Positions 1-64,000 of a DNA stretch of 64,000 nucleotides are shown piece after piece. Source of the stretch: Mesodorylaimus sp. YZB2_4 (Eukaryota; Nematoda; Enoplea; Dorylaimida; Dorylaimidae). How positions within the stretch are numbered: the first letter of the stretch is position 1; each line of letters opens with the position of its first letter. The stretch spans positions 248,001-312,000 of the forward strand of contig JASANH010000104.1 in the NCBI GenBank assembly GCA_030248295.1, read 5' to 3'. The notes beneath the pieces were generated by a model. It was not told the DNA's origin. It did not search any database and saw only the letters and a list, made by a program, of their open reading frames with translations. Position numbers and translations under genes: made by a program.

Positions 1-1134
1 GGATGTAGGTTTAAACCGGTTTTTCCCAACCTCCGGACCTCATATATCATTTTACCTGAACCCCGGCCGGCGGTTGGGTCGGCTTTTCTTTGGAGCTTGA
101 ATATTAGAACTCACCGATCGATGCTGCTGTAAAGCCGTGTGTCCCGGGGTCAGGCCAGGAATAGGTGAGCACGTGGCACAGCGCATCGTAATGATGTGCG
201 CCAGTGACGTCTGCTAATTACGACCAATGAATTGCTTTGATGGGAATGATATTATGCCGAGCAGAGGAACAGCGCAGTCAGCGGGTTGTTCGCGCAATTA
301 TTGGTGCGTAAAAGGCCTCTAGGTATGGCTTGATAGTGCGCAGGGCGCATACCCTAAGTGAAACCGTTAGCATCTGTTACACCTGTGTTTGAGCCGAGTG
401 CAGTGCACGGTTTATGGAGAAAGTGGTCGGGCTTTGGCTGTGGGCACGGGACCTATTGACTCAGCCAGCCGCACTGGCTTGATCGATATATTGTGTTTAA
501 CCAGGGGCCAGCACTCTTATCTATTGACGATTTAAACTGGGGTAGGAAATGGGAAAATTTTGAAAAGGGATTGATGATATAGGAGTGCCTAATTAGGCTC
601 GCTACTTTAACCTTGCCCGGCTTGAACTCTTGTGCGTTTTTATTGGAAATAGTTTTTCTAATGGAGGGGGGACGAGTTGATAGGCCGAATAGTTCGTCGA
701 GCAAAGCTAATTAGAGTTGCTAAATACAGTCGATGGTCGGCCGGACTAGTGAATACGCGGGTACTGTATATGGACTAGCATTATTCTCATAGACACACGA
801 TTTATCGCTTACAGGCAAAGCGGGGGGCCTGCTTGACATTTTGATTGCGTGGCTGTCATGGAAAAAGCTCGCTGTAATGTTTCAAGCAAATCACGACTAC
901 AGTACTCTTTAGGGTGCCAGTTTTGTGCAAAGCACGAGTGAAATGCCTAAAGCGTATTGTGCAAAAATAGAAACCGGGCTTAGCGAAAGGGGCTGAGACA
1001 CAAGGCAGAGTCATATGTTTGGTGTAAATACGGTCTGCCAGCGGGAAGAGGTGCGGGATTATAGGCATTTGGGTTGTGACGGATGGGAACGGGGTTGCCC
1101 TTTTTATGGTGTGAAAGGATAAAATATTTTTCAG
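1..1134. other. Probable intron or upstream sequence of the cyclase gene
   Basis: No exon, repeat or RNA gene could be supported in this 1.1 kb. It ends in a polypyrimidine tract and AG at 1133-1134, the acceptor of the first cyclase exon seen, so at least its right part is intron. Confidence 0.5.
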
Positions 1135-4100
1135 AACTGAAGACCTATTTCATCAATGGTCGAAGCGCCGAAGCAACACGAAAACCATCTCCGGCCGTGG
1201 TGCCTCAGGAGTCGACGTTGGCCCAAAATTCGGAGTTCATTCCGGCCACGACTGCTTTAAAGCGTGCGCCGCCGAGTGGAAAGTCAGAACTGGACACGCA
1301 GGCGCCATTGTTACCATGGAATAATGACGATCTACGCCACATCGATAGTTCGGAGATCGAGAGCGATGCCAACGTGATCGGGTCTGCCGGTTTAAAAGGG
1401 ATTGGACTGAACTTGCAGGTAGGCTGGTCTGCCAGTGTGGAGACGTAGTACACGGCACAGGAGGGGATAGCTGGAGGGAATAGGCCGTAGGTGCTTGGTG
1501 GTGGTGATGACGAGGGGTTCACTCGGACGAAACCTTGAGCATAGTTTCAGTTGAAGTGCTTGTATTCGTTTTCCGTTGACAACTGGAATCAGTTTTTGTT
1601 TTACTTTTTTATTCTCAGCGCAAAGTGCAATCGCATAATTCACTGTCGAGAAGCGGCGGCGGGAGCTTGCGTACTCGGCTGCTTAATTATCAGGTTAGGA
1701 GATGGATCAGTTTGGTTGGTTATTGGTCCGATTTGTTTCTCCGTTTCTGTTTGACTGGTACTCGTAGTAACATTTCCCTGCACTTTCCCAGTGTTGTCCC
1801 CCGCTCTGTCGCGGGGTCATGTCAAGGAATGCTACTTTTCCAATTTAGGCTTCGGAGAAAGATAAGAAGAAATCGGCGTCAGTGGCCGCCTTGTCGACGG
1901 GCTCGGGCAAGGTGGCCACTGCGCAGCCTAGCATCAACGCGACTAGTGCGACCGACCCGTCCGTAGAACATTCGTCACATTCGAACAATGCAGTGGGCGG
2001 CGAACAACGGTCGGCCCGTTCGCCCGATCAGATGCCCTCGAATCGACAATCACCCCCGCCGGCCGTTCAGGCTGCGCAGAAGGCGCACGGTGCGGTCACT
2101 ATCGCCTCGAATGATGTGTCAGCATCGGACCATGTCAGTGATCGGCAGCAGACCATGAATTTGTTCGATAGTGTATTCGAATATCATGCAACGTCGATCA
2201 CTCGTTTCGATACGGCACATATGGATTTCGACCAACGGCTTGCCAAGTGCATACAAGACTCGTCTCAGCAGAACGATGGACAACTCATTCATATGCGAGA
2301 CGCATTGTACAAATGGTCACTCAAATTCCAAGATCCCATTATCGAACGAGAGTACAGGGAACATTTTGGAAGTGAGTACAGTAATGGATTTTGGAGCACG
2401 ATTCTGGCGGATGTGGGATCCCAAGCCTGTCAGGTTTGGACTCATGCATTGTGGTCAGCGTGAAAAGACCGAATTCCTTTTGTTCGAATCATGCATCCGT
2501 GGTAGTGCAGTGTTTCGGAGCTCGTAGACCGCATTGCTTGGTAGCGAGCGGATGTGCTTGTCCTGGGTTTAGGCCCAGAGGGTTGGCTTGTAGGATCATG
2601 AACCCTCGCTGATCTTGCACGCTAGGCCCCAAGACTTGCTCGGCTAAAAGGTTGTCAAGGCTCCCCCCGTACTAGTATGTTTTACCCCTATCCCCGGATC
2701 TCATGAAAAGCCACTGCGCTAAAATGATGGATTGAAAAAAAAGAGTGAATCATGGTTAGTCGTTATCGTATATCTTTTGTGTAAGGGAGCGGGAAAACCC
2801 CCATCAGCATCGATACTTTGTTTAGGGGCCGTCTGGCTGGCTTTGGGCAAAATATATGGGAAGAGGGGGGGGCGGCCCACAAAAATCGTCAGTCTTGTTC
2901 TGATCAAGGTCTTTGTTTCAGGAAAGCGACCAGCAGAACGTCGTGGTGGTAGCGTGGACGAGAAGTGGATCGTGGCGGCTCCGAAGTATTCTGTTCTGAT
3001 CGACCTGGTCATATCTGTCATTATCTTCTTTATCGTTTCGTCAGTGGCGTTTGGCGTGTTCCATAGTTCGGTGACGGTGTTGTGGCTTGTCTATTTCTCG
3101 ATCAGCACCGTGTTGCTGATCTTATTGATAGTGGCCAGCATTTGGTACTTGGTACATCAGCGCGCCTTGATCCCCTTACTGACTGGCTGGATCGCCAAAC
3201 ACGTGGTGTGTCTCTTGCTCATCGATCTTCCGCTCGGTGCTGCGTTCACGAATTTCTTTTGTCCCGATCCATCCGATCTGTTGCCCGGACGCGAAAAGGC
3301 GGTGGCGTATCAGCTGGTTATCGCCTACATCGTGGTGGTGGTCATATTCGCCCATTGCAACTTCAGCCAGCTGGTCAATTGGACGAAGACCATCGTGGCC
3401 ATCATCGTCGGCTTTACGCTGCTGATCATGGTAGCCGCGTGCGCGTGTGGATGCACGGGCGGTAGATCGGCGATTGGCGGAGAGGACAACCTGACCGCCG
3501 TACTGACCGATGGGGACTTGACGAGCACGGTGAGCGCGCTTCTGACCACGACGCCGCTGGGAGTGACCACGCCGCTGTTTGATCCGGGCCTATTCAACGG
3601 GGTGTGGCCGTATCGGTACGAAGTCATATTGGACATTCTGCTAGCATTGGTCCTGATAGGATTTTTGAATTACCAATTCGAAGCTAGTTTCCGTCTCAGT
3701 TTTCACGGCGACGTGCAAGCGTACAGAACCATACGCGATATGCAGGACATGAAGGATCAAGCCGACTGGCTCCTCTCCAACATCATACCGCACCACGTGG
3801 TCGAAGAGTTAGCCAAGACGTCCAAGTATTCTGAGAATCACGAACAGGTGGCCGTCGTGTTTGCGAGTATCGTGAATTGGGGAGAGATGTACGAGGAGAC
3901 GTTCGAGGGTGGACGCGAGTTCCTGCGCGTCCTCAACGAGTTGATCGCTGATTTCGACGAATTGCTGGACAAACCGCAGTTCGCCCAAGTCGAAAAGATA
4001 AAGACCATCGGCGCTACTTACATGGCTGCCAGTGGACTGAACCCTGAGCGCCGTCGTCTCAGCATGCATCCGTACAGCCATCTGTACGATTTGATGGATT

Positions 4101-4462
4101 TCGCATTGGAATTACAAAACTCGTTGGACAATTTCAATAAGGACATTTTGAACTTTGACTTTTACATGAAGATTGGTTACAATATCGGGCCGGTCACATC
4201 GGGCGTCATCGGCACCACCAAACTCTACTACGATATCTGGGGCGACACGGTGAACATCGCCAGTCGGATGTACTCGACGGGAGTCAAAGGCCGCATCCAA
4301 GTGAGCAAGAAGGCCAAGGACATGCTGGAGGACGTGTACGATTTCGAATTTCGTGATCACATTGAGGTGAAAGGCATCGACGCTGGCATGGACGTCTTCT
4401 TGCTGGTGGGCCGGAAGGAGAATATGAAACCTCGCAGTAGGAGCGGCACGGGTGAGATATGA
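1135..4462 (+). CDS. ADCY9: Adenylyl cyclase type 9-like, 3' part (partial gene)
   Basis: Membrane adenylyl cyclase making cAMP from ATP; only the last three recognised exons are here: 1135-1418, 1849-2371 and 2922-4462, with consistent GT-AG sites and phases. The first carries the end of the C1 domain (LKTYFING, as in type 9 cyclases). The second is the variable C1b linker, ending in a WSLKFQDP..EREY motif like that preceding the second membrane domain. The third has about six hydrophobic segments (roughly 2980-3660), then the C2 catalytic domain with VVFASIVNW, EKIKTIGATYMAASGLN (substrate-binding Lys) and YDIWGDTVNIASRM (catalytic Asn and Arg). The match to vertebrate AC9 is stronger than to other isoforms by recalled motifs. 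Upstream exons with the first membrane domain and C1 core lie outside or were not found in 1-1134. The gene runs tail to tail with the ARAP-like gene. Confidence 0.93.
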
Positions 4463-4849
4463 CCTAATATGGGTATCTAGCATAACCCGCCTAGTCGTTG
4501 GTCGTCTTCTCTAGTTGCACCTCTTTAGCCACCCCGCCGCATCCTTTCTTACATAGAGTGCATAATTCGTTTCTCGTCGCTAGAACTGGCTTAGCTTTGG
4601 TAGAAATCTTGCACTTAATGGAGACGGCCTGCTCGTGACGCGACATTGTTCCTTTCATGTAATATTCAAGTAGTGCGCATCGATTTCGAAACTGTTTTAG
4701 CATAGCATTATTATACTATGTATTTTGCTAGTCGGTTCGCGTGGTCTTGTTGACGTAGACAGGTTTTGTCACTGACAATATTTTAAGGAAAAACTTGCGT
4801 TTATAAATAGCGCGTAAAATGCAACATTAAAAACAAGTTGCCGCTTGCC

Positions 4850-4855
4850 AATAAA
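4850..4855 (+). terminator. Polyadenylation signal AATAAA, cyclase gene
   Basis: A canonical AATAAA lies about 390 nt after the cyclase stop codon, before the stop of the convergent gene at 4903. The two 3' ends may be close or overlap. Confidence 0.5.
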
Positions 4856-4902
4856 CGGCACAAGAACTTTATACTTATGCAAGCGAGCTCGGGAAAAGAT
4901 GA

Positions 4903-7900
4903 TCAAAAATCGGCGCGCAGGGGTCTCTGAAAGTGAAAAACGTGCCAGAAAGGGGATCGAACTCGCAAGGCGACTGACTTACATAGGACAAGGTCACCGT
5001 CGTCAACCATCTCAACAAGTCCTTCTCGTCTTGAAAGCTGATACAGCGTCCGAAGAATGGCGTGCCTTTATTTCGTCGAACTGGGGCGTCCTTTTCGATA
5101 AATGTTAGAGAGAACCTGAAACGAGCCAGTCAGTCTTGGGTCACGCCCCCCAAATCGACCTCAGATCCAGCCCCCCTCCCCCACATCACTGCCTTGTATT
5201 ACTTGGTCGGAGCTTGTCGACGTGTTTCGCATCCGAAATACCAGAATACTTTATCCACAGCCCACGAGTGCAGGGGTTTCGTGCCCTGCAAAACAACACG
5301 CTTATTAACAAAAAGAATGAGAGATTTCAAAAAGTCACGCCAGACCTTTGCATTCTTGAACATAAGAATCTCGCCTTTGCTGCATTGAAACGTGCATTTG
5401 CGAAACGATTTTGAGTCGCTCAACTGAACGTCGCATGATGTTAGTAATGAACAGTTGCTCTGAAAATCAGAATTACGTACATGCACCAAGTAGCATTACG
5501 AGTGAGACACCCCTCGCCTGAAACATCGCATCATCCCTTCGTTGACTTCTATCTTTCCCAAACGAAGGCAATTATCAGCTAAGCCATTATCACACCCCTC
5601 GACACCTCTTTTTCAGTTCTACTTACAAGGGAACGCGCCGACCTCAAAGTCAAATCGGGACAGTTGCAAAATATGTGTTCTTTAGAGTTATGGCTGCTGT
5701 CGAGCATGTCGTCAGAAACGGCCGCGATCAAAGCGACCATCATCCCATATGTTACCACATGGGGTCAAATCGCCAGGGACATTTCGATTTGTCAGGCTGT
5801 TTACTCGGTAGTCAAGCACTAAATAGATCGATTTCGTGTTTATCGGCGACTATTCCTGACCAGATGATCAAAATCAGCCAAAACTTTACAGAACAAAGTT
5901 CGATATCAAATTCGACTTCTACGTTGACGCAGTTCCCTTGTCAGTCAGTCCTCTTCCCCTCCCAACGATCCCATACTCACCATGCTTTCCAAACGTTCCT
6001 TGAAATAATCCATTTTGACAATCAGGTAAGTGATCGCTCTTTCCTCAACAGGCCACGACGTCCATCTTGAGACAACGTCCAATAACTTCTCATCCATACT
6101 CAGCACGCGTTCTAGAAAAGAGCCCACCTTAACCACCATTTGCATAATTCAAACTGCCCACGCCTTACCCAGCTGTCCATTGCATATCACTTCGAACAAG
6201 GCCAATTTGTCCGGCGGGCATGTCAGTTTCTTATGCGTAACTGCAAACGCGCAGACATCTCCAGCAGTCACCTTATTGCTGATCTGAAAAACAAAACAAA
6301 GTGACATCGAGCATACCAATCACCACTCGCCCTACTCACCGGCATATTGAACACATTGGCATCCTTCTCGAAAACGTGAATACTCAATAACAATTGACTC
6401 GGTGTCTTCTAAAAGTCCACTTTCCTTTCACCACTGCCAATCAAACTTAGAAAACCACTTACAGTCAGATTATGGCTTTCTATTCTTTCCAGCGCTTCTT
6501 GGATTTTCCTTTCTTTTTGTATTTCCTCGCTGTCCACGCTGAACAAATCGTCGAAATTATTTATCGCTTCGGCGATGATATTGATGGCTTGAGATGTACT
6601 AACGAAACTTGAGCTGCCTTCTTCGACCACTTCCTGCAAAACGAGTGTCAGTTACAAGCACTCAATTCAAACAACCCTACTTACCCCGTCGACGGAGAAT
6701 AAGGTCGGTCCGAAAATAGCGGCCAAATTTTGGGTGGTCATCATGTTCTTATCAGCGTGTTGACTGACGATTTTAAGATGTCGTAGTAGCTTGCGCAAAG
6801 TGTTATAATTCACCAAAGGCAGCTTGCGTAGGAGCTGTTTGTAGGCCATTATGCGACTACCGTGTTCTGGCAAACCTGAAATTCACATTCAGCTTTCACG
6901 ACAGTCCATCACAGCCGACTGAAATTCCGTCTTACCCGATTTCTCGATCAATTGAGGCCTCAATACTGAAGTGACAAGCGGCTCGTCAAGCTGACGAAAG
7001 TACTTTTTCAATACACTCGATACATCATGCACAGTGTATTCATCGATCCGTAAGTGCACGTCATGCGGGTCTGAAACAACAAAGGGGTTACAACACTAAT
7101 TGTGAGTTGGACCACATCAGTTCCCCTCTACCAATAAATGCGCTCCTTACCTTTCATGAACTGCTCAAATAATACTTTCACTTTTGTCAATGTACCATTA
7201 TGGCGATAAATTCCTTCCACACTCAGCCCTGAAGGAACATGGCACTTGGGCTCGAATCCACACGGGGTCTTATCATCTTACCATACACCGCCACAAAGCT
7301 GATGCACTTTTCTACCATAATAGGAATGTCGTCGGTTGTCAGTCTTTGTTCAGAGATAAGACCCGTCCGTTCCTGAATCACAAAAGTCAAACCGCGCCCC
7401 AACTGGCACAGTACGCCCACACCAGCTTACCGTCAGTGCACACTCAATAGCATCTTTCCACACTTTGCTGGTTGCAGCATCATGCGACTGGGCGTATAAG
7501 GCACTAAAAAAGGAACATGCGGCACCAAGTTTGCAGATGCACAAAAAATAGTCGACTCACCTTCCTTCCGTAGAAACCACAAATGCAAATGGCACTGAGG
7601 ACTGAATCATCGGGCAACAATCGCTAGCATCCGTTATAATTCCTGAAATCGCCAATATTGGCTCTGCTCCAACTTGCGCCATGAAGCGAGCCCACTTACG
7701 AATCCGTATCACTTTTCGTATATCCACTTCGTAACAACATGCATCGCCTTCGGCAGCATACCACAACGTTTTTCCGCGCATAACAAACCACCCGGGCTCC
7801 CAGTCCTGAAATGGCAAAGTGCTATTACCTTGAGACAACGTTCATAAACAACTCACTTACCGCCGTTGTACCTTTCTTCAAATACAATGGACCAGCTCGG

Positions 7901-9769
7901 TCGACGGCCTGCAACAAGTCCGCCTGCATTTCTGCCGCATTACACTCAAAGTACCGCCCCTTACTTCGCACAAGTCCGCCGCCTCGCTTTGAACGATGCA
8001 CTAAAACCGCAATGATGGCAAATGATTCATATAAAAGGCCATAATGGATGCAGGAGATTCGCAAATACTAACCACCTAATTGTGCATTTCCCAGCACAAT
8101 CACCACATGCATCGACAACTGGTCAAACCACACCCAACTTACTTTTGTTAACAGTGTCATCCAAGCCAGCAGATCTTCTGGTCGATCAGTCGAAAACGTC
8201 CAACTGTCGAGCTTGCGCCCATCCGTTAAATATGAAATGGTGAAAATATAAACTGCATCGCCATCGTAGCCACCCATATCGGTCGGCATACGGACGAACA
8301 CCATTTCCACCGATTTACTGGATACCGATTCCACTGGCGTATCCGACTAAAATAAGTTGTCCCTTTTAGGATTTAGTAGTCTGGTTCTTGAGCAAATAGG
8401 GCCGCCTGTCCCTCCTAATTGAATGACTACGGCCGAAGCTCATCCCTGACAGCAACCAAACATCAGCAAGACTCACGGTAAGTCAAATTATCTTACCGTG
8501 TCATCAACGTAAACCTCGAAAACTCCGTTCTTTAAAACGCACCAGCGTCGCACCGTTTCTGAAATCATAAAATGTATTGATCAACATGCTCTGAGTGAAA
8601 AAATAGGTAAGGTTCAGTAAACCACCAAAAGCCACAGCCTGACCTTTCTTCTTTGTTCCCAATTTATTTAGCCACCCAGCATTGCAAATGTTTGTTCCGA
8701 CCGGCAGCAGTCGATGCTTGTCATTCGTGTTCGTCACACTGACGGTTGTAAGGGGCGCCGGAGTTTCGTCTGACCCCCATTGATCTTCGGTCACCGATCC
8801 ATTCAGGCCCTCGCTGACAGTGCTGTTAACACTGCCGTCCATACTCGGCTGATCCAGGGTCAACTTTCCCGATCCCACTGTTCGACGTAACTCTTCTTCC
8901 TCCTCCTCATCGTAGTTATCCGACTCGACCAGACTTGAACTGTGAGAAGGAGGAGCAGGCGATAAATGTAATTCTCGAAAAGTCGATCCACTCGTCAATG
9001 AATTACGAGCAGACGACTCGTCAGGAGCCAAATTCGCCGCAGCTTTCGACGGGGATGACGAGGAATAAGTTTCTTGAGTTGATTTCTCGGAACCGGGTCG
9101 GCCGTTCGGTAATGTCTCATCACCTTTAGGGAGTAGGTCAGAAGGCGACATAGGAAGCACTGGTGAAGGCGGAAGTTTAGGATACAACGAGGCGACGGCA
9201 GGAAAAAGCGGCGGGGGTGGCAGCGAAGGAGGAGCAGCTGCTTCTGACGGTTCATTTAACGGTGAAAAAGCTAATTGCGTGGGCGTTTGACGAACATTAT
9301 CCGAATTATCAATGCTCGTAATGGAATCCGTTTTCATCGTAAATTCGGGTGGTACTCCACTTTGAAACCAAATCAAATTCGATGTGGCTCTCGGTGCAGT
9401 CGATGCGGGTGGTCTTGATCGAAGTGGTATCGTTCGAGAATCGTAACTTGGATTTTCTACTGAAAAATTCTGATAATGAGGCCTTTGCTCATCGATCGAT
9501 TGAAATGACGGTGGTGCAGGTCGCTGCGAATTCGACGATGATTGAGCTGGTAATGAAAATCGTTCATTTCTGATCGTTGCCGCTGATTGATCGTTACCTT
9601 TGCTTTTCTCATCCATCAATGGCGGCTCCACACGATTCACGGCGGGCGATTCATTCTTCGGGTATTCCAATTTCGCCGGTACTTCCAAATCATCCACATC
9701 ACAACTAATTGTTTTCGGTAATTTGCTTCGACGCGGCGGCGGAATTGGTCTTTGTAAAGCCATGTACAT
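4903..9769 (-). CDS. ARAP-like RhoGAP with PH and Ras-association domains, no ArfGAP
   Basis: GTPase-activating protein for Rho-family GTPases at membranes. Exons traced on the minus strand: 9769-8644, 8558-8497, 8346-8073, 8000-7861, 7805-7700, 7642-7561, 7503-7431, 7372-7282, 7228-7151, 7070-6936, 6875-6685, 6633-6463, 6408-6340, 6283-6169, 6127-5981, 5462-about 5350, 5115-4983, 4926-4903; one or more exons between 5981 and 5462 may be missing. Order: proline-rich N terminus beginning with PIPPPRRSKLP; PH1 (GWLNKLG, RRWCVLKNGVFEVY); PH2 (DWEPGWFVMRGKTLWYAAEG); RhoGAP with arginine finger in GIYRHNG and AYKQLLRKLP..NLAAIFGPTLF; ARAP-type helical and RA region; a C-terminal PH ending LLRWLTTVTLSYV. 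The Cys4 ArfGAP module of vertebrate ARAPs is absent from the traced exons. Start is the first Met (second at 9763). A Drosophila RhoGAP of ARAP type also lacks ArfGAP, from memory. Confidence 0.85.
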
Positions 9770-10329
9770 AAAATTTAGTCCGCCGACTAGGAATTTCTAT
9801 TGCGTCAAACGGCAGACATTACAGGCCCCCACGAACAGGGCGTAAAGATAAAACGAACAACAGTGGATGAGCTGCATAAACAAGGCGTACCATGTAGGGT
9901 GCTGCCAAAAACGACAGTACCACACTGTACGACCAAAATGATTCATCCAGGCCGCTGCCTCTGAATCACACATGCTAAGTTAATATATTTAAGTTTCAGG
10001 CATAACCTAACGACCGCTTTATCAGGCCAAATTTTCATCCCCCAAATTGAATAAAGCCGCTTTTGAAGTTGTGTCTTTCAGTTCATTCAAGACTTACAGA
10101 AAGAAATTAGTTTTACCGGTAGACACCAACCAAAATTTGAAGCTGAAACTTACCTTTACTTTTCGACCCAACTGACGAACGAACAAAACGGAGACGAATT
10201 TTATCAATCTTTTTTATTTTATTTTTCGGGGCTGCTGTGCATTTATCATCGTCCCTTTCCTCTGTTGGTATCAGTGTTTCAAATTTGCGTCGGGTCTTTT
10301 CACCTTATCCGGTAACGGACTTCCACAAA
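9770..10329. promoter_or_regulatory. Divergent intergenic region between ARAP-like gene and GPKOW
   Basis: About 560 bp separate the two start codons, so both promoters and 5' UTRs must lie here. I saw no clear TATA box or other motif that assigns sites to one gene. It is inferred to be a bidirectional promoter region from gene orientation only. Confidence 0.45.
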
Positions 10330-11826
10330 ATGACCAGCCTTTCGTTTAAATTTTCGAAAACTACCAGGAAACAATTGAACATCGCCCAAGATTCCAAAGA
10401 TCTATCCAAACGGGATATCCAAAACGAAGACGATGAAGAAGATGGCGGGGCAAAGATCTCATCGGAACCTGTTCTAATTACAGGTTTCGATCGTAATGGT
10501 GTGCAAGAAGTTGGTAACGACAAGAACGGGAAGGAAGAGAAGAAAGAATTGGTCATACCCGCTTTGCAAAATACTATTCGACTTCCCATGTCCAATTCCG
10601 CGGCAGCCGAAGATGAAGATACCAGGGCGAAACGAATTCTGTTGGAGGAAGCGCAACGGCTAATCGATCATGCCAAAGAAGAAGTCCACGATACTTCAGT
10701 GATTCCCACTCAGGAAAAGAAGGAAGAGAAATTAGATATTTCTGCAATCATGACCGAAGATGCGGATTACGAATGTGTTTCCGTCGACGTGTTTGGGAAA
10801 GCTCTGTTACGAGGGATGGGCTGGAAAGAAGGCCTCGCGATTGGGCGATCTGGCAACAAAGCGGTGGCACCGATCGTCACTGCACCCCGTCCTAAAGGGC
10901 TCGGTTTGGGGGCTGAAATCAAACCGCCACCAGGAACATCGGCTTCGTCATCTGGACAACAAGGACCTGGCGAAAATGAAGATGCTTTGACGTTGAAAAT
11001 AGGCGCTTACGTCAAACGAACCGACGCAAAAAGTGATAAAGATCGATACGGAAAAGTGATTAGTTGGGACGAAGACAACGCTCGTATCGTGGTCCAAATG
11101 GCCATCGGAAGGACGACAGTTCGACTGAGTCAACACGTGGTTCGCGTTGTCTCGTATAAAGAGTACGAGAAAGCGAGCAAATGCATTAATCAGAGCGAAT
11201 ACGAAGAATTCAAGGCAATGGAGGAGAAGAAATATGGGAAACGGATTGATGAAATACCAAACGCTGAAGACATTTTCAAATTAGAGACGAAAAAGAAAAG
11301 CGACGATCGAGAAGACAAATCGAAGGACAAGAGTGTTAATAAACGAGATAGACACATCGATTCCCGCGACGAACGTTCATCATCGCATCATAAGGATCGA
11401 AGAAAAGACGAATCCAGCAAAAGCCGGGAACGTGATCGCAGTCGTTGTCCCAGCAAGTCAAACTCTAGAGGTTGGCTTCGCCCCGATATTCGAGTTCGAA
11501 TCGTCGATGAGAAATATCGGCGTGGAAAATTCTTTAAAACCAAGGTCGTGGTGGTCGACGTCAAATCAGCCGGCGTTTGTAGTTGTATGGCCGAGGACGG
11601 TAAGACCTTACTGGATGATCTGAAAGAAGACATGCTGGAGACTGTTGTCCCTCGCAAGAACGGTTCAGCTGTAATTATCGTCCGAGGATCGTACGCAGGA
11701 AAGATCGGCACTATCTTGGATCGTGATTCGCGTTCTTGTCTCGCTGTCGTTCAGTTAGCTGACGCAGTGAAGAACGTGTCATTCGATGATATATGTGAGT
11801 ATGTTGGTGAGGCACCTGATTATTGA
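10330..11826 (+). CDS. GPKOW: GPKOW, G-patch and KOW domain spliceosomal protein
   Basis: Nuclear RNA-binding protein of the spliceosome that works with the DHX16 helicase in vertebrates. Single exon, 498 residues from the Met at 10330 (ACAAAATGA context); the frame is open from an upstream Met at 10237, but the conserved family N terminus SLSFKFSK begins right after 10330. A G-patch spans about residues 143-195 (LLRGMGWKEGLAIG, then PRPKGLGLG). A first KOW motif lies near 225-255 (GAYVKRTD..RYGKVISWD), a charged Arg/Ser/Asp/Lys linker at about 310-385, and a second KOW near 448-480 (GSYAGKIGTILDRDSRSC). Length is close to the human protein. The stop is only 174 bp from the stop of the convergent Apaf-1 gene. 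Confidence 0.95.
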   Translation: MTSLSFKFSKTTRKQLNIAQDSKDLSKRDIQNEDDEEDGGAKISSEPVLITGFDRNGVQEVGNDKNGKEEKKELVIPALQNTIRLPMSNSAAAEDEDTRAKRILLEEAQRLIDHAKEEVHDTSVIPTQEKKEEKLDISAIMTEDADYECVSVDVFGKALLRGMGWKEGLAIGRSGNKAVAPIVTAPRPKGLGLGAEIKPPPGTSASSSGQQGPGENEDALTLKIGAYVKRTDAKSDKDRYGKVISWDEDNARIVVQMAIGRTTVRLSQHVVRVVSYKEYEKASKCINQSEYEEFKAMEEKKYGKRIDEIPNAEDIFKLETKKKSDDREDKSKDKSVNKRDRHIDSRDERSSSHHKDRRKDESSKSRERDRSRCPSKSNSRGWLRPDIRVRIVDEKYRRGKFFKTKVVVVDVKSAGVCSCMAEDGKTLLDDLKEDMLETVVPRKNGSAVIIVRGSYAGKIGTILDRDSRSCLAVVQLADAVKNVSFDDICEYVGEAPDY

Positions 11827-11999
11827 TTTGCCGATTCTTTTCTCCCACTCCTATGGTTCCTGTGGTCCCGCCATAAATCTATTCAATCATGAAAATTCAA
11901 CAGAAATAAGTGTTTCATGAACCCAAACAGGGAAGCGATGATACTCGTAAATCGCGCGTGTCACCTGTCACTGGAAAACTACGGCACTTCGTGTAGGCC

Positions 12000-14900
12000 T
12001 CAAAGTTCGTCGATTTTGAATCTGCTGGCTTGCATATTCCAGACCTGAAACTGGCGAGATTGATAACCAGTCCGAGGCTATGATGAGCTTCTTACCTCAA
12101 CAATTCCATTTTGTCTGGAGACCAACAAGCGAGAGCCATCGGCGTGGAAGCGCAGTGAAGTAGTTGGCTGAGCACCAGAACGATTCTTGAACACTAATCG
12201 TGAGAATAACATTGGAGATTCCTTGGTCAAGGTCCAAAGCTATAAGAAACTTTAGTCAGGTAAACGCTGGCTGGATTGAAAATTCTGCCCTGGAAACGAG
12301 GATGAGCACCCCTAACATCTGCGCCTGTCTAGCCCTCATAAGGTTGTCATGAAGAGGATCAGATCAGCAATCAGAAGACTATCAAAAAGTTAAGCCCTGT
12401 GCGGGAATCGAACCCACACTTCTACTGACCCAGTGAGCAGTCCACCTCCACGTTGACGGACTCTACATGTCAATGAGTGGGTGGCTGCTGCCTGCATGTC
12501 AGCTAGTACACTGGCGACAGGTTCGATTCCCACTCAGGGCTAAAGTTTTTGTTATCTAGTACTCTCAACCCCACACGACAATCCAAGCCACTTACCACAA
12601 TCGACCCGTCGATCAATCCAGCCGCCACATACTTTCCACACCTGGACACATCCACGCACGTAACTGCCTTTTCCGCTTTCCATTCGAGCAGGAGTTCCCC
12701 ATCCCGAGACCACACGGCCAAATCGGCGAAACTGCTAGTCAAAATACAGTTGTAGAAGGCACCGGCATGAATCCAACAGCAGCTCGAAATCTGACGCGCC
12801 CCATGGCTGCCAAATTTGGCCATCTTGGTACAGCTGCTCGACCTCCAAATCATTCCCACCCCATCGTCGCCGACGCTAACCATATATTCGTCGTTGAGAC
12901 TGAACGCGCAGCAGTTTATCGATCCATTGTGTCCACACATAACTTCCGGTTTGGCCTCTCGATTCAACAAGTCCCATATTAGCAGACATCCATCGGCATC
13001 GCCCCCGATCGCTTTGGCACCGCTGTGAGATATCTCGCAGCACTGATATCGTCGACCAGGACAAGCTGGGTCGGAAAGAAGGGCGGGCTCCTCGCCTGGT
13101 TGACCCGACCCGCTCTCCGACCAAACAGCTAACAAGGGCGATGGTGTACGGAAGAATTCCTCGGACAGAGTAACAGCACTGATCGAATACGCATCCTGCT
13201 CCAACCACGGGTTCATATCCGGCAACGTGTAGATGAATAGGCCAGCCCCGCAACTGACCAATACTCGCTGGAAGTCGGACGAAACTGACATGTACTCGGC
13301 TGCGTGCTCCATTTGGATCTTCGAGTACTCTCTTCCCGAGTCACTACTCCAGACCTGAAAACAGACGGTAGGTCATAACTCTGCACTGGCACAACTGTTC
13401 TTTGTTAGGACTTATCTGGCCCTTACAGGGTTCATACAAGGAGCGGAAAATGATTTCCATAAATTTCCATGGTTTTCCAGGCAAATATTAGTTTCGTACT
13501 ATTTTCCCACTGTCCCAGCACTGCTAAACCAATTTCTAACCGATTTTCTGATTTCCATCATGATCAACAGGCGGGCGATTCAAAATTTTAGACCTCAAAA
13601 CGCAGTCTTACAGATTTCCATGATTTTGGCTCCGAAATTCTTATTTTTCCCGTCTTCTATGAACCCTGCCTTAATAGCTGCAGGTTCAGCAAGGTCCCAA
13701 TGCTTACCCTCAACGTTCCATCGGCGCATATACACGCAAAGGCGCTCCCGTAACCATTATTAGACCACACTGCCTGGATCGCCGTAGTCGGGCAAATTGC
13801 CAGCGAGATCGCAGGATATCTGGCGCTGGAATGTTCCCCGTTTTCCACAGCTCTATAAACGACCAGTATTTCATGCCGATAGCCAAACACATCGCTACTC
13901 ACCTTGGCTCAGCAAAAAGTAGTTCCTTATTCATTTCGCTCGCCCTTCGATGCACAGCAGACGAGGATGGTTCGTCGAATGCCAATTGTAGTATCTCAAC
14001 GAATTCTCGAACTGGGCGTCTATTATCGTTCAACAAATGCATATTTTTTCTAATAAATGTCTGGAAATCGCGGTGCGCAATCTCGTCCTAAAAAGCGTCG
14101 TATCAGAAACGGCACTCTAACTCAAATTTATTCTTACCTTTTGGCTAATGTAGTGTCCGTAATGTCTATAATCGGTCAGTGCCTGTACAGGCCCGCACAC
14201 GCACAGCTTCGCAGCAACGAAGTCCAAATCGAGGAATATTTCCCAATGGGCGTTTACATCTCCAGAACGGAACAAATGGTAGGCCAAGTATGCGTGGATG
14301 TATCCGTCTTGAGGTAAACGATTCCACTCGCCATTCGCCTGGGACAAATAGCGATCGAGTAGTTTCTTGTGCAGATTCTGAAAAAAGCAGTCTTCATCAG
14401 TTATTCCATAAAACTTCACATTTTGTTAATCGTCGGATACCTTCTGTTTTTCTGGTCCATTCAAGATCTTGATGGTCTCCTGCAAGAGTACGTGAATGCG
14501 ATACGACTGCCTTAATCCGGCCACAGCAGAGTGACGTCTCTCGACCAAAGAGCGTTTAATGAACACTGACATCAGGTCCTCCACTTCGGTCATCGACTTG
14601 TCCCAGTAGACGATCAATGCCTGAAACAAAGTAACCTGCTGAGTGCACAATTACTGTAGATGCGACCCGTATTTTTAATATTGTGCGATAGCCAGGTCAA
14701 CAAACAGCGACAATGGTAATATGGTGCACCACCACGATTTGCACCATATTACCAGTGTCGCTTGCTTGTTGGTAGGATCAAACGATCATTGAAATATTGA
14801 TGAGACTGCTATCCGCGGATTTCGACCGCTGACCATCACTAATAACCCTAGCACTAAATGTTCTATGAACTAAACTTTCCTAAATGAGCTCTACAGTATG

Positions 14901-16434
14901 AGTATCCTTTGCAGCTCTATATGCAATAACATTCCAAGTCAGAGGGCACACCCGACGGAGTTGCCTTGTAAGGCCAGGAAACACCCCATAAGCATAATCC
15001 TGTTCCCAAAAACCAACACGTACTTTTATCGGGATCTCAACACCACGCTGAAACACGCCCAGACTCCTAAACAATACAGCCATCTCGTCTTCCAAGTTAT
15101 CCAAACTGAGACCCGCTGCCGCCACGAAGTTGTTGAATCTGTACGACGTCCGTTTCTGAATCTCGGCCAGTTTCCGAGCTCGGAGCATTTCGAAGTAGTG
15201 AGTCCACCTGAAACGCAGAGTCTTGCCAAAAGGGCACTCTTATCGACGGACATCTCACCTGTTCGGGTGCTCCTTCAGCAATGATGCAATCAAGGAAATC
15301 TCGAATGGATGCCCTTGGCACTGCTGATAGATTTTTGCCGCCTCGGCAGGTAAAGCGGAAGCGTTGACGTGCAACCAGATGCAGAATGCTTCCATCGCCT
15401 CGGCAAGCGTGAATCCCGAATCAGGCACGTGCACGAAATCCTTCGTTCCATTAATGACATCGAACAGTTCAGTTTTTCTCACCGTCGCCATAATACGGCA
15501 GCCAATACCATCGAAAGCGTGGATGACATTTTCCGTCCACACGTCATCGAGGATAACCAACGATTTTGGGAAATCATGAAGAAAAATATCCTTCAGCGCC
15601 TCTTTGGCTTGATTGACTCGATCGAATGTCAATCTTCGTTCCGTCATGTCCACTTTCGAAAAAAGATCACTAAGCGTTGTCAACAGCTTATCCTCGCCAT
15701 GCGGTCCCACATTGAGCCAATACACATTGGTGAACGTAGCGCCAGTGATGCTAGGATCTACGAGAGCTGAAGCGGCCAAGACCGACTTACCAATTCCGCC
15801 CATACCTGAAAGTACGGCACTGGTAGCAAGCATGAATCTCGGTGACCGACTCGAGCACGCTTACCATGAATAATCACCCATCCATCATTATCCGCACTGG
15901 ACACATTCAGTAAGGCTTGACGGATCTCTTCCAATAGAAGACGTCGTTCCACATAGACGTCCGGTAACGCAGGTACGGCGCCCTTGGACAAAGCCGTCTT
16001 TACCATTCGCCTGGCAGTCGTTGGTGAACGAGGAACCGTGTCGGCAGCAGCCACCGTTAATTCGCTGATGAGATTAGAATAACATGCGCGACGAAGAGCT
16101 TCGATCAACGGCTCTAACGACGTGGCTTTTCGTGCATAGACGCGCAGCAATTCGCGAACAGCTTCAGCCGGCGGCCGCTCTTCTGAAACAAGAACTCAGA
16201 AGCAGATTTTGGCGACCACTTCAGACGAACAATCAAAGTGATCGGAAAACCCCCCTACAGCTTGATTACATAGATGCACATACTGCTTATCTTGAGGATC
16301 AACTCAGCATCGTTTGGTGACAAAACGCGCTCCGAAATCAGATGCTCCAAGAATGGCGGCTCGGTCGGCAATAAACACTGGGCAATCTCCGCTCGGGCGC
16401 GATTCAACGTCTCGAGCTCTTCTTGCCGCATCAT
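12000..16434 (-). CDS. APAF1: Apaf-1/CED-4 homologue, apoptosome scaffold (CARD, NB-ARC, WD40)
   Basis: Cytosolic adaptor that oligomerises into the apoptosome and recruits initiator caspase through its CARD. Eleven exons with matching phases: 16434-16284, 16182-15865, 15805-15259, 15207-15024, 14620-14441, 14377-14138, 14087-13903, 13852-13708, 13354-12596, 12239-12096, 12044-12000, giving 965 residues. CARD about 1-90 (MMRQEELETLNRAR start). NB-ARC: P-loop GMGGIGKS at 157-164, Walker B SLVILDDVW at 238-246, then the winged-helix part (VYWDKSMTEVEDLM). From about residue 600 come WD40 repeats (GGDADGCLLIWD, SVGDDGVGMIWR, DGSRLLVSRQNGIVEVWN). The repeat region is shorter than in human APAF1 (1248 residues). 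The WD40 domain separates it from nematode CED-4, which has none. Its start faces the Bcl-2 homologue 478 bp away. Intron 9 carries a tRNA-like inverted pair and intron 4 a hairpin element. Confidence 0.94.
12392..12545. repeat. Inverted pair of tRNA 3'-half-like sequences
   Basis: Both ends end in a tRNA-like T-arm with a B-box GGTTCGATTCC and an AGCCCTG / CAGGGCT acceptor-like arm, arranged as an inverted repeat around about 110 bp. It lies in an Apaf-1 intron. A related, more diverged structure is at 47965-48061. It looks like a mobile tRNA-derived element rather than a working tRNA gene, as neither half has a complete cloverleaf. Confidence 0.6.
14694..14778. repeat. Hairpin (MITE-like) inverted repeat in Apaf-1 intron
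   Basis: Arms of about 22 bp (GCGACAATGGTAATATGGTG and its complement, one mismatch) flank a loop of about 11 nt. Imperfect similarity extends outward (CAACAAACAGCGAC against the complement of GTCGCTTGCTTGTTGG). No protein is encoded. Probably a small nonautonomous element inside the intron at 15023-14621. Confidence 0.6.
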
Positions 16435-16912
16435 TATCAGTTGTTTATGAAGAATTCTATTCCCATCCAGGCCAAGAATAGGAAAAACAGCACAACGGGC
16501 ACACTGGCAGGCACGAGTAATAAGTAGTATTCAATAGTTGACTCGAAGACGTCAAGCATAATCTTGATAGTGGTCAATCAATATACATGATAAAGACGAT
16601 CAAATTATACAACCAGAAACGTTTCCAAGTCCACCGAAAATGTCTCATGCGTCACACGTACAAAAAATCTGAGACTACAGTACTACTCTGCAGTACGTAC
16701 GTAGTGTCCATGCTAGTGTCTGCATTGAAATACCGGCGCCTTCCAGCAGACAAACACTAATATTGTCATTAGAGGCTTGTATTTTTCAAAGTGTGCGGCG
16801 GTCTTTGTAGCGGCTGATTTGCATGGATGACGTCAGTCGCCCTGTTTACTCTCTCGGAGGTAACACGGGATGAGAGTTTTCGTGTAATCTTTTTGTTTTA
16901 CCATCCATAAAA
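16435..16912. promoter_or_regulatory. Shared divergent promoter region of Apaf-1 and Bcl-2 homologues
   Basis: 478 bp lie between the two start codons, so both transcription starts must fall here unless unseen 5' exons exist. It contains an octamer-like ATTTGCAT at 16817-16824 and a perfect CRE palindrome TGACGTCA at 16828-16835. No convincing TATA box was seen. Confidence 0.6.
16828..16835. promoter_or_regulatory. CRE palindrome TGACGTCA
   Basis: Perfect consensus for CREB/ATF dimers, 78 bp upstream of the Bcl-2 start codon and about 395 bp from the Apaf-1 start. CREB control of mammalian BCL2 through a CRE is known; whether this site works is inference. Confidence 0.5.
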
Positions 16913-18502
16913 ATGGTGATAGAACATCAAATCACCGCTGATCGCGTGGAGGTGAATAACGAAGCCAAACTGCTGGCTCTGGATTACATTTATTATCGTC
17001 TCTCAAAATCTGGGTACCCTTGGTACAACCATCCCGTCCTAGCTGAGCCGCAACATGTGAATTTGGTTATGCGAGAATTAGGCGATGAATTCGAAAAGCG
17101 TTATTCTGAGACATATGGTGAAATGAGTTCACTCTTGAATCTCGCAATGACCACAACGTACGTTAATTTCGCCGCTGTCTGCGATGAATTGTTTCGGGGA
17201 GAAGATTATTACAAAGGTAGGCCTCTGATCTGTTGTCTACTCCGTACGTTCTAGCTGTCACTTTCGTGTTTCGTCACTCGCTCATCTTCAGTTTTTGGCC
17301 ATTATAGGTAGTGTCTTCCGTTAGGCTTCTGCATGTGCCGTCCGTCAAGCGTGTCAGCATGCTGCGCGCTGGCGCACTTGGACTCATGGCACAAGTCCAA
17401 CTGCGCCGCAGCTTATGACTCATTGACAAAATCTGCGGGGTCTGTATAGACAGTCTCGAGAAAAGGTTTTTTTTTTTTAAAAACTACACCACTCTGAAAG
17501 CAAGAGTAGCGCCACCTATTTTCCAGTAGGTACCCAACAAGCATTTTGAATAGGTCTTTGCTTCGTCCTTTCCTCTACAGCGAATCGCCATTATTTCTCT
17601 TTCGCGCAGCATATATCAAAGATCAATTTTTGTGCTTACCTATTATGTACCATTTCCTCGTTATTATCAACACCATCCAATATCTCCCATGGTTGGGGAT
17701 GGGGTGTCTTACGAGATTTCAAGACCTAGGCTAGTGGGACCAGAGACCATTAAGGTTTTCTACCCGAAAGTACATATGCTTAGGACAGTTCCACAAATTG
17801 ACGTCCTACATGAATGTTCATATAGGCATTGTATTTTGCCCTATAGTTCATGCTTTTATCGTTCTTTTTAAATGTGTTGCTGTAGACTCCAAATTTTGGT
17901 TGAATAAGCAGACTGAGGAAGAAAGCATAAGCAGCAAAATTCTGAACAGGCATAAGTTTTTCTCCCAGTCTCTCGCTGGCGTTGCGTAGAATTTTATTTT
18001 CTTCACCGGATTTTTTGGATTTTTCAGTCGATGGTCGCATATCGATCAAATGGAGTCGAATCGTGGCCTTGTTCGTCTTCGGAGGCCTACTTGCAATTGA
18101 GTGCGTCAGAAATGGTTTGGAAGATCGGATATCGGACATTGCAGACTGGATCTACATTTATATTCGAAGTCGGTTATCGTACTGGATTTGTAAACACGGC
18201 GGTTGGGTAAGCATTCTCTTTAGTGAGCTCCCGCTCGAGTCGAGTATGCTGTCTTATCGTTATTAGATTGCCCTGCAGATGTCTTATTTGACTTTCCTTT
18301 ACGTCTATCCTCCAGCATGGATTATAGGGTGTTTAAAGGCCCATGCTAAAGATTTTTTGCTTTTAAGGATGGCTTGATCAAATTCTACGAAATGCGTGAA
18401 ACTAACCAAACGTGGGACTCGATCAAAACGACAATGACTACAGTCGGAGCCGCAATGGGTGTAGTTGCTTTAGCAGTCCTTGTGGCGAATCGTCTTTATT
18501 GA
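16913..18502 (+). CDS. Bcl-2/CED-9 homologue, probably anti-apoptotic
   Basis: Membrane-anchored regulator of mitochondrial apoptosis. Three exons, 16913-17216, 18028-18206 and 18368-18502, join in phase to give 205 residues. BH4-like helix at about 17-37 (LLALDYIYYRLSKSGYPW, very like BCL-2/BCL-XL); BH3 at about 51-64 (LVMRELGDEFEKRY, with the diagnostic L and GD); BH1 at about 107-121 (WSRIVALFVFGG); BH2 spanning the exon 2/3 junction (WICKHGGWDGLIKF), where the family's conserved intron cuts after the tryptophan of GGW; C-terminal membrane anchor 186-203 followed by NRLY. All four BH motifs and a BH4 suggest the protective class. The BH1 signature NWGR reads KWSR, and about ten residues are inserted between ELF and it. 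Start context AAAAATGG. AATAAA is at 18673. Confidence 0.94.
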
Positions 18503-18672
18503 TTCCCTTGTTTCATTTCGACGAACTGGCACAGCATGCAATGTAAATGCTGCACGAATCTCGATTAATTCCAATTTTCATTCTGTGCATTTTTTCTTTG
18601 TTCGCTTTTCGTATGACATGTCTGTGAATATTAGGTTCCTTGTATGGTAGGCCAAATGGTATGTGTCAGGAA

Positions 18673-18678
18673 AATAAA
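18673..18678 (+). terminator. Polyadenylation signal AATAAA, Bcl-2 homologue
   Basis: Canonical hexamer 170 nt after the stop codon, the first on this strand. Confidence 0.6.
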
Positions 18679-18777
18679 GGTACTCTTGTTGATATAAGCA
18701 CAAGAATCCTGCTGTTGCGCGTGGGACGGATGCAGCGTGCAAACATGCGCTGCACTGTAGTGGCTATACACTTGTAA

Positions 18778-18862
18778 CTGGCTGGGTAGTCTGCCCTGGC
18801 TGGTCGGTTTCTGCAAAGTGCCAGTGAAGTGATCAGCAAAACGTAAAGAAATCAGACATGCG
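18778..18862. repeat. Dispersed repeat, copy 1
   Basis: Shares the core TCTGCCCTGGCTGGTC, then AAGTGCCAG.GAAGTGAT and a distal AATCAGACATGCGAT with 25428-25535 in the same orientation, about 6.6 kb away. Identity is high in the first 55 bp and then broken by an indel. Element class unknown. Confidence 0.6.
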
Positions 18863-19167
18863 ATGGATTTCGATATCAGCCTTACCACTGATCATTTAAA
18901 AAAGGATGCAGTATTCGCTAGCGTAAGAAAATGTGGGATAAAAGCGGCAACATACTGTAAATCCTTGCTGAAGGATTTCAGAGAGGTCCGACGCGGTACA
19001 GGAACAGGTCGCGTATATGCTTTGACACATATGCATACAGTAAGTACCCATCATGCCTTTACTCTGGTACAATAGGTATATGCACTCGCATAAGAGGTGT
19101 TAAAAAAAGCAAAAATGATAAGGCAGGGCGAAATCATGCGCAGAAAAACAAATATTGGCTGCTAAAA

Positions 19168-19694
19168 GTGTTGCAGTCGAACTCGCTCAGGAGCGCCAAA
19201 AGAGTGTGTTAACCGAGGTTGCTGCTATCCGATGTTTGCAAATAAGCTTCCTACAGTTTGGGTGCAACAGAAGAACGGTCTTTCCACCCAGTATTTATAT
19301 CAACGGCAATATACCAAGACTACACGCACAAGTACAGTGTTATTCCTTCCTCAAAGAGGTCAGGGATCTTTCTCTGCGTACACTTTGTCAAAGCATCTTT
19401 TTCGCTTTCTGCTTTTTCCAGTTGGCCATAAGTAAAGCTAAGAATAGGAAATGGAAATGAAAAATACCCGTATATGAGCATTATGCAAAAAAGCTTCTAA
19501 ATCTGATCTTCTATCATCGCCAGTCGCTCCTTTTGACAAAAGTTGCTGCTATCCAGTTTAAAACTGCTACTTGGGGCGGCAAAAATGCAGGGCTCAACTG
19601 TGTACAAAACATAGCTGAAAAAATCGGTGCCAGGCAAACAGTTGCTGTTATCCAGAAGTTGCTGCTATCCGGGCTGCTGTGGTGAGTTCGACTG
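19168..19694. mobile_element. Pogo/Tigger-like nonautonomous DNA element (tentative)
   Basis: Ends in perfect 11-bp inverted termini CAGTCGAACTC ... GAGTTCGACTG, the style of pogo/Tigger termini. The interior has several copies of a GTTGCTGCTATCC-like word (19218, 19542, 19638, 19653). The right end is flanked by TA; the left by TG, so a TA target duplication is not intact. No transposase frame was found. Confidence 0.45.
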
Positions 19695-19983
19695 TATAGT
19701 GTAGCTTCCTTCATTGCTCACTTGACCTCAACGTGCCTCCTGGGCCAGCAGACCCTTTCGAAATCCTAAAACCCTATGAATGTCCACTGTTCAAGATAGT
19801 GTCAGCGCGTAGTCACGCTCTTGATCCATTCTGGTTGACCTGATGGACGTCGTCTTTCCTTCTAAGGGGTCACCCTAGTATCTGTTTCCGTATCTTCACT
19901 GAGCTGAATGAGTATCTTTGAAGGCAAAAGCCATTTCTAGACTATGTAGCCAATATACACGTACTGTATCTTCAACGCCCAAT

Positions 19984-20036
19984 ATAATTTTTCTTGGTAA
20001 GCTTAGGCTGCGTATGAGCTTGCCAAGAAAAATTAC
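19984..20036. repeat. Hairpin inverted repeat upstream of the receptor gene
   Basis: TAATTTTTCTTGGTAAGCT and its complement (one mismatch) flank about 13 nt, ending 283 bp before the receptor start codon. It could be a small mobile hairpin or, less likely, a promoter structure. Confidence 0.5.
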
Positions 20037-20318
20037 GTTTGGCATTGCGGGTAACGTTTGAATCCTTGGAAAGTCAGCCACTGCGGGATATATGTACAAT
20101 AATTACCCGAGCTAAACCTCACGAAAGGTACCCTCTAGTGCGGAATAATGAGCGTGATGACAGAAATAAGTATGATTACGAATCAGGGGTCTCAAAGGAT
20201 ACAGAACATATTAAATGCTTAAGCGAAAGCAAAGATCGCCAGAAGAGCCAAGCTCATACGAAGGCTGTGCTACATTGTTTGGCTTCTTACAGCACCGTAC
20301 ATCACTCGTGACAAGACT

Positions 20319-21287
20319 ATGGCAAGCAATTTTACAAGCGACCTGCTGCAGCCGTTCAACATATACATCTGGCCTGCAAGCATTACTTTCATCTTCGGTG
20401 GCATGGCCACCATATTTGGGAATGTGATGATCGTGATAGCATTAATCAAGACCCCTCATCTAAAGAAGAATCGGTGCAATATATTCGTCGGTAATCTGGC
20501 CTTGGCAGACGCCATTTCGGGAGCATCGTTTATCGTTTGCGCCGTAAATGGTCTGTACGCCACTAGCAAGGGGCTGGCATCAGTGGCCGTGTCCAATGAA
20601 ATGTGTTTCTATATGAATATCCCATTCATACTCTCCTTCGATGCTGGATCGCTGATGGTGCTGGCCATCGGTGTCGATCGCATGGTCTCCTTGTGGTGGC
20701 CCATGTTTTACAAGAATCTTTCCAAAACTTATGTGATCGCTGTCAACGCCCTGTCCTGGGTCTTTGGCGGGGTGAATTTGATTTTAGGTTTTATTTACAA
20801 GGATCCCAATGAGATCGTCCCATCATGCGCATTACCAACGTCCATGCGCAGTGTTTCATTGGCGTTTTGGAATGACTCCAACATTGTCATCAATGTGTTG
20901 GTCGTAGCCTGCTATGCTAGCGCGTATCGAAGGGCCAAGTCGTTAGCCAAGGTTCGGTCGAGCAACAATGATCAGATATTGCGCAATAATCGATTACTGA
21001 CCTCGCTGATCATATGTGTATCGATTTATATAGTGGGATGGATGGTCACCATGCTGGTCATATTTTTGGTCAACATCGCTGCAGCGCCACCCACAGTCAT
21101 TTTTCACTGTTCCCTGTATGTGGGAATACTGGCCAATATAAACGTAGGCTGCAATTTTTATGTGTATTATGCCCGCAGCGAAGAATATCGGAAAGCTTTC
21201 AGGGGATTATTTGGTGTATCAGGGGGTGAAGCTGTCACAGGCAAGTCTGTTAAATCTGTTGCAGTTACACCAGTCGCACTCCCTTGA
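20319..21287 (+). CDS. Rhodopsin-like seven-helix receptor, srsx-like
   Basis: Cell-surface G-protein-coupled receptor of unknown ligand. Intronless, 322 residues, seven hydrophobic helices. Helix 1 has GN at 34-35, helix 2 LALADA with Asp 64. Cys 96 (top of helix 3) and Cys 170 (second extracellular loop) would form the class-A disulfide. The DRY position is DRM at 120-122. Helix 7 reads NVGCNFYVYY (276-284) in place of NPxxY, and helix 6 lacks CWxP. Asn 4 is in an N-glycosylation sequon. This pattern and the missing introns resemble the divergent srsx-type chemoreceptor branch or other orphan class-A receptors. A recent retrocopy is possible. No paralogue is seen in the window. Confidence 0.85.
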   Translation: MASNFTSDLLQPFNIYIWPASITFIFGGMATIFGNVMIVIALIKTPHLKKNRCNIFVGNLALADAISGASFIVCAVNGLYATSKGLASVAVSNEMCFYMNIPFILSFDAGSLMVLAIGVDRMVSLWWPMFYKNLSKTYVIAVNALSWVFGGVNLILGFIYKDPNEIVPSCALPTSMRSVSLAFWNDSNIVINVLVVACYASAYRRAKSLAKVRSSNNDQILRNNRLLTSLIICVSIYIVGWMVTMLVIFLVNIAAAPPTVIFHCSLYVGILANINVGCNFYVYYARSEEYRKAFRGLFGVSGGEAVTGKSVKSVAVTPVALP

Positions 21288-22158
21288 TTTTAAAAAAAGA
21301 AAAACCCTCATCATAAATCATGTTAGGGGTACATCGTTTTGTGCCAAGCGATGTCAACTGCAAGGAGCAGCTCTGGACTTTTTTGAAAAGACCACCGTGG
21401 AAGTCTGAGCAAAGTATTTTGTATCTTTCATGAATTTCTGTCTATAGGTACTGTCTGTGGAAATAATATTTGGAGGGACTAAGGGACAGCCTAAAACTGC
21501 ACGTGATTATTTCTTTTTTGTCTTTTTTGCCGCCTTTGATTTTCTTGTGCAATGTACACCGATCTGAATATTCGAGTGGTGAGTTTTCAAATTTCTTTTG
21601 TGTCCTCTGAGTACTCATTCATATCCACGAAAGTTGTACTTTGCGTGACTGTTTTAAACAACGTTGTTCATTAACTCGGCTGATGCATGAGGTGCTCGAG
21701 AAGCCTTCAAGAAGCGTCACACTGGCTGGCGCATTGGGAGTTACGAATTCCCCGCCTCACCATCGGAACGAAATGTGTTGGAACGTATCAATTTTCATTT
21801 TCTATGACTTCGTCATCAAAAATGTGTGCTCATGTGCTCTCCTTGTATTTATCTATAAGCTGATTATTTCAAATATAACCCCTGTGTTCCCGACGTTGGC
21901 CTTCGGATAGCCCCTGTAGGCGACTTATGTGAGCCATCCGCCCTGTAAAACCTCGCTGAGCATGTGTCCCCTTCCAGCTTTCATAAAGACCTTCCATTAG
22001 TCTGATAACTAGAAAATGGCTAGCTCGTTCCATGAATAATTTTTTGATTTTGCAGCCACCATGGCTGTCGATTTGCTACAATCAATGGTGCAGAAGAACG
22101 ATAAGATATGCTCGCACAAGCAACATATGATTCTTGAGAGGCTAAATTTCTAAATTTC
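21288..22158. other. Intergenic, no gene recognised
   Basis: Only short frames without recognisable motifs; partly 3' UTR of the receptor. Confidence 0.4.
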
Positions 22159-22216
22159 AATGACTGCAGTCTGGGTGTAGTTGCTGTTGCAGTCCTTATC
22201 GCGAATCGTCTTTATT
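22159..22216 (+). pseudogene. Fragment of the Bcl-2 homologue's last exon
   Basis: 58 bp match the 3' end of the Bcl-2 coding exon (18433-18501), covering the membrane anchor and final NRLY codons, with a roughly 10-bp deletion that breaks the frame and a few substitutions mostly at variable codon positions. The native stop is lost. It lies 3.7 kb downstream of the parent in the same orientation, next to the Penelope-like element. Confidence 0.75.
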
Positions 22217-22317
22217 GCGGCATGCACGTGACCCGTCCCACATGCAAACAAGCCCAGAGCCAGAACGCTGTAGGTATAAATGAACGCCGCCTCTGGGAAT
22301 AAATGAATTCACTGTGA

Positions 22318-25086
22318 AGGATAGTTTCTCTTTTTCACAGGAGATCTGCTCTTGCGATGTCGCGAAGAGTAACGTTACAATGATGGCCAGTGTCGATGTG
22401 GAAAGCCTTTTCACGAATATCCCATTGGATGACGGATGAATTACGAAACCAGCGATAGACATTTAAGATTTCAGGGTAAAAACCAGGAAGCGTGATTCCC
22501 AGCTTTTTTTCATGTCGAAATTGCATTTCAGCAGGTAGGATATACAACCCACACAATCAGTCGAGCGTCACATCAATATCCGGTGCCTTTATGCCCCAGC
22601 CGTCACTTGTTGAATCAGTACATCAGATCAAAATTTTTGGCCTACCTCCGCACCACAGAAAATCCTTAATCAGCCTCGTTAGCTTCAAGTCAGCAGCATG
22701 GCCTCAGGGACAGAAAAATTCATCAAAGAGTACACCATCAGCGAGCACAGAAGCTGATTCCACACGAGGATCTTGCCAAATATGGTCAAACCGGTAATGG
22801 CCAACTGGACGTAGACTAAGTAGGGCGCTGGTCAAATAGGCGCCCTTAAACGAGGCCTGAGCCATCTTGGCGCTAGGTCAGTAAAAAAGCGCAGAAAGAG
22901 TCAAGGGAAACTCGACGCGAGGCCATTAAAACTTCTTTTTCGTTCTATGTCACTCGTGATCACACCTTTACATTTGTGCACTTGTCCAAGAGAAAAGATA
23001 GCACTCGCTAAAAGAACGACAATATGACTCCATGCGATAATTATGGGACAAACCTCGAAGATACTCAATCAAATTATTACGATCGTGAGCAATCATCTTG
23101 TTAAAAATGCGCTGATCAGCTTCTTCGTACCGTGGACGTTTTCGCGCTGGCTCATGACCTCCAACGAGTCGCTCGTACTCGGCGTCGAACCCCTTTTGTA
23201 ATTTCTTAAAAGTGCTAATGAAAGTCCACAAGTTTGGATGACTGACCCAAAATCCTAGCTGAAGCTTTTGATTGATCGCTTCGGGACTGAAAAGCGGCCA
23301 CGTTTCACGAATCATTCGAAATAACTTTGAATAGGTTTCCATCGCTTTGTTTGGAAGCAGGCAGAACATATGACTGGGAACACAAATCCCATGTCTCTTC
23401 TGGCCAGAATAGCGAAAATTTGGATAAATAGAGGTGGTGACAGAAGAAAGGTACCGTCCATGAATACTCCTTTCATTTGATTGCTCCACGTTTCATTGTA
23501 TGCACGGTCAAAAATTAAAATACGTTGCTCATCACCAGCTCCAGAATCAGACAACAAAAATAGTTCGTTCACACCGGGTGTTGATTCGTAATGAGCATAG
23601 TTGTCAGGGACAACTATGTCTTGCCGATTTTGTGGATTTGAATTCGCAGGCTGGTCATTGTGGCGCTTCCGGCCAACCAGCTTTCGAGTTGCATTCGTAC
23701 TGAGTAATTGACCAAAAGCTGCAATGGAGGCATTTTGAATGGCTTCAGCTCGGATTTGGGCAGGATTCTCCATCGTGGCTTCAGCGCGTCGCTTCCCACG
23801 TCGAAAATTCCTAGCAAGACTTGCAAGATTTCCTGGCAAGTCTGTTGAGAATACTTGCAAGAAATACCTGTAAACTTTCTAGCAAGAACGATCAATATCA
23901 TCCTCGACAAGCTGTTTCCAACAGGCCAGGAGCAAGTACAAGGTGTCAGTCGGGTGCACCTCAAATCACTTTTGGAGCTTGCGGTGAAAGACTGTTTTTT
24001 TCTTGTTTGATGGGAAATCTTACCAGCAGGTAGACGGGGTTGCCATGGGCAATCCTTTGGGTCCCGTTTTCGCCAATATCTTTCTAGCTCGTCATGAAAT
24101 CTCATGGCTTCAAAACGCCCCAAAGAGCTCGCCCCAGTGGTCTATCGCAGATATGTGGATGACACTTTCCTCTCTTTCAATACGGAACAGGCGGATGACA
24201 TAACCACTCCCTTTGATGATGCAGCCAACAAGTTTGCTTAAGCAAACAGCACAAGAACATGCGCTTCTCTGTGGAGCTGGAATCTGATGTCTCTATTTCA
24301 TTTTTGGGGGTCTCCATAATGCGATCAGACCAGGGCTTTAGCACGTCAACTTTTCGAAAACCAACTTTCAAAGGCCTGTACACCCAGTTTGAAAGTTGCA
24401 TGCCAATCAGATAAAAGAGAGGTCTGTTCCAGATTCTATTCTACCGTGCTTATCAGCTATGCTCCGACTATAACCTCTTGCATGATGAGTTCAACAAGAT
24501 CAAGGATATCATGGCCAAGAATGGATATTCACACTGGCTCATGGACAAAGTCTTGCGACGCTTCCTGTCCAGTCAGTATCAGGTTCCAGCAGCCAAGAAT
24601 CGAGACTCGAGCCCACGTGAAACACGCTTTATCAAGATCCCCTTCATTGGCCACCACAGTCTCATCATCCGCCGACGTTTGTACCGACTTCTCCCTCAAG
24701 CATCCCCACAGATCGATTTCCGCTTTATCTTCACCACGTGCGAAAGAATTGGTGATCGTTTTAACATCAAGAATCGCCTGCCCCGTTTACTAGCCTCGCA
24801 CGTCGTCTATTCGTTCTCTTGTCGTTGCTGTAATGCAACGTATGTTGGAAAGACGATCCGACACTTGGGCGTGAGAATTGGTGGGCACGCAAGCACTTCT
24901 TTCCGAACGAGGAAACGTGTTCGAGCCGCAGCAAATTCGGCTAGTTTGGATCACATGCTTCAAGCGGGACATGACGCTGGCTGCGATGATTTTCGCATCA
25001 TCGATCGTGCAAATTGTGACAAACTTCTGAAGATCAAAGAAGCCATCGACCAAACGTCCTACTTTGAACCAGCAGAAGGACTTTGA
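22318..25086 (+). mobile_element. Penelope-like retroelement (RT plus GIY-YIG), interrupted and frameshifted
   Basis: Retrotransposon remnant. RT motif A reads SVDVESLFTNIPLDD at about 22390-22435. After a 1.45-kb foreign stretch the same domain resumes near 23887 (TINIILDKLF), then DGVAMGNPLGPVFANIF, then the catalytic YVDD at about 24149-24160 in another frame. The C-terminal part (24478-25086, one open frame) carries a GIY-YIG endonuclease (HVVYSFSCRC, ATYVGKTIRHLGVRIGGH) and ends at a stop. RT followed by GIY-YIG defines endonuclease-bearing Penelope-like elements. At least two frame changes and an in-frame stop near 24238 show it is dead. The 5' end is missing. Confidence 0.85.
22440..23886 (-). 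mobile_element. Insertion with a MULE-type transposase, splitting the Penelope-like element
   Basis: Bounded by the two halves of the RT domain. On the minus strand a transposase-like protein begins near 23860 and has FMDGTFLLSPPLFIQIFAI, the MULE pattern DGTF..SPPLF.Q; in a second frame GICVPSHMFCLLPNKAMETY and further sequence follow to 22968. The frame change near 23390 makes it a pseudogene, unless it is an assembly error. Exact ends are uncertain: I found no clear terminal inverted repeats or target duplication. The right end has repeated CTAGCAAG/CTTGCAAG words. Confidence 0.65.
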
Positions 25087-25151
25087 AACACTCACGCTTT
25101 TGCAATAGGTTGTAGGTACTGTACATAGTGGCTATACGCTACACTATACAC

Positions 25152-25388
25152 TATGTAGTCGTGTAGGTATCCTACCTTGCCACGGGTCTGACCCGGTGTT
25201 CGGTCTACGTGAAGACAAGAGACGAAGAGAAGGCGGCTGTTCTTGGCACAGGCAGCAACAGAGAGTGAGTAGGAAAAAGGGCATCCACATGAACCAAAAA
25301 ACGAGACAGGCCCAAAGTGGTTAGACGCATAAATGAGACTTATGCTAATGAGCAACCGGTTAGGCCATGAACCCCATTATCACTACAA
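25152..25388. repeat. Dispersed repeat family, long copy
   Basis: Nearly identical to 32662-32785 over its first 75 bp (containing CCACGGGTCTGACCCGGTGT) and last 35 bp (AACCGGTTAGGCCATGAACC region). This copy has about 120 bp more in the middle, so the second is an internal-deletion derivative. It sits just after the Penelope-like element. Confidence 0.7.
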
Positions 25389-25427
25389 CTATACTTTACA
25401 ATGCTATACGGTTGTTCTGCATAACTG

Positions 25428-25535
25428 TGTGGGTAATCTGCCCTGGCTGGTCAGATTCTACGAAGTGCCAGCGAAGTGATTGTTTTTCAGTGCGAGTTGA
25501 TCAATAGGATACGTAAATTTAATCAGACATGCGAT
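25428..25535. repeat. Dispersed repeat, copy 2
   Basis: Same family as 18778-18862: shared TCTGCCCTGGCTGGTC core and AATCAGACATGCGAT tail, with about 25 bp more between them. Confidence 0.6.
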
Positions 25536-25584
25536 TTTTTCAGTTTTAGTTCATAAGCAATAAAAAAAACATTTTTATAATGTT

Positions 25585-25748
25585 CATGTTCATGTTTTAC
25601 CACATCACCAAACGCTTATGCGCACTCGAGGGTGAAGGGACACATTTTACACGAAATGATTTACCGGCCCGCGAGTCGAACACTCGCCCGTAACTGCGCA
25701 CCTGGCGTGAGAGGCAAACGCCTAACCCAAACAGGCCACGAGGCCGGA
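25585..25748 (-). repeat. tRNA-derived SINE, copy 1
   Basis: On the minus strand a tRNA-like head (GGGTTAGGCG A-box-like; CCTCTCACGCC anticodon region with CTC as in tRNA-Glu; GTGTTCGACTC B-box-like) is followed by a conserved unrelated tail (ATCATTTCGTGTAAAATGTG ... CTCGAGTGCGCATAAGCG). A second copy is on the plus strand at 46600-46745 and tail fragments are elsewhere. Head plus tail in several places makes it a SINE, not a tRNA gene. Confidence 0.75.
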
Positions 25749-25761
25749 TAATTGAAGATGT

Positions 25762-28700
25762 TCACACATAAAAATCGATTCGATTGCCTCGTTTTACCAA
25801 TTTCAATTTGGTAGTGGTCGGGGCGCATCCACTGCTCTCGGACGTGCTTGAACAACTCGTATCGTCAGCAGCCATCCGAAGTTGTGCATTGGCTTTGTTA
25901 AATTTGAGTGGCAAGACGGGCGTGCTCACGAAACAACCAGTCCAATCTTCGTGCTCGTCCTTTTCGGTGTCACGGTCGTGAAATAGCAGCTCGGTCGTTT
26001 CACTGCCAGTGTCGATGAAGATGCTACAATCAGAGGAGCAGATAGGGTGTCTCACAAACTGCTGCTGTGCCATAGAGGGCACGTCTGTTGCTGTCCTCGA
26101 CTCGGACCAACTTTCTGCATGTCGTGTTGTCGAGCCAGTTTGCCGTCAGCGCTACCTTATATGCGCATGTAGCAGAGGTGTATACTGTAGTGCAGAGTGC
26201 GCTGCTTCCGAAAGCGCTTATGCAACTCATGCTATCAGCAAACTGCTTACGCTGATGAGATGTTGACGAAAGGCGGCTTGCCCGTTGCATTGTGCACGAC
26301 CAGATACATCTTCGCCACCACTTCGACCAGGTGCCGACACTCAAACACGAAGTCGCCCGATCTTCGATTCAGCGAGTTCTAAAAGCGCAGTACAATGCGT
26401 ATCACTGGGACCCACCGCAGGTACGGAATGGCTTACGCTCTTGAAATGCAACACAGCCACCGAGTCGCCGTACGGACTAACCGAAATCTTGACAAGATCA
26501 CCGACCAGTGCGCGGTGCTTCAAGGTAAGCGTCCGGTGGTCCATGATCACAATGCCGTTTGTGCTCACGATAAGTAGCTCGGGTGAGATCTGAAAAGGTG
26601 AGCGCGTCTACTCCGATGCCTGCGAAAATCAAGGCAAGAGTCATGTGAAACATGAAAGCCTGTGCGCAATATTTGAATTTTCATCTACTTCTGCCGTATC
26701 CTATCTGCAGAGATATATTGACTAATCCTGACTGCTTCTCGATTAACCTCCTTTCTATTGCCATGCTCTGCAGTGCCTTGTGCTAGTGCTCGACTTGTCA
26801 TTCGTTCGTTGGGCCACCCAAGTAAACGGTTGCTTCTCCTATTTTTTCCGGGTCTGCCCTGATCGCGTGGCAGTGCTGGTAGGTCTACATGCCACTGACC
26901 ACTTCCGTTTAAAATATTTTGATTTCCTTTCCCATTTTTGCTCTTTGTTAGCGTGTGAACAGCTCTCGCAATCAGAGCACGACACCTACTCTGACTGCAG
27001 ACGACCCCCCATTATCACTCTCACAGCTGCAGCATTTTAAAAATCCCGCCCCGAGCTAACACTACTAGAATGTTTGAATTCGCTAGTTTGAATTGTTTGC
27101 CCCCTCCCATTCATACCTTTCCCGACGACCGATGCAACTTGGACACCAGGTCGGCAAAGACCACGTATTCGTCTCCAGTTTCAGCCGCCACCCGTCTCCA
27201 CTTCGAGTTCTGCCTTATCCGGACATAGTCACCCCTGAACGGATGACCGACCGTCATTGCATAATTGCTCTTTTTATCCTTGAATACCAAGCTGGCCGCT
27301 AATTTCTCTCGCATTCGAAAATAAGCTTGCTGGTCAACATTCGTGCGATAAAGTCGGCACTGGAAAAATGAGCTGCTCATCAGCTGCTATTTAGGGTGCA
27401 TGAAGCTAGTCTCACCCTCCACTTATGGTACAGCTGTCTTAACTGATCGTCAGCCACTCGACAGAAGCTGGGCGCAAAGTCGGGCCAGTTAGTGTCCAAC
27501 GGTGAAGTGGATGGCAACGCTTCCGCCAACTTCATCATGTACCTCGCAATCTGAAAATCGACCACCTGTATCAAACCCCAGCCTTGTCAAACTTAAGCTA
27601 GGAGAACCTACCACAACACTTTTTAACCACGAACATAGAACATTGACCAAGTGGCCCTGACGAATCCTGATATACTCTTTGCGTGCCTTCAACGAAGAAC
27701 ACCACTTTCAATACGCCTACACCACAAACTACAGCCACCTCAGTCTCACCTTCCAACCTCGAAGCCGAGCCTGAAGATAAATAACTGCTCGCCTCTTCTC
27801 CAAGAATTCTCTTCTGGCCCTGAACGCACGATAATGGGCTGCAATGACTGTCTGGCTCTGATCAAATATACTTCGTCGGTCGTTGCGGGTCAGCCATCGA
27901 CGGTAGGCTCTTTGAATAATGGAAGCCAAGTAGTGCAGTCGCCTTGCCCTTCTCTCTTCCAGAATCGACAGCTACACAGGAGCTTTCTAGTTGTCCCAAT
28001 CCCAGCCCCATGAACCCAATACCCTTACCGTCTCTGTGTTCTTGATGAACACCTTCTCCCTTCCCAGAGCGTAATGATTAGGTGCGATCTGCTGATGACG
28101 AAGAATGGTCGTGACGCCGCTTCGCGCATTTGCACCAGTCCATCGAGGCCAGGTTAATGGGCTGAGCATCTTGTAGCGGTCTAAGCATTCGTTGTATGCA
28201 AAACTGTACGCGAACCCAGCAGCGCCCAAGCGAACAAGCGACGGGATCCTGAAATAAGTCGGTCAGTGAACCTTGCACCCGACGTCCAGGAGTAGAGATG
28301 AATCTGAAGACGCCAGATCAGTGCAGTGAATCCCATCGATATGCGTACATATACGATGTTTACTCGGAAGACTCCGCGGGGAAGATGAAAATTCCATTTC
28401 AATTGGGGCCCAGACGAGGGACACGTTCAGGATGGAGAGGGCAAGAATTTTAAGATGGCTGCCAGTACATTCTTTTAGCAATTTTGTGGCCCATGAAGTA
28501 AAATCCTGAATGTTTTATTTACTCCTGGAAAGGTCTTTAAACATCTCAGACCACGAACCAACTGATTTAAATAATCGATTTGCCTTTCGAAACGAAACCA
28601 CGGCGAGCCTGAGCTTTAGGCCCGAGCTGCAACTTTTAACTTTGGCCCTGGGGCATTGAGATGGAGAGACTTTCGTATAAGACGGTAATGTCCTTATCAA

Positions 28701-31700
28701 TTTCCTTATAGAGGCCATTCCCGAACAAATGCAGTCGTTGGTTAGCGTACATCACCCATAAGTCACGCATAAGATTTTGGACTCCTGGCTTTGCTGAGCC
28801 TAGCTTACTTGAACGCTTTCAGCTGTCTCTCGACACATTCATTATCGACAAGACTCGTTCGTTGTTTATCGTTAGGCTGAAAGGAAAGAGGCTGTAAATG
28901 ACCAACGACGCCCCCCCCCCCCAGTGTGGTGAGTGCACCTCCCTCAGACCAAACAAAACACAGCTCCAGCACAGCGTTAGCTCCAGCTCAAACGAAAAGG
29001 TCTTCAGAATTACAGTCGATCGTCGCCTATCGTACAGTTTCCGCGGCTAAAGCCTCTAATCCATAATACAGTACCAACGGGTCCCTTCTCGAGAGACCTT
29101 ATACACTAGCACTGAGAAAATTGAGATCTTTCCCAAAAGTGAACATCCTATTTGGGCTGGCTCAACCAACAGTAACATTCAGTCAGACGGAAGCTACAAT
29201 CTAGCATTAGCCACAAGGGGAGCACAACAGCTAGTTTCTTACCTTTATGCACACGACGTAAGTACAATGCACGTCCTCCAACGTTTTAAGCATGGACGAT
29301 AAGGCTGCCTGAAGGACACATAATCAGGTTAATGAGCGACGAGCAACAACGTTGCGCTTACCCTGAACTGACCAGAAACAGATAACGGCTTCCGGCTCTG
29401 CCGTTTGTTATCGACGTCTGCATTCTCTACAAGAAACGAGTTTATCCAGAAACATTACAGTAAAGTGTGTGGCTGTTTCGGTGACCGCCAACAGGAGCGC
29501 AGTCTACTGTAAAACTTAAGTGGCCCCAATGGGTGCGACCTCCAGGCGTGAAATAATTTGGCATCTACATAAGCAGATCTAAGCGGCGTGGATCTGATCG
29601 TGATTGTGAGCAGCGTAACATCTTCAGCTCATCAACGTCGTTCCGAGGCTCCAAAAGTTTCCCCTTCTATGAAATAATATATCAACATCCCACCAGATCG
29701 CTGTAGGGGATCGTCTGACAGTCGATCATCTGCCGTAGCAGACAGCTTGGAACGTCTTCCGGGTGTTTCCAGTCAGGTGAAATCCTAGGTCGGACGACTT
29801 GGTTGGCTGTCCTGGATTCTTGGGCGAGCCAAGGATTTCAGTACAGCATCGTCACACTAACCTGATTGGAAGGCTCCCTCAGGGAACAGCAGTTTGGCCA
29901 ACTGATTACCCGACTGGTAAAACACTTTGGCGCAATTCAGCGGTACTGCGGACACATTTTCCACATCCAAATTGGAAATGTCGTAAGTCACCTACAACAC
30001 AAATCTTAATCCAGAACCTTAATTATTCAGAGCCCATTTGCTTACCTCCCCGAAAAAGTGGTTCACAAGTAATTCTCCATTGCAGACACTGGTCGATGCA
30101 GTCGGCGAATGACAGCATTGAGGGGACATCAGCGAGGGTCCCTTGGCACACGGCGACATGTGGCAAGCATCCCTCGACTCTAGCACCATTTCAATTTGGA
30201 CTATGGCGCAGTTAAAGTCTGCCTTCTCCAAGACAGGCATCCACTGCAAGCCTTCGTCCAAGTAGGACTGCTGCCGCTTTTGGAATTCTGTGCTCGCCAA
30301 ATGGCAAAACAATCGCTCGGCAGCGTAGTTGCGAAGAAGTCGATCCAAGTTGCTCTCCTAAACAATGGTGTGAGCACGATTCTTTGATCACCGCATGCTT
30401 ACGAGTACCTTCTGTCGTTGGCCACCAGGATCAAAACCAGCGTGATCGAGCAGACACAGCTTTCTTAACCTGCGAGCTGATGCAGACTTGTTCAGAGCTG
30501 GAGCCGTCTCTCGTAATGATTGGTTCAATTTTCCAGTTAGCCAATAAAAAAGACGACACCAAAGTGTTTCGCACGCTGCATCACGCTGTCGCTTGGCTTC
30601 CCATTCATCTGCATCGGCGATCGAAACCATTTCACCACGTACTTGCAGTGTGTTGCGCTTAGTCAAGGCTAACCGTAAGTCGTCCTTCCGCTTACAGCCG
30701 AGTACTTCCGCGGACTCGAAGAACTCTAAAATCAAGTTGCTAGGTTTGTTCCTAATTTACGAGAAGGTTCTGTTGTGTCAAGCATGTCCGCTTTTCCTCG
30801 TATGGACATCGGCACCTTGTACAGTAGACGGAAAACTAAGGTGAAGCTCATGCACTCCCATTATACAGAGAATGCACCACAAGCAAGCACGCGCACAATC
30901 AACCTAGTCGTTTTCTGACTGACCTAGAAGTACAGTACTTACCGATTTCGTTATCTAAGCAGCACCCCACACTTCCATCCACGTTGATGAAGGCCCGAAA
31001 TGTAACGTTTCCCAACTTCAAAAGGACGGCCAGTAACCTGAACAAATCCTGCATCTCGGCCAATGTGACATTCAGGGCTGCGAGCGCACTCTGAAACAGG
31101 AGAGCTGTAATGGCTATCACAGTCTAGGGAATATCACGGTGATTACTTTGACGTTCCCAAAATACTTCCTCCAATAGTCGGCTGAAGCGCACGGCCCGTT
31201 TGAGTGGGACGCGCTGGACAGTTCGTTCTTCAAATATGCATAGAAATGGGGATTTCGTTGTAGTCTGATGGCTTCTGAAATTTAGCGACACTAACTTATT
31301 TCTTCTGCGCCTTGGCTATCTCACTTAGCCAGGTATGGATAATGTTTGAAAGTCTTTTCTTATCCGCACGCGGGTACTCTTCGTTCAAACTGTTTACTGT
31401 CCTATCAGCGGTTCATGGTATAAGTCCTACTCACCCTAAACCCATATGAACTCACTGAGCAGATGCAAGTCGGCACCGAGTAACAATGCATAGAAGATAC
31501 TGAAACCACCATGAATTGCCATCTGTTCAATGACACGGGTCTGCAATTAGAACTTGTCTGGCTTGGAAGTTCATGACACTGACCACTCTCAGTCCTACTC
31601 GGTCAAGTGGCAAGACTGATATCCGCGCTCCGTGGGGACTGCCCATAAAGTCCACTTCGACTTCCAGCAGCTGCGCCTGAAACATAACATCTCGTGATAT

Positions 31701-33603
31701 GCGGTGCTGATTTGAGGCTGACCAAGTAAAGAGCCGCGCTCACGTATCGACTCGATTCCTCAGCCATCTTCAGTCGAACTCCTCCGAAAGCTAAAATTAG
31801 GTACGTGCTCGATCGAGGATGCGATCAGGATGAGTGTGATCGCACTACCTTTTAGCACACTCTGAACATGCAACAACTGTTGAGCCTGCGTTGGCGCCGT
31901 CGTGGAGGCACAGTTGCCTATGAATCGTAAAGCCTGTTCGAAGCATCCTGCAACACAACAACAATGGAAGCGCTGACGCATTTTATCGATGGGCATCTTC
32001 AGTGCCTGAATGCACGATCTATAAGAATCGGACCAGAAAGAGCAGAAAAGGCAAAAAACTTGTAGCGGAATGGAGGTCCCCGCTAATTTCGATCGAAACA
32101 CTTGAATGACTCACTCGTTTTTCCACTGCCCACCTCGCCCATGAACACAATGCATTGATCCCGACTCTGTTCATAAGCCGCCCTATAGCACCATCGACAT
32201 ACCCGATACCTGTAGGAAACTGTCATTACTAGAGGAAGGATATGACCTGAGACCTTAACAATTGCTCGCTTACAAATGAGGCGCCAAATTTCGAAAGCGC
32301 TTCTTATTCTTGTAACATCTGATGAAAGCCTCCGAGTGAATCTCGTCTGACACGCCCCAGTTATTCAATGCAATCAAAACGTTGCAATTGGCCTCGGTCT
32401 GAAAAAGAGATACCGTCTACTTTCTGCCGCAAGACTTGGGTACCATTGTATCACGATGACTCAGCGCCATGTGGCTGACATTGTGGAGAATGATTAAAAG
32501 CCTACAGCAGAAGCCGGATTTAATCCTGGTTTCAAAAAGACAAAATGCCATTGCATTTAAGCCATGATTCACCCATTGAGTCATTGATGTAAGATTTCAA
32601 TGGTGCCCGTAAGGGCTTGGAAACCAGGCGACCATACAGGTCGCTTTCGCATTACGAGTACGTATGTAGTCGCGTAGGTATCCTACCTTGCCACGGGTCT
32701 GACCCGGTGTTCGGTCTACGTGAAGACAAGAGACGGAGAGTGGCCTAACCGGTTAGGCCATAAACCCCATTATCACTACACGTACATATGCTAGCAACGT
32801 ACTGTACTGTACTGCACTGTACTGTACACATTTCCTCGAAGGTATCTTTGGGAGAGATATGCCCTCTGGGGATATGCCCGCAGGGAGATTCAAGGAGTGG
32901 CATAAAAATTTCAAATGTCGTTAATGTTCGAGGATGCCCTCTCGAATGAACCCCATCATGGGGTGGGCTTAAAAAATATTAGCCCGTCCCCCCTCTTTAT
33001 GGTGTTTGCGAAAGCACTTTGCTAAACTGGTGCTTGAAGATTGACACTACGAGCACTGATTGCTAGCGGCATAAGCCATGCTTAAGCCTAAAGCATACTG
33101 CACTTATTAGCTGTCCTTTTTAGTGCAAATCAGGGTCAAGCGAGAATGCATGAAAGGGTTTGCGTATCGGCAAAATGTAACTTTTAAGACCCTGGGGCTT
33201 ATTTGAGGGCAGACATGAAATTCAACCGGGTCCTCCGCGGAGACTTATTCGAGCGGTAGCTACTCGAGAAAAAAACGGTTAAAAATATTTCGACGTCATA
33301 ATGAGCTTTGCAATCTGCAACATCAGTGGCTCACAGTGCAATAATCAGAGACTGCGTGGCGTCAAGCCAGACTGCACTCGGCCGGTTCCTACAGTACACC
33401 ATAATTACGTCCCATGCTGAGCATCCAGACTGGGTTCTCCTTACGTAGATTCTCCCAACTGCGAATCGTTCCTTCAAGTAATCCAATAAGGCATCCGAGT
33501 TCTTGCTGTTAAGTCGCAATCGACAATGATTATCGTTATTGTTATTCATGTGCTCACCTTCGAGCCAAAGTTCGACGGCCTTCGCATCCAAATCTCCGGC
33601 CAT
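25762..33603 (-). CDS. Class-I myosin (short-tailed, TH1) with divergent motor
   Basis: Actin-based motor linking membranes to actin. First exons 33603-33445, 32398-32274, 32209-32115, 31947-31849, 31790-31744 and 31676-31584 join in phase; many more follow. N terminus ALLDYLKERFAVGRIY; P-loop GEVGSGKT (32139-32116, consensus GESGxGKT); switch-I area EESSRY; GGFSIFYALLLGA near 31500; HLGN-like KLGNVTF near 31010; switch II LLDHAGFDP near 30440; relay NYAAERLFCHL near 30320; converter AGFAYSFAYNECLDRYKML..LTWPRW near 28150; IQ motifs about 27920-27730; TH1 tail from about 27370 (RMREKLAASLVFKDKKSNY) to KRGNRIDFYV and stop. The tail best recalls the MYO1D type. The upper-50K/actin-binding exons between 29860 and 28260 were not identified. 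It could be a functional but unusual myosin or one losing ATPase activity. A 5' noncoding exon is likely, since an acceptor precedes the start. Confidence 0.85.
28260..29860. other. Myosin gene interior with no recognised exon
   Basis: This 1.6 kb should hold exons for the lower 50K/actin-binding part of the motor, but I could not recognise them. A poly-C run is at 28910-28922 and a dispersed repeat at about 29712-29825. Confidence 0.4.
29712..29825. repeat. Dispersed repeat family (GATC-CTGC type), copy 1
   Basis: Resembles 39364-39462 and 47213-47310: a GTCTG.CA.TCGATC.TCTGC start and, about 80 bp on, GTCGGACGACTTGGTTGGCTGTCC matching the GGAAGAC...TTGGCTGCCC of the others. Most diverged copy. 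Confidence 0.45.
32662..32785. repeat. Dispersed repeat family, short copy in myosin intron 1
   Basis: Same family as 25152-25388, missing its middle about 120 bp. It lies in the large first coding intron of the myosin gene (33444-32399) and contains a GGCCTAACCGGTTAGGCC palindrome. Confidence 0.7.
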
Positions 33604-36085
33604 TTGGATACTACTCTGAAAGCAGACCTTTCACATAACTATGCATATCACCACGTTTAACCGCTGTCCATGCCACCCCGGATATTTCCACACTCCTCTT
33701 AGAGACGTAGGACGCACTGAATCTTCCTCGCGACGACCTCCTCCAACATCTCTGCTGTTATGGTCAAATACGCGTTGCGTCACCAAAGTGGCTCGCTGGC
33801 TGGAAGCAATCACGCAGAGCGGGAAGAGAAAAGTCTTAGGATCTAATGCACGCTATAGATAACACCGCACCCAGCCCCTCAATCCAGTCCGTCCAAGATA
33901 ACGCAGAACTAGGCTAGTACGCACTGCATGGTAATAAGCGGGGTCATCGTTACGATCAATGGTTTGGATGCACAACTAGCTAAGAGCCTTGATCATTTAT
34001 TTCCAGGTCAGCAGGATCAATTACAGGCTAAGCTGCAGAAATAATGCTTATTCCTCAAGCCTGGCAGTTCCAACGTCGAACTGGTCTTCCAATGACTGAT
34101 TTCTTAGACGCGATAAACGAATTTGGTTTTCTCAGCAAGCGAGGAAATAGGCTTTTTCTACTGTTGGGCATATAACGCAGCAAACTACGCAGGCTCGCAG
34201 ATAACGCGAGTCACATTATTTCACATGGTCAATCAAAAATGGCTAGTGGTGACATACATCTGCAGGATGAAGAATGCCACAACACCAGCTCAGCACTTTG
34301 TGAGAAGAATGAGCCAATAAATGAGGCACCCTCCTACCCTTTTTAATTCCCTGCACAGCAGATGCAATCTCGACCATACTTACACAGTCATAAATTTCAT
34401 CCACCCCACCCACATCAAACGTGCGCGGATTAGGAGTCACGAAGCAATGCCGCCATCCTTCGCTCCCACATCTACCATCCCAGTACATCCCAGTCATCCC
34501 ACAAGCATATCATATCTAACCGTCAGTAAGTTTGCCTCCCACAGTCCACCAGGCTCCGTCCGTCCTGTTGTCACTAGTTCCTCGCGGGCCGAGCTGAAGA
34601 TGTGTTCAAAGAGTTGTCATCTGGCCATTTCCCAAATCACATCCGTCACACCCAACATTCACTTCCTCAGCCCCGCCCCTCTTCCTGCTTCAACCCACAT
34701 CACTTCCCACTCCAGGATTCCAAATCGAGGAATAACAATTTCCTTGAATTTCTTGTACCATTTACGAATGGTTACAATGGTACAAATCGAAACTGCCCTT
34801 TCCGTTTGTAAAATGAGCTCCTGACACCGCAAAGACTTACACACCGTCACGTTATTCTGGCAGAGACGTCCCCGAGACTGGCTCCTCCAATAACATTTAC
34901 ATACGAGGCGTTGGGGAACGGCTGCGATGGCATTGAGCGGGCACTCTTCCCGAGGACGGTTTTACTTCGATTAAATATTCCACCAGCAACTTTTCAAAAC
35001 GCCCTCCTCCCTCTTACTAATCACCGCTGCTGGCAAGCGAGAGGAGCGTAAAGTAAAAAGCAAAATGCATTTTCAGCTGACATCAATAGATTTTTTCGAA
35101 AGAGCAGCCTAACCGAGCGAAAAATTCGTTAAACGGAAAAGAGTCCAATATGGCCCGAGGTCCCTCCTCACCGTGAAAGCAAAGTTGAGCAGTAACGAAT
35201 CCCTTAGCTCACACCCAGCCCAGTCCAGTCCATCGTGGATAGCCACGCAGAGCCGATCAGATTTTCACGTGAATAGTTCGGGTAGAAAAAAAAGTAGTTT
35301 CCGAGAAGCCTCTTCAGTCTTCAACGTATTCTCAATCCGGGCACCCCGAGGCGAGCCATAAAAGTCTACGTAGAAAAATCATCATTATACTTATTCGTGG
35401 AGAATCCAGGGCGTGTCTCCTACTAACTTGAATAGCGCGATGTATACTTGAAATGGAGAACGTGCGCACATCCAAAGTCCATTTCAAAAAAAACAAAAAA
35501 GGTTTTTTCATTTTATTTTACTATCCAAAACAATAATCTAACAAGAACTACCCCAAAAATAATTTTTTTTAAAATACAACAATGGCAGGGTGCCGGCTCT
35601 CGTTTGATTATATAATCGTATTGATAAAATGAAGACGTGACAGATTGTGTTTACACAGAATAGGTGCATGGAAAGAGCGTTCGAGCAGAGCCTTTCAAAC
35701 AGTCCCCCCAGCGACCACATCAGCCACCCGCACTACGTGACCTCGTCCGTGTCGATTAGCTCAGAGTTGTTTGTGTCTGAACACACCAAGGGTGGCCGAC
35801 CATATCCGAGCCCTGTGTACACGAACGGCAATCTAGTGACGAAAGCAGGTCACAGAGTAGCTTGTTTGATTTGTATTTTCCAGTCATAATTACTAAACCC
35901 GCTGATTAGTGCAATTAATCCAGGAAAAATGCATGGGTACGGTACCACATCATGTTTTATGTGCAATCAAGGGAGAAGGGCCACATAATACACCACCAGT
36001 CTTGCTGAATTTTTATCGCCGTCCCCAAAGTGCGCGATAGCGTTCTGTGATCAGCAGCCGTTGAGGTGCCTACTGCACGTGCTGC
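33604..36085. other. Intergenic stretch with exon-like myosin relic
   Basis: No intact gene. On the minus strand at about 35355-35320, after an AG acceptor, a short segment reads DFYGSPRGARI, nearly matching DFMGSPHGARI in the sixth exon of the adjacent myosin. Other exon-like open segments on the same strand lie near 34820-34680 and 34590-34500. A degraded tandem copy of part of the myosin gene is the best guess. A faint SINE-tail match is near 35955-36000. Confidence 0.3.
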
Positions 36086-36545
36086 GTGGTAAAGCCCATC
36101 TATGCTCCAACGAATAGCACTGGTGTGAATGAGCATGCAACAACCGCTTTACGATCTGAAAACAAGAGAAACCCTACTGTATTCTACGCCAGCGCAAAAG
36201 CTAGTCAGTCTGGTCAAGGAACAGCTGATAAGATAATGGGAAGTGCTAAGAAGCTGAATGGAGTTGTGAATAATGTCAGTACGGCTTTGCGATGGGTGGA
36301 TTAATATTATCTGGAAGACCCAGCGGTCATGATTGTTCAAGCGCAGCCAGTTACAGTTGATCAGCCGATTCAGGAACAACCAGCAGGAAATGACAACTCT
36401 ACACTTGAAGAAACAGTGCTTTCTTGTAGTTGCAGTTCACGCAAAATGATGGGCACAAATGGTGTGCAAGTGGTGTGTAGTGGCGGTGGTGGCTGTGGTT
36501 ATAGTTAGGTATGGCAGTGGGGCTGGTTATGTGATGGAGGAGGGT

Positions 36546-36571
36546 ATAAAACCAAACTTGTAGTTTGGTTA
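36546..36571. repeat. Short stem-loop
   Basis: ACCAAAC TTGTA GTTTGGT, extended by ATA/TAT, forms a compact hairpin between a small unassigned plus-strand frame (36329-36508, 59 codons) and the Harbinger remnant. Function unknown. Confidence 0.4.
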
Positions 36572-36624
36572 TAGGAGCTTGTAGGAGAATTTTTCAAAAG
36601 CAAGAAGCACTAAAAACTCACGCG

Positions 36625-37560
36625 TCAAACTCTTAAATGTGCATTAGCTATTATATCTCTACGAAAAAAACCAGCATCAGCACGGTGAGCGTGATCAATG
36701 GTTGCAAATGGCACTTCGTCTATCTCGTCATTTTCCACATCCATGTCCAATTCTGGCATATTCCAATCTTCATTAAAGATGTGCAAAACTGCACAAGCAG
36801 CGATATAGATGACTGCATTGCCCATGGATTGCATTTGCAATAACCCAAACCGCCTTTTCCAAGTACTAATCGCATTTTCGATTTTCACTCTTGCACTCTT
36901 CTGCGCCTTGTTGAACTGCTTCTGAGTATCCGATGTTGCGTTGGCATACGGGGTCATTAACCAAAACCGACAAGGATATCCACTGTCGCCAAGGATAATA
37001 CCATCGTTGTGATGTGCGCCTTCCATGTTTGCCCAAAAATTGTTCTGTCTCATCGTTAGAATAAAAGAATCGCGACAGGATCCTGGGCACTTGAAATGAT
37101 ATCAGTAAATTTTATTAGATGGTCGCAGACGATTTGCACTTTGATGGAACAGAAGCCATTACGATTCCAAAACTGCTCTTCGCTTCGAGAGGGGGGGCCA
37201 AAACTGCGACATGGGTACCATCAATGCATACAATAACTTGCCAACTCGTAAAATCCATTCACGCATTCTTGCAAATAGCCGCCATCTGGAATGTTGATAT
37301 AATCATCAATTCGACGACATAGTGATGCAGACACGGCCGTGATTGCGCGCGAGACTGTTGGTTGCGACAGTCCCAGACATTTACCATCGAGTAACTAATA
37401 TCCGCCACCGCCGTAAAATCGTAAAGCCGCAAAAACTTTCAACGCGCTTGACTGCGCTTCGTCTTGCGCCTCAAATCGTGTGGCAGTTGGACTAACTCGT
37501 TGACTTTATCCTTCGTGAATCGATAGCTCTTTATAACTCGACAATATCATATTCATTGAA
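36625..37560 (-). pseudogene. PIF/Harbinger (HARBI1-like) DDE transposase, broken
   Basis: DNA-transposon transposase relic. The largest frame (37053-36625) has GIILGDSGYPCRFWLMTPY, the HARBI1 signature, followed by FNKAQKSARVKIENAISTWKR. Upstream in other frames are IDGTHVAVLAPP (first catalytic Asp) with NRNGFCSIKVQIVCD at about 37240-37110, and an N-terminal LSQPTVSRAI helix-turn-helix-like stretch near 37380-37330. Frame changes and stops near 37080-37060 make it nonfunctional, though a host-domesticated spliced version cannot be excluded by eye. No terminal repeats were located. Confidence 0.75.
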
Positions 37561-38582
37561 TGATTCTAATCGATTGCGAAATATGCCCGGTCGAGGTGGC
37601 GCAAATAACATCATCAAGGTCATCTTCAAGGTCAACCACATCCATTTTTGTGGTTATGTTCTCACAAGCAAGGAAAGGAAGATTTTGACATCGAACGGAG
37701 TCTGATTACACAAGCTGCTTCGAACCGCCTCAAAGTTTATCACAGCCAAGCAGGATCTCTGGACTTTTCCAGCGACAAAAAATTTGAGAACGGGCTTTTA
37801 CCGTGACCCTACCAAGTTTCGCGCGGTGACTGCAATCCGGTGGCCTGAAACGGTTTAGGAATAGCATTTAACGGTAGGGAAGACGGGTCGCCGCACCGAA
37901 AATCTCACCGGAAAAGCTTTCGAGAATACTGCCCCTGAACACAGGATAAACCCCTACTATACGGCTTTTTACGATATGTGCTACCTGCAAAATTTTCTGT
38001 CAGATAGTTCTCTGTGGTCCTGTCACTCTTGACGTCGAAGTTAAAATTTCTCTAGAATTCGTGAAAAATTTCTTTCTGACAACGACAACAACCCAAGCTC
38101 GGATGTTAGCAAAACGATGGCGAAAACGTGTGATCTGCTTTTCAAAAAGTACAGTATAGGCACAAAACGATGGGACTCCTCTCTTCCATCATGGACCCGC
38201 TGGGCCGCCCTCACGCCTGGCGATACGGTCTCCCTCTCAGCTTACCCGGGCCCTGCCATATCCAGTGTTGCTGGTGGGTTCTAGGAACGGCCAGCCGCAC
38301 TGGTAGTGGGCATGTCAGGATTCGAGGTGTGCAGTGTCCTCATCGTCGATCCCGCTCAGGGGAGGATGCGGGATCTCGTACGGCCCAGGGATCGAGTGGC
38401 TGCGATCGAGCGTCCCTAGGTATGGCTGGTAGCTTCAGTCCACTGCACACACGTCACTGCAAGTATGAGCGTCGCATATGCGCCGTCAGGAACCCGTCTT
38501 ACCGAGACTCGTGCATTCAGAACATTCCACCACCGGCCAACTCCACGTTTCAGCTTTAGTATTTATTCGCGTACTTTTTCTT

Positions 38583-38668
38583 GATAAAGACTCGGGGCCA
38601 CCAGGATTCGAACCCGGGGCATCCAGTACGCGAGTCGAAAATCATACCAACTCGACCACAAGGGTCAT
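38583..38668 (-). repeat. tRNA-like sequence (pseudo-tRNA or SINE head)
   Basis: On the minus strand a D-arm-like GTGGTCGAGTTGGTATGAT and a perfect T-arm CCGGGTTCGAATCCTGG are spaced as in a tRNA. The acceptor ends (GACCCTT and TGGCCCC) do not pair, so it is not a convincing working tRNA. TGACCCTTGTGGTC recurs at 41540-41553. Confidence 0.5.
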
Positions 38669-39363
38669 ACAGATATAAGGTTTATCACGGGGGGTTTAAC
38701 TTCGAGGTGGGGAAATAATGCATGTGAAGAATTCAGCCAGCTCGCATCCATCTTTGACTGACTGAATATCGGATGTAGAGAATTTGGTAACAACTGATGC
38801 CTTGCGCACTTTCCTATCACGTAGACACTTATTGTACTGTCTGTGTCTTATTACGGTCTAACGAAATCTGCAACAGCCGTGGGGTTTTGTCTGAGGATAC
38901 CCGCGTCCTGAGGAGTGCATGTACGTCCAGTTTCACTGGAACTCACCCCTAGGAACAATAATTGAAGGTATCCTGAATGACAGGTACAAGAAATCCACAT
39001 GACAGTGTACTGGCAGTCGGGTTGGTGGGAGGCAATAATAATTACAGTAGTACAGCCAATTCAGCACCTGAGGCTGGTAATTTCGTGCACTGAACTGGTT
39101 GTTTCTTATACAGTAGATGGCGCCCACTTACGATCATCTGACTTTGATGCAAAAAGTGGAAGTGTTCGAGCATGCCCTCGAACATACGATGGGATGAGAT
39201 CGCCTGCAAAAAATATTATGCTCAGATCGCCGAGTTTCGAAGTTTAGTTCGACCGCCGCTAGAACTACACTCATCGTCAGTCGCGCTACTATACATCCGT
39301 GGTCGCACCTAAACCGCCACCAGCTACCCAACACTCGTTCAGTACAGTACGGCTCTAGAGGCT

Positions 39364-39462
39364 CGTCTGGCAATCGATCCTCTGCATGGAGCCGGCAGCT
39401 GGGAGCGCTAGCTGTCAGCCATGGACAAGATCGGAAGACAGGGTTGGCTGCCCTGGGGTGAA
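39364..39462. repeat. Dispersed repeat family (GATC-CTGC type), copy 2
   Basis: TCTGGCAATCGATCCTCTGC ... ATGGACAAGATCGGAAGAC ... TTGGCTGCCC, matching 47213-47310 clearly and 29712-29825 weakly. Confidence 0.55.
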
Positions 39463-40175
39463 ACAGTGGCCTGACAATCTGATGTGACTCACCGCTTCAG
39501 CCAAGTGCTTTGTCTTCAGGACATGGGGTGGTCATTCGCCCTTCTATCGCTGATCGTGTGCCTGTAAGCGAGCTCTACCCATCGACGATGCTGGTGAATC
39601 ATCCAGCGCCAGACAACAAGGCCAGCAGAATCATATAAGTAACATATCTTCAAGGTCATGACACTTTGCTAACTACATTGCAGGCCAAAAGGTCAAGCTG
39701 GTGCGCGAGTAGGGGTGGCTCGATATACTGTACTCGTAAATACATCATGGTTTATGCCTGCAAATGTGTAGCGCCCTTTGCTATTACCAGCCACCCTAAC
39801 CATTTCCAACCACTGTGATATTCATACTGAAAATGCATTAGCTGGTCTAAAAGTTGCTCTGCGATAACAGACTTTTTTTAATTAACTAGATTGGTTTTTA
39901 TTTTCAAGCCATAAAATCATTGCTTGCATGAATCCCAATCAAAGCGATATCATCACAATAGCATTCTCAAAAACGTTTGAATTACGATTATTTTACCTAT
40001 TTATAATCAAAGCTTCAATCCTTTCAACTTTAAGCTGACATAAACTCATCTCGAACAAAAACACAGACGACCAAACGTCAAGTCCGCCGTTTCTTAGGTT
40101 TATCAAAAGAAAAGGCTGAAAGAGATCACTTTCTAGACTTTCAGTGCCCATTGTCTGAGACAGTGTGGGTTTTAC

Positions 40176-43100
40176 TTACAAGAACGGGTATCCGCGATTC
40201 TTTGAGCGAAACATGAACAACAGTACGCTGAAGAAAAAGACATACATGCCCAGTCCGACAATGACCAGCACTAAATTAAAAGACCACCAGTCATTCGTCA
40301 TACTCTGAATCTAGCAGCTCATACCGTTCCTCCGAGCAGGAGCTTTGACATCCACAGCTTCAGTCATCACTATGAAGCCAATCGCGATAGCGACATCTGA
40401 AAACACAGCCCCACAATACTAAATCAAACAACGAACGAAAAATGCAAAACCTTACACACTGCCATGACGATATAACTCTCCACAACGAATTGTGAATGAC
40501 TGCTTCCACTGATAAAACTCTGAAATACAAGCTTGCACGTGTCAGATCGGCTGCATCCAAAATGGGTGGCGCATTGTCACAAGATCGACCAGTACACATG
40601 AAAATATAGCATGTTGGTGTACCTTCACAGCAGGTATCGAATATATTGCTTATACGATGCTTATGGGGTGTTTCTTATTTCATGATAGAGGCACGTACAC
40701 TTTGGTGTTCCCACCATATACAAAGCCAAAAGCACTAAGTGGCTTGAGCCATTAAATATCTTAGAAAGCCAATAAAATGTTAAGCGATCAAATTAATTGT
40801 AGCTTTCTTAGAAAACTATCAATACGGTGCCTCACTTGCAAGTCCCTCAATCACTGTAAGGCCCCAACACCACTGCCTTCTTTTCACTTATAACTTCTTC
40901 CATGCAAAGCAAGCGTGCATTATAAGATAATCAAGTGGCTTCTGTAACTTTTAGTCTAAGCAAATAAGTCTTAGGATGGTAAGACCTTTGCACGTGTAAG
41001 TTACTTAGAATTTGAGATATCTGCCAAAGAGGTTTGATATTCCCGCTACAATTATCCCGTGTTCGCCTCAGCTGTAAGCCCTGTCTGATCAACTTAAAAT
41101 CGTATAAGCCCCGGGCATACAAATGCGGCATGGCACCGTTTCAGTACGAATTATGACACCTATGAGATAGTCCTGTGGTCACACCCAATAAAACTGAAAA
41201 GAGTCAGTAGCTTGCAATATACAGTACCTATATTCTTTCACGTAACTCTTGCGTCGGAAGTCATTGTCCAGTCCAAGATGCCCTCGCGTGGAGGTGCTCG
41301 TAGTGGAGGCGCACAGGGAAGCTGCCGTGAGATCTGGTCACATCACGGCCTCGCCTGTCATATCGCCTGCTGGACGGATATACAGTAGGCAAAACGGATT
41401 GAACGTTTAGTGGGGGAAGTGGGCCGGCTTGGGGTATAAACCCACAAAACTTTTAAATAAGAAATAATGGGTGCACTGAAGGCGATACCGTTATCTTTTG
41501 AGCCGCGCCCCATGCCTACCACAGCGTAATAATAAGTGTGTGACCCTTGTGGTCTTTAATTTTGTTCAGGCAAAAAAAAACAATAAGAGCATTGATTAAC
41601 GCGCCTCGTGAGTCTGGCGTGAGTAACGTCAATGACTGATTAGTGTGGCATCAGGTGAATCTTATGTAGCGCTATTTGCAGGGACTCTGAGGCAATTCTG
41701 GAATTTATCTGACCACGAGGAAGTGCTTATACTAAGATAGCGAGTACCGTTTCAATATAACAAAGACCTCACCTTTTCGCCTGTGTATGGATTAAAATGC
41801 ATAAATGGCGGTCCTCGAATACGATTCCACATTTGGCCCGATAAGAACGCGAAGATTATGCACTGAAAAGTACGCCATGGAGAACCACCCGCAACCCTCA
41901 ATCCAGGCACTCACTAAAGTCAGAGCACCCCAGAGAGTACGATTGAACAGGAAATCCAAATGGTTCCTTTTCCTGTAAAGTAGACCGCCGACCAACAAAA
42001 ACAAAAGCAGGAAAGCAGCGGCTCGAGTGTAGTTCGGTGGCCTAATGACTCGAATCTGAAATCGGACATTGGACACACTCGCAGGCTAACATGGCTGTCA
42101 CGGGGCGAAAACATACCTTCACATCCGTACGCTGATGTATCCAATCAGCAATCACTTCAGCATCGAATCCCACTCTAAAAACTAAACATTTGACGGCAAA
42201 TATACATCCGTACAAAATCACTACGGCTCACTTTCTAATGTCCATAGTGTCGGCATTCTCAATAGCGCCTTTGGCAGGAACATGGATGATTACTGGTGCA
42301 TAGGTCACGCCAAGCTAAAAGGCATAACTGGATGGTACAGGCTTTCCAAAACATGCGCAGGACATAAAGTCACACAAAATCGACTAAAATTACAGGAGGG
42401 GCCAAGAGGGCAAGTATCAATTTTGTAATCAACCTCTTCTTCCCCACTGGCTTGTAATGATTACAACCTTCCCCCGTTCCCTGCTTTAAGTCATGAGCTT
42501 TGGGAATTCTAACACCTGGCTACTAGTCACCTTGCAAACGTAGTGTCACTTACGGCAGCGAAAATATCGCCCGCTTCGTCGAAATCGGCCAGGGTAAAGA
42601 AGATTTGCTTCGAGTACATGTGGGAATATCGATAAGAATTGGCCACGATTTCATACTCGTTATAGACCACGCTAAAAATTGCAAATTTGGGTGGTCACTG
42701 GCGGCGGCCATCAGTCAACAAGGGCGGCTCTGGCGGCCTAGACAATGGTTTCACTTACTGACATATTTGGCATCCTCGCTGCGGAGCCAAGGCCTATAAA
42801 AACCTGGCATTAGACTAGAAACAAACTCACTGGCCGAGCAGACACGTACATTCAGCATCAAAATAACCGAATAATTCCTCGGCGGTAAGTTGACATACTG
42901 CCTGTATTTATTTCCGTTCAAACGAATGATCGGATGACGAGTGATCCATTCTTGCAAAGTGTGCACTTTGTCTTCCAAGCTCTGAAATCGAAAGATACCA
43001 CCCAAATTGTATGCACTACTTCGGCATTCATTCTTCTGTCGTGCAGTGAACCGCAGAACGGAACTGCGCAAAAGTCCAGACATTGTCGTCCACACATAAG

Positions 43101-43223
43101 ATTCCCCAAACCGTCCATGACAGGGATATTACAACTTACCTGACTAAACATCTTATCAGCTCTGGGCGACCCGACAACCTCGCACACTATAAACGCTACG
43201 ATGACGATCAAGTATTTCAACAT
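40176..43223 (-). CDS. TUSC3/MAGT1 (OST3/6 family) oligosaccharyltransferase subunit, copy A
   Basis: ER-membrane oxidoreductase subunit of the oligosaccharyltransferase that aids N-glycosylation of cysteine-rich substrates; also linked to Mg transport. Eleven exons: 43223-43140, 42981-42850, 42793-42759, 42671-42554, 42314-42232, 42174-42117, 42055-41915, 41862-41773, 40519-40456, 40396-40325, 40270-40176. A signal peptide begins [13 protein letters not shown]. The luminal thioredoxin-like domain has the redox pair in GCQIC (split exons 3/4), then [20 protein letters not shown] and [11 protein letters not shown]. Four membrane helices follow from [13 protein letters not shown], with the family loop [20 protein letters not shown], ending [11 protein letters not shown]. 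Gene structure and frame are intact. Paralogue B lies 4.6 kb upstream in the same orientation. Confidence 0.93.
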
Positions 43224-43676
43224 GGTTGCCTGAAACTGTAACCTCGCACAAAGGGTTTTAGGCCACACATCACAGATCCAAGTATTCCAGGCACGCCGAA
43301 CCATGAGCCAACCCGCTTCGATCCCGTCCACTTACATCGTTTACTGGAAATGCTGTTACAAAAAAGATTGTATAAGCAAAGGAAAAGATCATCTCAATGG
43401 GCGATGCTGTTTCCCGAGATACTGAATCCGCCAAAGCCGATGACGAGCTTCGAGTCGGAATCTACACTCGCCCAAATCATACTGTACATTTTATTGTTCT
43501 TGCCTCATTCCCATTTCTACTCGGCTATATATTGTTGCTAAAATGAAACAAGAGACACCGTTAGAGTCGACGGAAATGTTTCCATCCCAGTGATTTTATT
43601 TGACAGATAAAATAGATTTAGAGACGGACTGACTGTTGTCAACAGCGCAATGGATACCGAATGATAATTAAACTCG

Positions 43677-46170
43677 TCAGATATTGCCACAAGACTTGCA
43701 GGCGAATTTGCTCCTCTTGACCAGCAGAAGCGCCGATTTTCTGAGCGAATTCAAGAGGACGATGTCTGGGCCCTGCTTTAGCAAAAGTCGTAGTGGATTA
43801 GGTGAGCGATTGAGCAAGATGAACTGGGCGATGGAGTCGGCGCTTGGCTCATGGGTGACAACTGAGGGCCACACAAGGGAGGTCACAAAGGGAACAATGA
43901 TGCAGGTCGTCTCGTCAGCCCGCAAATTTCATGGCTATTAATGACAATTAATTAAAGCGAAGATAATTTTTGCATCGTCGGTGTGACGTTCATGCTCGAG
44001 TTTTGAACCTTCCGACCAAGCTCGGGTATGCGCGCTTGAGGGTGAAAGAACACAATATACACGAAATGACTTCGGTAGTCGAGGTAATTTGACCATTCGC
44101 TCTGCCAGTGAAATCCATCGCAAAATTGACATAGTAGGCAGGTCACGCGCTATGAGCGAGTGATTCGAATCTTCTTCGCCGAAGCAGCTGCGCAAAATAT
44201 CGTTCCTCAGGTGCCATGTCACGCAACAGCGGGATCTCCCTGGGTTGGAGACGTGTATAATTATCACCTGTACCCTCAACACCCTTAATCGACCTGGATG
44301 CAGGGCCTCTTTCAGGTAAGATGGCCTCAAGCACTTCATCATTCCGTTTCGTGCCTGAGGCCAGCAGTGTCAATTAAGGCACCGTGGGGGCTCAACCAGC
44401 GGGCTGATGTTTCACCAGTCTTACAGTCCACTATAGGTCAGAGAGTACTGCTCTGACAGCGAGGGTTACTGCGTGCGGAGTGCGTGAGCTACCCGCACGA
44501 GTTTGGGCCTAACTAGCCTCAGGAGTCGATCTCCCGATATCGCCGATACCGACTTATGGGCGCGTGTTACACAGGCGATGAAAGTGCCAACAAATCTATG
44601 GACCTATCCTTCCCTGGTCACCCTGTTAAAAACATAAAGTAGCTACTGTACGATGCCTGTGCTAGAAGATAGTTCTCGCGATTCTACAAAACTACAGTAC
44701 GTTACGTTACAGACGAAGCCTATATAGTACCAGGAGGGTTTTTTCGGCGTTATTTGAGCACCGTTTGATTGACTTTGATGAGCTTTGACCCCAGAATGCG
44801 GGACATGGCACCCGAGAATCCTGCGATGGGATTTCGCGAGATTTTGATTGGTTCGGGAGATATCCATCAAAAACACCTTCTAGAGTGTGAACCACGCACT
44901 GTAGAATACAGGTCCGCAAATCGTACCGGAGAAGAGTTAAGGAAAAAGGGTTTAAAACTGACAGTCTACCTTGTTCCAAGTGCAGCGCCGCTGTAGATCA
45001 GAATCTGCAAGCCGTCGCCGTTGAAAAAAGTTAACGTTACCGTTACGTGACCAGACGCCAGTCTTGACTCGAAGGAGTTGTTCTCCTTGTCCGCCAAGTC
45101 GTCGGCGTTACAGTTCCCTGTTTTCGATTACGCATTTGTCCTCTTTCAGTCGATACATGATCGAGCCGAAATGATTCCGATTGTGTCAACATTTCTTGAT
45201 GGGGAATTCTTAGTTTCTTCGTCCAACCAGGCATATTCCGTCTTCCATCGATGTAACGAAGTCGTAATTTGTCTTCGTTTTAGATCGAGGAAGCGCGGAG
45301 AAACTTCGTCATTGCCGTCCTGAGACGCTTCGTAAATTTATCGAATTCAGCATTTTTATTCGGAGGTTGGGATTCGAAGATGGAAATCGAAGTCCCGTCG
45401 ATCGTCGAAACTGCATTGTCCCATATGTGATACAAGCGGAGGGGAACAAAGATAAGAGCAAGTTGCCAAGCAGACCGCTGAACAGGGATGTAGTGGCAGA
45501 CTGAACCCAAAACTGCTTTACAACATAATTTCGAGAACAAAGGTAAAACGCGACCATGCTGGTTGACAGCAAAAAACGAACACTGACTGAACGAGAGTCA
45601 ACGTTGATCGTATATCACTTGATACTGGCAGTGTAAAATGGCTTCCTTCTTGGCATCGTACAGCAGCGAGACGCCGCTTTCTATCACGCACTTCGCGACA
45701 CGTTCTTTTTGGCCAAGACTCACAATTTTGAATCTATCGCTGCCGAATCTCCTGGCAGCGCACATTCGACAAAGCGCGAATACGTTCTGCTCCACTTTGT
45801 AGCCAAGGAGCAGTGTAGTAGCCACTCGAAGAGATGAGTTTGATTTCTATGACAGAAGAAAGTCCGCCATTTATTTCCAAGGGCGATCTCCTCTAATCTC
45901 GGATTCATCCGCAAAGTACTAAAGGGACTGCCAAGACAGGTAGAACTAATATGGGCCGTAGAGATTCACCTCGACCAGCTTCTCTTTGAGATGTACATTC
46001 TACTCGGATCGCTCTGTGCGTTGTATCTATCAGAAAGGCAGTCGTGGCAGCATCAGTCTCGCCTCTTCGTCTTGTCTGGAAGCTGGATCAGTTGACGACC
46101 CTAGCAATGCAGTGTCCATAACTGATCTCTGGTCTGCTCTACATTTTTGTTCGTCTCCATTTTTGGCCTG
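43677..46170 (-). CDS. Cereblon-like LON-domain protein, truncated at the CULT domain (tentative)
   Basis: Cereblon is the substrate receptor of the CRL4 ubiquitin ligase: a LON-like domain followed by a zinc-binding CULT domain. Exon-like minus-strand segments agree with it. Near 46150 there is an acidic N terminus (DEEARLMLPRLPF). At 45840-45600 comes a LON-like strand (VEQNVFALCRMCAARRFGSD, FKIVSLGQ). At about 45460-45290 there is LYHIWDNAV with a basic helix. A last exon from about 43868 has PSADSIAQFILLNRSPNP, LLLKQGPDIVLLNSL, then KFACKSCGNI and stop. The CKSCG corresponds to the first zinc Cys pair of CULT, so about 100 residues of the ligand-binding domain are missing. A minus-strand AATAAA follows about 85 nt later. 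Exact exon joins were not resolved; a pseudogene is possible. Confidence 0.42.
44025..44075 (-). repeat. SINE tail fragment
   Basis: CGCTTGAGGGTGAAAGAACA and CACGAAATGACTT match the complement of the tail of the SINE at 25585-25748. The head is not evident. Confidence 0.5.
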
Positions 46171-46599
46171 TTAAGCATGGATACTATTCAAAGGAGAGAA
46201 TGCTGAAGTTTTTTAAAAGTTTCTGTGGGGCCTGCGTCGTCCCAGTTTCCCCATGGGGCTTCCAACCTGTTTTGCCTAAAGCTGGTCAGCAGTCATGACG
46301 ACTAACTCGCGGCAGGTTCCCTCCGCTGAGGGCATCCTGTGCCCTCCTGGGATCATAGCGGACGAGAAGGGAGGGTCCTTCCCGACTGGTGTTTGAGGAT
46401 TTCTGATTTATTACTCGCTCAGCGTTCACCACTCGACGATACCAGGTGAGTCGCCCAGAGTCAGGGCGAGGCCAGCGACGGACTGACTAAATCGCCGTCA
46501 AAGACCTGTTTCCTCAGTGAGCACGGGCTTACTGCACTGCCATCCTTAGCCGGAATAGAGAACGGCGGCCTCCAGGTCAGGATCGCTGGGCTCCTGACC

Positions 46600-46745
46600 T
46601 GTTGGATGAGGCGTCTGCCTCTCACGCCAGGTGCGCATTACGGGCTAGCGTTCGACTCCCTGCCCCGTATATCATTTCGTGTATAATGTGTCTCTTCACC
46701 CTCGAGTGCGCATAAGCGTTTTGTGATGAGGGGAAACATGAACAT
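46600..46745 (+). repeat. tRNA-derived SINE, copy 2
   Basis: Same head (GCGTCTGCCTCTCACGCCAG, GCGTTCGACTCC) and tail (ATCATTTCGTGTATAATGTG, CCCTCGAGTGCGCATAAGCG, AACATGAACATGA) as the copy at 25585-25748, in opposite orientation. Confidence 0.75.
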
Positions 46746-46756
46746 GAGCAATGTGA

Positions 46757-46797
46757 CACCAGCGCCTTAACCAACTGAGTCACCTAGGCTCCCAAAA
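46757..46797 (-). repeat. tRNA 5'-half-like sequence abutting the SINE
   Basis: On the minus strand GACTCAGTTGGTTAAGGCGC is a good tRNA D-arm/A-box. No matching 3' half is present. It is head-to-head with the end of the SINE at 46745, so it is probably part of another tRNA-derived element. Confidence 0.45.
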
Positions 46798-47212
46798 ATG
46801 TTTGGGCCCTGCTGATGCAGCTCTACTTGTATTTATCACGCCCAACTCACTGAGCAGCCAATGTGCCCAGCAGTGGTACTTTGGTTACATTGCCCCATCG
46901 AATCGTCAAGACCAACCATTATGTCACTTCTGCATTTGCATGAAGGGTAGCGCGTATTTCTGCTTCAATCAAGTTAGTACTAATTTTGGCTGATACTTTG
47001 TTGTCAGCAGCACCATAACCACGACCATATGGATTCTGTTGCAGGCCATCATTTCGCTCTCACATTCATCTGAGCACTGAGGAAAACTCTGTTACCATTG
47101 CTGACAGTGGCCTCGCGTTTCTAGTGCTACAAACGTGTTTAGCTAGAAGACGGTGATCTGCAGTGATTACTTGTTTACACGAGAAGGGTTCCCCAGGCTT
47201 ACTGTAAGGGGT

Positions 47213-47310
47213 CATCTGGTAATTGATCCTCTGCAGGAAGCCAGCTGCTGTTTCACATGGACCAGGTTGGAAGACCTACTTGATTGCCCCGGATTCAGCG
47301 CGGAGCAAGC
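47213..47310. repeat. Dispersed repeat family (GATC-CTGC type), copy 3
   Basis: CATCTGGTAATTGATCCTCT ... ATGGACCAGGTTGGAAGACC ... GATTGCCC; clear relative of 39364-39462. Confidence 0.55.
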
Positions 47311-47794
47311 TCCATGGGTCCCTCCTGTAATATGTAACCCGGGGTGTTACATTGCCGGCCTAAGGACACGTCAACAGCTTCCTCGACAATGTCCAGAAAG
47401 GTCCTATCTAGTTTTCACGCGGGTGTTGCATGGGACTCAAATCTGTTTTCTGATGTTCACTCATCTAACAACAAATGAGGCAAGTTTGACCCAACAATTC
47501 AACTGTGATTTCAAGTTGACAACTCCAAATCACCGCAATCTAGTCCAATCGCGACAAGAAAGAGCGTAAATAAAAATTTCCCAACTTATCCAAGTATAAT
47601 TATCACTTACACCTACTTAATCAATGAAAGCTTCAAGAACTCCTGTCCACACATTGATCACTTACAAAATTTACGTAATTTCCCTAGAAAAGTGTCAGAA
47701 TCCAATGGCGACGGGATCATTTAAACAAGAAGCTACAACAGAAGACAAATCTTCATCTTTTCTTTTCGGCCTCTATGCAATCCTCACTTCTCAC

Positions 47795-49841
47795 TTACCT
47801 GTACGGGTATCCTTGATACTTGGAACGGAAAACAGATAAAAGCATACTGAAGAATACGACCACAATGCCCAGTCCAACGCAGGCCAACACTGAAAACAAA
47901 GAGCAAAGTTGGAATAGAAACTGGCTTCGAGATTTTCGATCAAAATATATATACACAAAAACTTGAGCCTTGAGCGACGTCGAACCCACGTCTCTGGGAT
48001 TACCAGTCCAGAGGGCAGGTGAGGTAGCCATGCAGGCGCGGGCTCGACTCGCACTCAAGGCTTACGTTTCTATATATGTATGATTAAAAACAAAAAGCTC
48101 TAATAACGTTTGCGGCAGCTGGAGATGAGCATTTCATACCTCGTCTCCTGGTGGGATCGCCTTTTGCATCGATAGCTTCGTTCATCATTATGAAACCAAC
48201 TGTCACAGCCGCATCTGAAGTAAATGTCATAAGACTGACTAAAAAGAGGCAAGGCACGTCTACTTACACAATCCCATAACAATGTAGGTCTCAACGACAA
48301 ACTGCATTTGGCTGCTTCCGCTGATGTAGCTCTGAAAAGAAGACTGGCACTCACGCAATGCTTTCATATATAAAGGTCCCAATGACACCAGATGCACAGA
48401 TTAGTTCAAACGCTCAAGCAAAACTCTGCTCACCGTTTGGCCTGTATGAGGGTTTCTATGCATAAATGGCGGTCCACGAATATGATTCCACATTTGGCCC
48501 GACAAAAACGCAAAGATTATGCACTGAAAAGTAAACAAATCCAAATACCATGTTTCACACGATCCGCAATCTAGACACTTACCAAGGACAAAACGCCCCA
48601 GACAGTACGGTTGTACAGGAAATCCAAATTGTTCCTTTTCATGTAAAGTAGACCTCCGACCAACATAAACAAAAGCAAGAAAGCAGCGGGCCCAGCGTAG
48701 TTCGGTGGCCTCATGACTCGAATCTGAAATCGGACATCATGCTCACTCGGTAACCGTAGTCAATCCATGCTGGAACTCATCTCATACCTGCACGTCCGTG
48801 CGCTCGTGTACCCACTTGGCAATCGCTTCAGCGCCAAATCCCATTCTAAAAAAATTAATATTAGCTAGAAAACCATGAAAACCATCACAAATCTCACCTG
48901 CTGATATCCATGGTATCGGTCTTCTTACGAGTGCCTTTGGCAGGGAAATGGATGATGACTGGGGCGGAGTTGATGCCCAACTAAAAGGTACTAAAATCAG
49001 CAGACCATTTTGCAGACGAGCGATGACATACTTACAGCATTGAACACATCGCCCGCTTCGTCGAAATCGGCCAGGGTGAAGAAGATTTGCTTCGAGTACA
49101 TGTGGGAATATCGATAAGAATTGGCCACGATTTCATATTCGTCATAGGCAGCGCTAAACATTGCAAATTTAAGCGGTCATAAGCGGTCAGCAAGGGGCTT
49201 TGCGGGAAGAAAGCAAGAGCGCTCAGTTAGCAAGAACAACCCTGGGGACTTCTTACCGACATATTTGGCATCCGCGTTGCGGAGCCAAGGCCTATAAAAA
49301 ACCTGGCATTAGACTAGAAACACACTCACTGGCCGAGCAGACACTTACAGTCAGCATCACAATAACAGAATAGTTCCTCGGCGGCAACTTGACATACTGC
49401 TTGTACTTGTCTCCGTTTAAACGTATGACAGGACGACGGGCGATCCATTCTTGCAAAGTGTGCACTTTGTCTTCCAAGCTCTGAAATCGAAAGATTGTAT
49501 TTGCTTGTAAATACTCTTAGTTTGCCCGCCTCGGACTCTCCTGAAAAACCCCCCGGATTGTTTTAGTAGTCTTTTTTTGCGACCTGAGTAAAATGCGCAT
49601 TGCTCTGATTGTCCTTGTCAGGGTGTACTTCACTCAGGCAAGGATTGGATTACCGAGGAGACTGCATGCAGAGATGCCCAGAGTCCAGACACAGCCATCT
49701 ACGCACAAGGGTCCCCCAAACTGCGCATCTGGACAGGGAATATTGCAACTGCCTTACCTGACTAGACTTCTTATCAAGGCTGGGCGACCCGGCAACGCCG
49801 CACACTATAAACGCTACGACGGCAATCAAGTACTTCAACAT
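47795..49841 (-). CDS. TUSC3/MAGT1 (OST3/6 family) oligosaccharyltransferase subunit, copy B
   Basis: Paralogue of copy A with the same role and exon phases; first exons 49841-49758, 49480-49349, 49291-49257, 49153-49036 and 48980-48898 have the same lengths or phases as those of copy A. Signal peptide [37 protein letters not shown] and [12 protein letters not shown] as in vertebrate TUSC3; redox pair in GCQIC; ER-membrane helices from [33 protein letters not shown] loop; C terminus [11 protein letters not shown]. Copy B is closer to the vertebrate consensus in several places (NHIRGPP, HTG, AGP), so copy A looks the faster-evolving one. Introns are much shorter than in A. A tRNA-like inverted pair sits in its penultimate intron. 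Confidence 0.94.
47965..48061. repeat. Inverted tRNA-like pair, second example
   Basis: AGCCTTGAG...GTCGAACCC at the left is the inverted counterpart of GGGCTCGACTCGCACTCAAGGCT at the right; the middle can fold as an anticodon-like stem (CTCTGG/CCAGAG). Same architecture as 12392-12545, with different arm sequence. Confidence 0.5.
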
Positions 49842-50036
49842 CGTGGCCTGAAACATCGTGCAATCACACAAACGGATTCGGCCACACATGACTGATTTAA
49901 GTATCGTAGGCAAGCCGAGCCTTAGCCATAGCCACTCTGATACCGTCCATGTACATAGTTTACTAGAAAAATTGCCGACAAAAGAACTGTTCCTAAGCAA
50001 AGAGCATTAAAAGAAAAACCAGGGCAATTGGCGATG

Positions 50037-51145
50037 CTATTTCTTTGAGGTACTGAATCCGCCAAAGCCCATGACAGCTGCGATATCGGAATCTACGCCA
50101 TCGTCATCAGCATCGGCCAATTTACGTTTTTTCTGTTCTTGCTTCTTTTGCTTTTTATACTCGGCCATTTTCTGTTCCTAAAATGCGAGTACGATCTTCT
50201 ACAATGAATGACGTTGGGTGGGGATAGCTACGCTCTAACCCACTATGAACAACCTTTCATCCCAGCGAGCCTCAGGCATAATATCCTTACTTCTTCTTGC
50301 AGCTCTCTCATTCTCTCCTCGATGTCGTACTGTTTCTTCTTTTCTTCCACTTCTTGTTTCTTGGCAGAGAAACGAGCCTTCACATCTTCCAGCGTACTCT
50401 TCTTAACACGCATGGACATGCCTAAATTTCTTTGATCTGAAAAGCATTAGGATTTAAGTGAATTCAGAAACATTATTTTCTAGGTTTGGCGGAAAAGGAA
50501 ACATATGCGCCTATGCCAATAGGTCCAGCTCCGTCTGCATGTTTTCTGGCAGTATCCCAAGAATCTCAAGGAGCATCTGGAAGATTCCTACAAACCAAGA
50601 TTTCACAATGCAAGTGCACACTTACGTTTCTTTCCGTTCACATGGTCCAAAAAATTGATTGAATCTTTTACTACGCAATCGCAAATGTTGCAATAATATC
50701 TACAAAAAAATCTAACTCTTACAGATTTTTCTAAGGACCAAGGAAGATTTACCCTCCGGCCTCCGCAGCTGGCGTTGTCTTCGTAATAACAACTGATTTT
50801 CCAACTTTTGCTTCCAAATCGATCTAAATCAAACAAAATTAGGCCTATGTGAACATGTCAACTCCTTATTTTGAATAAAGCACATAAAATGCAGATTTAA
50901 ATTTGAGAATTAAAAAATTTACTCTTTTTTCAAAATCTTAACCCCAGATATTTGGCAACTCTTACCTTTTTTTCTCTTGGTTTCAAAAATTCACGTTTGA
51001 CTTTTTCTTTAGGCAGTCTCAATTCTTCTTCGTCGCTGCTCTCTCCTTTCTCATTTTTCATACGCTCCTTGGCCAGTCGTTCGTACTCGGCTCGGTCCCA
51101 TTTCCGCCGATGATCTTCGGGTCTCGTACCACTCGTCGATGCCAT
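50037..51145 (-). CDS. ZMAT2: ZMAT2 / Snu23 spliceosomal zinc-finger protein
   Basis: Nuclear U4/U6.U5 tri-snRNP-associated factor of the spliceosomal B complex. It starts [20 protein letters not shown], the family N terminus. Later exons have [16 protein letters not shown], then the matrin-type C2H2 finger [20 protein letters not shown]; the last zinc His is encoded across the exon 3/4 junction (GKK-H). A charged coiled-coil region ([20 protein letters not shown]) follows, and the conserved C terminus [14 protein letters not shown] ends at 50037. At least five exons. The foldback element begins 57 bp upstream of its start codon. Confidence 0.95.
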
Positions 51146-51201
51146 TCTCGGAAAAGTTTTATTTTCAGAGTTTATTTCGTAAAGTCAAACCAAACCCTCG
51201 C

Positions 51202-51860
51202 CCAAGGAGTTGGACCTATAAATCAGAAGGAGACTGCATTTCCTATACCGCAATGTTATAAATTTACAGCGGGCTTATTTACACCTTGTCATAAGCAGTT
51301 TGTGTCTGCGCAGAGTGTGCGCGGCCTCCCCTTTGGGTCTTCCCTTCGCTGGTGTGGGGGAAAACAAATATACGCAAAGAAAACAAGAAGAAAAATAGAA
51401 TATAATGCCAGCCATGATGAAGGAAAAAGAAGTTTTACTGGTTCGATCGCACTTTTTGACAGAACATAAATTTTAGCGTTCGAAAAACATTTCTAATAAC
51501 ACAGTACAGTACCTAATCCATTGCCGAAATTGATATGAATCAGAATAGCCGTCCATAAAACGGTTCAAAATTAAGCAATAATGGTAAGTGTCGTCGAAAC
51601 GTCTTCTGTTTCTTTTTACACCTTTTTATTCGTCAAAAATGCAATATAAAATTAAATTTGATCACCAAGAACCATGGCCCCACTACTACTGTTATAACAG
51701 TAGTAGTGGGGCCATGCCAAGAACTATGAGGCCGACTGCGCACACTTTGCACAGACACTTGAAACTGCTTATGACAAGGTGTAAATAAGCCCGCTGGAAA
51801 TTTATAACATTGCGGTATAGAAGATGCAGTCTCCTTCTGATTTATAGGTCCAACTCCTTG
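51202..51860. mobile_element. Foldback DNA element with long terminal inverted repeats and 7-bp TSD
   Basis: Two arms of about 125 bp, beginning CAAGGAGTTGGACCTATAAA on both strands and about 90% alike, face each other at the ends of a 659-bp unit. Perfect 7-bp direct repeats CCTCGCC flank it (51195-51201 and 51861-51867). The interior encodes nothing recognisable. Long inverted repeats and a 7-bp target duplication recall Galileo-type (P superfamily) elements, but family assignment is inference. It lies immediately upstream of ZMAT2. Confidence 0.85.
51673..51716. repeat. 44-bp perfect palindrome
   Basis: CATGGCCCCACTACTACTGT and its exact complement meet at a central TATA (51693-51696), with no loop. 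It lies inside the foldback element beside its right arm. Such loop-less palindromes extrude as cruciforms and are usually unstable. Confidence 0.9.
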
Positions 51861-52293
51861 CCTCGCCGACCAAGAATGTCCACGTCTGCAAGACGCGCAC
51901 ACCAATGGGTGGATACTGTAGGAGGGCGGGGCTGCCCGTGGAAACTGCTGATTGGATTAACCACGATCTACACGATGTGTGCCACAACACGAATCCCTAA
52001 GCTGGTACCTATTCATTATTTTTGTGCAGACCAGCAAAAACTCGCATAATCACACAGCAGATCACACACGTCACACAAGCTTGAGCGCATGTCGGCTGGC
52101 AGAGGCAGCCACGCCACAGCCTAGCCGAAATGCAATAAAACCCATATCATGCAACAGAAACGTAATAATTCTGCCCAATCAACCGAGTAGATCGGCAGCC
52201 AATAAAGGAAGCGTACCACTTAAGCGACACCACAATCAATTCTATGATGCAAGAGGTCACCAAGATCATCTCAAAGGGGTAAGCACAGTTTGT
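51861..52293. other. Intergenic, nothing recognised
   Basis: Between the foldback element and the GLTP stop codon; presumably includes the GLTP 3' UTR. Confidence 0.4.
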
Positions 52294-53459
52294 TCAAATA
52301 ACATTGAACACTGTGCTGTCGTACGTCTCCAGTCCTCGTTGATAATATAGATCCAATAAAGCATTCAGATTGGCTTTCAAAGATGGCAAATACCGTTCCA
52401 AATCGGTGATACATTCCTCTTCGGCATCGGCCCTTCCGAAGGCCATAGTTTGCAAGAAATCCTTTCTCCACGGTGTTGCGTGGATAATTACCTGAAATAT
52501 CCAATGGAAAGCGCTCAGTCCTAGCTCAGATGACAAAGATTAGCCAAACGACCACATACCGCAAAGAGTCCTCGCTGGACCATGTTGTGATGCTGTTTCA
52601 ACGTCTTGTCGTAAGCCTGTTGGCCAGCAGCCACCAACGTTTCCGACGGTTGACCAGAGCGATGATCAGCCACAAAGAATTCCAGGAACACACACACGTA
52701 TTCCATAGCCCTGAAATACGTACACATATTCGCAATGGGCCCGACAATCTGCGGGGCTAGCAGGAGTGGCCAGGTCAAAAGGAGGAGGGGTGCGTAAGAC
52801 ACTACACGATGCATCCCTTCTTACTGAGCGCCCTCTTACTGAGTATTTGAACCAGCCACCATCCTATGCAAAGTCCTTCTGCAGCGCATCAGGGGATCAA
52901 CCCCATCGCTTACCGTTTCAGCCACAGAAGCGCATCCGTCGCGACACCGATTTTGTCGCCCGATTCGGCAGCTTCCGCGTCCAGTATTCGTTTGATCGTA
53001 GTGTAATTGGAAGGATCCTTCTCATAGACTCGAGTTATCTTCTAAAAAAAGCAACACGACGGCTCTTCATAGGACCAAACGACTGTACGCTGAATTGCCT
53101 TACCACAACGTTTCCTTGAATATCACTCTTGACCGGATGAAATGCTGTGCCAAGGAACGCTGCAAGAAAGAGATAAGTTTGAAATTAAACTAGAAATTAG
53201 ACTCTCGCTGCTCTTTTACTTAGCTGCGGTCCCATATCAATAAAGATGCGTTTAGCATTAATCAAAGAGCTGTGCACGCTCCGACAGTGCACGTCAAGCA
53301 AACTAACCATACAGCGCTACAGTGCTACGTTTCCAAAAAGAACTTACTAACGAATTCCACAATACCACTGCACGAATGCAAAAACTCTTCTACTGCGATA
53401 TCCCCATGGTCGTCAGGAAGCTTGTACTGAATTTCAGGCTTTCCAAAAAAGGTCGCCAT
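52294..53459 (-). CDS. GLTP: Glycolipid transfer protein (GLTP)
   Basis: Cytosolic protein that moves glycosphingolipids between membranes. It starts MATFFGKPEIQYKLPDDHGD at 53459. Next exon FLGTAFHPVKSDIQGNVV (the family F...PVKSDI.GNI), then KITRVYEKDP ... IGVATDALLWLKR carrying the conserved W of the glycan-binding site, then AMEYVCVFLEFF, AYDKTLKQHHNMVQRGLFA (recognition His) and ATPWRKDFLQTM, ending DSTVFNVI. Exons are small with GT-AG sites. Overall length near 210 residues matches the family. It is divergent from the ATP synthase gene with 460 bp between starts. Confidence 0.93.
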
Positions 53460-53919
53460 AATTTCGATAAGTCGATAAGACTAACAGCTAAAAAAAGCAG
53501 CCCAAACCATACCCACTTCACAAAGATGAGCGCCAGGTAGCCAAGCCAAGCCAGCCTGGCAAGTTGGTCAAACTCCAAAGTGCGATTTGTGCGATATCTT
53601 CCCACTTTGTTGCAGACAAAGCAGGTTCGATCATTCATTACGCGACGCGCCGTTTTGCCACTTATGACAAAACAGCACTACAGTTTGCAGCCAATCGGTG
53701 CGCTCCTGGGCAAAGTCGATCGTTCTACGATTTGCGGCCTTTCATCGAGTAAAAAGTTAGGTGAACTAGCGATTTCTGCGTTTTTGATCGACACCCGGTC
53801 GTCGAATACGAAGTAAAGTGCAAAATTTACTCTTATTTTTACAGTTTTTTGTATTTGTTTACCTTTAGACAGGGCTTATATATTCGTTCGTCAGAGATCG
53901 GATTTTCGAGACCTAAAAG
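53460..53919. promoter_or_regulatory. Divergent intergenic region GLTP / ATP synthase c
   Basis: 460 bp between opposed start codons; both promoters are inferred to lie here. No specific motif assigned. Confidence 0.4.
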
Positions 53920-54850
53920 ATGTACACGAACATGATTGCTCCACTGTCCAGGATTATGGTAAGCGTAGTTATAGGTGGCTCATGCTGTCTACTTTTACTT
54001 CTTGTGGGCATAAAAGCGCTTGTCAATTGAATCAATTTTTCACACAAAAGGCGAAATCTGAGGTGATGTATAATGACAGTTGCCTTGCATCAGTCATTGC
54101 AAAGCGCACTTCTCACGATCAGTGGACCTTGCAAGCTAAAATATTTATAAGTCAAGTGCCTTGCGAAGTTAGCGCAAGAATAGTCTCTCTGGTTGGTGTC
54201 ACAGGGCCTCTCATCGTCAGTCCTAGGCTATGTGGTGCTAGCCCCAGCGTGACGCGCTGTAGTCCTCGGTCTCGTTTTTCATTCCAGGTCACCAATGCTA
54301 GGCTATCGCATCGCGCAGCTTGCGGCACGTTCACCTCGTCGCTGATGTCCAATCCAGTAGCTGCTTCGAGCCAACAAAGCGTGGGATCGCCGCTTAGCAA
54401 TCAAGTAAGTGTTACTGGTAATCTTGTAATGCCTATCGATCGAGAAATCAAAAACTGATTCGTTTCAGATTATTCGCCTTCTACACACCTCGCCCGTGTG
54501 CAGGGATATCGATTCGGCGGCCAAGTTTATCGGCGCTGGTGCTGCCACGGTCGGAGTGGCTGGTTCAGGTATGATCGCGGCCTACGTATTCTCGTGAGGG
54601 GTTATTCCTTCGTGCCCATAGCATTCCAACCCTCGTCGATACTTCGCGGCCTACATGTGTTTTCCTGACCATGGCGTATTTTTCAGGAGCTGGTATCGGA
54701 AGCGTATTCGGTTCATTGATCATCGGCTACGCGCGTAACCCATCGTTGAAACAACAACTTTTCAGCTACGCCATTTTGGGTTTCGCTCTTTCCGAAGCCA
54801 TGGGTCTGTTTTGCTTGATGATGGCGTTCTTGCTCTTGTTCGCCTTCTAG
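53920..54850 (+). CDS. ATP5MC: Mitochondrial ATP synthase F0 subunit c precursor
   Basis: Forms the rotating c-ring of mitochondrial ATP synthase. Four exons, 53920-53958, 54288-54404, 54469-54568 and 54687-54850, give 139 residues. A 60-70-residue import presequence rich in Ser, Arg and Ala leads to [20 protein letters not shown], two hairpin helices joined by the [10 protein letters not shown] loop, and [13 protein letters not shown] with the proton-carrying Glu. It ends MAFLLLFAF. The mature part is nearly invariant among animals and looks insect-like by recall. AATAAA at 55072 is a possible poly(A) signal. Confidence 0.97.
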
Positions 54851-55343
54851 TTATTGGATTAGGATGCGGCGCTTAGTGATAAGATACGATCGGGCCACGT
54901 GTTTGCTCCAATTTTCTTACGAAAATCTATGCTGTTTTGCTGCCCGTTGCGCTGCCACGTGAGATCTAGCGTTTTTGAATTATTTCATAGGATATAATGG
55001 TTGTTTTCCCTTTAACGGTCATTTGATGATGATAGGTTGAGACTATTAGAAATAGGAACTTTGTGTTTTCCAATAAATTAGCTAATGTTGAACTACTGGA
55101 TGTTATTAAAAATTCCTGGGTATTCCTTGCCCCACAAAGCACGTTCCACATTTCTTTTAGTCTACAAAAGATCCGCAATCTCAAACCCACGTTAATACAA
55201 AATGATGGCGTCAAAAAAAAACAAAAAGCTCGAAAAAAACACGTTAAAGCTTAAACGGATATAATGTAATTGGCGAAGCCCATTCACTTGCAATCACTCA
55301 ATTCCTAAATTACCAAACTGGAAGAATAGATTCTGAAAATCAG

Positions 55344-58300
55344 TTACATAAAGGTCCCATGCGGATTACCACTAGCGCATCGGCGGGCCACGGGCGCCGC
55401 GCATCGTCTGGTCAGACTTCTCGACCGAGCCTCCGTCTCCGGACTATCGGGCACGCGCTTGGGATGGACACTGGAGGAACCGACACGTCTCAGGCGCGTG
55501 CCACCCTCACCGTCCTCGTCTCGATTCTCCTGTCCGCATGATGGCAAATCGAACCACGATCCTGGCCTCATCCACGAGGTCGGGGCCCGTTTCCTCTGTC
55601 CTGCCCCGATCGGGTACGTGCCGTGCTGCTGGTGACCCCCACTGCTGGACTTGAGCACGGGTAGTTCATTTTGTTGTTTGCCCGGTTCGAAATGGCCAAC
55701 GATAGACTTGACGAGCTTGCTATTCTCGTCCGTTGCTCTCCCGCCATCGAACGAAGCCCGCTGAACCAACGTGGTCATGGAACTTTGGCATCTCGATTCC
55801 AGATCTGTCGTTATCCTCTTCACCGATCCCTCGTGACTCGTAGCCATCCATATGCTCGCCGCTCCGATACCGGACGACGTGTACCCCGCTCCCGTCCCGT
55901 GATACACTCCATTGCGACCCTCGAATTTCTCCTTCCTCGTCTTGACTTTGCCCGGCTCTGACACTTTCAACGAGACTTTGGTCGGCGAAGACACGGACAT
56001 TGAGCTATCGTAGTCCCGACTCATTTGGGGCTCCCTCGTCGTAGCCCAAATCTTGTACCCATCCGATTTCGGTCGATTCTTCCCACTTCCCGATGCACTG
56101 GCGTTGGTTGCGGTCGTGTTGGCGGCACGTTTCCTGAGCTCGTCGTACCACGTAGTATGGCCGGACTTCAATAGAGACGTCCCGTACTTCGAATCGCCGT
56201 AATTCGATTCCGAATGCATTTGCTCTTTTTTCGACGAGGAGAAAAGACGACCAAAAAATCGTTTTCCCGTATTAAGTTTCTTGCCCGAAAATGGAGCTGG
56301 TGTTGAATTGTTTCTCACCACCTTATTCCGTTCGCCGTCGCAGCATCGTGGTGGTTGGCCAACACGCCTCGGGCTCTCGACCACGACCGGGATGGCCTTT
56401 TGTTGTTGGGGCGGTGTGACGGCTTCGATGATGGATTCTTTCTCCAAACTCATCAATGCAGGCGAACTTCTTCGATTGTTGGTGGCCGTCAGTCCTCGCT
56501 CGTACTGCATCGTTACTCGTCGAACTTGACCCGGCGGTACAACGACCGCTTCGCCAACCGCAGTCGGTTCGGCAGAGTACGTAAGAGGCCTTCGAAGATT
56601 GGCCGAATCTATTCCTCCAACAGCCGGATTAAGGAATCCAAACGAATCGGCTGGACACGACTGAGCCAGTGCGGGTCTTTCTCCCGCACCATTCGTCGAC
56701 GCCGTCTGAATCTCGCTCGGCCAATCAGCTCCCGATGGAAATCGAGTCAGGTCGGCGATGGCGGAATCGCCACTCGAACTTTTACTGTTCCTTCGTTGTT
56801 TAACAGTCGCTCCCGAAGTCGCCCCGCCATTGCACGGATCACTTTCATCGCCGCTGCTCAACGAGTAACTGTCTGACGTAGTCGGGCTGTGGGAACCTCG
56901 CCTCATCAGTATCTCTTGAACGCTACGCAAGGTCAAAGGCTGGTCTCGAATCCTCTCCTCTACATTCAGCAGCTGACGTCGAAGGGGCGGCCTGCTGCAC
57001 ACCTCGGGCAACCGCTCCTCTTTCATCTCCCGCCACGACATGGGTGCATCGAATTCCAATATGTCCAAGTCCTTTTGTTCGACCATCGTCTCCGCCTGCT
57101 GCGTACAATCGCCGCTGTGAGACCCGTTTCGACATGTGCCTCCGAATTTGGACGTCAGACTGCCCACGACTCCAGTCACCGGCGGCGCGATCCACCTGTG
57201 CACCGCCATCGGCGACGACGTCAGCGATTCTTGACAATTGGTCGATTGAGTCACAGCTAGGCTTCCATTCGTGCCTTGTTGACATTCGTCTTTTCCCACG
57301 CATTCGCTCACTGTGGCAGAACAGGATGCTGGCGGAAACGCGTATTCCGAGGACGGACCCGATTTCAATATGTTTTCCGACGCTACCAGAAGGCCTGGCA
57401 CGGCCACCGCCGACGCATTGTCCACTTTTTTCGAATAAACAACACCCAACGGATCGCCGCCTGCAAAAAGAAACGTAAGCTGACAGCATATGCCACCGCT
57501 AAATATTCTCGTCTTACCCAGTTTCTTCGGTTCTTCCTCCTCGCCCAAACCATCCCAAGGAACCAACTCCGGCTCAGACGGTGTCAACTTCAATTGATTG
57601 AACAACGCACTGTTTCTATTGCGGCTGGAACGAGACCGGAGAAATTCTCTCATCTCCTGCCCAATAAATAACCTTCCGAACTGAACTCACCTAGCATCAA
57701 GGATACCCTGGTATGTCCTCAGCTGCTCCATGAATCCCTTATTCGGCGTGATACAATTACGCTTTTCCTTGACATGCTTCAGAGCTTCCTCGACCGACAT
57801 TCCGTACGCTTTCATCGCGTAAGCAATGACCTGCCATCAACGTACCTCTTGCCAACTGCTCTCTCCTCTCAACCTCTCGTCCACTTACCGTCGAGGAAGA
57901 CCGACTAATCCCTTTTTTACAATGTACCAAAACCGCTGAATTTTTCTCTCTGAAACAACAAACTCCAAGATCCGTTCCACGGCTGTCTGCGCCATCCTCC
58001 CTCACCTGGCTTTAAATATAAACCTAAACGTCGAATCCCAGTACTTCAACAATTCTGTACTCTCCTCGTCCGAAACGGGCACTTTCATATAGAAGAAAAG
58101 TCCGGGGAAGAAATTGTCCACTTCTTTCGTCACATTCAATATATGGCCAACACTAAAATGAAGACCGCAGATGTCGTTAACTCCAAAACAACTTCAAGCT
58201 CTAATCAATATCTGCAGTATTAATTGTGTTAACAAAACGAGACGCCATTTTTCTTGTTTTGCATTCGCGCCTCGAGTACCCCATGCGTTTGTTGGCAGAC

Positions 58301-61300
58301 TGCTACTCTCCTAGCACCAATAAAACACCGAGCTAATGTAATGAAAACTATACTCCCTAAATCAATACATATTAAGTGCCAACAACATCGATTCCTCGCG
58401 GACGCCCGCCACTGACGTGCACATTGCACATTTACGACGACTCGAGGCAAATGTTCGTCACACAATACATTCCCACGCAAAACTCCTCTAAAGTACACTT
58501 GGACTTAAGTCCCTGCCTTCGGTGTACATCAGCCAACTTCGAAACTAGCTCATTACAACTGCCCTTACTTGTTCTGTTTCAATTCGTCGAAATTGGACGC
58601 GTTCCATTCGCTTCCCAAATAGAGATAGGGAAAAATCTGAGACGGCTTGTCCATTTGTCCCAGAATAATCAACATTTCCTCATCGATAAACTCCTTGTAC
58701 TCGATCAAATTCATTTCTAACTTGTCCTCCAACTTTGTCCTTATCTAAAACAATGCCACTTGTCGTGACCTTATTCAGTCTCCCCAACTTGGCCACTTGA
58801 CTTACGTCTTTGCTCGTCACTTCGTCCAAATCTACCGACTGCATTATGTCCTTTAAGGTCATCCGAATCAATTTCTCAGCTGCCGCTCTTTCGGGCGGTT
58901 TCTCTTTGAATCGATCCAAGCTGTCCGCCTTGAGATCACTGTCGTCTTGATATGTATAATGCCTGCAAAGCAGACAAGTCGCACACAGGCAGCAATCGCG
59001 ACACCACTCGCTTACCATTCACTTCGAAACGCTTCCGGCGAACTTATCCGGGCTTCGTAATATTGTGTCCACGTGTGAGATAGACCTCCAGGGAAATACG
59101 GGTACCTCGTAGCGATGCCATGTTCCTTATGCAAGCTTTGAAATACTGACCTACAACATCCGCAACGCCTTTGCACAAACCTAATTAACTCCAGGAAAGT
59201 TTCAGTACCGGATCTGCACAACCCAGTTACGCAGACGCAGAGTTTCCCAATCCTGCTTATCTTCCCAGCAAAAATGCCAGCTTACCACATTGCTTGGACG
59301 GAAACTGGCTTGAATACGTGATGAGAGCCATTCGATTCGACACAAATACCACCGTCGCCATCCAGAGCGATACGCGTGCTAGCCCAAATGGGCAGTACCA
59401 GTCCGATGGTTATGTCTTGAGGTCCCACATAATCGATGCCCAATATAATCGATTCTTGCGTGTCCTGGCGACCATTTGTCGATACTATTGCCAAGTAACG
59501 CGTATGCTTGCCCAATAGACTCTCCAACCGAACCGCCTAGACATGCCACGAGAAAAAAAGATTCGCTCAGTTCGATGACCTCGACTACATCGTGGCCTTG
59601 TTCACCAAGAAAATACTCTTCATCTTACCATTTTCAAAGTATCCTGCGGCCTAAGTAAATGCAGCATGGCGTGTAGATGCATTTGTATGTCACCTGAAAT
59701 CGAAACACAGCTCCATTAAATACAACCAAATCGATCACGCCCACAACTTGTCCGACACTGACAGCTGACCACAAATGCCTACTCCATCACTCCTTCACTT
59801 CCCAACACACCCTTCCAAAAAACTCCATTACCACCCCGCAGAACTAACATCGAACGGTCATTCGAACAGCAAAAAAGCCGAGCATCTTCTCGCTGAATAC
59901 GGACACGCACTCGGACAAAAACTTGCAAACTTGAAATGTGGACAAACAACGTTTCGCACAAACACAAGTTCAAAAATACACCCCGCCCACACCGCAACAA
60001 GACCGTCGACTAGTGCCAGCTGTATAGCGCATGTGTTAGTCAATCGACGGACGACACTAGTGACCGGACCGCGCCCGTTTATCGACTATACTCAAAACAC
60101 GAGGTCCCTTGTTGTCCTACTCTAAAACTTTCAATGACACGGGCTATAGTCGTGACGCTGTCGCCGCTGGCGTGGTTGACGGGTGAATCGCGGCATCTGG
60201 GTAACGCGCACTGCCCATTTTCCACAACTTTTATACCTTTTCAACACACACATACAGACCCATTTTCAAACTCGTTACATTTATGCATGCACACCCGCAA
60301 AACCAAAGGGTATACCCAAAAACACACTTACCTCCGGCCGAATTCGACTGCCTCGGCATGGCTAAGCATTCATTCTGCGGCAATATCACGGCAGCACCTT
60401 TCACGGCGAAATAACATTCGCTTAAACTGAAACACAAGAAAACACCTCTTATCTCTCGCATACGAGCGCAGCTGGCCCTATCTGCGCACTGCTCTTGTCC
60501 TAGTCTCAACTCAGCAGCACCGCGCAAACCAGACCATTAGTCAACAGTAGCTAAGAAAATGAGCAGAGTGCACAAATAACTTAGCAAACAAACTGACTTT
60601 TGTTCCTACAAAAGCTGTTTAGTGCGCCCTAACGAGTTCCGTTTAAGGCTTGCCCCCATCACCCTGGTCACACTACAAAGAATGCGGCCTGAAGGAACCA
60701 GTCGACCAACTACGCCCACTCCTAGCCAGTCGATAAAGTCGGACGGAAACTGAGGAAAGGCTGTCGTCTTAAGAAAAAGCCGTCCGCTCAGTTTAGCTTC
60801 GACTGGGCGCCAAAGCTAGGCCGCAATAAGTGAGCTCATCCCATCGCTCGTCCTCGGCATCAGGGGACGGCTGGCACGAGCGACGGGCCACTACCAGCTC
60901 GCAAACATGGCTTCTGCCCACCCTACGACCTAAATGAAAGCCAATAACGGTTTGCGCAAATGTTGATAATGCCGAGACATTACGGAAATACGAGCGAGCA
61001 ACTACTTGACCAAAACCACTCGCCTCATTTAACTGACGCACATATAACAGCCAGCCCCAACTCCCACTCCCAACTACACGCAAAAAATGCATTTGCGAGA
61101 AAAGCTGGAGAAAAATGTTCAGCCATTTGGTATTTAAGGAAAGTATTGTCACTTTCCAATCGAGCCAACTGGTCCTAACCGTCTCCTATTCAACTAAACT
61201 CCTCGTCCATTTCCTACAAAAACTATTCTTCCATCAATCCATAATAGCCGCACCAGGCCTCCGCGCACCCCATCCCTACTTCAAACTCGCCAAGAACATT

Positions 61301-63454
61301 TCACATTCGGCCAACTCCGTTTCACGTGTTCAATGTGCACAAAAAGAGATTCTACATTTCCAACACATACTACGCAACCCAAGAACCACAAAAGGACCGG
61401 TTTCTCTCAGGACGAATATTAGGCATCCTACCGCCAGCCGCCTCTTCCACTACACCTATAGACACTACTCGCTTGATTCAACATCTCAAACCACCACGAA
61501 AACGGTATCTTTCGCAGAAACGGCCGCCGACTGCTCGACCCGGCTATCAACGCCCACCCCGACGCCATCATCCAAACCTACGCGTCATTCGGCTACGAGA
61601 AAAAACTCACCTAGACACAATGGAACACCAAGCCCATTGCCTACCGTATTCTATGTCATGCCATGCCATTACAGCACCTGGCAACGTCGACCCTACTTCA
61701 CGCTAGTTAAGCCAACTATAAACGCCATTGAACTGCCACGGCAGAGAATGGCAACCGGATACAGGCACGACCTTTAAATACGGGCGCAAATCGCACGAAT
61801 GATCATAAAAGAACCATCACCAAATCCTCCCAAACCGACCCGCACTGGCCGCCACCAACCAACAAACCAGTTCCCACTCAATGTCTTCCACCCCACTCCA
61901 AACCCTACTTCGTCGGATCAGTCAGGAAATCCAAAAATGCACCACGTTCTGTTCCGAATCCAAGTTCAAATTAGGTTAGCCCCAGAAAAAGAAGTTGCAA
62001 TCGACAATGTTGCAGACCGCCGTCAAGACAAACATCCGTCAGCTGTTTCCAAATCCAGTCTTTCCTGTCCACGAAATTCCAACAGCCGCCTTTTCTCGTT
62101 GCCACAGCGTCAAATCAGAAGCAGCTTACTTGCCTATTCTCTTAGCCAACTTGTAAACACGCGCGTCCAAATCATTCATCACTTTTGTGATAAGCGAACG
62201 CTAGAACTAACCTGCAACCGTCTAATCCTTAGCAACCGTGGAACACAAGCATCGTACTGCGCCCGCATTCTGACTCACTAGCACGAGTTCTTTTGCTCGA
62301 CCCCTCCTCGACAACCATTCCCGCAAATCCCAAGATAAAAAGTTAATGGGATTCGAAGAAATCGAAAACAGCTCAGTCAACCCCGTTCCTTGTACTGCTT
62401 TACGCCAGTCGAAAAACCACCCAAACAAGACCAGATAAGACCCACTAAACAACACTGTGGCCTCCAATAATGGCGAGCAGTGCACTCTTATCAACCAACA
62501 GCCGCTACTGTTAAGAACTCGAACTGAAATCCTTCCGAAATGACAGTTTTGACAATTAAGGATCTATTTTTAGTGTATACATCAGATCGATCTACACAGG
62601 TCAAGCCTCGAATCCACCAGTTCCCACCCATCATTCTCTTCATTACATCACTGAAGACACTAGCAGTTGAAATAGGAAACCTAACACCCACACCCCGTCA
62701 TTCCAGTCCAGCTCAACGATCCATAACTCTGTCAACCACAGCTGCAAGTTCGACGTTGTTTTGACCAATAAACTATCTATCCAAAGATCTAGAAGACCAG
62801 GGCCACTTTCACAATCAATGGAAGACATGGCCCAAATGTACGACGATTATAGCATTGTGCATAGGACACAATTCATAAAATTTACAGCTGATTAGGAAAC
62901 TGGGCCTCCTAGATCAACATAAACCTGCTTTTCCATTTCACATTCTAGCACTCTACATGCAGCAACTACGCCCCAACCCAAACTAACCATCCTCGATTGT
63001 TCGACAACTACATCAAGCCATTCCTATAACTCTAATAAAGCCCCTTCCAATCCTGATCGCCCATTACACTAACAAGTAAGTCATCCGCCCTCGGCTTGTT
63101 CGAATTACATTATTGCCTGACTGACTGGTCCATTCATTTACAGACTGGTTCGTGAGCGAATAGGACCTTTCCCATGGCCTGCCTATGCGTCACCCTGCAA
63201 TATTCTACTCCCACTACATACCTTCGTTGCCTAAGCGTGGTACGGCAGGTCTTTTGACTGCAAGGCGTCGCTGTGCCCGAAGAACATTGACACAATTCGC
63301 TCACGCTGCTATGCTGTTCATCCTGCAAAAATATAATATTTTTCAATTCTTCAAATTTCAAAAACTGCTGAAAAAATCCACAAAATGTTTGACTTACGAA
63401 TAATTCGGGACTATTACTAGGCGTTGGCGATCGTTGTACAGTAACCAGAGCCAT
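55344..63454 (-). CDS. SSH: Slingshot-type cofilin phosphatase (SSH)
   Basis: Dual-specificity phosphatase that activates cofilin to remodel actin. First exon 63454-63398 encodes MALVTVQRSPTPSNSPELF, the Slingshot N terminus. After a roughly 3-kb intron comes LSECYFAVKGAAVILP (from 60426), then VRLESLLGKHTRYLAIVSTN, DGDGGICVESNGSHHVFKPV and VSVQAMW (about 59530-59280). The DEK-C-like module ERAAAEKLIRMTLKDIMQSV is near 58860. The phosphatase domain is at about 58700-57690 with the active-site loop VLVHCKKGISRSSST at 57935-57890. A long Ser/Thr/Arg-rich tail (57653-55344) ends HGTFM. The phase between exon 1 and the 60426 exon does not match, so a small exon is probably missed in the big intron. 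An in-frame 57-nt intron may split the tail near 57520-57460. Confidence 0.93.
60430..63397. other. Large first intron of the Slingshot gene
   Basis: About 3 kb; visibly poor in G and rich in C and A on the plus strand, i.e. G/T-rich and C-poor on the transcript. It presumably hides one small exon. No repeats or RNA genes recognised. Confidence 0.5.
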
Positions 63455-64000
63455 CTCGTTTCAAACGATCCGTCGCCAAGCGACGATTCAAGCCGTCAGG
63501 GTTCAACTTTTCTAATTCGTTACCAATCAGTCAAGCGCTGAAACGTAAAAAAATGCAAATTTTTAAATCGCGTCATCGATCAAAAACAGAATATAAAAAT
63601 CTATTTTCTGAATTACAGAGATATAAATATATCTGAATTTCTGTAGCTTAACGCTGCAATATTTCTGCTTTGCATCAAAATAAGGAGAACATCAAAATAA
63701 CGCAGTTAGCCTACCCCAGAACCAGCCGAATAGGCACCTCGCGTTTTTCCTTTCCCAGAAACTCTTCAAAACAGAAAATACTGTAAAATTCCCGTCGACA
63801 ACAGAATTTCCAACTACTTATCCCATCCAAAAACAATTTTTAACAATCCAGGACTTTTCATATCCCCTATCTCTTACCTTTAAATTCATTCTTCATCCTC
63901 AAGGAAATTCCAAAAATGACACACCACCCAGCAGCGCTGAATTCTTCAAATTCCAGTTCTGAAAAATACAAAAACCCACTCTTTCGTCCGAACAGCTAGC
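63455..64000. other. Upstream region of the Slingshot gene
   Basis: AT-rich 5' flank or 5' UTR of the Slingshot gene; no second gene or motif was recognised before the window ends. Confidence 0.4.

Follow-up and report, generated by a model that had tools for sequence, protein, structure and literature searches.

Divergent Bcl-2 and PIG-Y/Apaf-1 genes on either side of a 353-bp gap in the nematode Mesodorylaimus sp. YZB2_4

In a 64,000-nucleotide stretch of the Mesodorylaimus sp. YZB2_4 genome (hereafter the window), a Bcl-2 gene and a tandem of PIG-Y and Apaf-1 reading frames point away from each other across a gap of 353 bp. The genes are of known kinds and their arrangement is real, although we found it described nowhere; the gene identities and the layout are practically certain. 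An earlier sequence-only reading had placed Apaf-1 and Bcl-2 back to back, with one shared promoter region of 478 bp. The divergent layout and the distance of 478 bp between the two ATGs were confirmed exactly; however, 123 nt of this interval are a PIG-Y reading frame on the Apaf-1 strand, and the non-coding DNA 5' of Bcl-2, up to the PIG-Y ATG, amounts to 353 bp (16560 to 16912). Because this frame shares the strand of Apaf-1 and ends 2 nt ahead of its ATG, Bcl-2 faces PIG-Y directly and Apaf-1 could form the second cistron, so that a 478-bp promoter shared by Apaf-1 and Bcl-2 is an inexact description. Whether taken from PIG-Y or from Apaf-1, the head-to-head spacing to the Bcl-2 ATG is below 1 kb.

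The Apaf-1/CED-4-family gene runs from 16434 to 12000 on the minus strand and encodes 965 aa in 11 coding exons (16434-16284, 16182-15865, 15805-15259, 15207-15024, 14620-14441, 14377-14138, 14087-13903, 13852-13708, 13354-12596, 12239-12096, and 12044-12000). All 10 introns of the spliced model are GT-AG, and the model has no internal stop. In Pfam the protein matched NB-ARC (5e-27), APAF1_C (1.3e-24), WD40 (2e-15), the winged helix (2.4e-9), and CARD (1.9e-5). The CARD scored 25.0 bits against a cut-off of 23.9, with a start that aligned in register with the Trichuris protein, and the alignment also showed the P-loop GMGGIGKS and the motif ILDDVW in the NB-ARC domain. Among solved structures, the best six rows were Apaf-1 (top E = 6.7e-93) and the seventh was CED-4 (2.9e-16). 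The expected combination of an NB-ARC domain with its P-loop, a winged helix, APAF1_C, and an N-terminal CARD is thus present, and the Apaf-1 homologue with CARD, P-loop, and WD40 proposed from the sequence was borne out by Pfam, the solved structures, and the spliced model. The two best-scoring homologues found were those of Trichuris muris (34% identity over 99%) and Trichinella murrelli (30%). By its COX1 the animal falls nearest to Dorylaimida (clade I nematodes); COX1, Apaf-1, and an Srsx receptor in the window all indicate a dorylaimid nematode, and a tardigrade source was rejected. NB-ARC had a single match in the assembly, which was this gene. The genome-wide search for CARD proteins gave no match at E ≤ 0.001 and was uninformative, since the window's own split CARD was also missed.

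The set of CARD, NB-ARC, winged helix, APAF1_C, and WD40 is shared with the CED-4/APAF-1 proteins of Trichuris and Trichinella, as is an RTPSPLL-type insertion. In these clade I nematodes the proteins carry 15-17 WD40 repeats, according to the accessible text of Young et al. 2020 (PMC7456325), whereas the WD40 sequence of the window protein (residues about 600-965) suffices for one propeller only and falls short of the 15 or so repeats of a 7- and an 8-blade pair. Beyond 12000-16435, the window yielded no additional WD40 frame at E<0.05. Extension of the gene past 12000 into a second propeller was rejected, because this search found no such frame and the stop of a convergent GPKOW homologue lies 173 bp from the Apaf-1 stop (10330 to 11826, plus strand; Pfam GPKOW_C 1e-33, G-patch_2 7.6e-18). 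In the human protein it is mainly the 8-blade propeller that cytochrome c contacts, as stated in the accessible part of PMC5050015.

The reading frame between the two death-control genes (16559 to 16437, minus strand) matched Pfam PF15159, the PIG-Y subunit of the GPI-GlcNAc-transferase, at 2e-7 and 32.1 bits (curated cut-off 25), covering positions 40-67 of the 69 in the profile. None of 10 controls, consisting of the reversed and nine shuffled versions, matched any Pfam family, and nothing else in the 145-Mb assembly searched matched PIG-Y at E ≤ 1 (2 candidates scored). We are therefore highly confident of its identity as PIG-Y. No solved structure matched it at E ≤ 10, which neither supports nor harms this identity. 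The frame is intact over its 40 codons and lacks the full length with an N-terminal membrane segment. Of three versions extended by an upstream first exon, one gained 0.2 bits and two scored lower. Immediately upstream there is a hydrophobic frame of 24 codons in a different phase; when it was joined on (with X at the join), the score fell to 26.3 bits. Given the 40 aa, the partial profile coverage, and the upstream pieces that did not help, we call it a PIG-Y frame, possibly shortened. The partner enzyme PIG-A was found as two adjacent exon matches on contig C136, so that the GPI pathway seems to be present.

The PIG-Y and Apaf-1 frames lie on one strand, separated by a spacer of 2 nt (16435 to 16436), where the sequence, in the phase of PIG-Y, is TGA TAA TGA and runs into the ATGATG with which Apaf-1 starts. 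There is no AG acceptor from the stop of PIG-Y to the ATG of Apaf-1. Two AGs within the PIG-Y frame, which would give an exon start at 16503 or 16456, could act as acceptors for a separate 5' end of Apaf-1, and this counts against one mRNA for both frames. Also counting against it, 2 nt is very short for classical reinitiation. Searches with SL1 and SL2 RNA models found no match among the candidates scored, which were 50 out of 31302 and 48 out of 11514, and no Rfam family reached its gathering score within the window. Human PYURF, the neighbour of PIGY, is Trm112-like, and an intron-blind search of the genome for Trm112p gave no match at E ≤ 0.001. The human PYURF-PIGY transcript is bicistronic, according to the accessible text of PMC13303939, and offers a precedent for PIG-Y beside another frame, with one mRNA that would carry both; the difference is that in the window the partner is Apaf-1, with PIG-Y first. 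Judged from the arrangement of the frames, we rate a bicistronic PIG-Y/Apaf-1 mRNA as a possibility that falls slightly short of an even balance.

On the other side of the gap, the Bcl-2 gene encodes 205 aa in three exons on the plus strand. Exon 1 (16913-17216) contains what we take to be the BH4-side helix and the BH3 region, together with the start of an alpha4-alpha5 insertion; exon 2 (18028-18206) holds BH1 and BH2 up to GGW, and exon 3 (18368-18502) the C-terminal hydrophobic tail and the stop. The full set of regions of a multi-BH protein is thus present. Pfam assigned the protein to the Bcl-2 family at 8.4e-26, and the closest solved structures, Bcl-xL and Bcl-2, aligned with residues 19-168 of the query, in agreement with the Bcl-2 homologue with BH regions that had been read from the sequence. 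The alpha4-alpha5 junction has 10 extra residues compared with Bcl-xL and is 5 longer than in the paralogues C80 and C2, in an alignment that took in four of the seven strong Bcl-2 loci of the genome (two loci on C217 and the one on C546 were left out). Extra residues at this junction are a CED-9-type feature: CED-9 has 4, and there the junction enables the release of CED-4, according to the accessible text of PMC7456325. The published clade I protein Trichuris suis A, in contrast, has none.

The sequence-only reading had taken this protein for the restrainer of Apaf-1, a view weakened by its paralogues. Seven Bcl-2 loci in the genome scored at least 49 bits, or about six cellular ones should C546 be a duplicate of C217, and the C80 paralogue fits the family better than the window protein (109 bits in one exon vs 90.9 bits for the spliced protein). 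With about six loci, the linked Bcl-2 gene is less special, and the genome differs in this respect from that of C. elegans, which has one ced-9-type gene.

We next considered the 353-bp gap as a candidate bidirectional promoter. Its CpG o/e is 1.11, a value that 33% of 353-bp windows reach; there is thus no CpG-island signal, and a CpG-type promoter was rejected on account of this ordinary content. The gap contains an octamer, ATGCAAAT (16817 to 16824, minus strand), presumably a POU-type consensus, which occurs 5 times in the window against 4.1 expected (not significant), and a palindrome, TGACGTCA (16828 to 16835), which we take to be the CRE/ATF consensus and which is the only one in the 64 kb (1 vs 1.23 expected, weak). 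A bacterial-type promoter scan found 4 against 1.2 expected and was set aside, as its model is inapplicable to an animal. A promoter shared by Bcl-2 and PIG-Y/Apaf-1 is plausible. With some six Bcl-2 paralogues in the genome and equally short gaps close by, co-regulation of Apaf-1 with Bcl-2 is something that we infer, and functionally important co-regulation would seem rather unlikely.

The best overall explanation, which we hold with confidence no stronger than evenly balanced, is that of divergent Bcl-2 and PIG-Y/Apaf-1 genes with a bidirectional promoter and a bicistronic leftward mRNA. One promoter in the gap would drive Bcl-2 rightwards and, leftwards, an mRNA with the 40-codon PIG-Y as its first frame and Apaf-1 as its second, and ribosomes would get to the latter either through leaky scanning or through reinitiation of the stop-start type at TGATAATGATG. 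Apaf-1 would then oligomerise through NB-ARC and recruit a CARD procaspase, as its family does, the Bcl-2 protein would sit on membranes by its tail and, by analogy, may hold Apaf-1 as CED-9 holds CED-4, and PIG-Y would work in GPI-anchor synthesis. The most serious competitor, to which we also give considerable if lesser weight, is that these are chance neighbours in a compact stretch, brought together by rearrangement and separately regulated, so that the pairing of death and survival genes is meaningless. Gaps nearby are comparably short: besides the 173 bp between GPKOW and Apaf-1, GPKOW diverges from a 430-aa frame (no Pfam match) with 560 bp between the ATGs. On the far side of Bcl-2 lies an Srsx-type chemoreceptor GPCR gene (20313 to 21287, plus strand; Pfam 7.5e-44). 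The pairing also becomes likelier with several Bcl-2 loci: if 15,000 genes are assumed, six of them cellular Bcl-2 loci, the chance that a given gene adjoins one is about 2 x 6 / 15,000, or 0.08%, and across many windows and gene pairs such a case would eventually turn up. The counts of both motifs in the gap are near chance. Even so, a head-to-head pair with a 353-bp gap in which NB-ARC and PIG-Y are single matches is more notable than a random pair, though this argument is post hoc.

It is considerably less probable that the PIG-Y frame is a non-working relic, or an upstream frame that controls the translation of Apaf-1, with Apaf-1 and Bcl-2 sharing the gap. The brevity of the frame, which covers half of the profile, and the lower score obtained on joining the out-of-frame upstream piece fit this idea; the intact frame above the family cut-off argues for a working gene, as does the lack of a further PIG-Y match in an assembly that has PIG-A. 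Still less probable is an ancient linkage, retained in this nematode lineage or across clade I because the region is one regulatory block. The C. elegans genes ced-4 and ced-9 are both located on chromosome III but far apart, unlike the adjoining genes in the window, and ced-9 shares an operon with cyt-1, which encodes an unrelated membrane protein. The shared chromosome speaks for such a linkage, as does an orthologous Bcl-2 exon 1 in a relative (P0121; 65% identity over 45% of the query, with the end GEDYYK common to both). Against it, the accessible main text of Young et al. 2020 (PMC7456325) makes no mention of synteny. Finally, an assembly artefact that joined two unlinked loci within the gap is very improbable: there is a single assembly, with a near-duplicate contig at another locus (C217/C546), but the linkage is contained within one 911-kb contig, the 478-bp DNA between the Apaf-1 and Bcl-2 ATGs has one match in the assembly, the intact PIG-Y abuts Apaf-1 on one side, and no N run occurs in the stretch read.

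Human APAF1 offers a parallel to the divergent layout. IKBIP (IKIP), reportedly described by Hofer-Warbinek in 2004 (cited in PMC10047260 and PMC11197280) as pro-apoptotic and p53-regulated, adjoins it head to head; as in the window, Apaf-1 thus neighbours a gene tied to apoptosis, but IKBIP is not a Bcl-2 protein, and we know of no PIG-Y between the two. Among the literature matches listed, as far as their accessible text goes, neither an Apaf-1/Bcl-2 nor a PIG-Y/Apaf-1 neighbour pair was described, in line with the earlier statement that no described animal was known to have this arrangement.

If the promoter is shared, a single DNA element would determine the ratio of apoptosome scaffold to Bcl-2 protein, which to our knowledge is the case in no animal. 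A more elaborate version, which we consider improbable, is a death-control module in which the 353-bp promoter would drive a CED-9-like Bcl-2 one way and the PIG-Y/Apaf-1 mRNA the other, translation of PIG-Y would meter Apaf-1, and a one-propeller Apaf-1 would be held directly by the Bcl-2 protein with its long alpha4-alpha5 loop. With one propeller lost, human-type cytochrome c sensing would be lost as well, and the module, if true, would be a step between the Apaf-1 and the CED-4 modes of starting apoptosis. The C. elegans pathway has no WD40 and relies on direct contact between CED-9 and CED-4. Young et al. 2020 (PMC7456325) raised the question of how it arose from the two-propeller pathway, and a clade I nematode in which Apaf-1 has one propeller and Bcl-2 a long loop would help to order the route between the two.

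The window carries an Apaf-1 gene on the minus strand and, divergent from it, a Bcl-2 gene on the plus strand. Rebuilt from its splice sites, the Apaf-1 gene has 11 exons between its ATG (16434) and its stop (12000), with 965 open codons and GT-AG borders in 10 of 10 introns; Pfam assigned CARD, NB-ARC, winged helix, APAF1_C and WD40 domains to its product, and a search of solved structures returned Apaf-1 in the top six rows (best 6.7e-93), followed by CED-4 (2.9e-16). The Bcl-2 gene (three exons, ATG at 16913, stop at 18502) encodes a protein of 205 aa, which matched Pfam Bcl-2 at 8.4e-26 and had Bcl-xL and Bcl-2 as best structures. Splice-site models, Pfam and solved structures thus established the layout and identities of these genes, and the sequence-only reading had named and placed both correctly. 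Its spacing of 478 bp between the two ATGs was also exact. As a shared promoter region, this stretch had the length proposed for it but not the contents, since a PIG-Y frame had been missed and only 353 bp separate that frame from Bcl-2.

The PIG-Y frame (minus strand, 16559..16437; MLDVFESTIEYYLLLVPASVPVVLFFLFLAWMGIEFFINN) comprises 40 codons and a TGA and matched the PIG-Y family (PF15159; curated cut-off 25 bits) at 2e-7 with 32.1 bits, whereas none of 10 Pfam controls (its reversed and nine shuffled versions) matched. It was the sole match of the PIG-Y model in the 145-Mb assembly at E≤1, and for PIG-A, the catalytic partner of PIG-Y, two adjacent exon matches were found on contig C136. 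Of the 69 profile positions the frame covers 40-67, so that only the latter half of the family is represented. Scores of 32.3, 30.9 and 26.3 bits were obtained after adding six upstream in-frame residues, for a spliced candidate, and after joining the hydrophobic frame just upstream (X at the join), respectively; a PDB search with the frame gave no match at E≤10. Its stop lies 2 nt from the Apaf-1 ATG, so PIG-Y is the first identified frame from the gap on the Apaf-1 side, and in TGATAATGATG the stops of one frame overlap the starts of the other. Two AGs within the frame are candidate acceptors for separate splicing. The frame may be a functional PIG-Y of reduced length, a remnant, or a regulatory upstream frame of Apaf-1.

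The gap DNA matched the assembly only once, far from the ends of a contig of 911 kb, which argues against an assembly artefact. Its CpG ratio of 1.11 is ordinary, being reached by 33% of equal windows. It holds the window's only copy of TGACGTCA, which we take to be a CRE/ATF-type palindrome (1.23 expected). At a distance of 3 bp lies one of the window's five copies of ATGCAAAT, presumably a POU-type octamer (4.1 expected); both were noticed after the fact and neither is significant. A second tight divergent pair, formed by a 430-aa frame (9769, minus; no match in a Pfam search) and GPKOW (10330, plus), has its ATGs 560 bp apart, and the convergent GPKOW and Apaf-1 genes have stops 173 bp apart. 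Tight gene spacing is therefore the local custom.

Among 7996 candidates scored, the best-scoring named Apaf-1 relatives were those of Trichuris muris (34% over 99%) and Trichinella murrelli (30%). Aligned with five homologues (P0001-P0005), the window Apaf-1 followed the Trichuris/Trichinella domain course and shared their RTPSPLL-type insertion, but extended no further than the first half of their WD40 region. With these five proteins, tblastn against the window gave no match at E<0.05 beyond 12000-16435, and the known WD40 exon was the only window match to a model built from the second half of the WD40 region. The exons at 12000-13852 encode WD40 sequence for one propeller only; because WD repeats resemble each other, this refers to one propeller's worth and not to which propeller. 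In contrast, the available portion of Young et al. 2020 (PMC7456325) gives 15-17 WD40 repeats for clade I Apaf-1, and none for the other nematodes studied. The 8-blade propeller is the main cytochrome c contact of the human apoptosome in the available text of PMC5050015, so that with one propeller here, cytochrome c sensing in the human manner seems unlikely. By eye, small-transposable-element-like inverted-repeat stretches were seen in the Apaf-1 introns at 12403-12541 and about 14690-14775.

An Srsx receptor, of what we take to be a nematode chemoreceptor family, lies at 20313-21287. Elsewhere, a long COX1 frame (L017, G000:C73:253316-254668), open under the invertebrate mitochondrial code, sits inside a contig of nuclear size and may represent a nuclear copy; together with 14 further COX1 matches in the assembly, it suggests mitochondrial sequence copied into the nucleus or a mitochondrial fragment joined in error. 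Among the best 120 of 7998 candidates scored against this COX1, the nearest named were Xiphinema rivesi (81%), Paralongidorus litoralis (80%), Longidorus vineacola (80%) and Xiphinema pachtaicum (76%), the remaining named ones, mostly insects, reached 62-65%, and metagenomic ones up to 84%. Taken together, the Apaf-1 relatives, the Srsx receptor and the COX1 identities make a dorylaimid outside Xiphinema, Paralongidorus and Longidorus most likely.

Relative to Bcl-xL, the window Bcl-2 has 10 additional residues at the alpha4-alpha5 junction, after helix 4 and before BH1. This insertion falls at the exon 1/2 junction (17190-18060), with the intron inside it, and leaves the junction 5 residues longer than in the paralogues on C80 and C2; its exon-1 end, GEDYYK, recurs in P0121, a relative 65% identical to the window protein. 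According to the available part of PMC7456325, CED-9 has 4 extra residues there, enabling CED-4 release, whereas Trichuris suis A has no such loop and this region is shorter in clade I than in other clades.

Bcl-2 matches numbered 32 in the genome, seven with at least 49 bits (C80, C82, C2, C217 twice, C546, and C29 with the window gene). Compared by eye, the C546 locus (L008) looks like a near-copy of one C217 locus (L005), one of them having its matched frame interrupted by a stop, and would be either an uncollapsed haplotype or a recent duplicate; we therefore count about six cellular Bcl-2 genes. In an alignment of four of the seven loci (the window gene, C80, C2 and C82), identity to the window Bcl-2 was 44% (C80), 39% (C2) and 28% (C82). 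The C82 locus (L003, G000:C82:57738-58037) is a divergent family member with BCL2-like 10, then Mcl-1, as best solved structures. Twenty-five weaker Bcl-2-domain frames on as many contigs (including C475, C540, C889, C14, C457 and C566; loci L009, L021 and L022) scored 26.5-37.7 bits, 13 of the 25 above the cut-off, and were open for 91-227 aa, with an in-frame stop in two. On C475, such a frame lies ~4.3 kb from a DNA_pol_B_2 frame (2.4e-5, just below its cut-off) and near another frame, with no significant Pfam match, that ends in a GGFLPMLLAPVL-type segment, presumably typical of Maverick/adintovirus-like elements. A virus-like element of this animal may carry a Bcl-2 gene. Two caspase-domain frames (L010, L011) lie ~3 kb apart on the same strand of C144, with further caspase matches on C30, C242 and C179.

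Most likely, the 353-bp gap would support divergent transcription, with Apaf-1 either following PIG-Y as the second frame of a joint mRNA or transcribed from a start inside the PIG-Y frame. We infer a shared promoter, a bicistron, co-regulation and direct Bcl-2/Apaf-1 contact. Counted against this mechanism are the number of Bcl-2 genes, the ordinary spacing, the half-length PIG-Y and the two AGs in its frame. Like the proposed mRNA, human PYURF-PIGY is bicistronic, as stated in the available portion of PMC13303939. Human APAF1 adjoins IKIP, a p53-regulated pro-apoptotic gene, according to a title cited in PMC10047260 and PMC11197280, whereas the neighbour here is Bcl-2. Our literature search, neither exhaustive nor proof of novelty, found no description of Apaf-1 with either Bcl-2 or PIG-Y as its neighbour. 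The parts belong to known families; what is new, as far as we have seen, is their arrangement and, for a clade I nematode, the single propeller of Apaf-1 and the long loop of Bcl-2.
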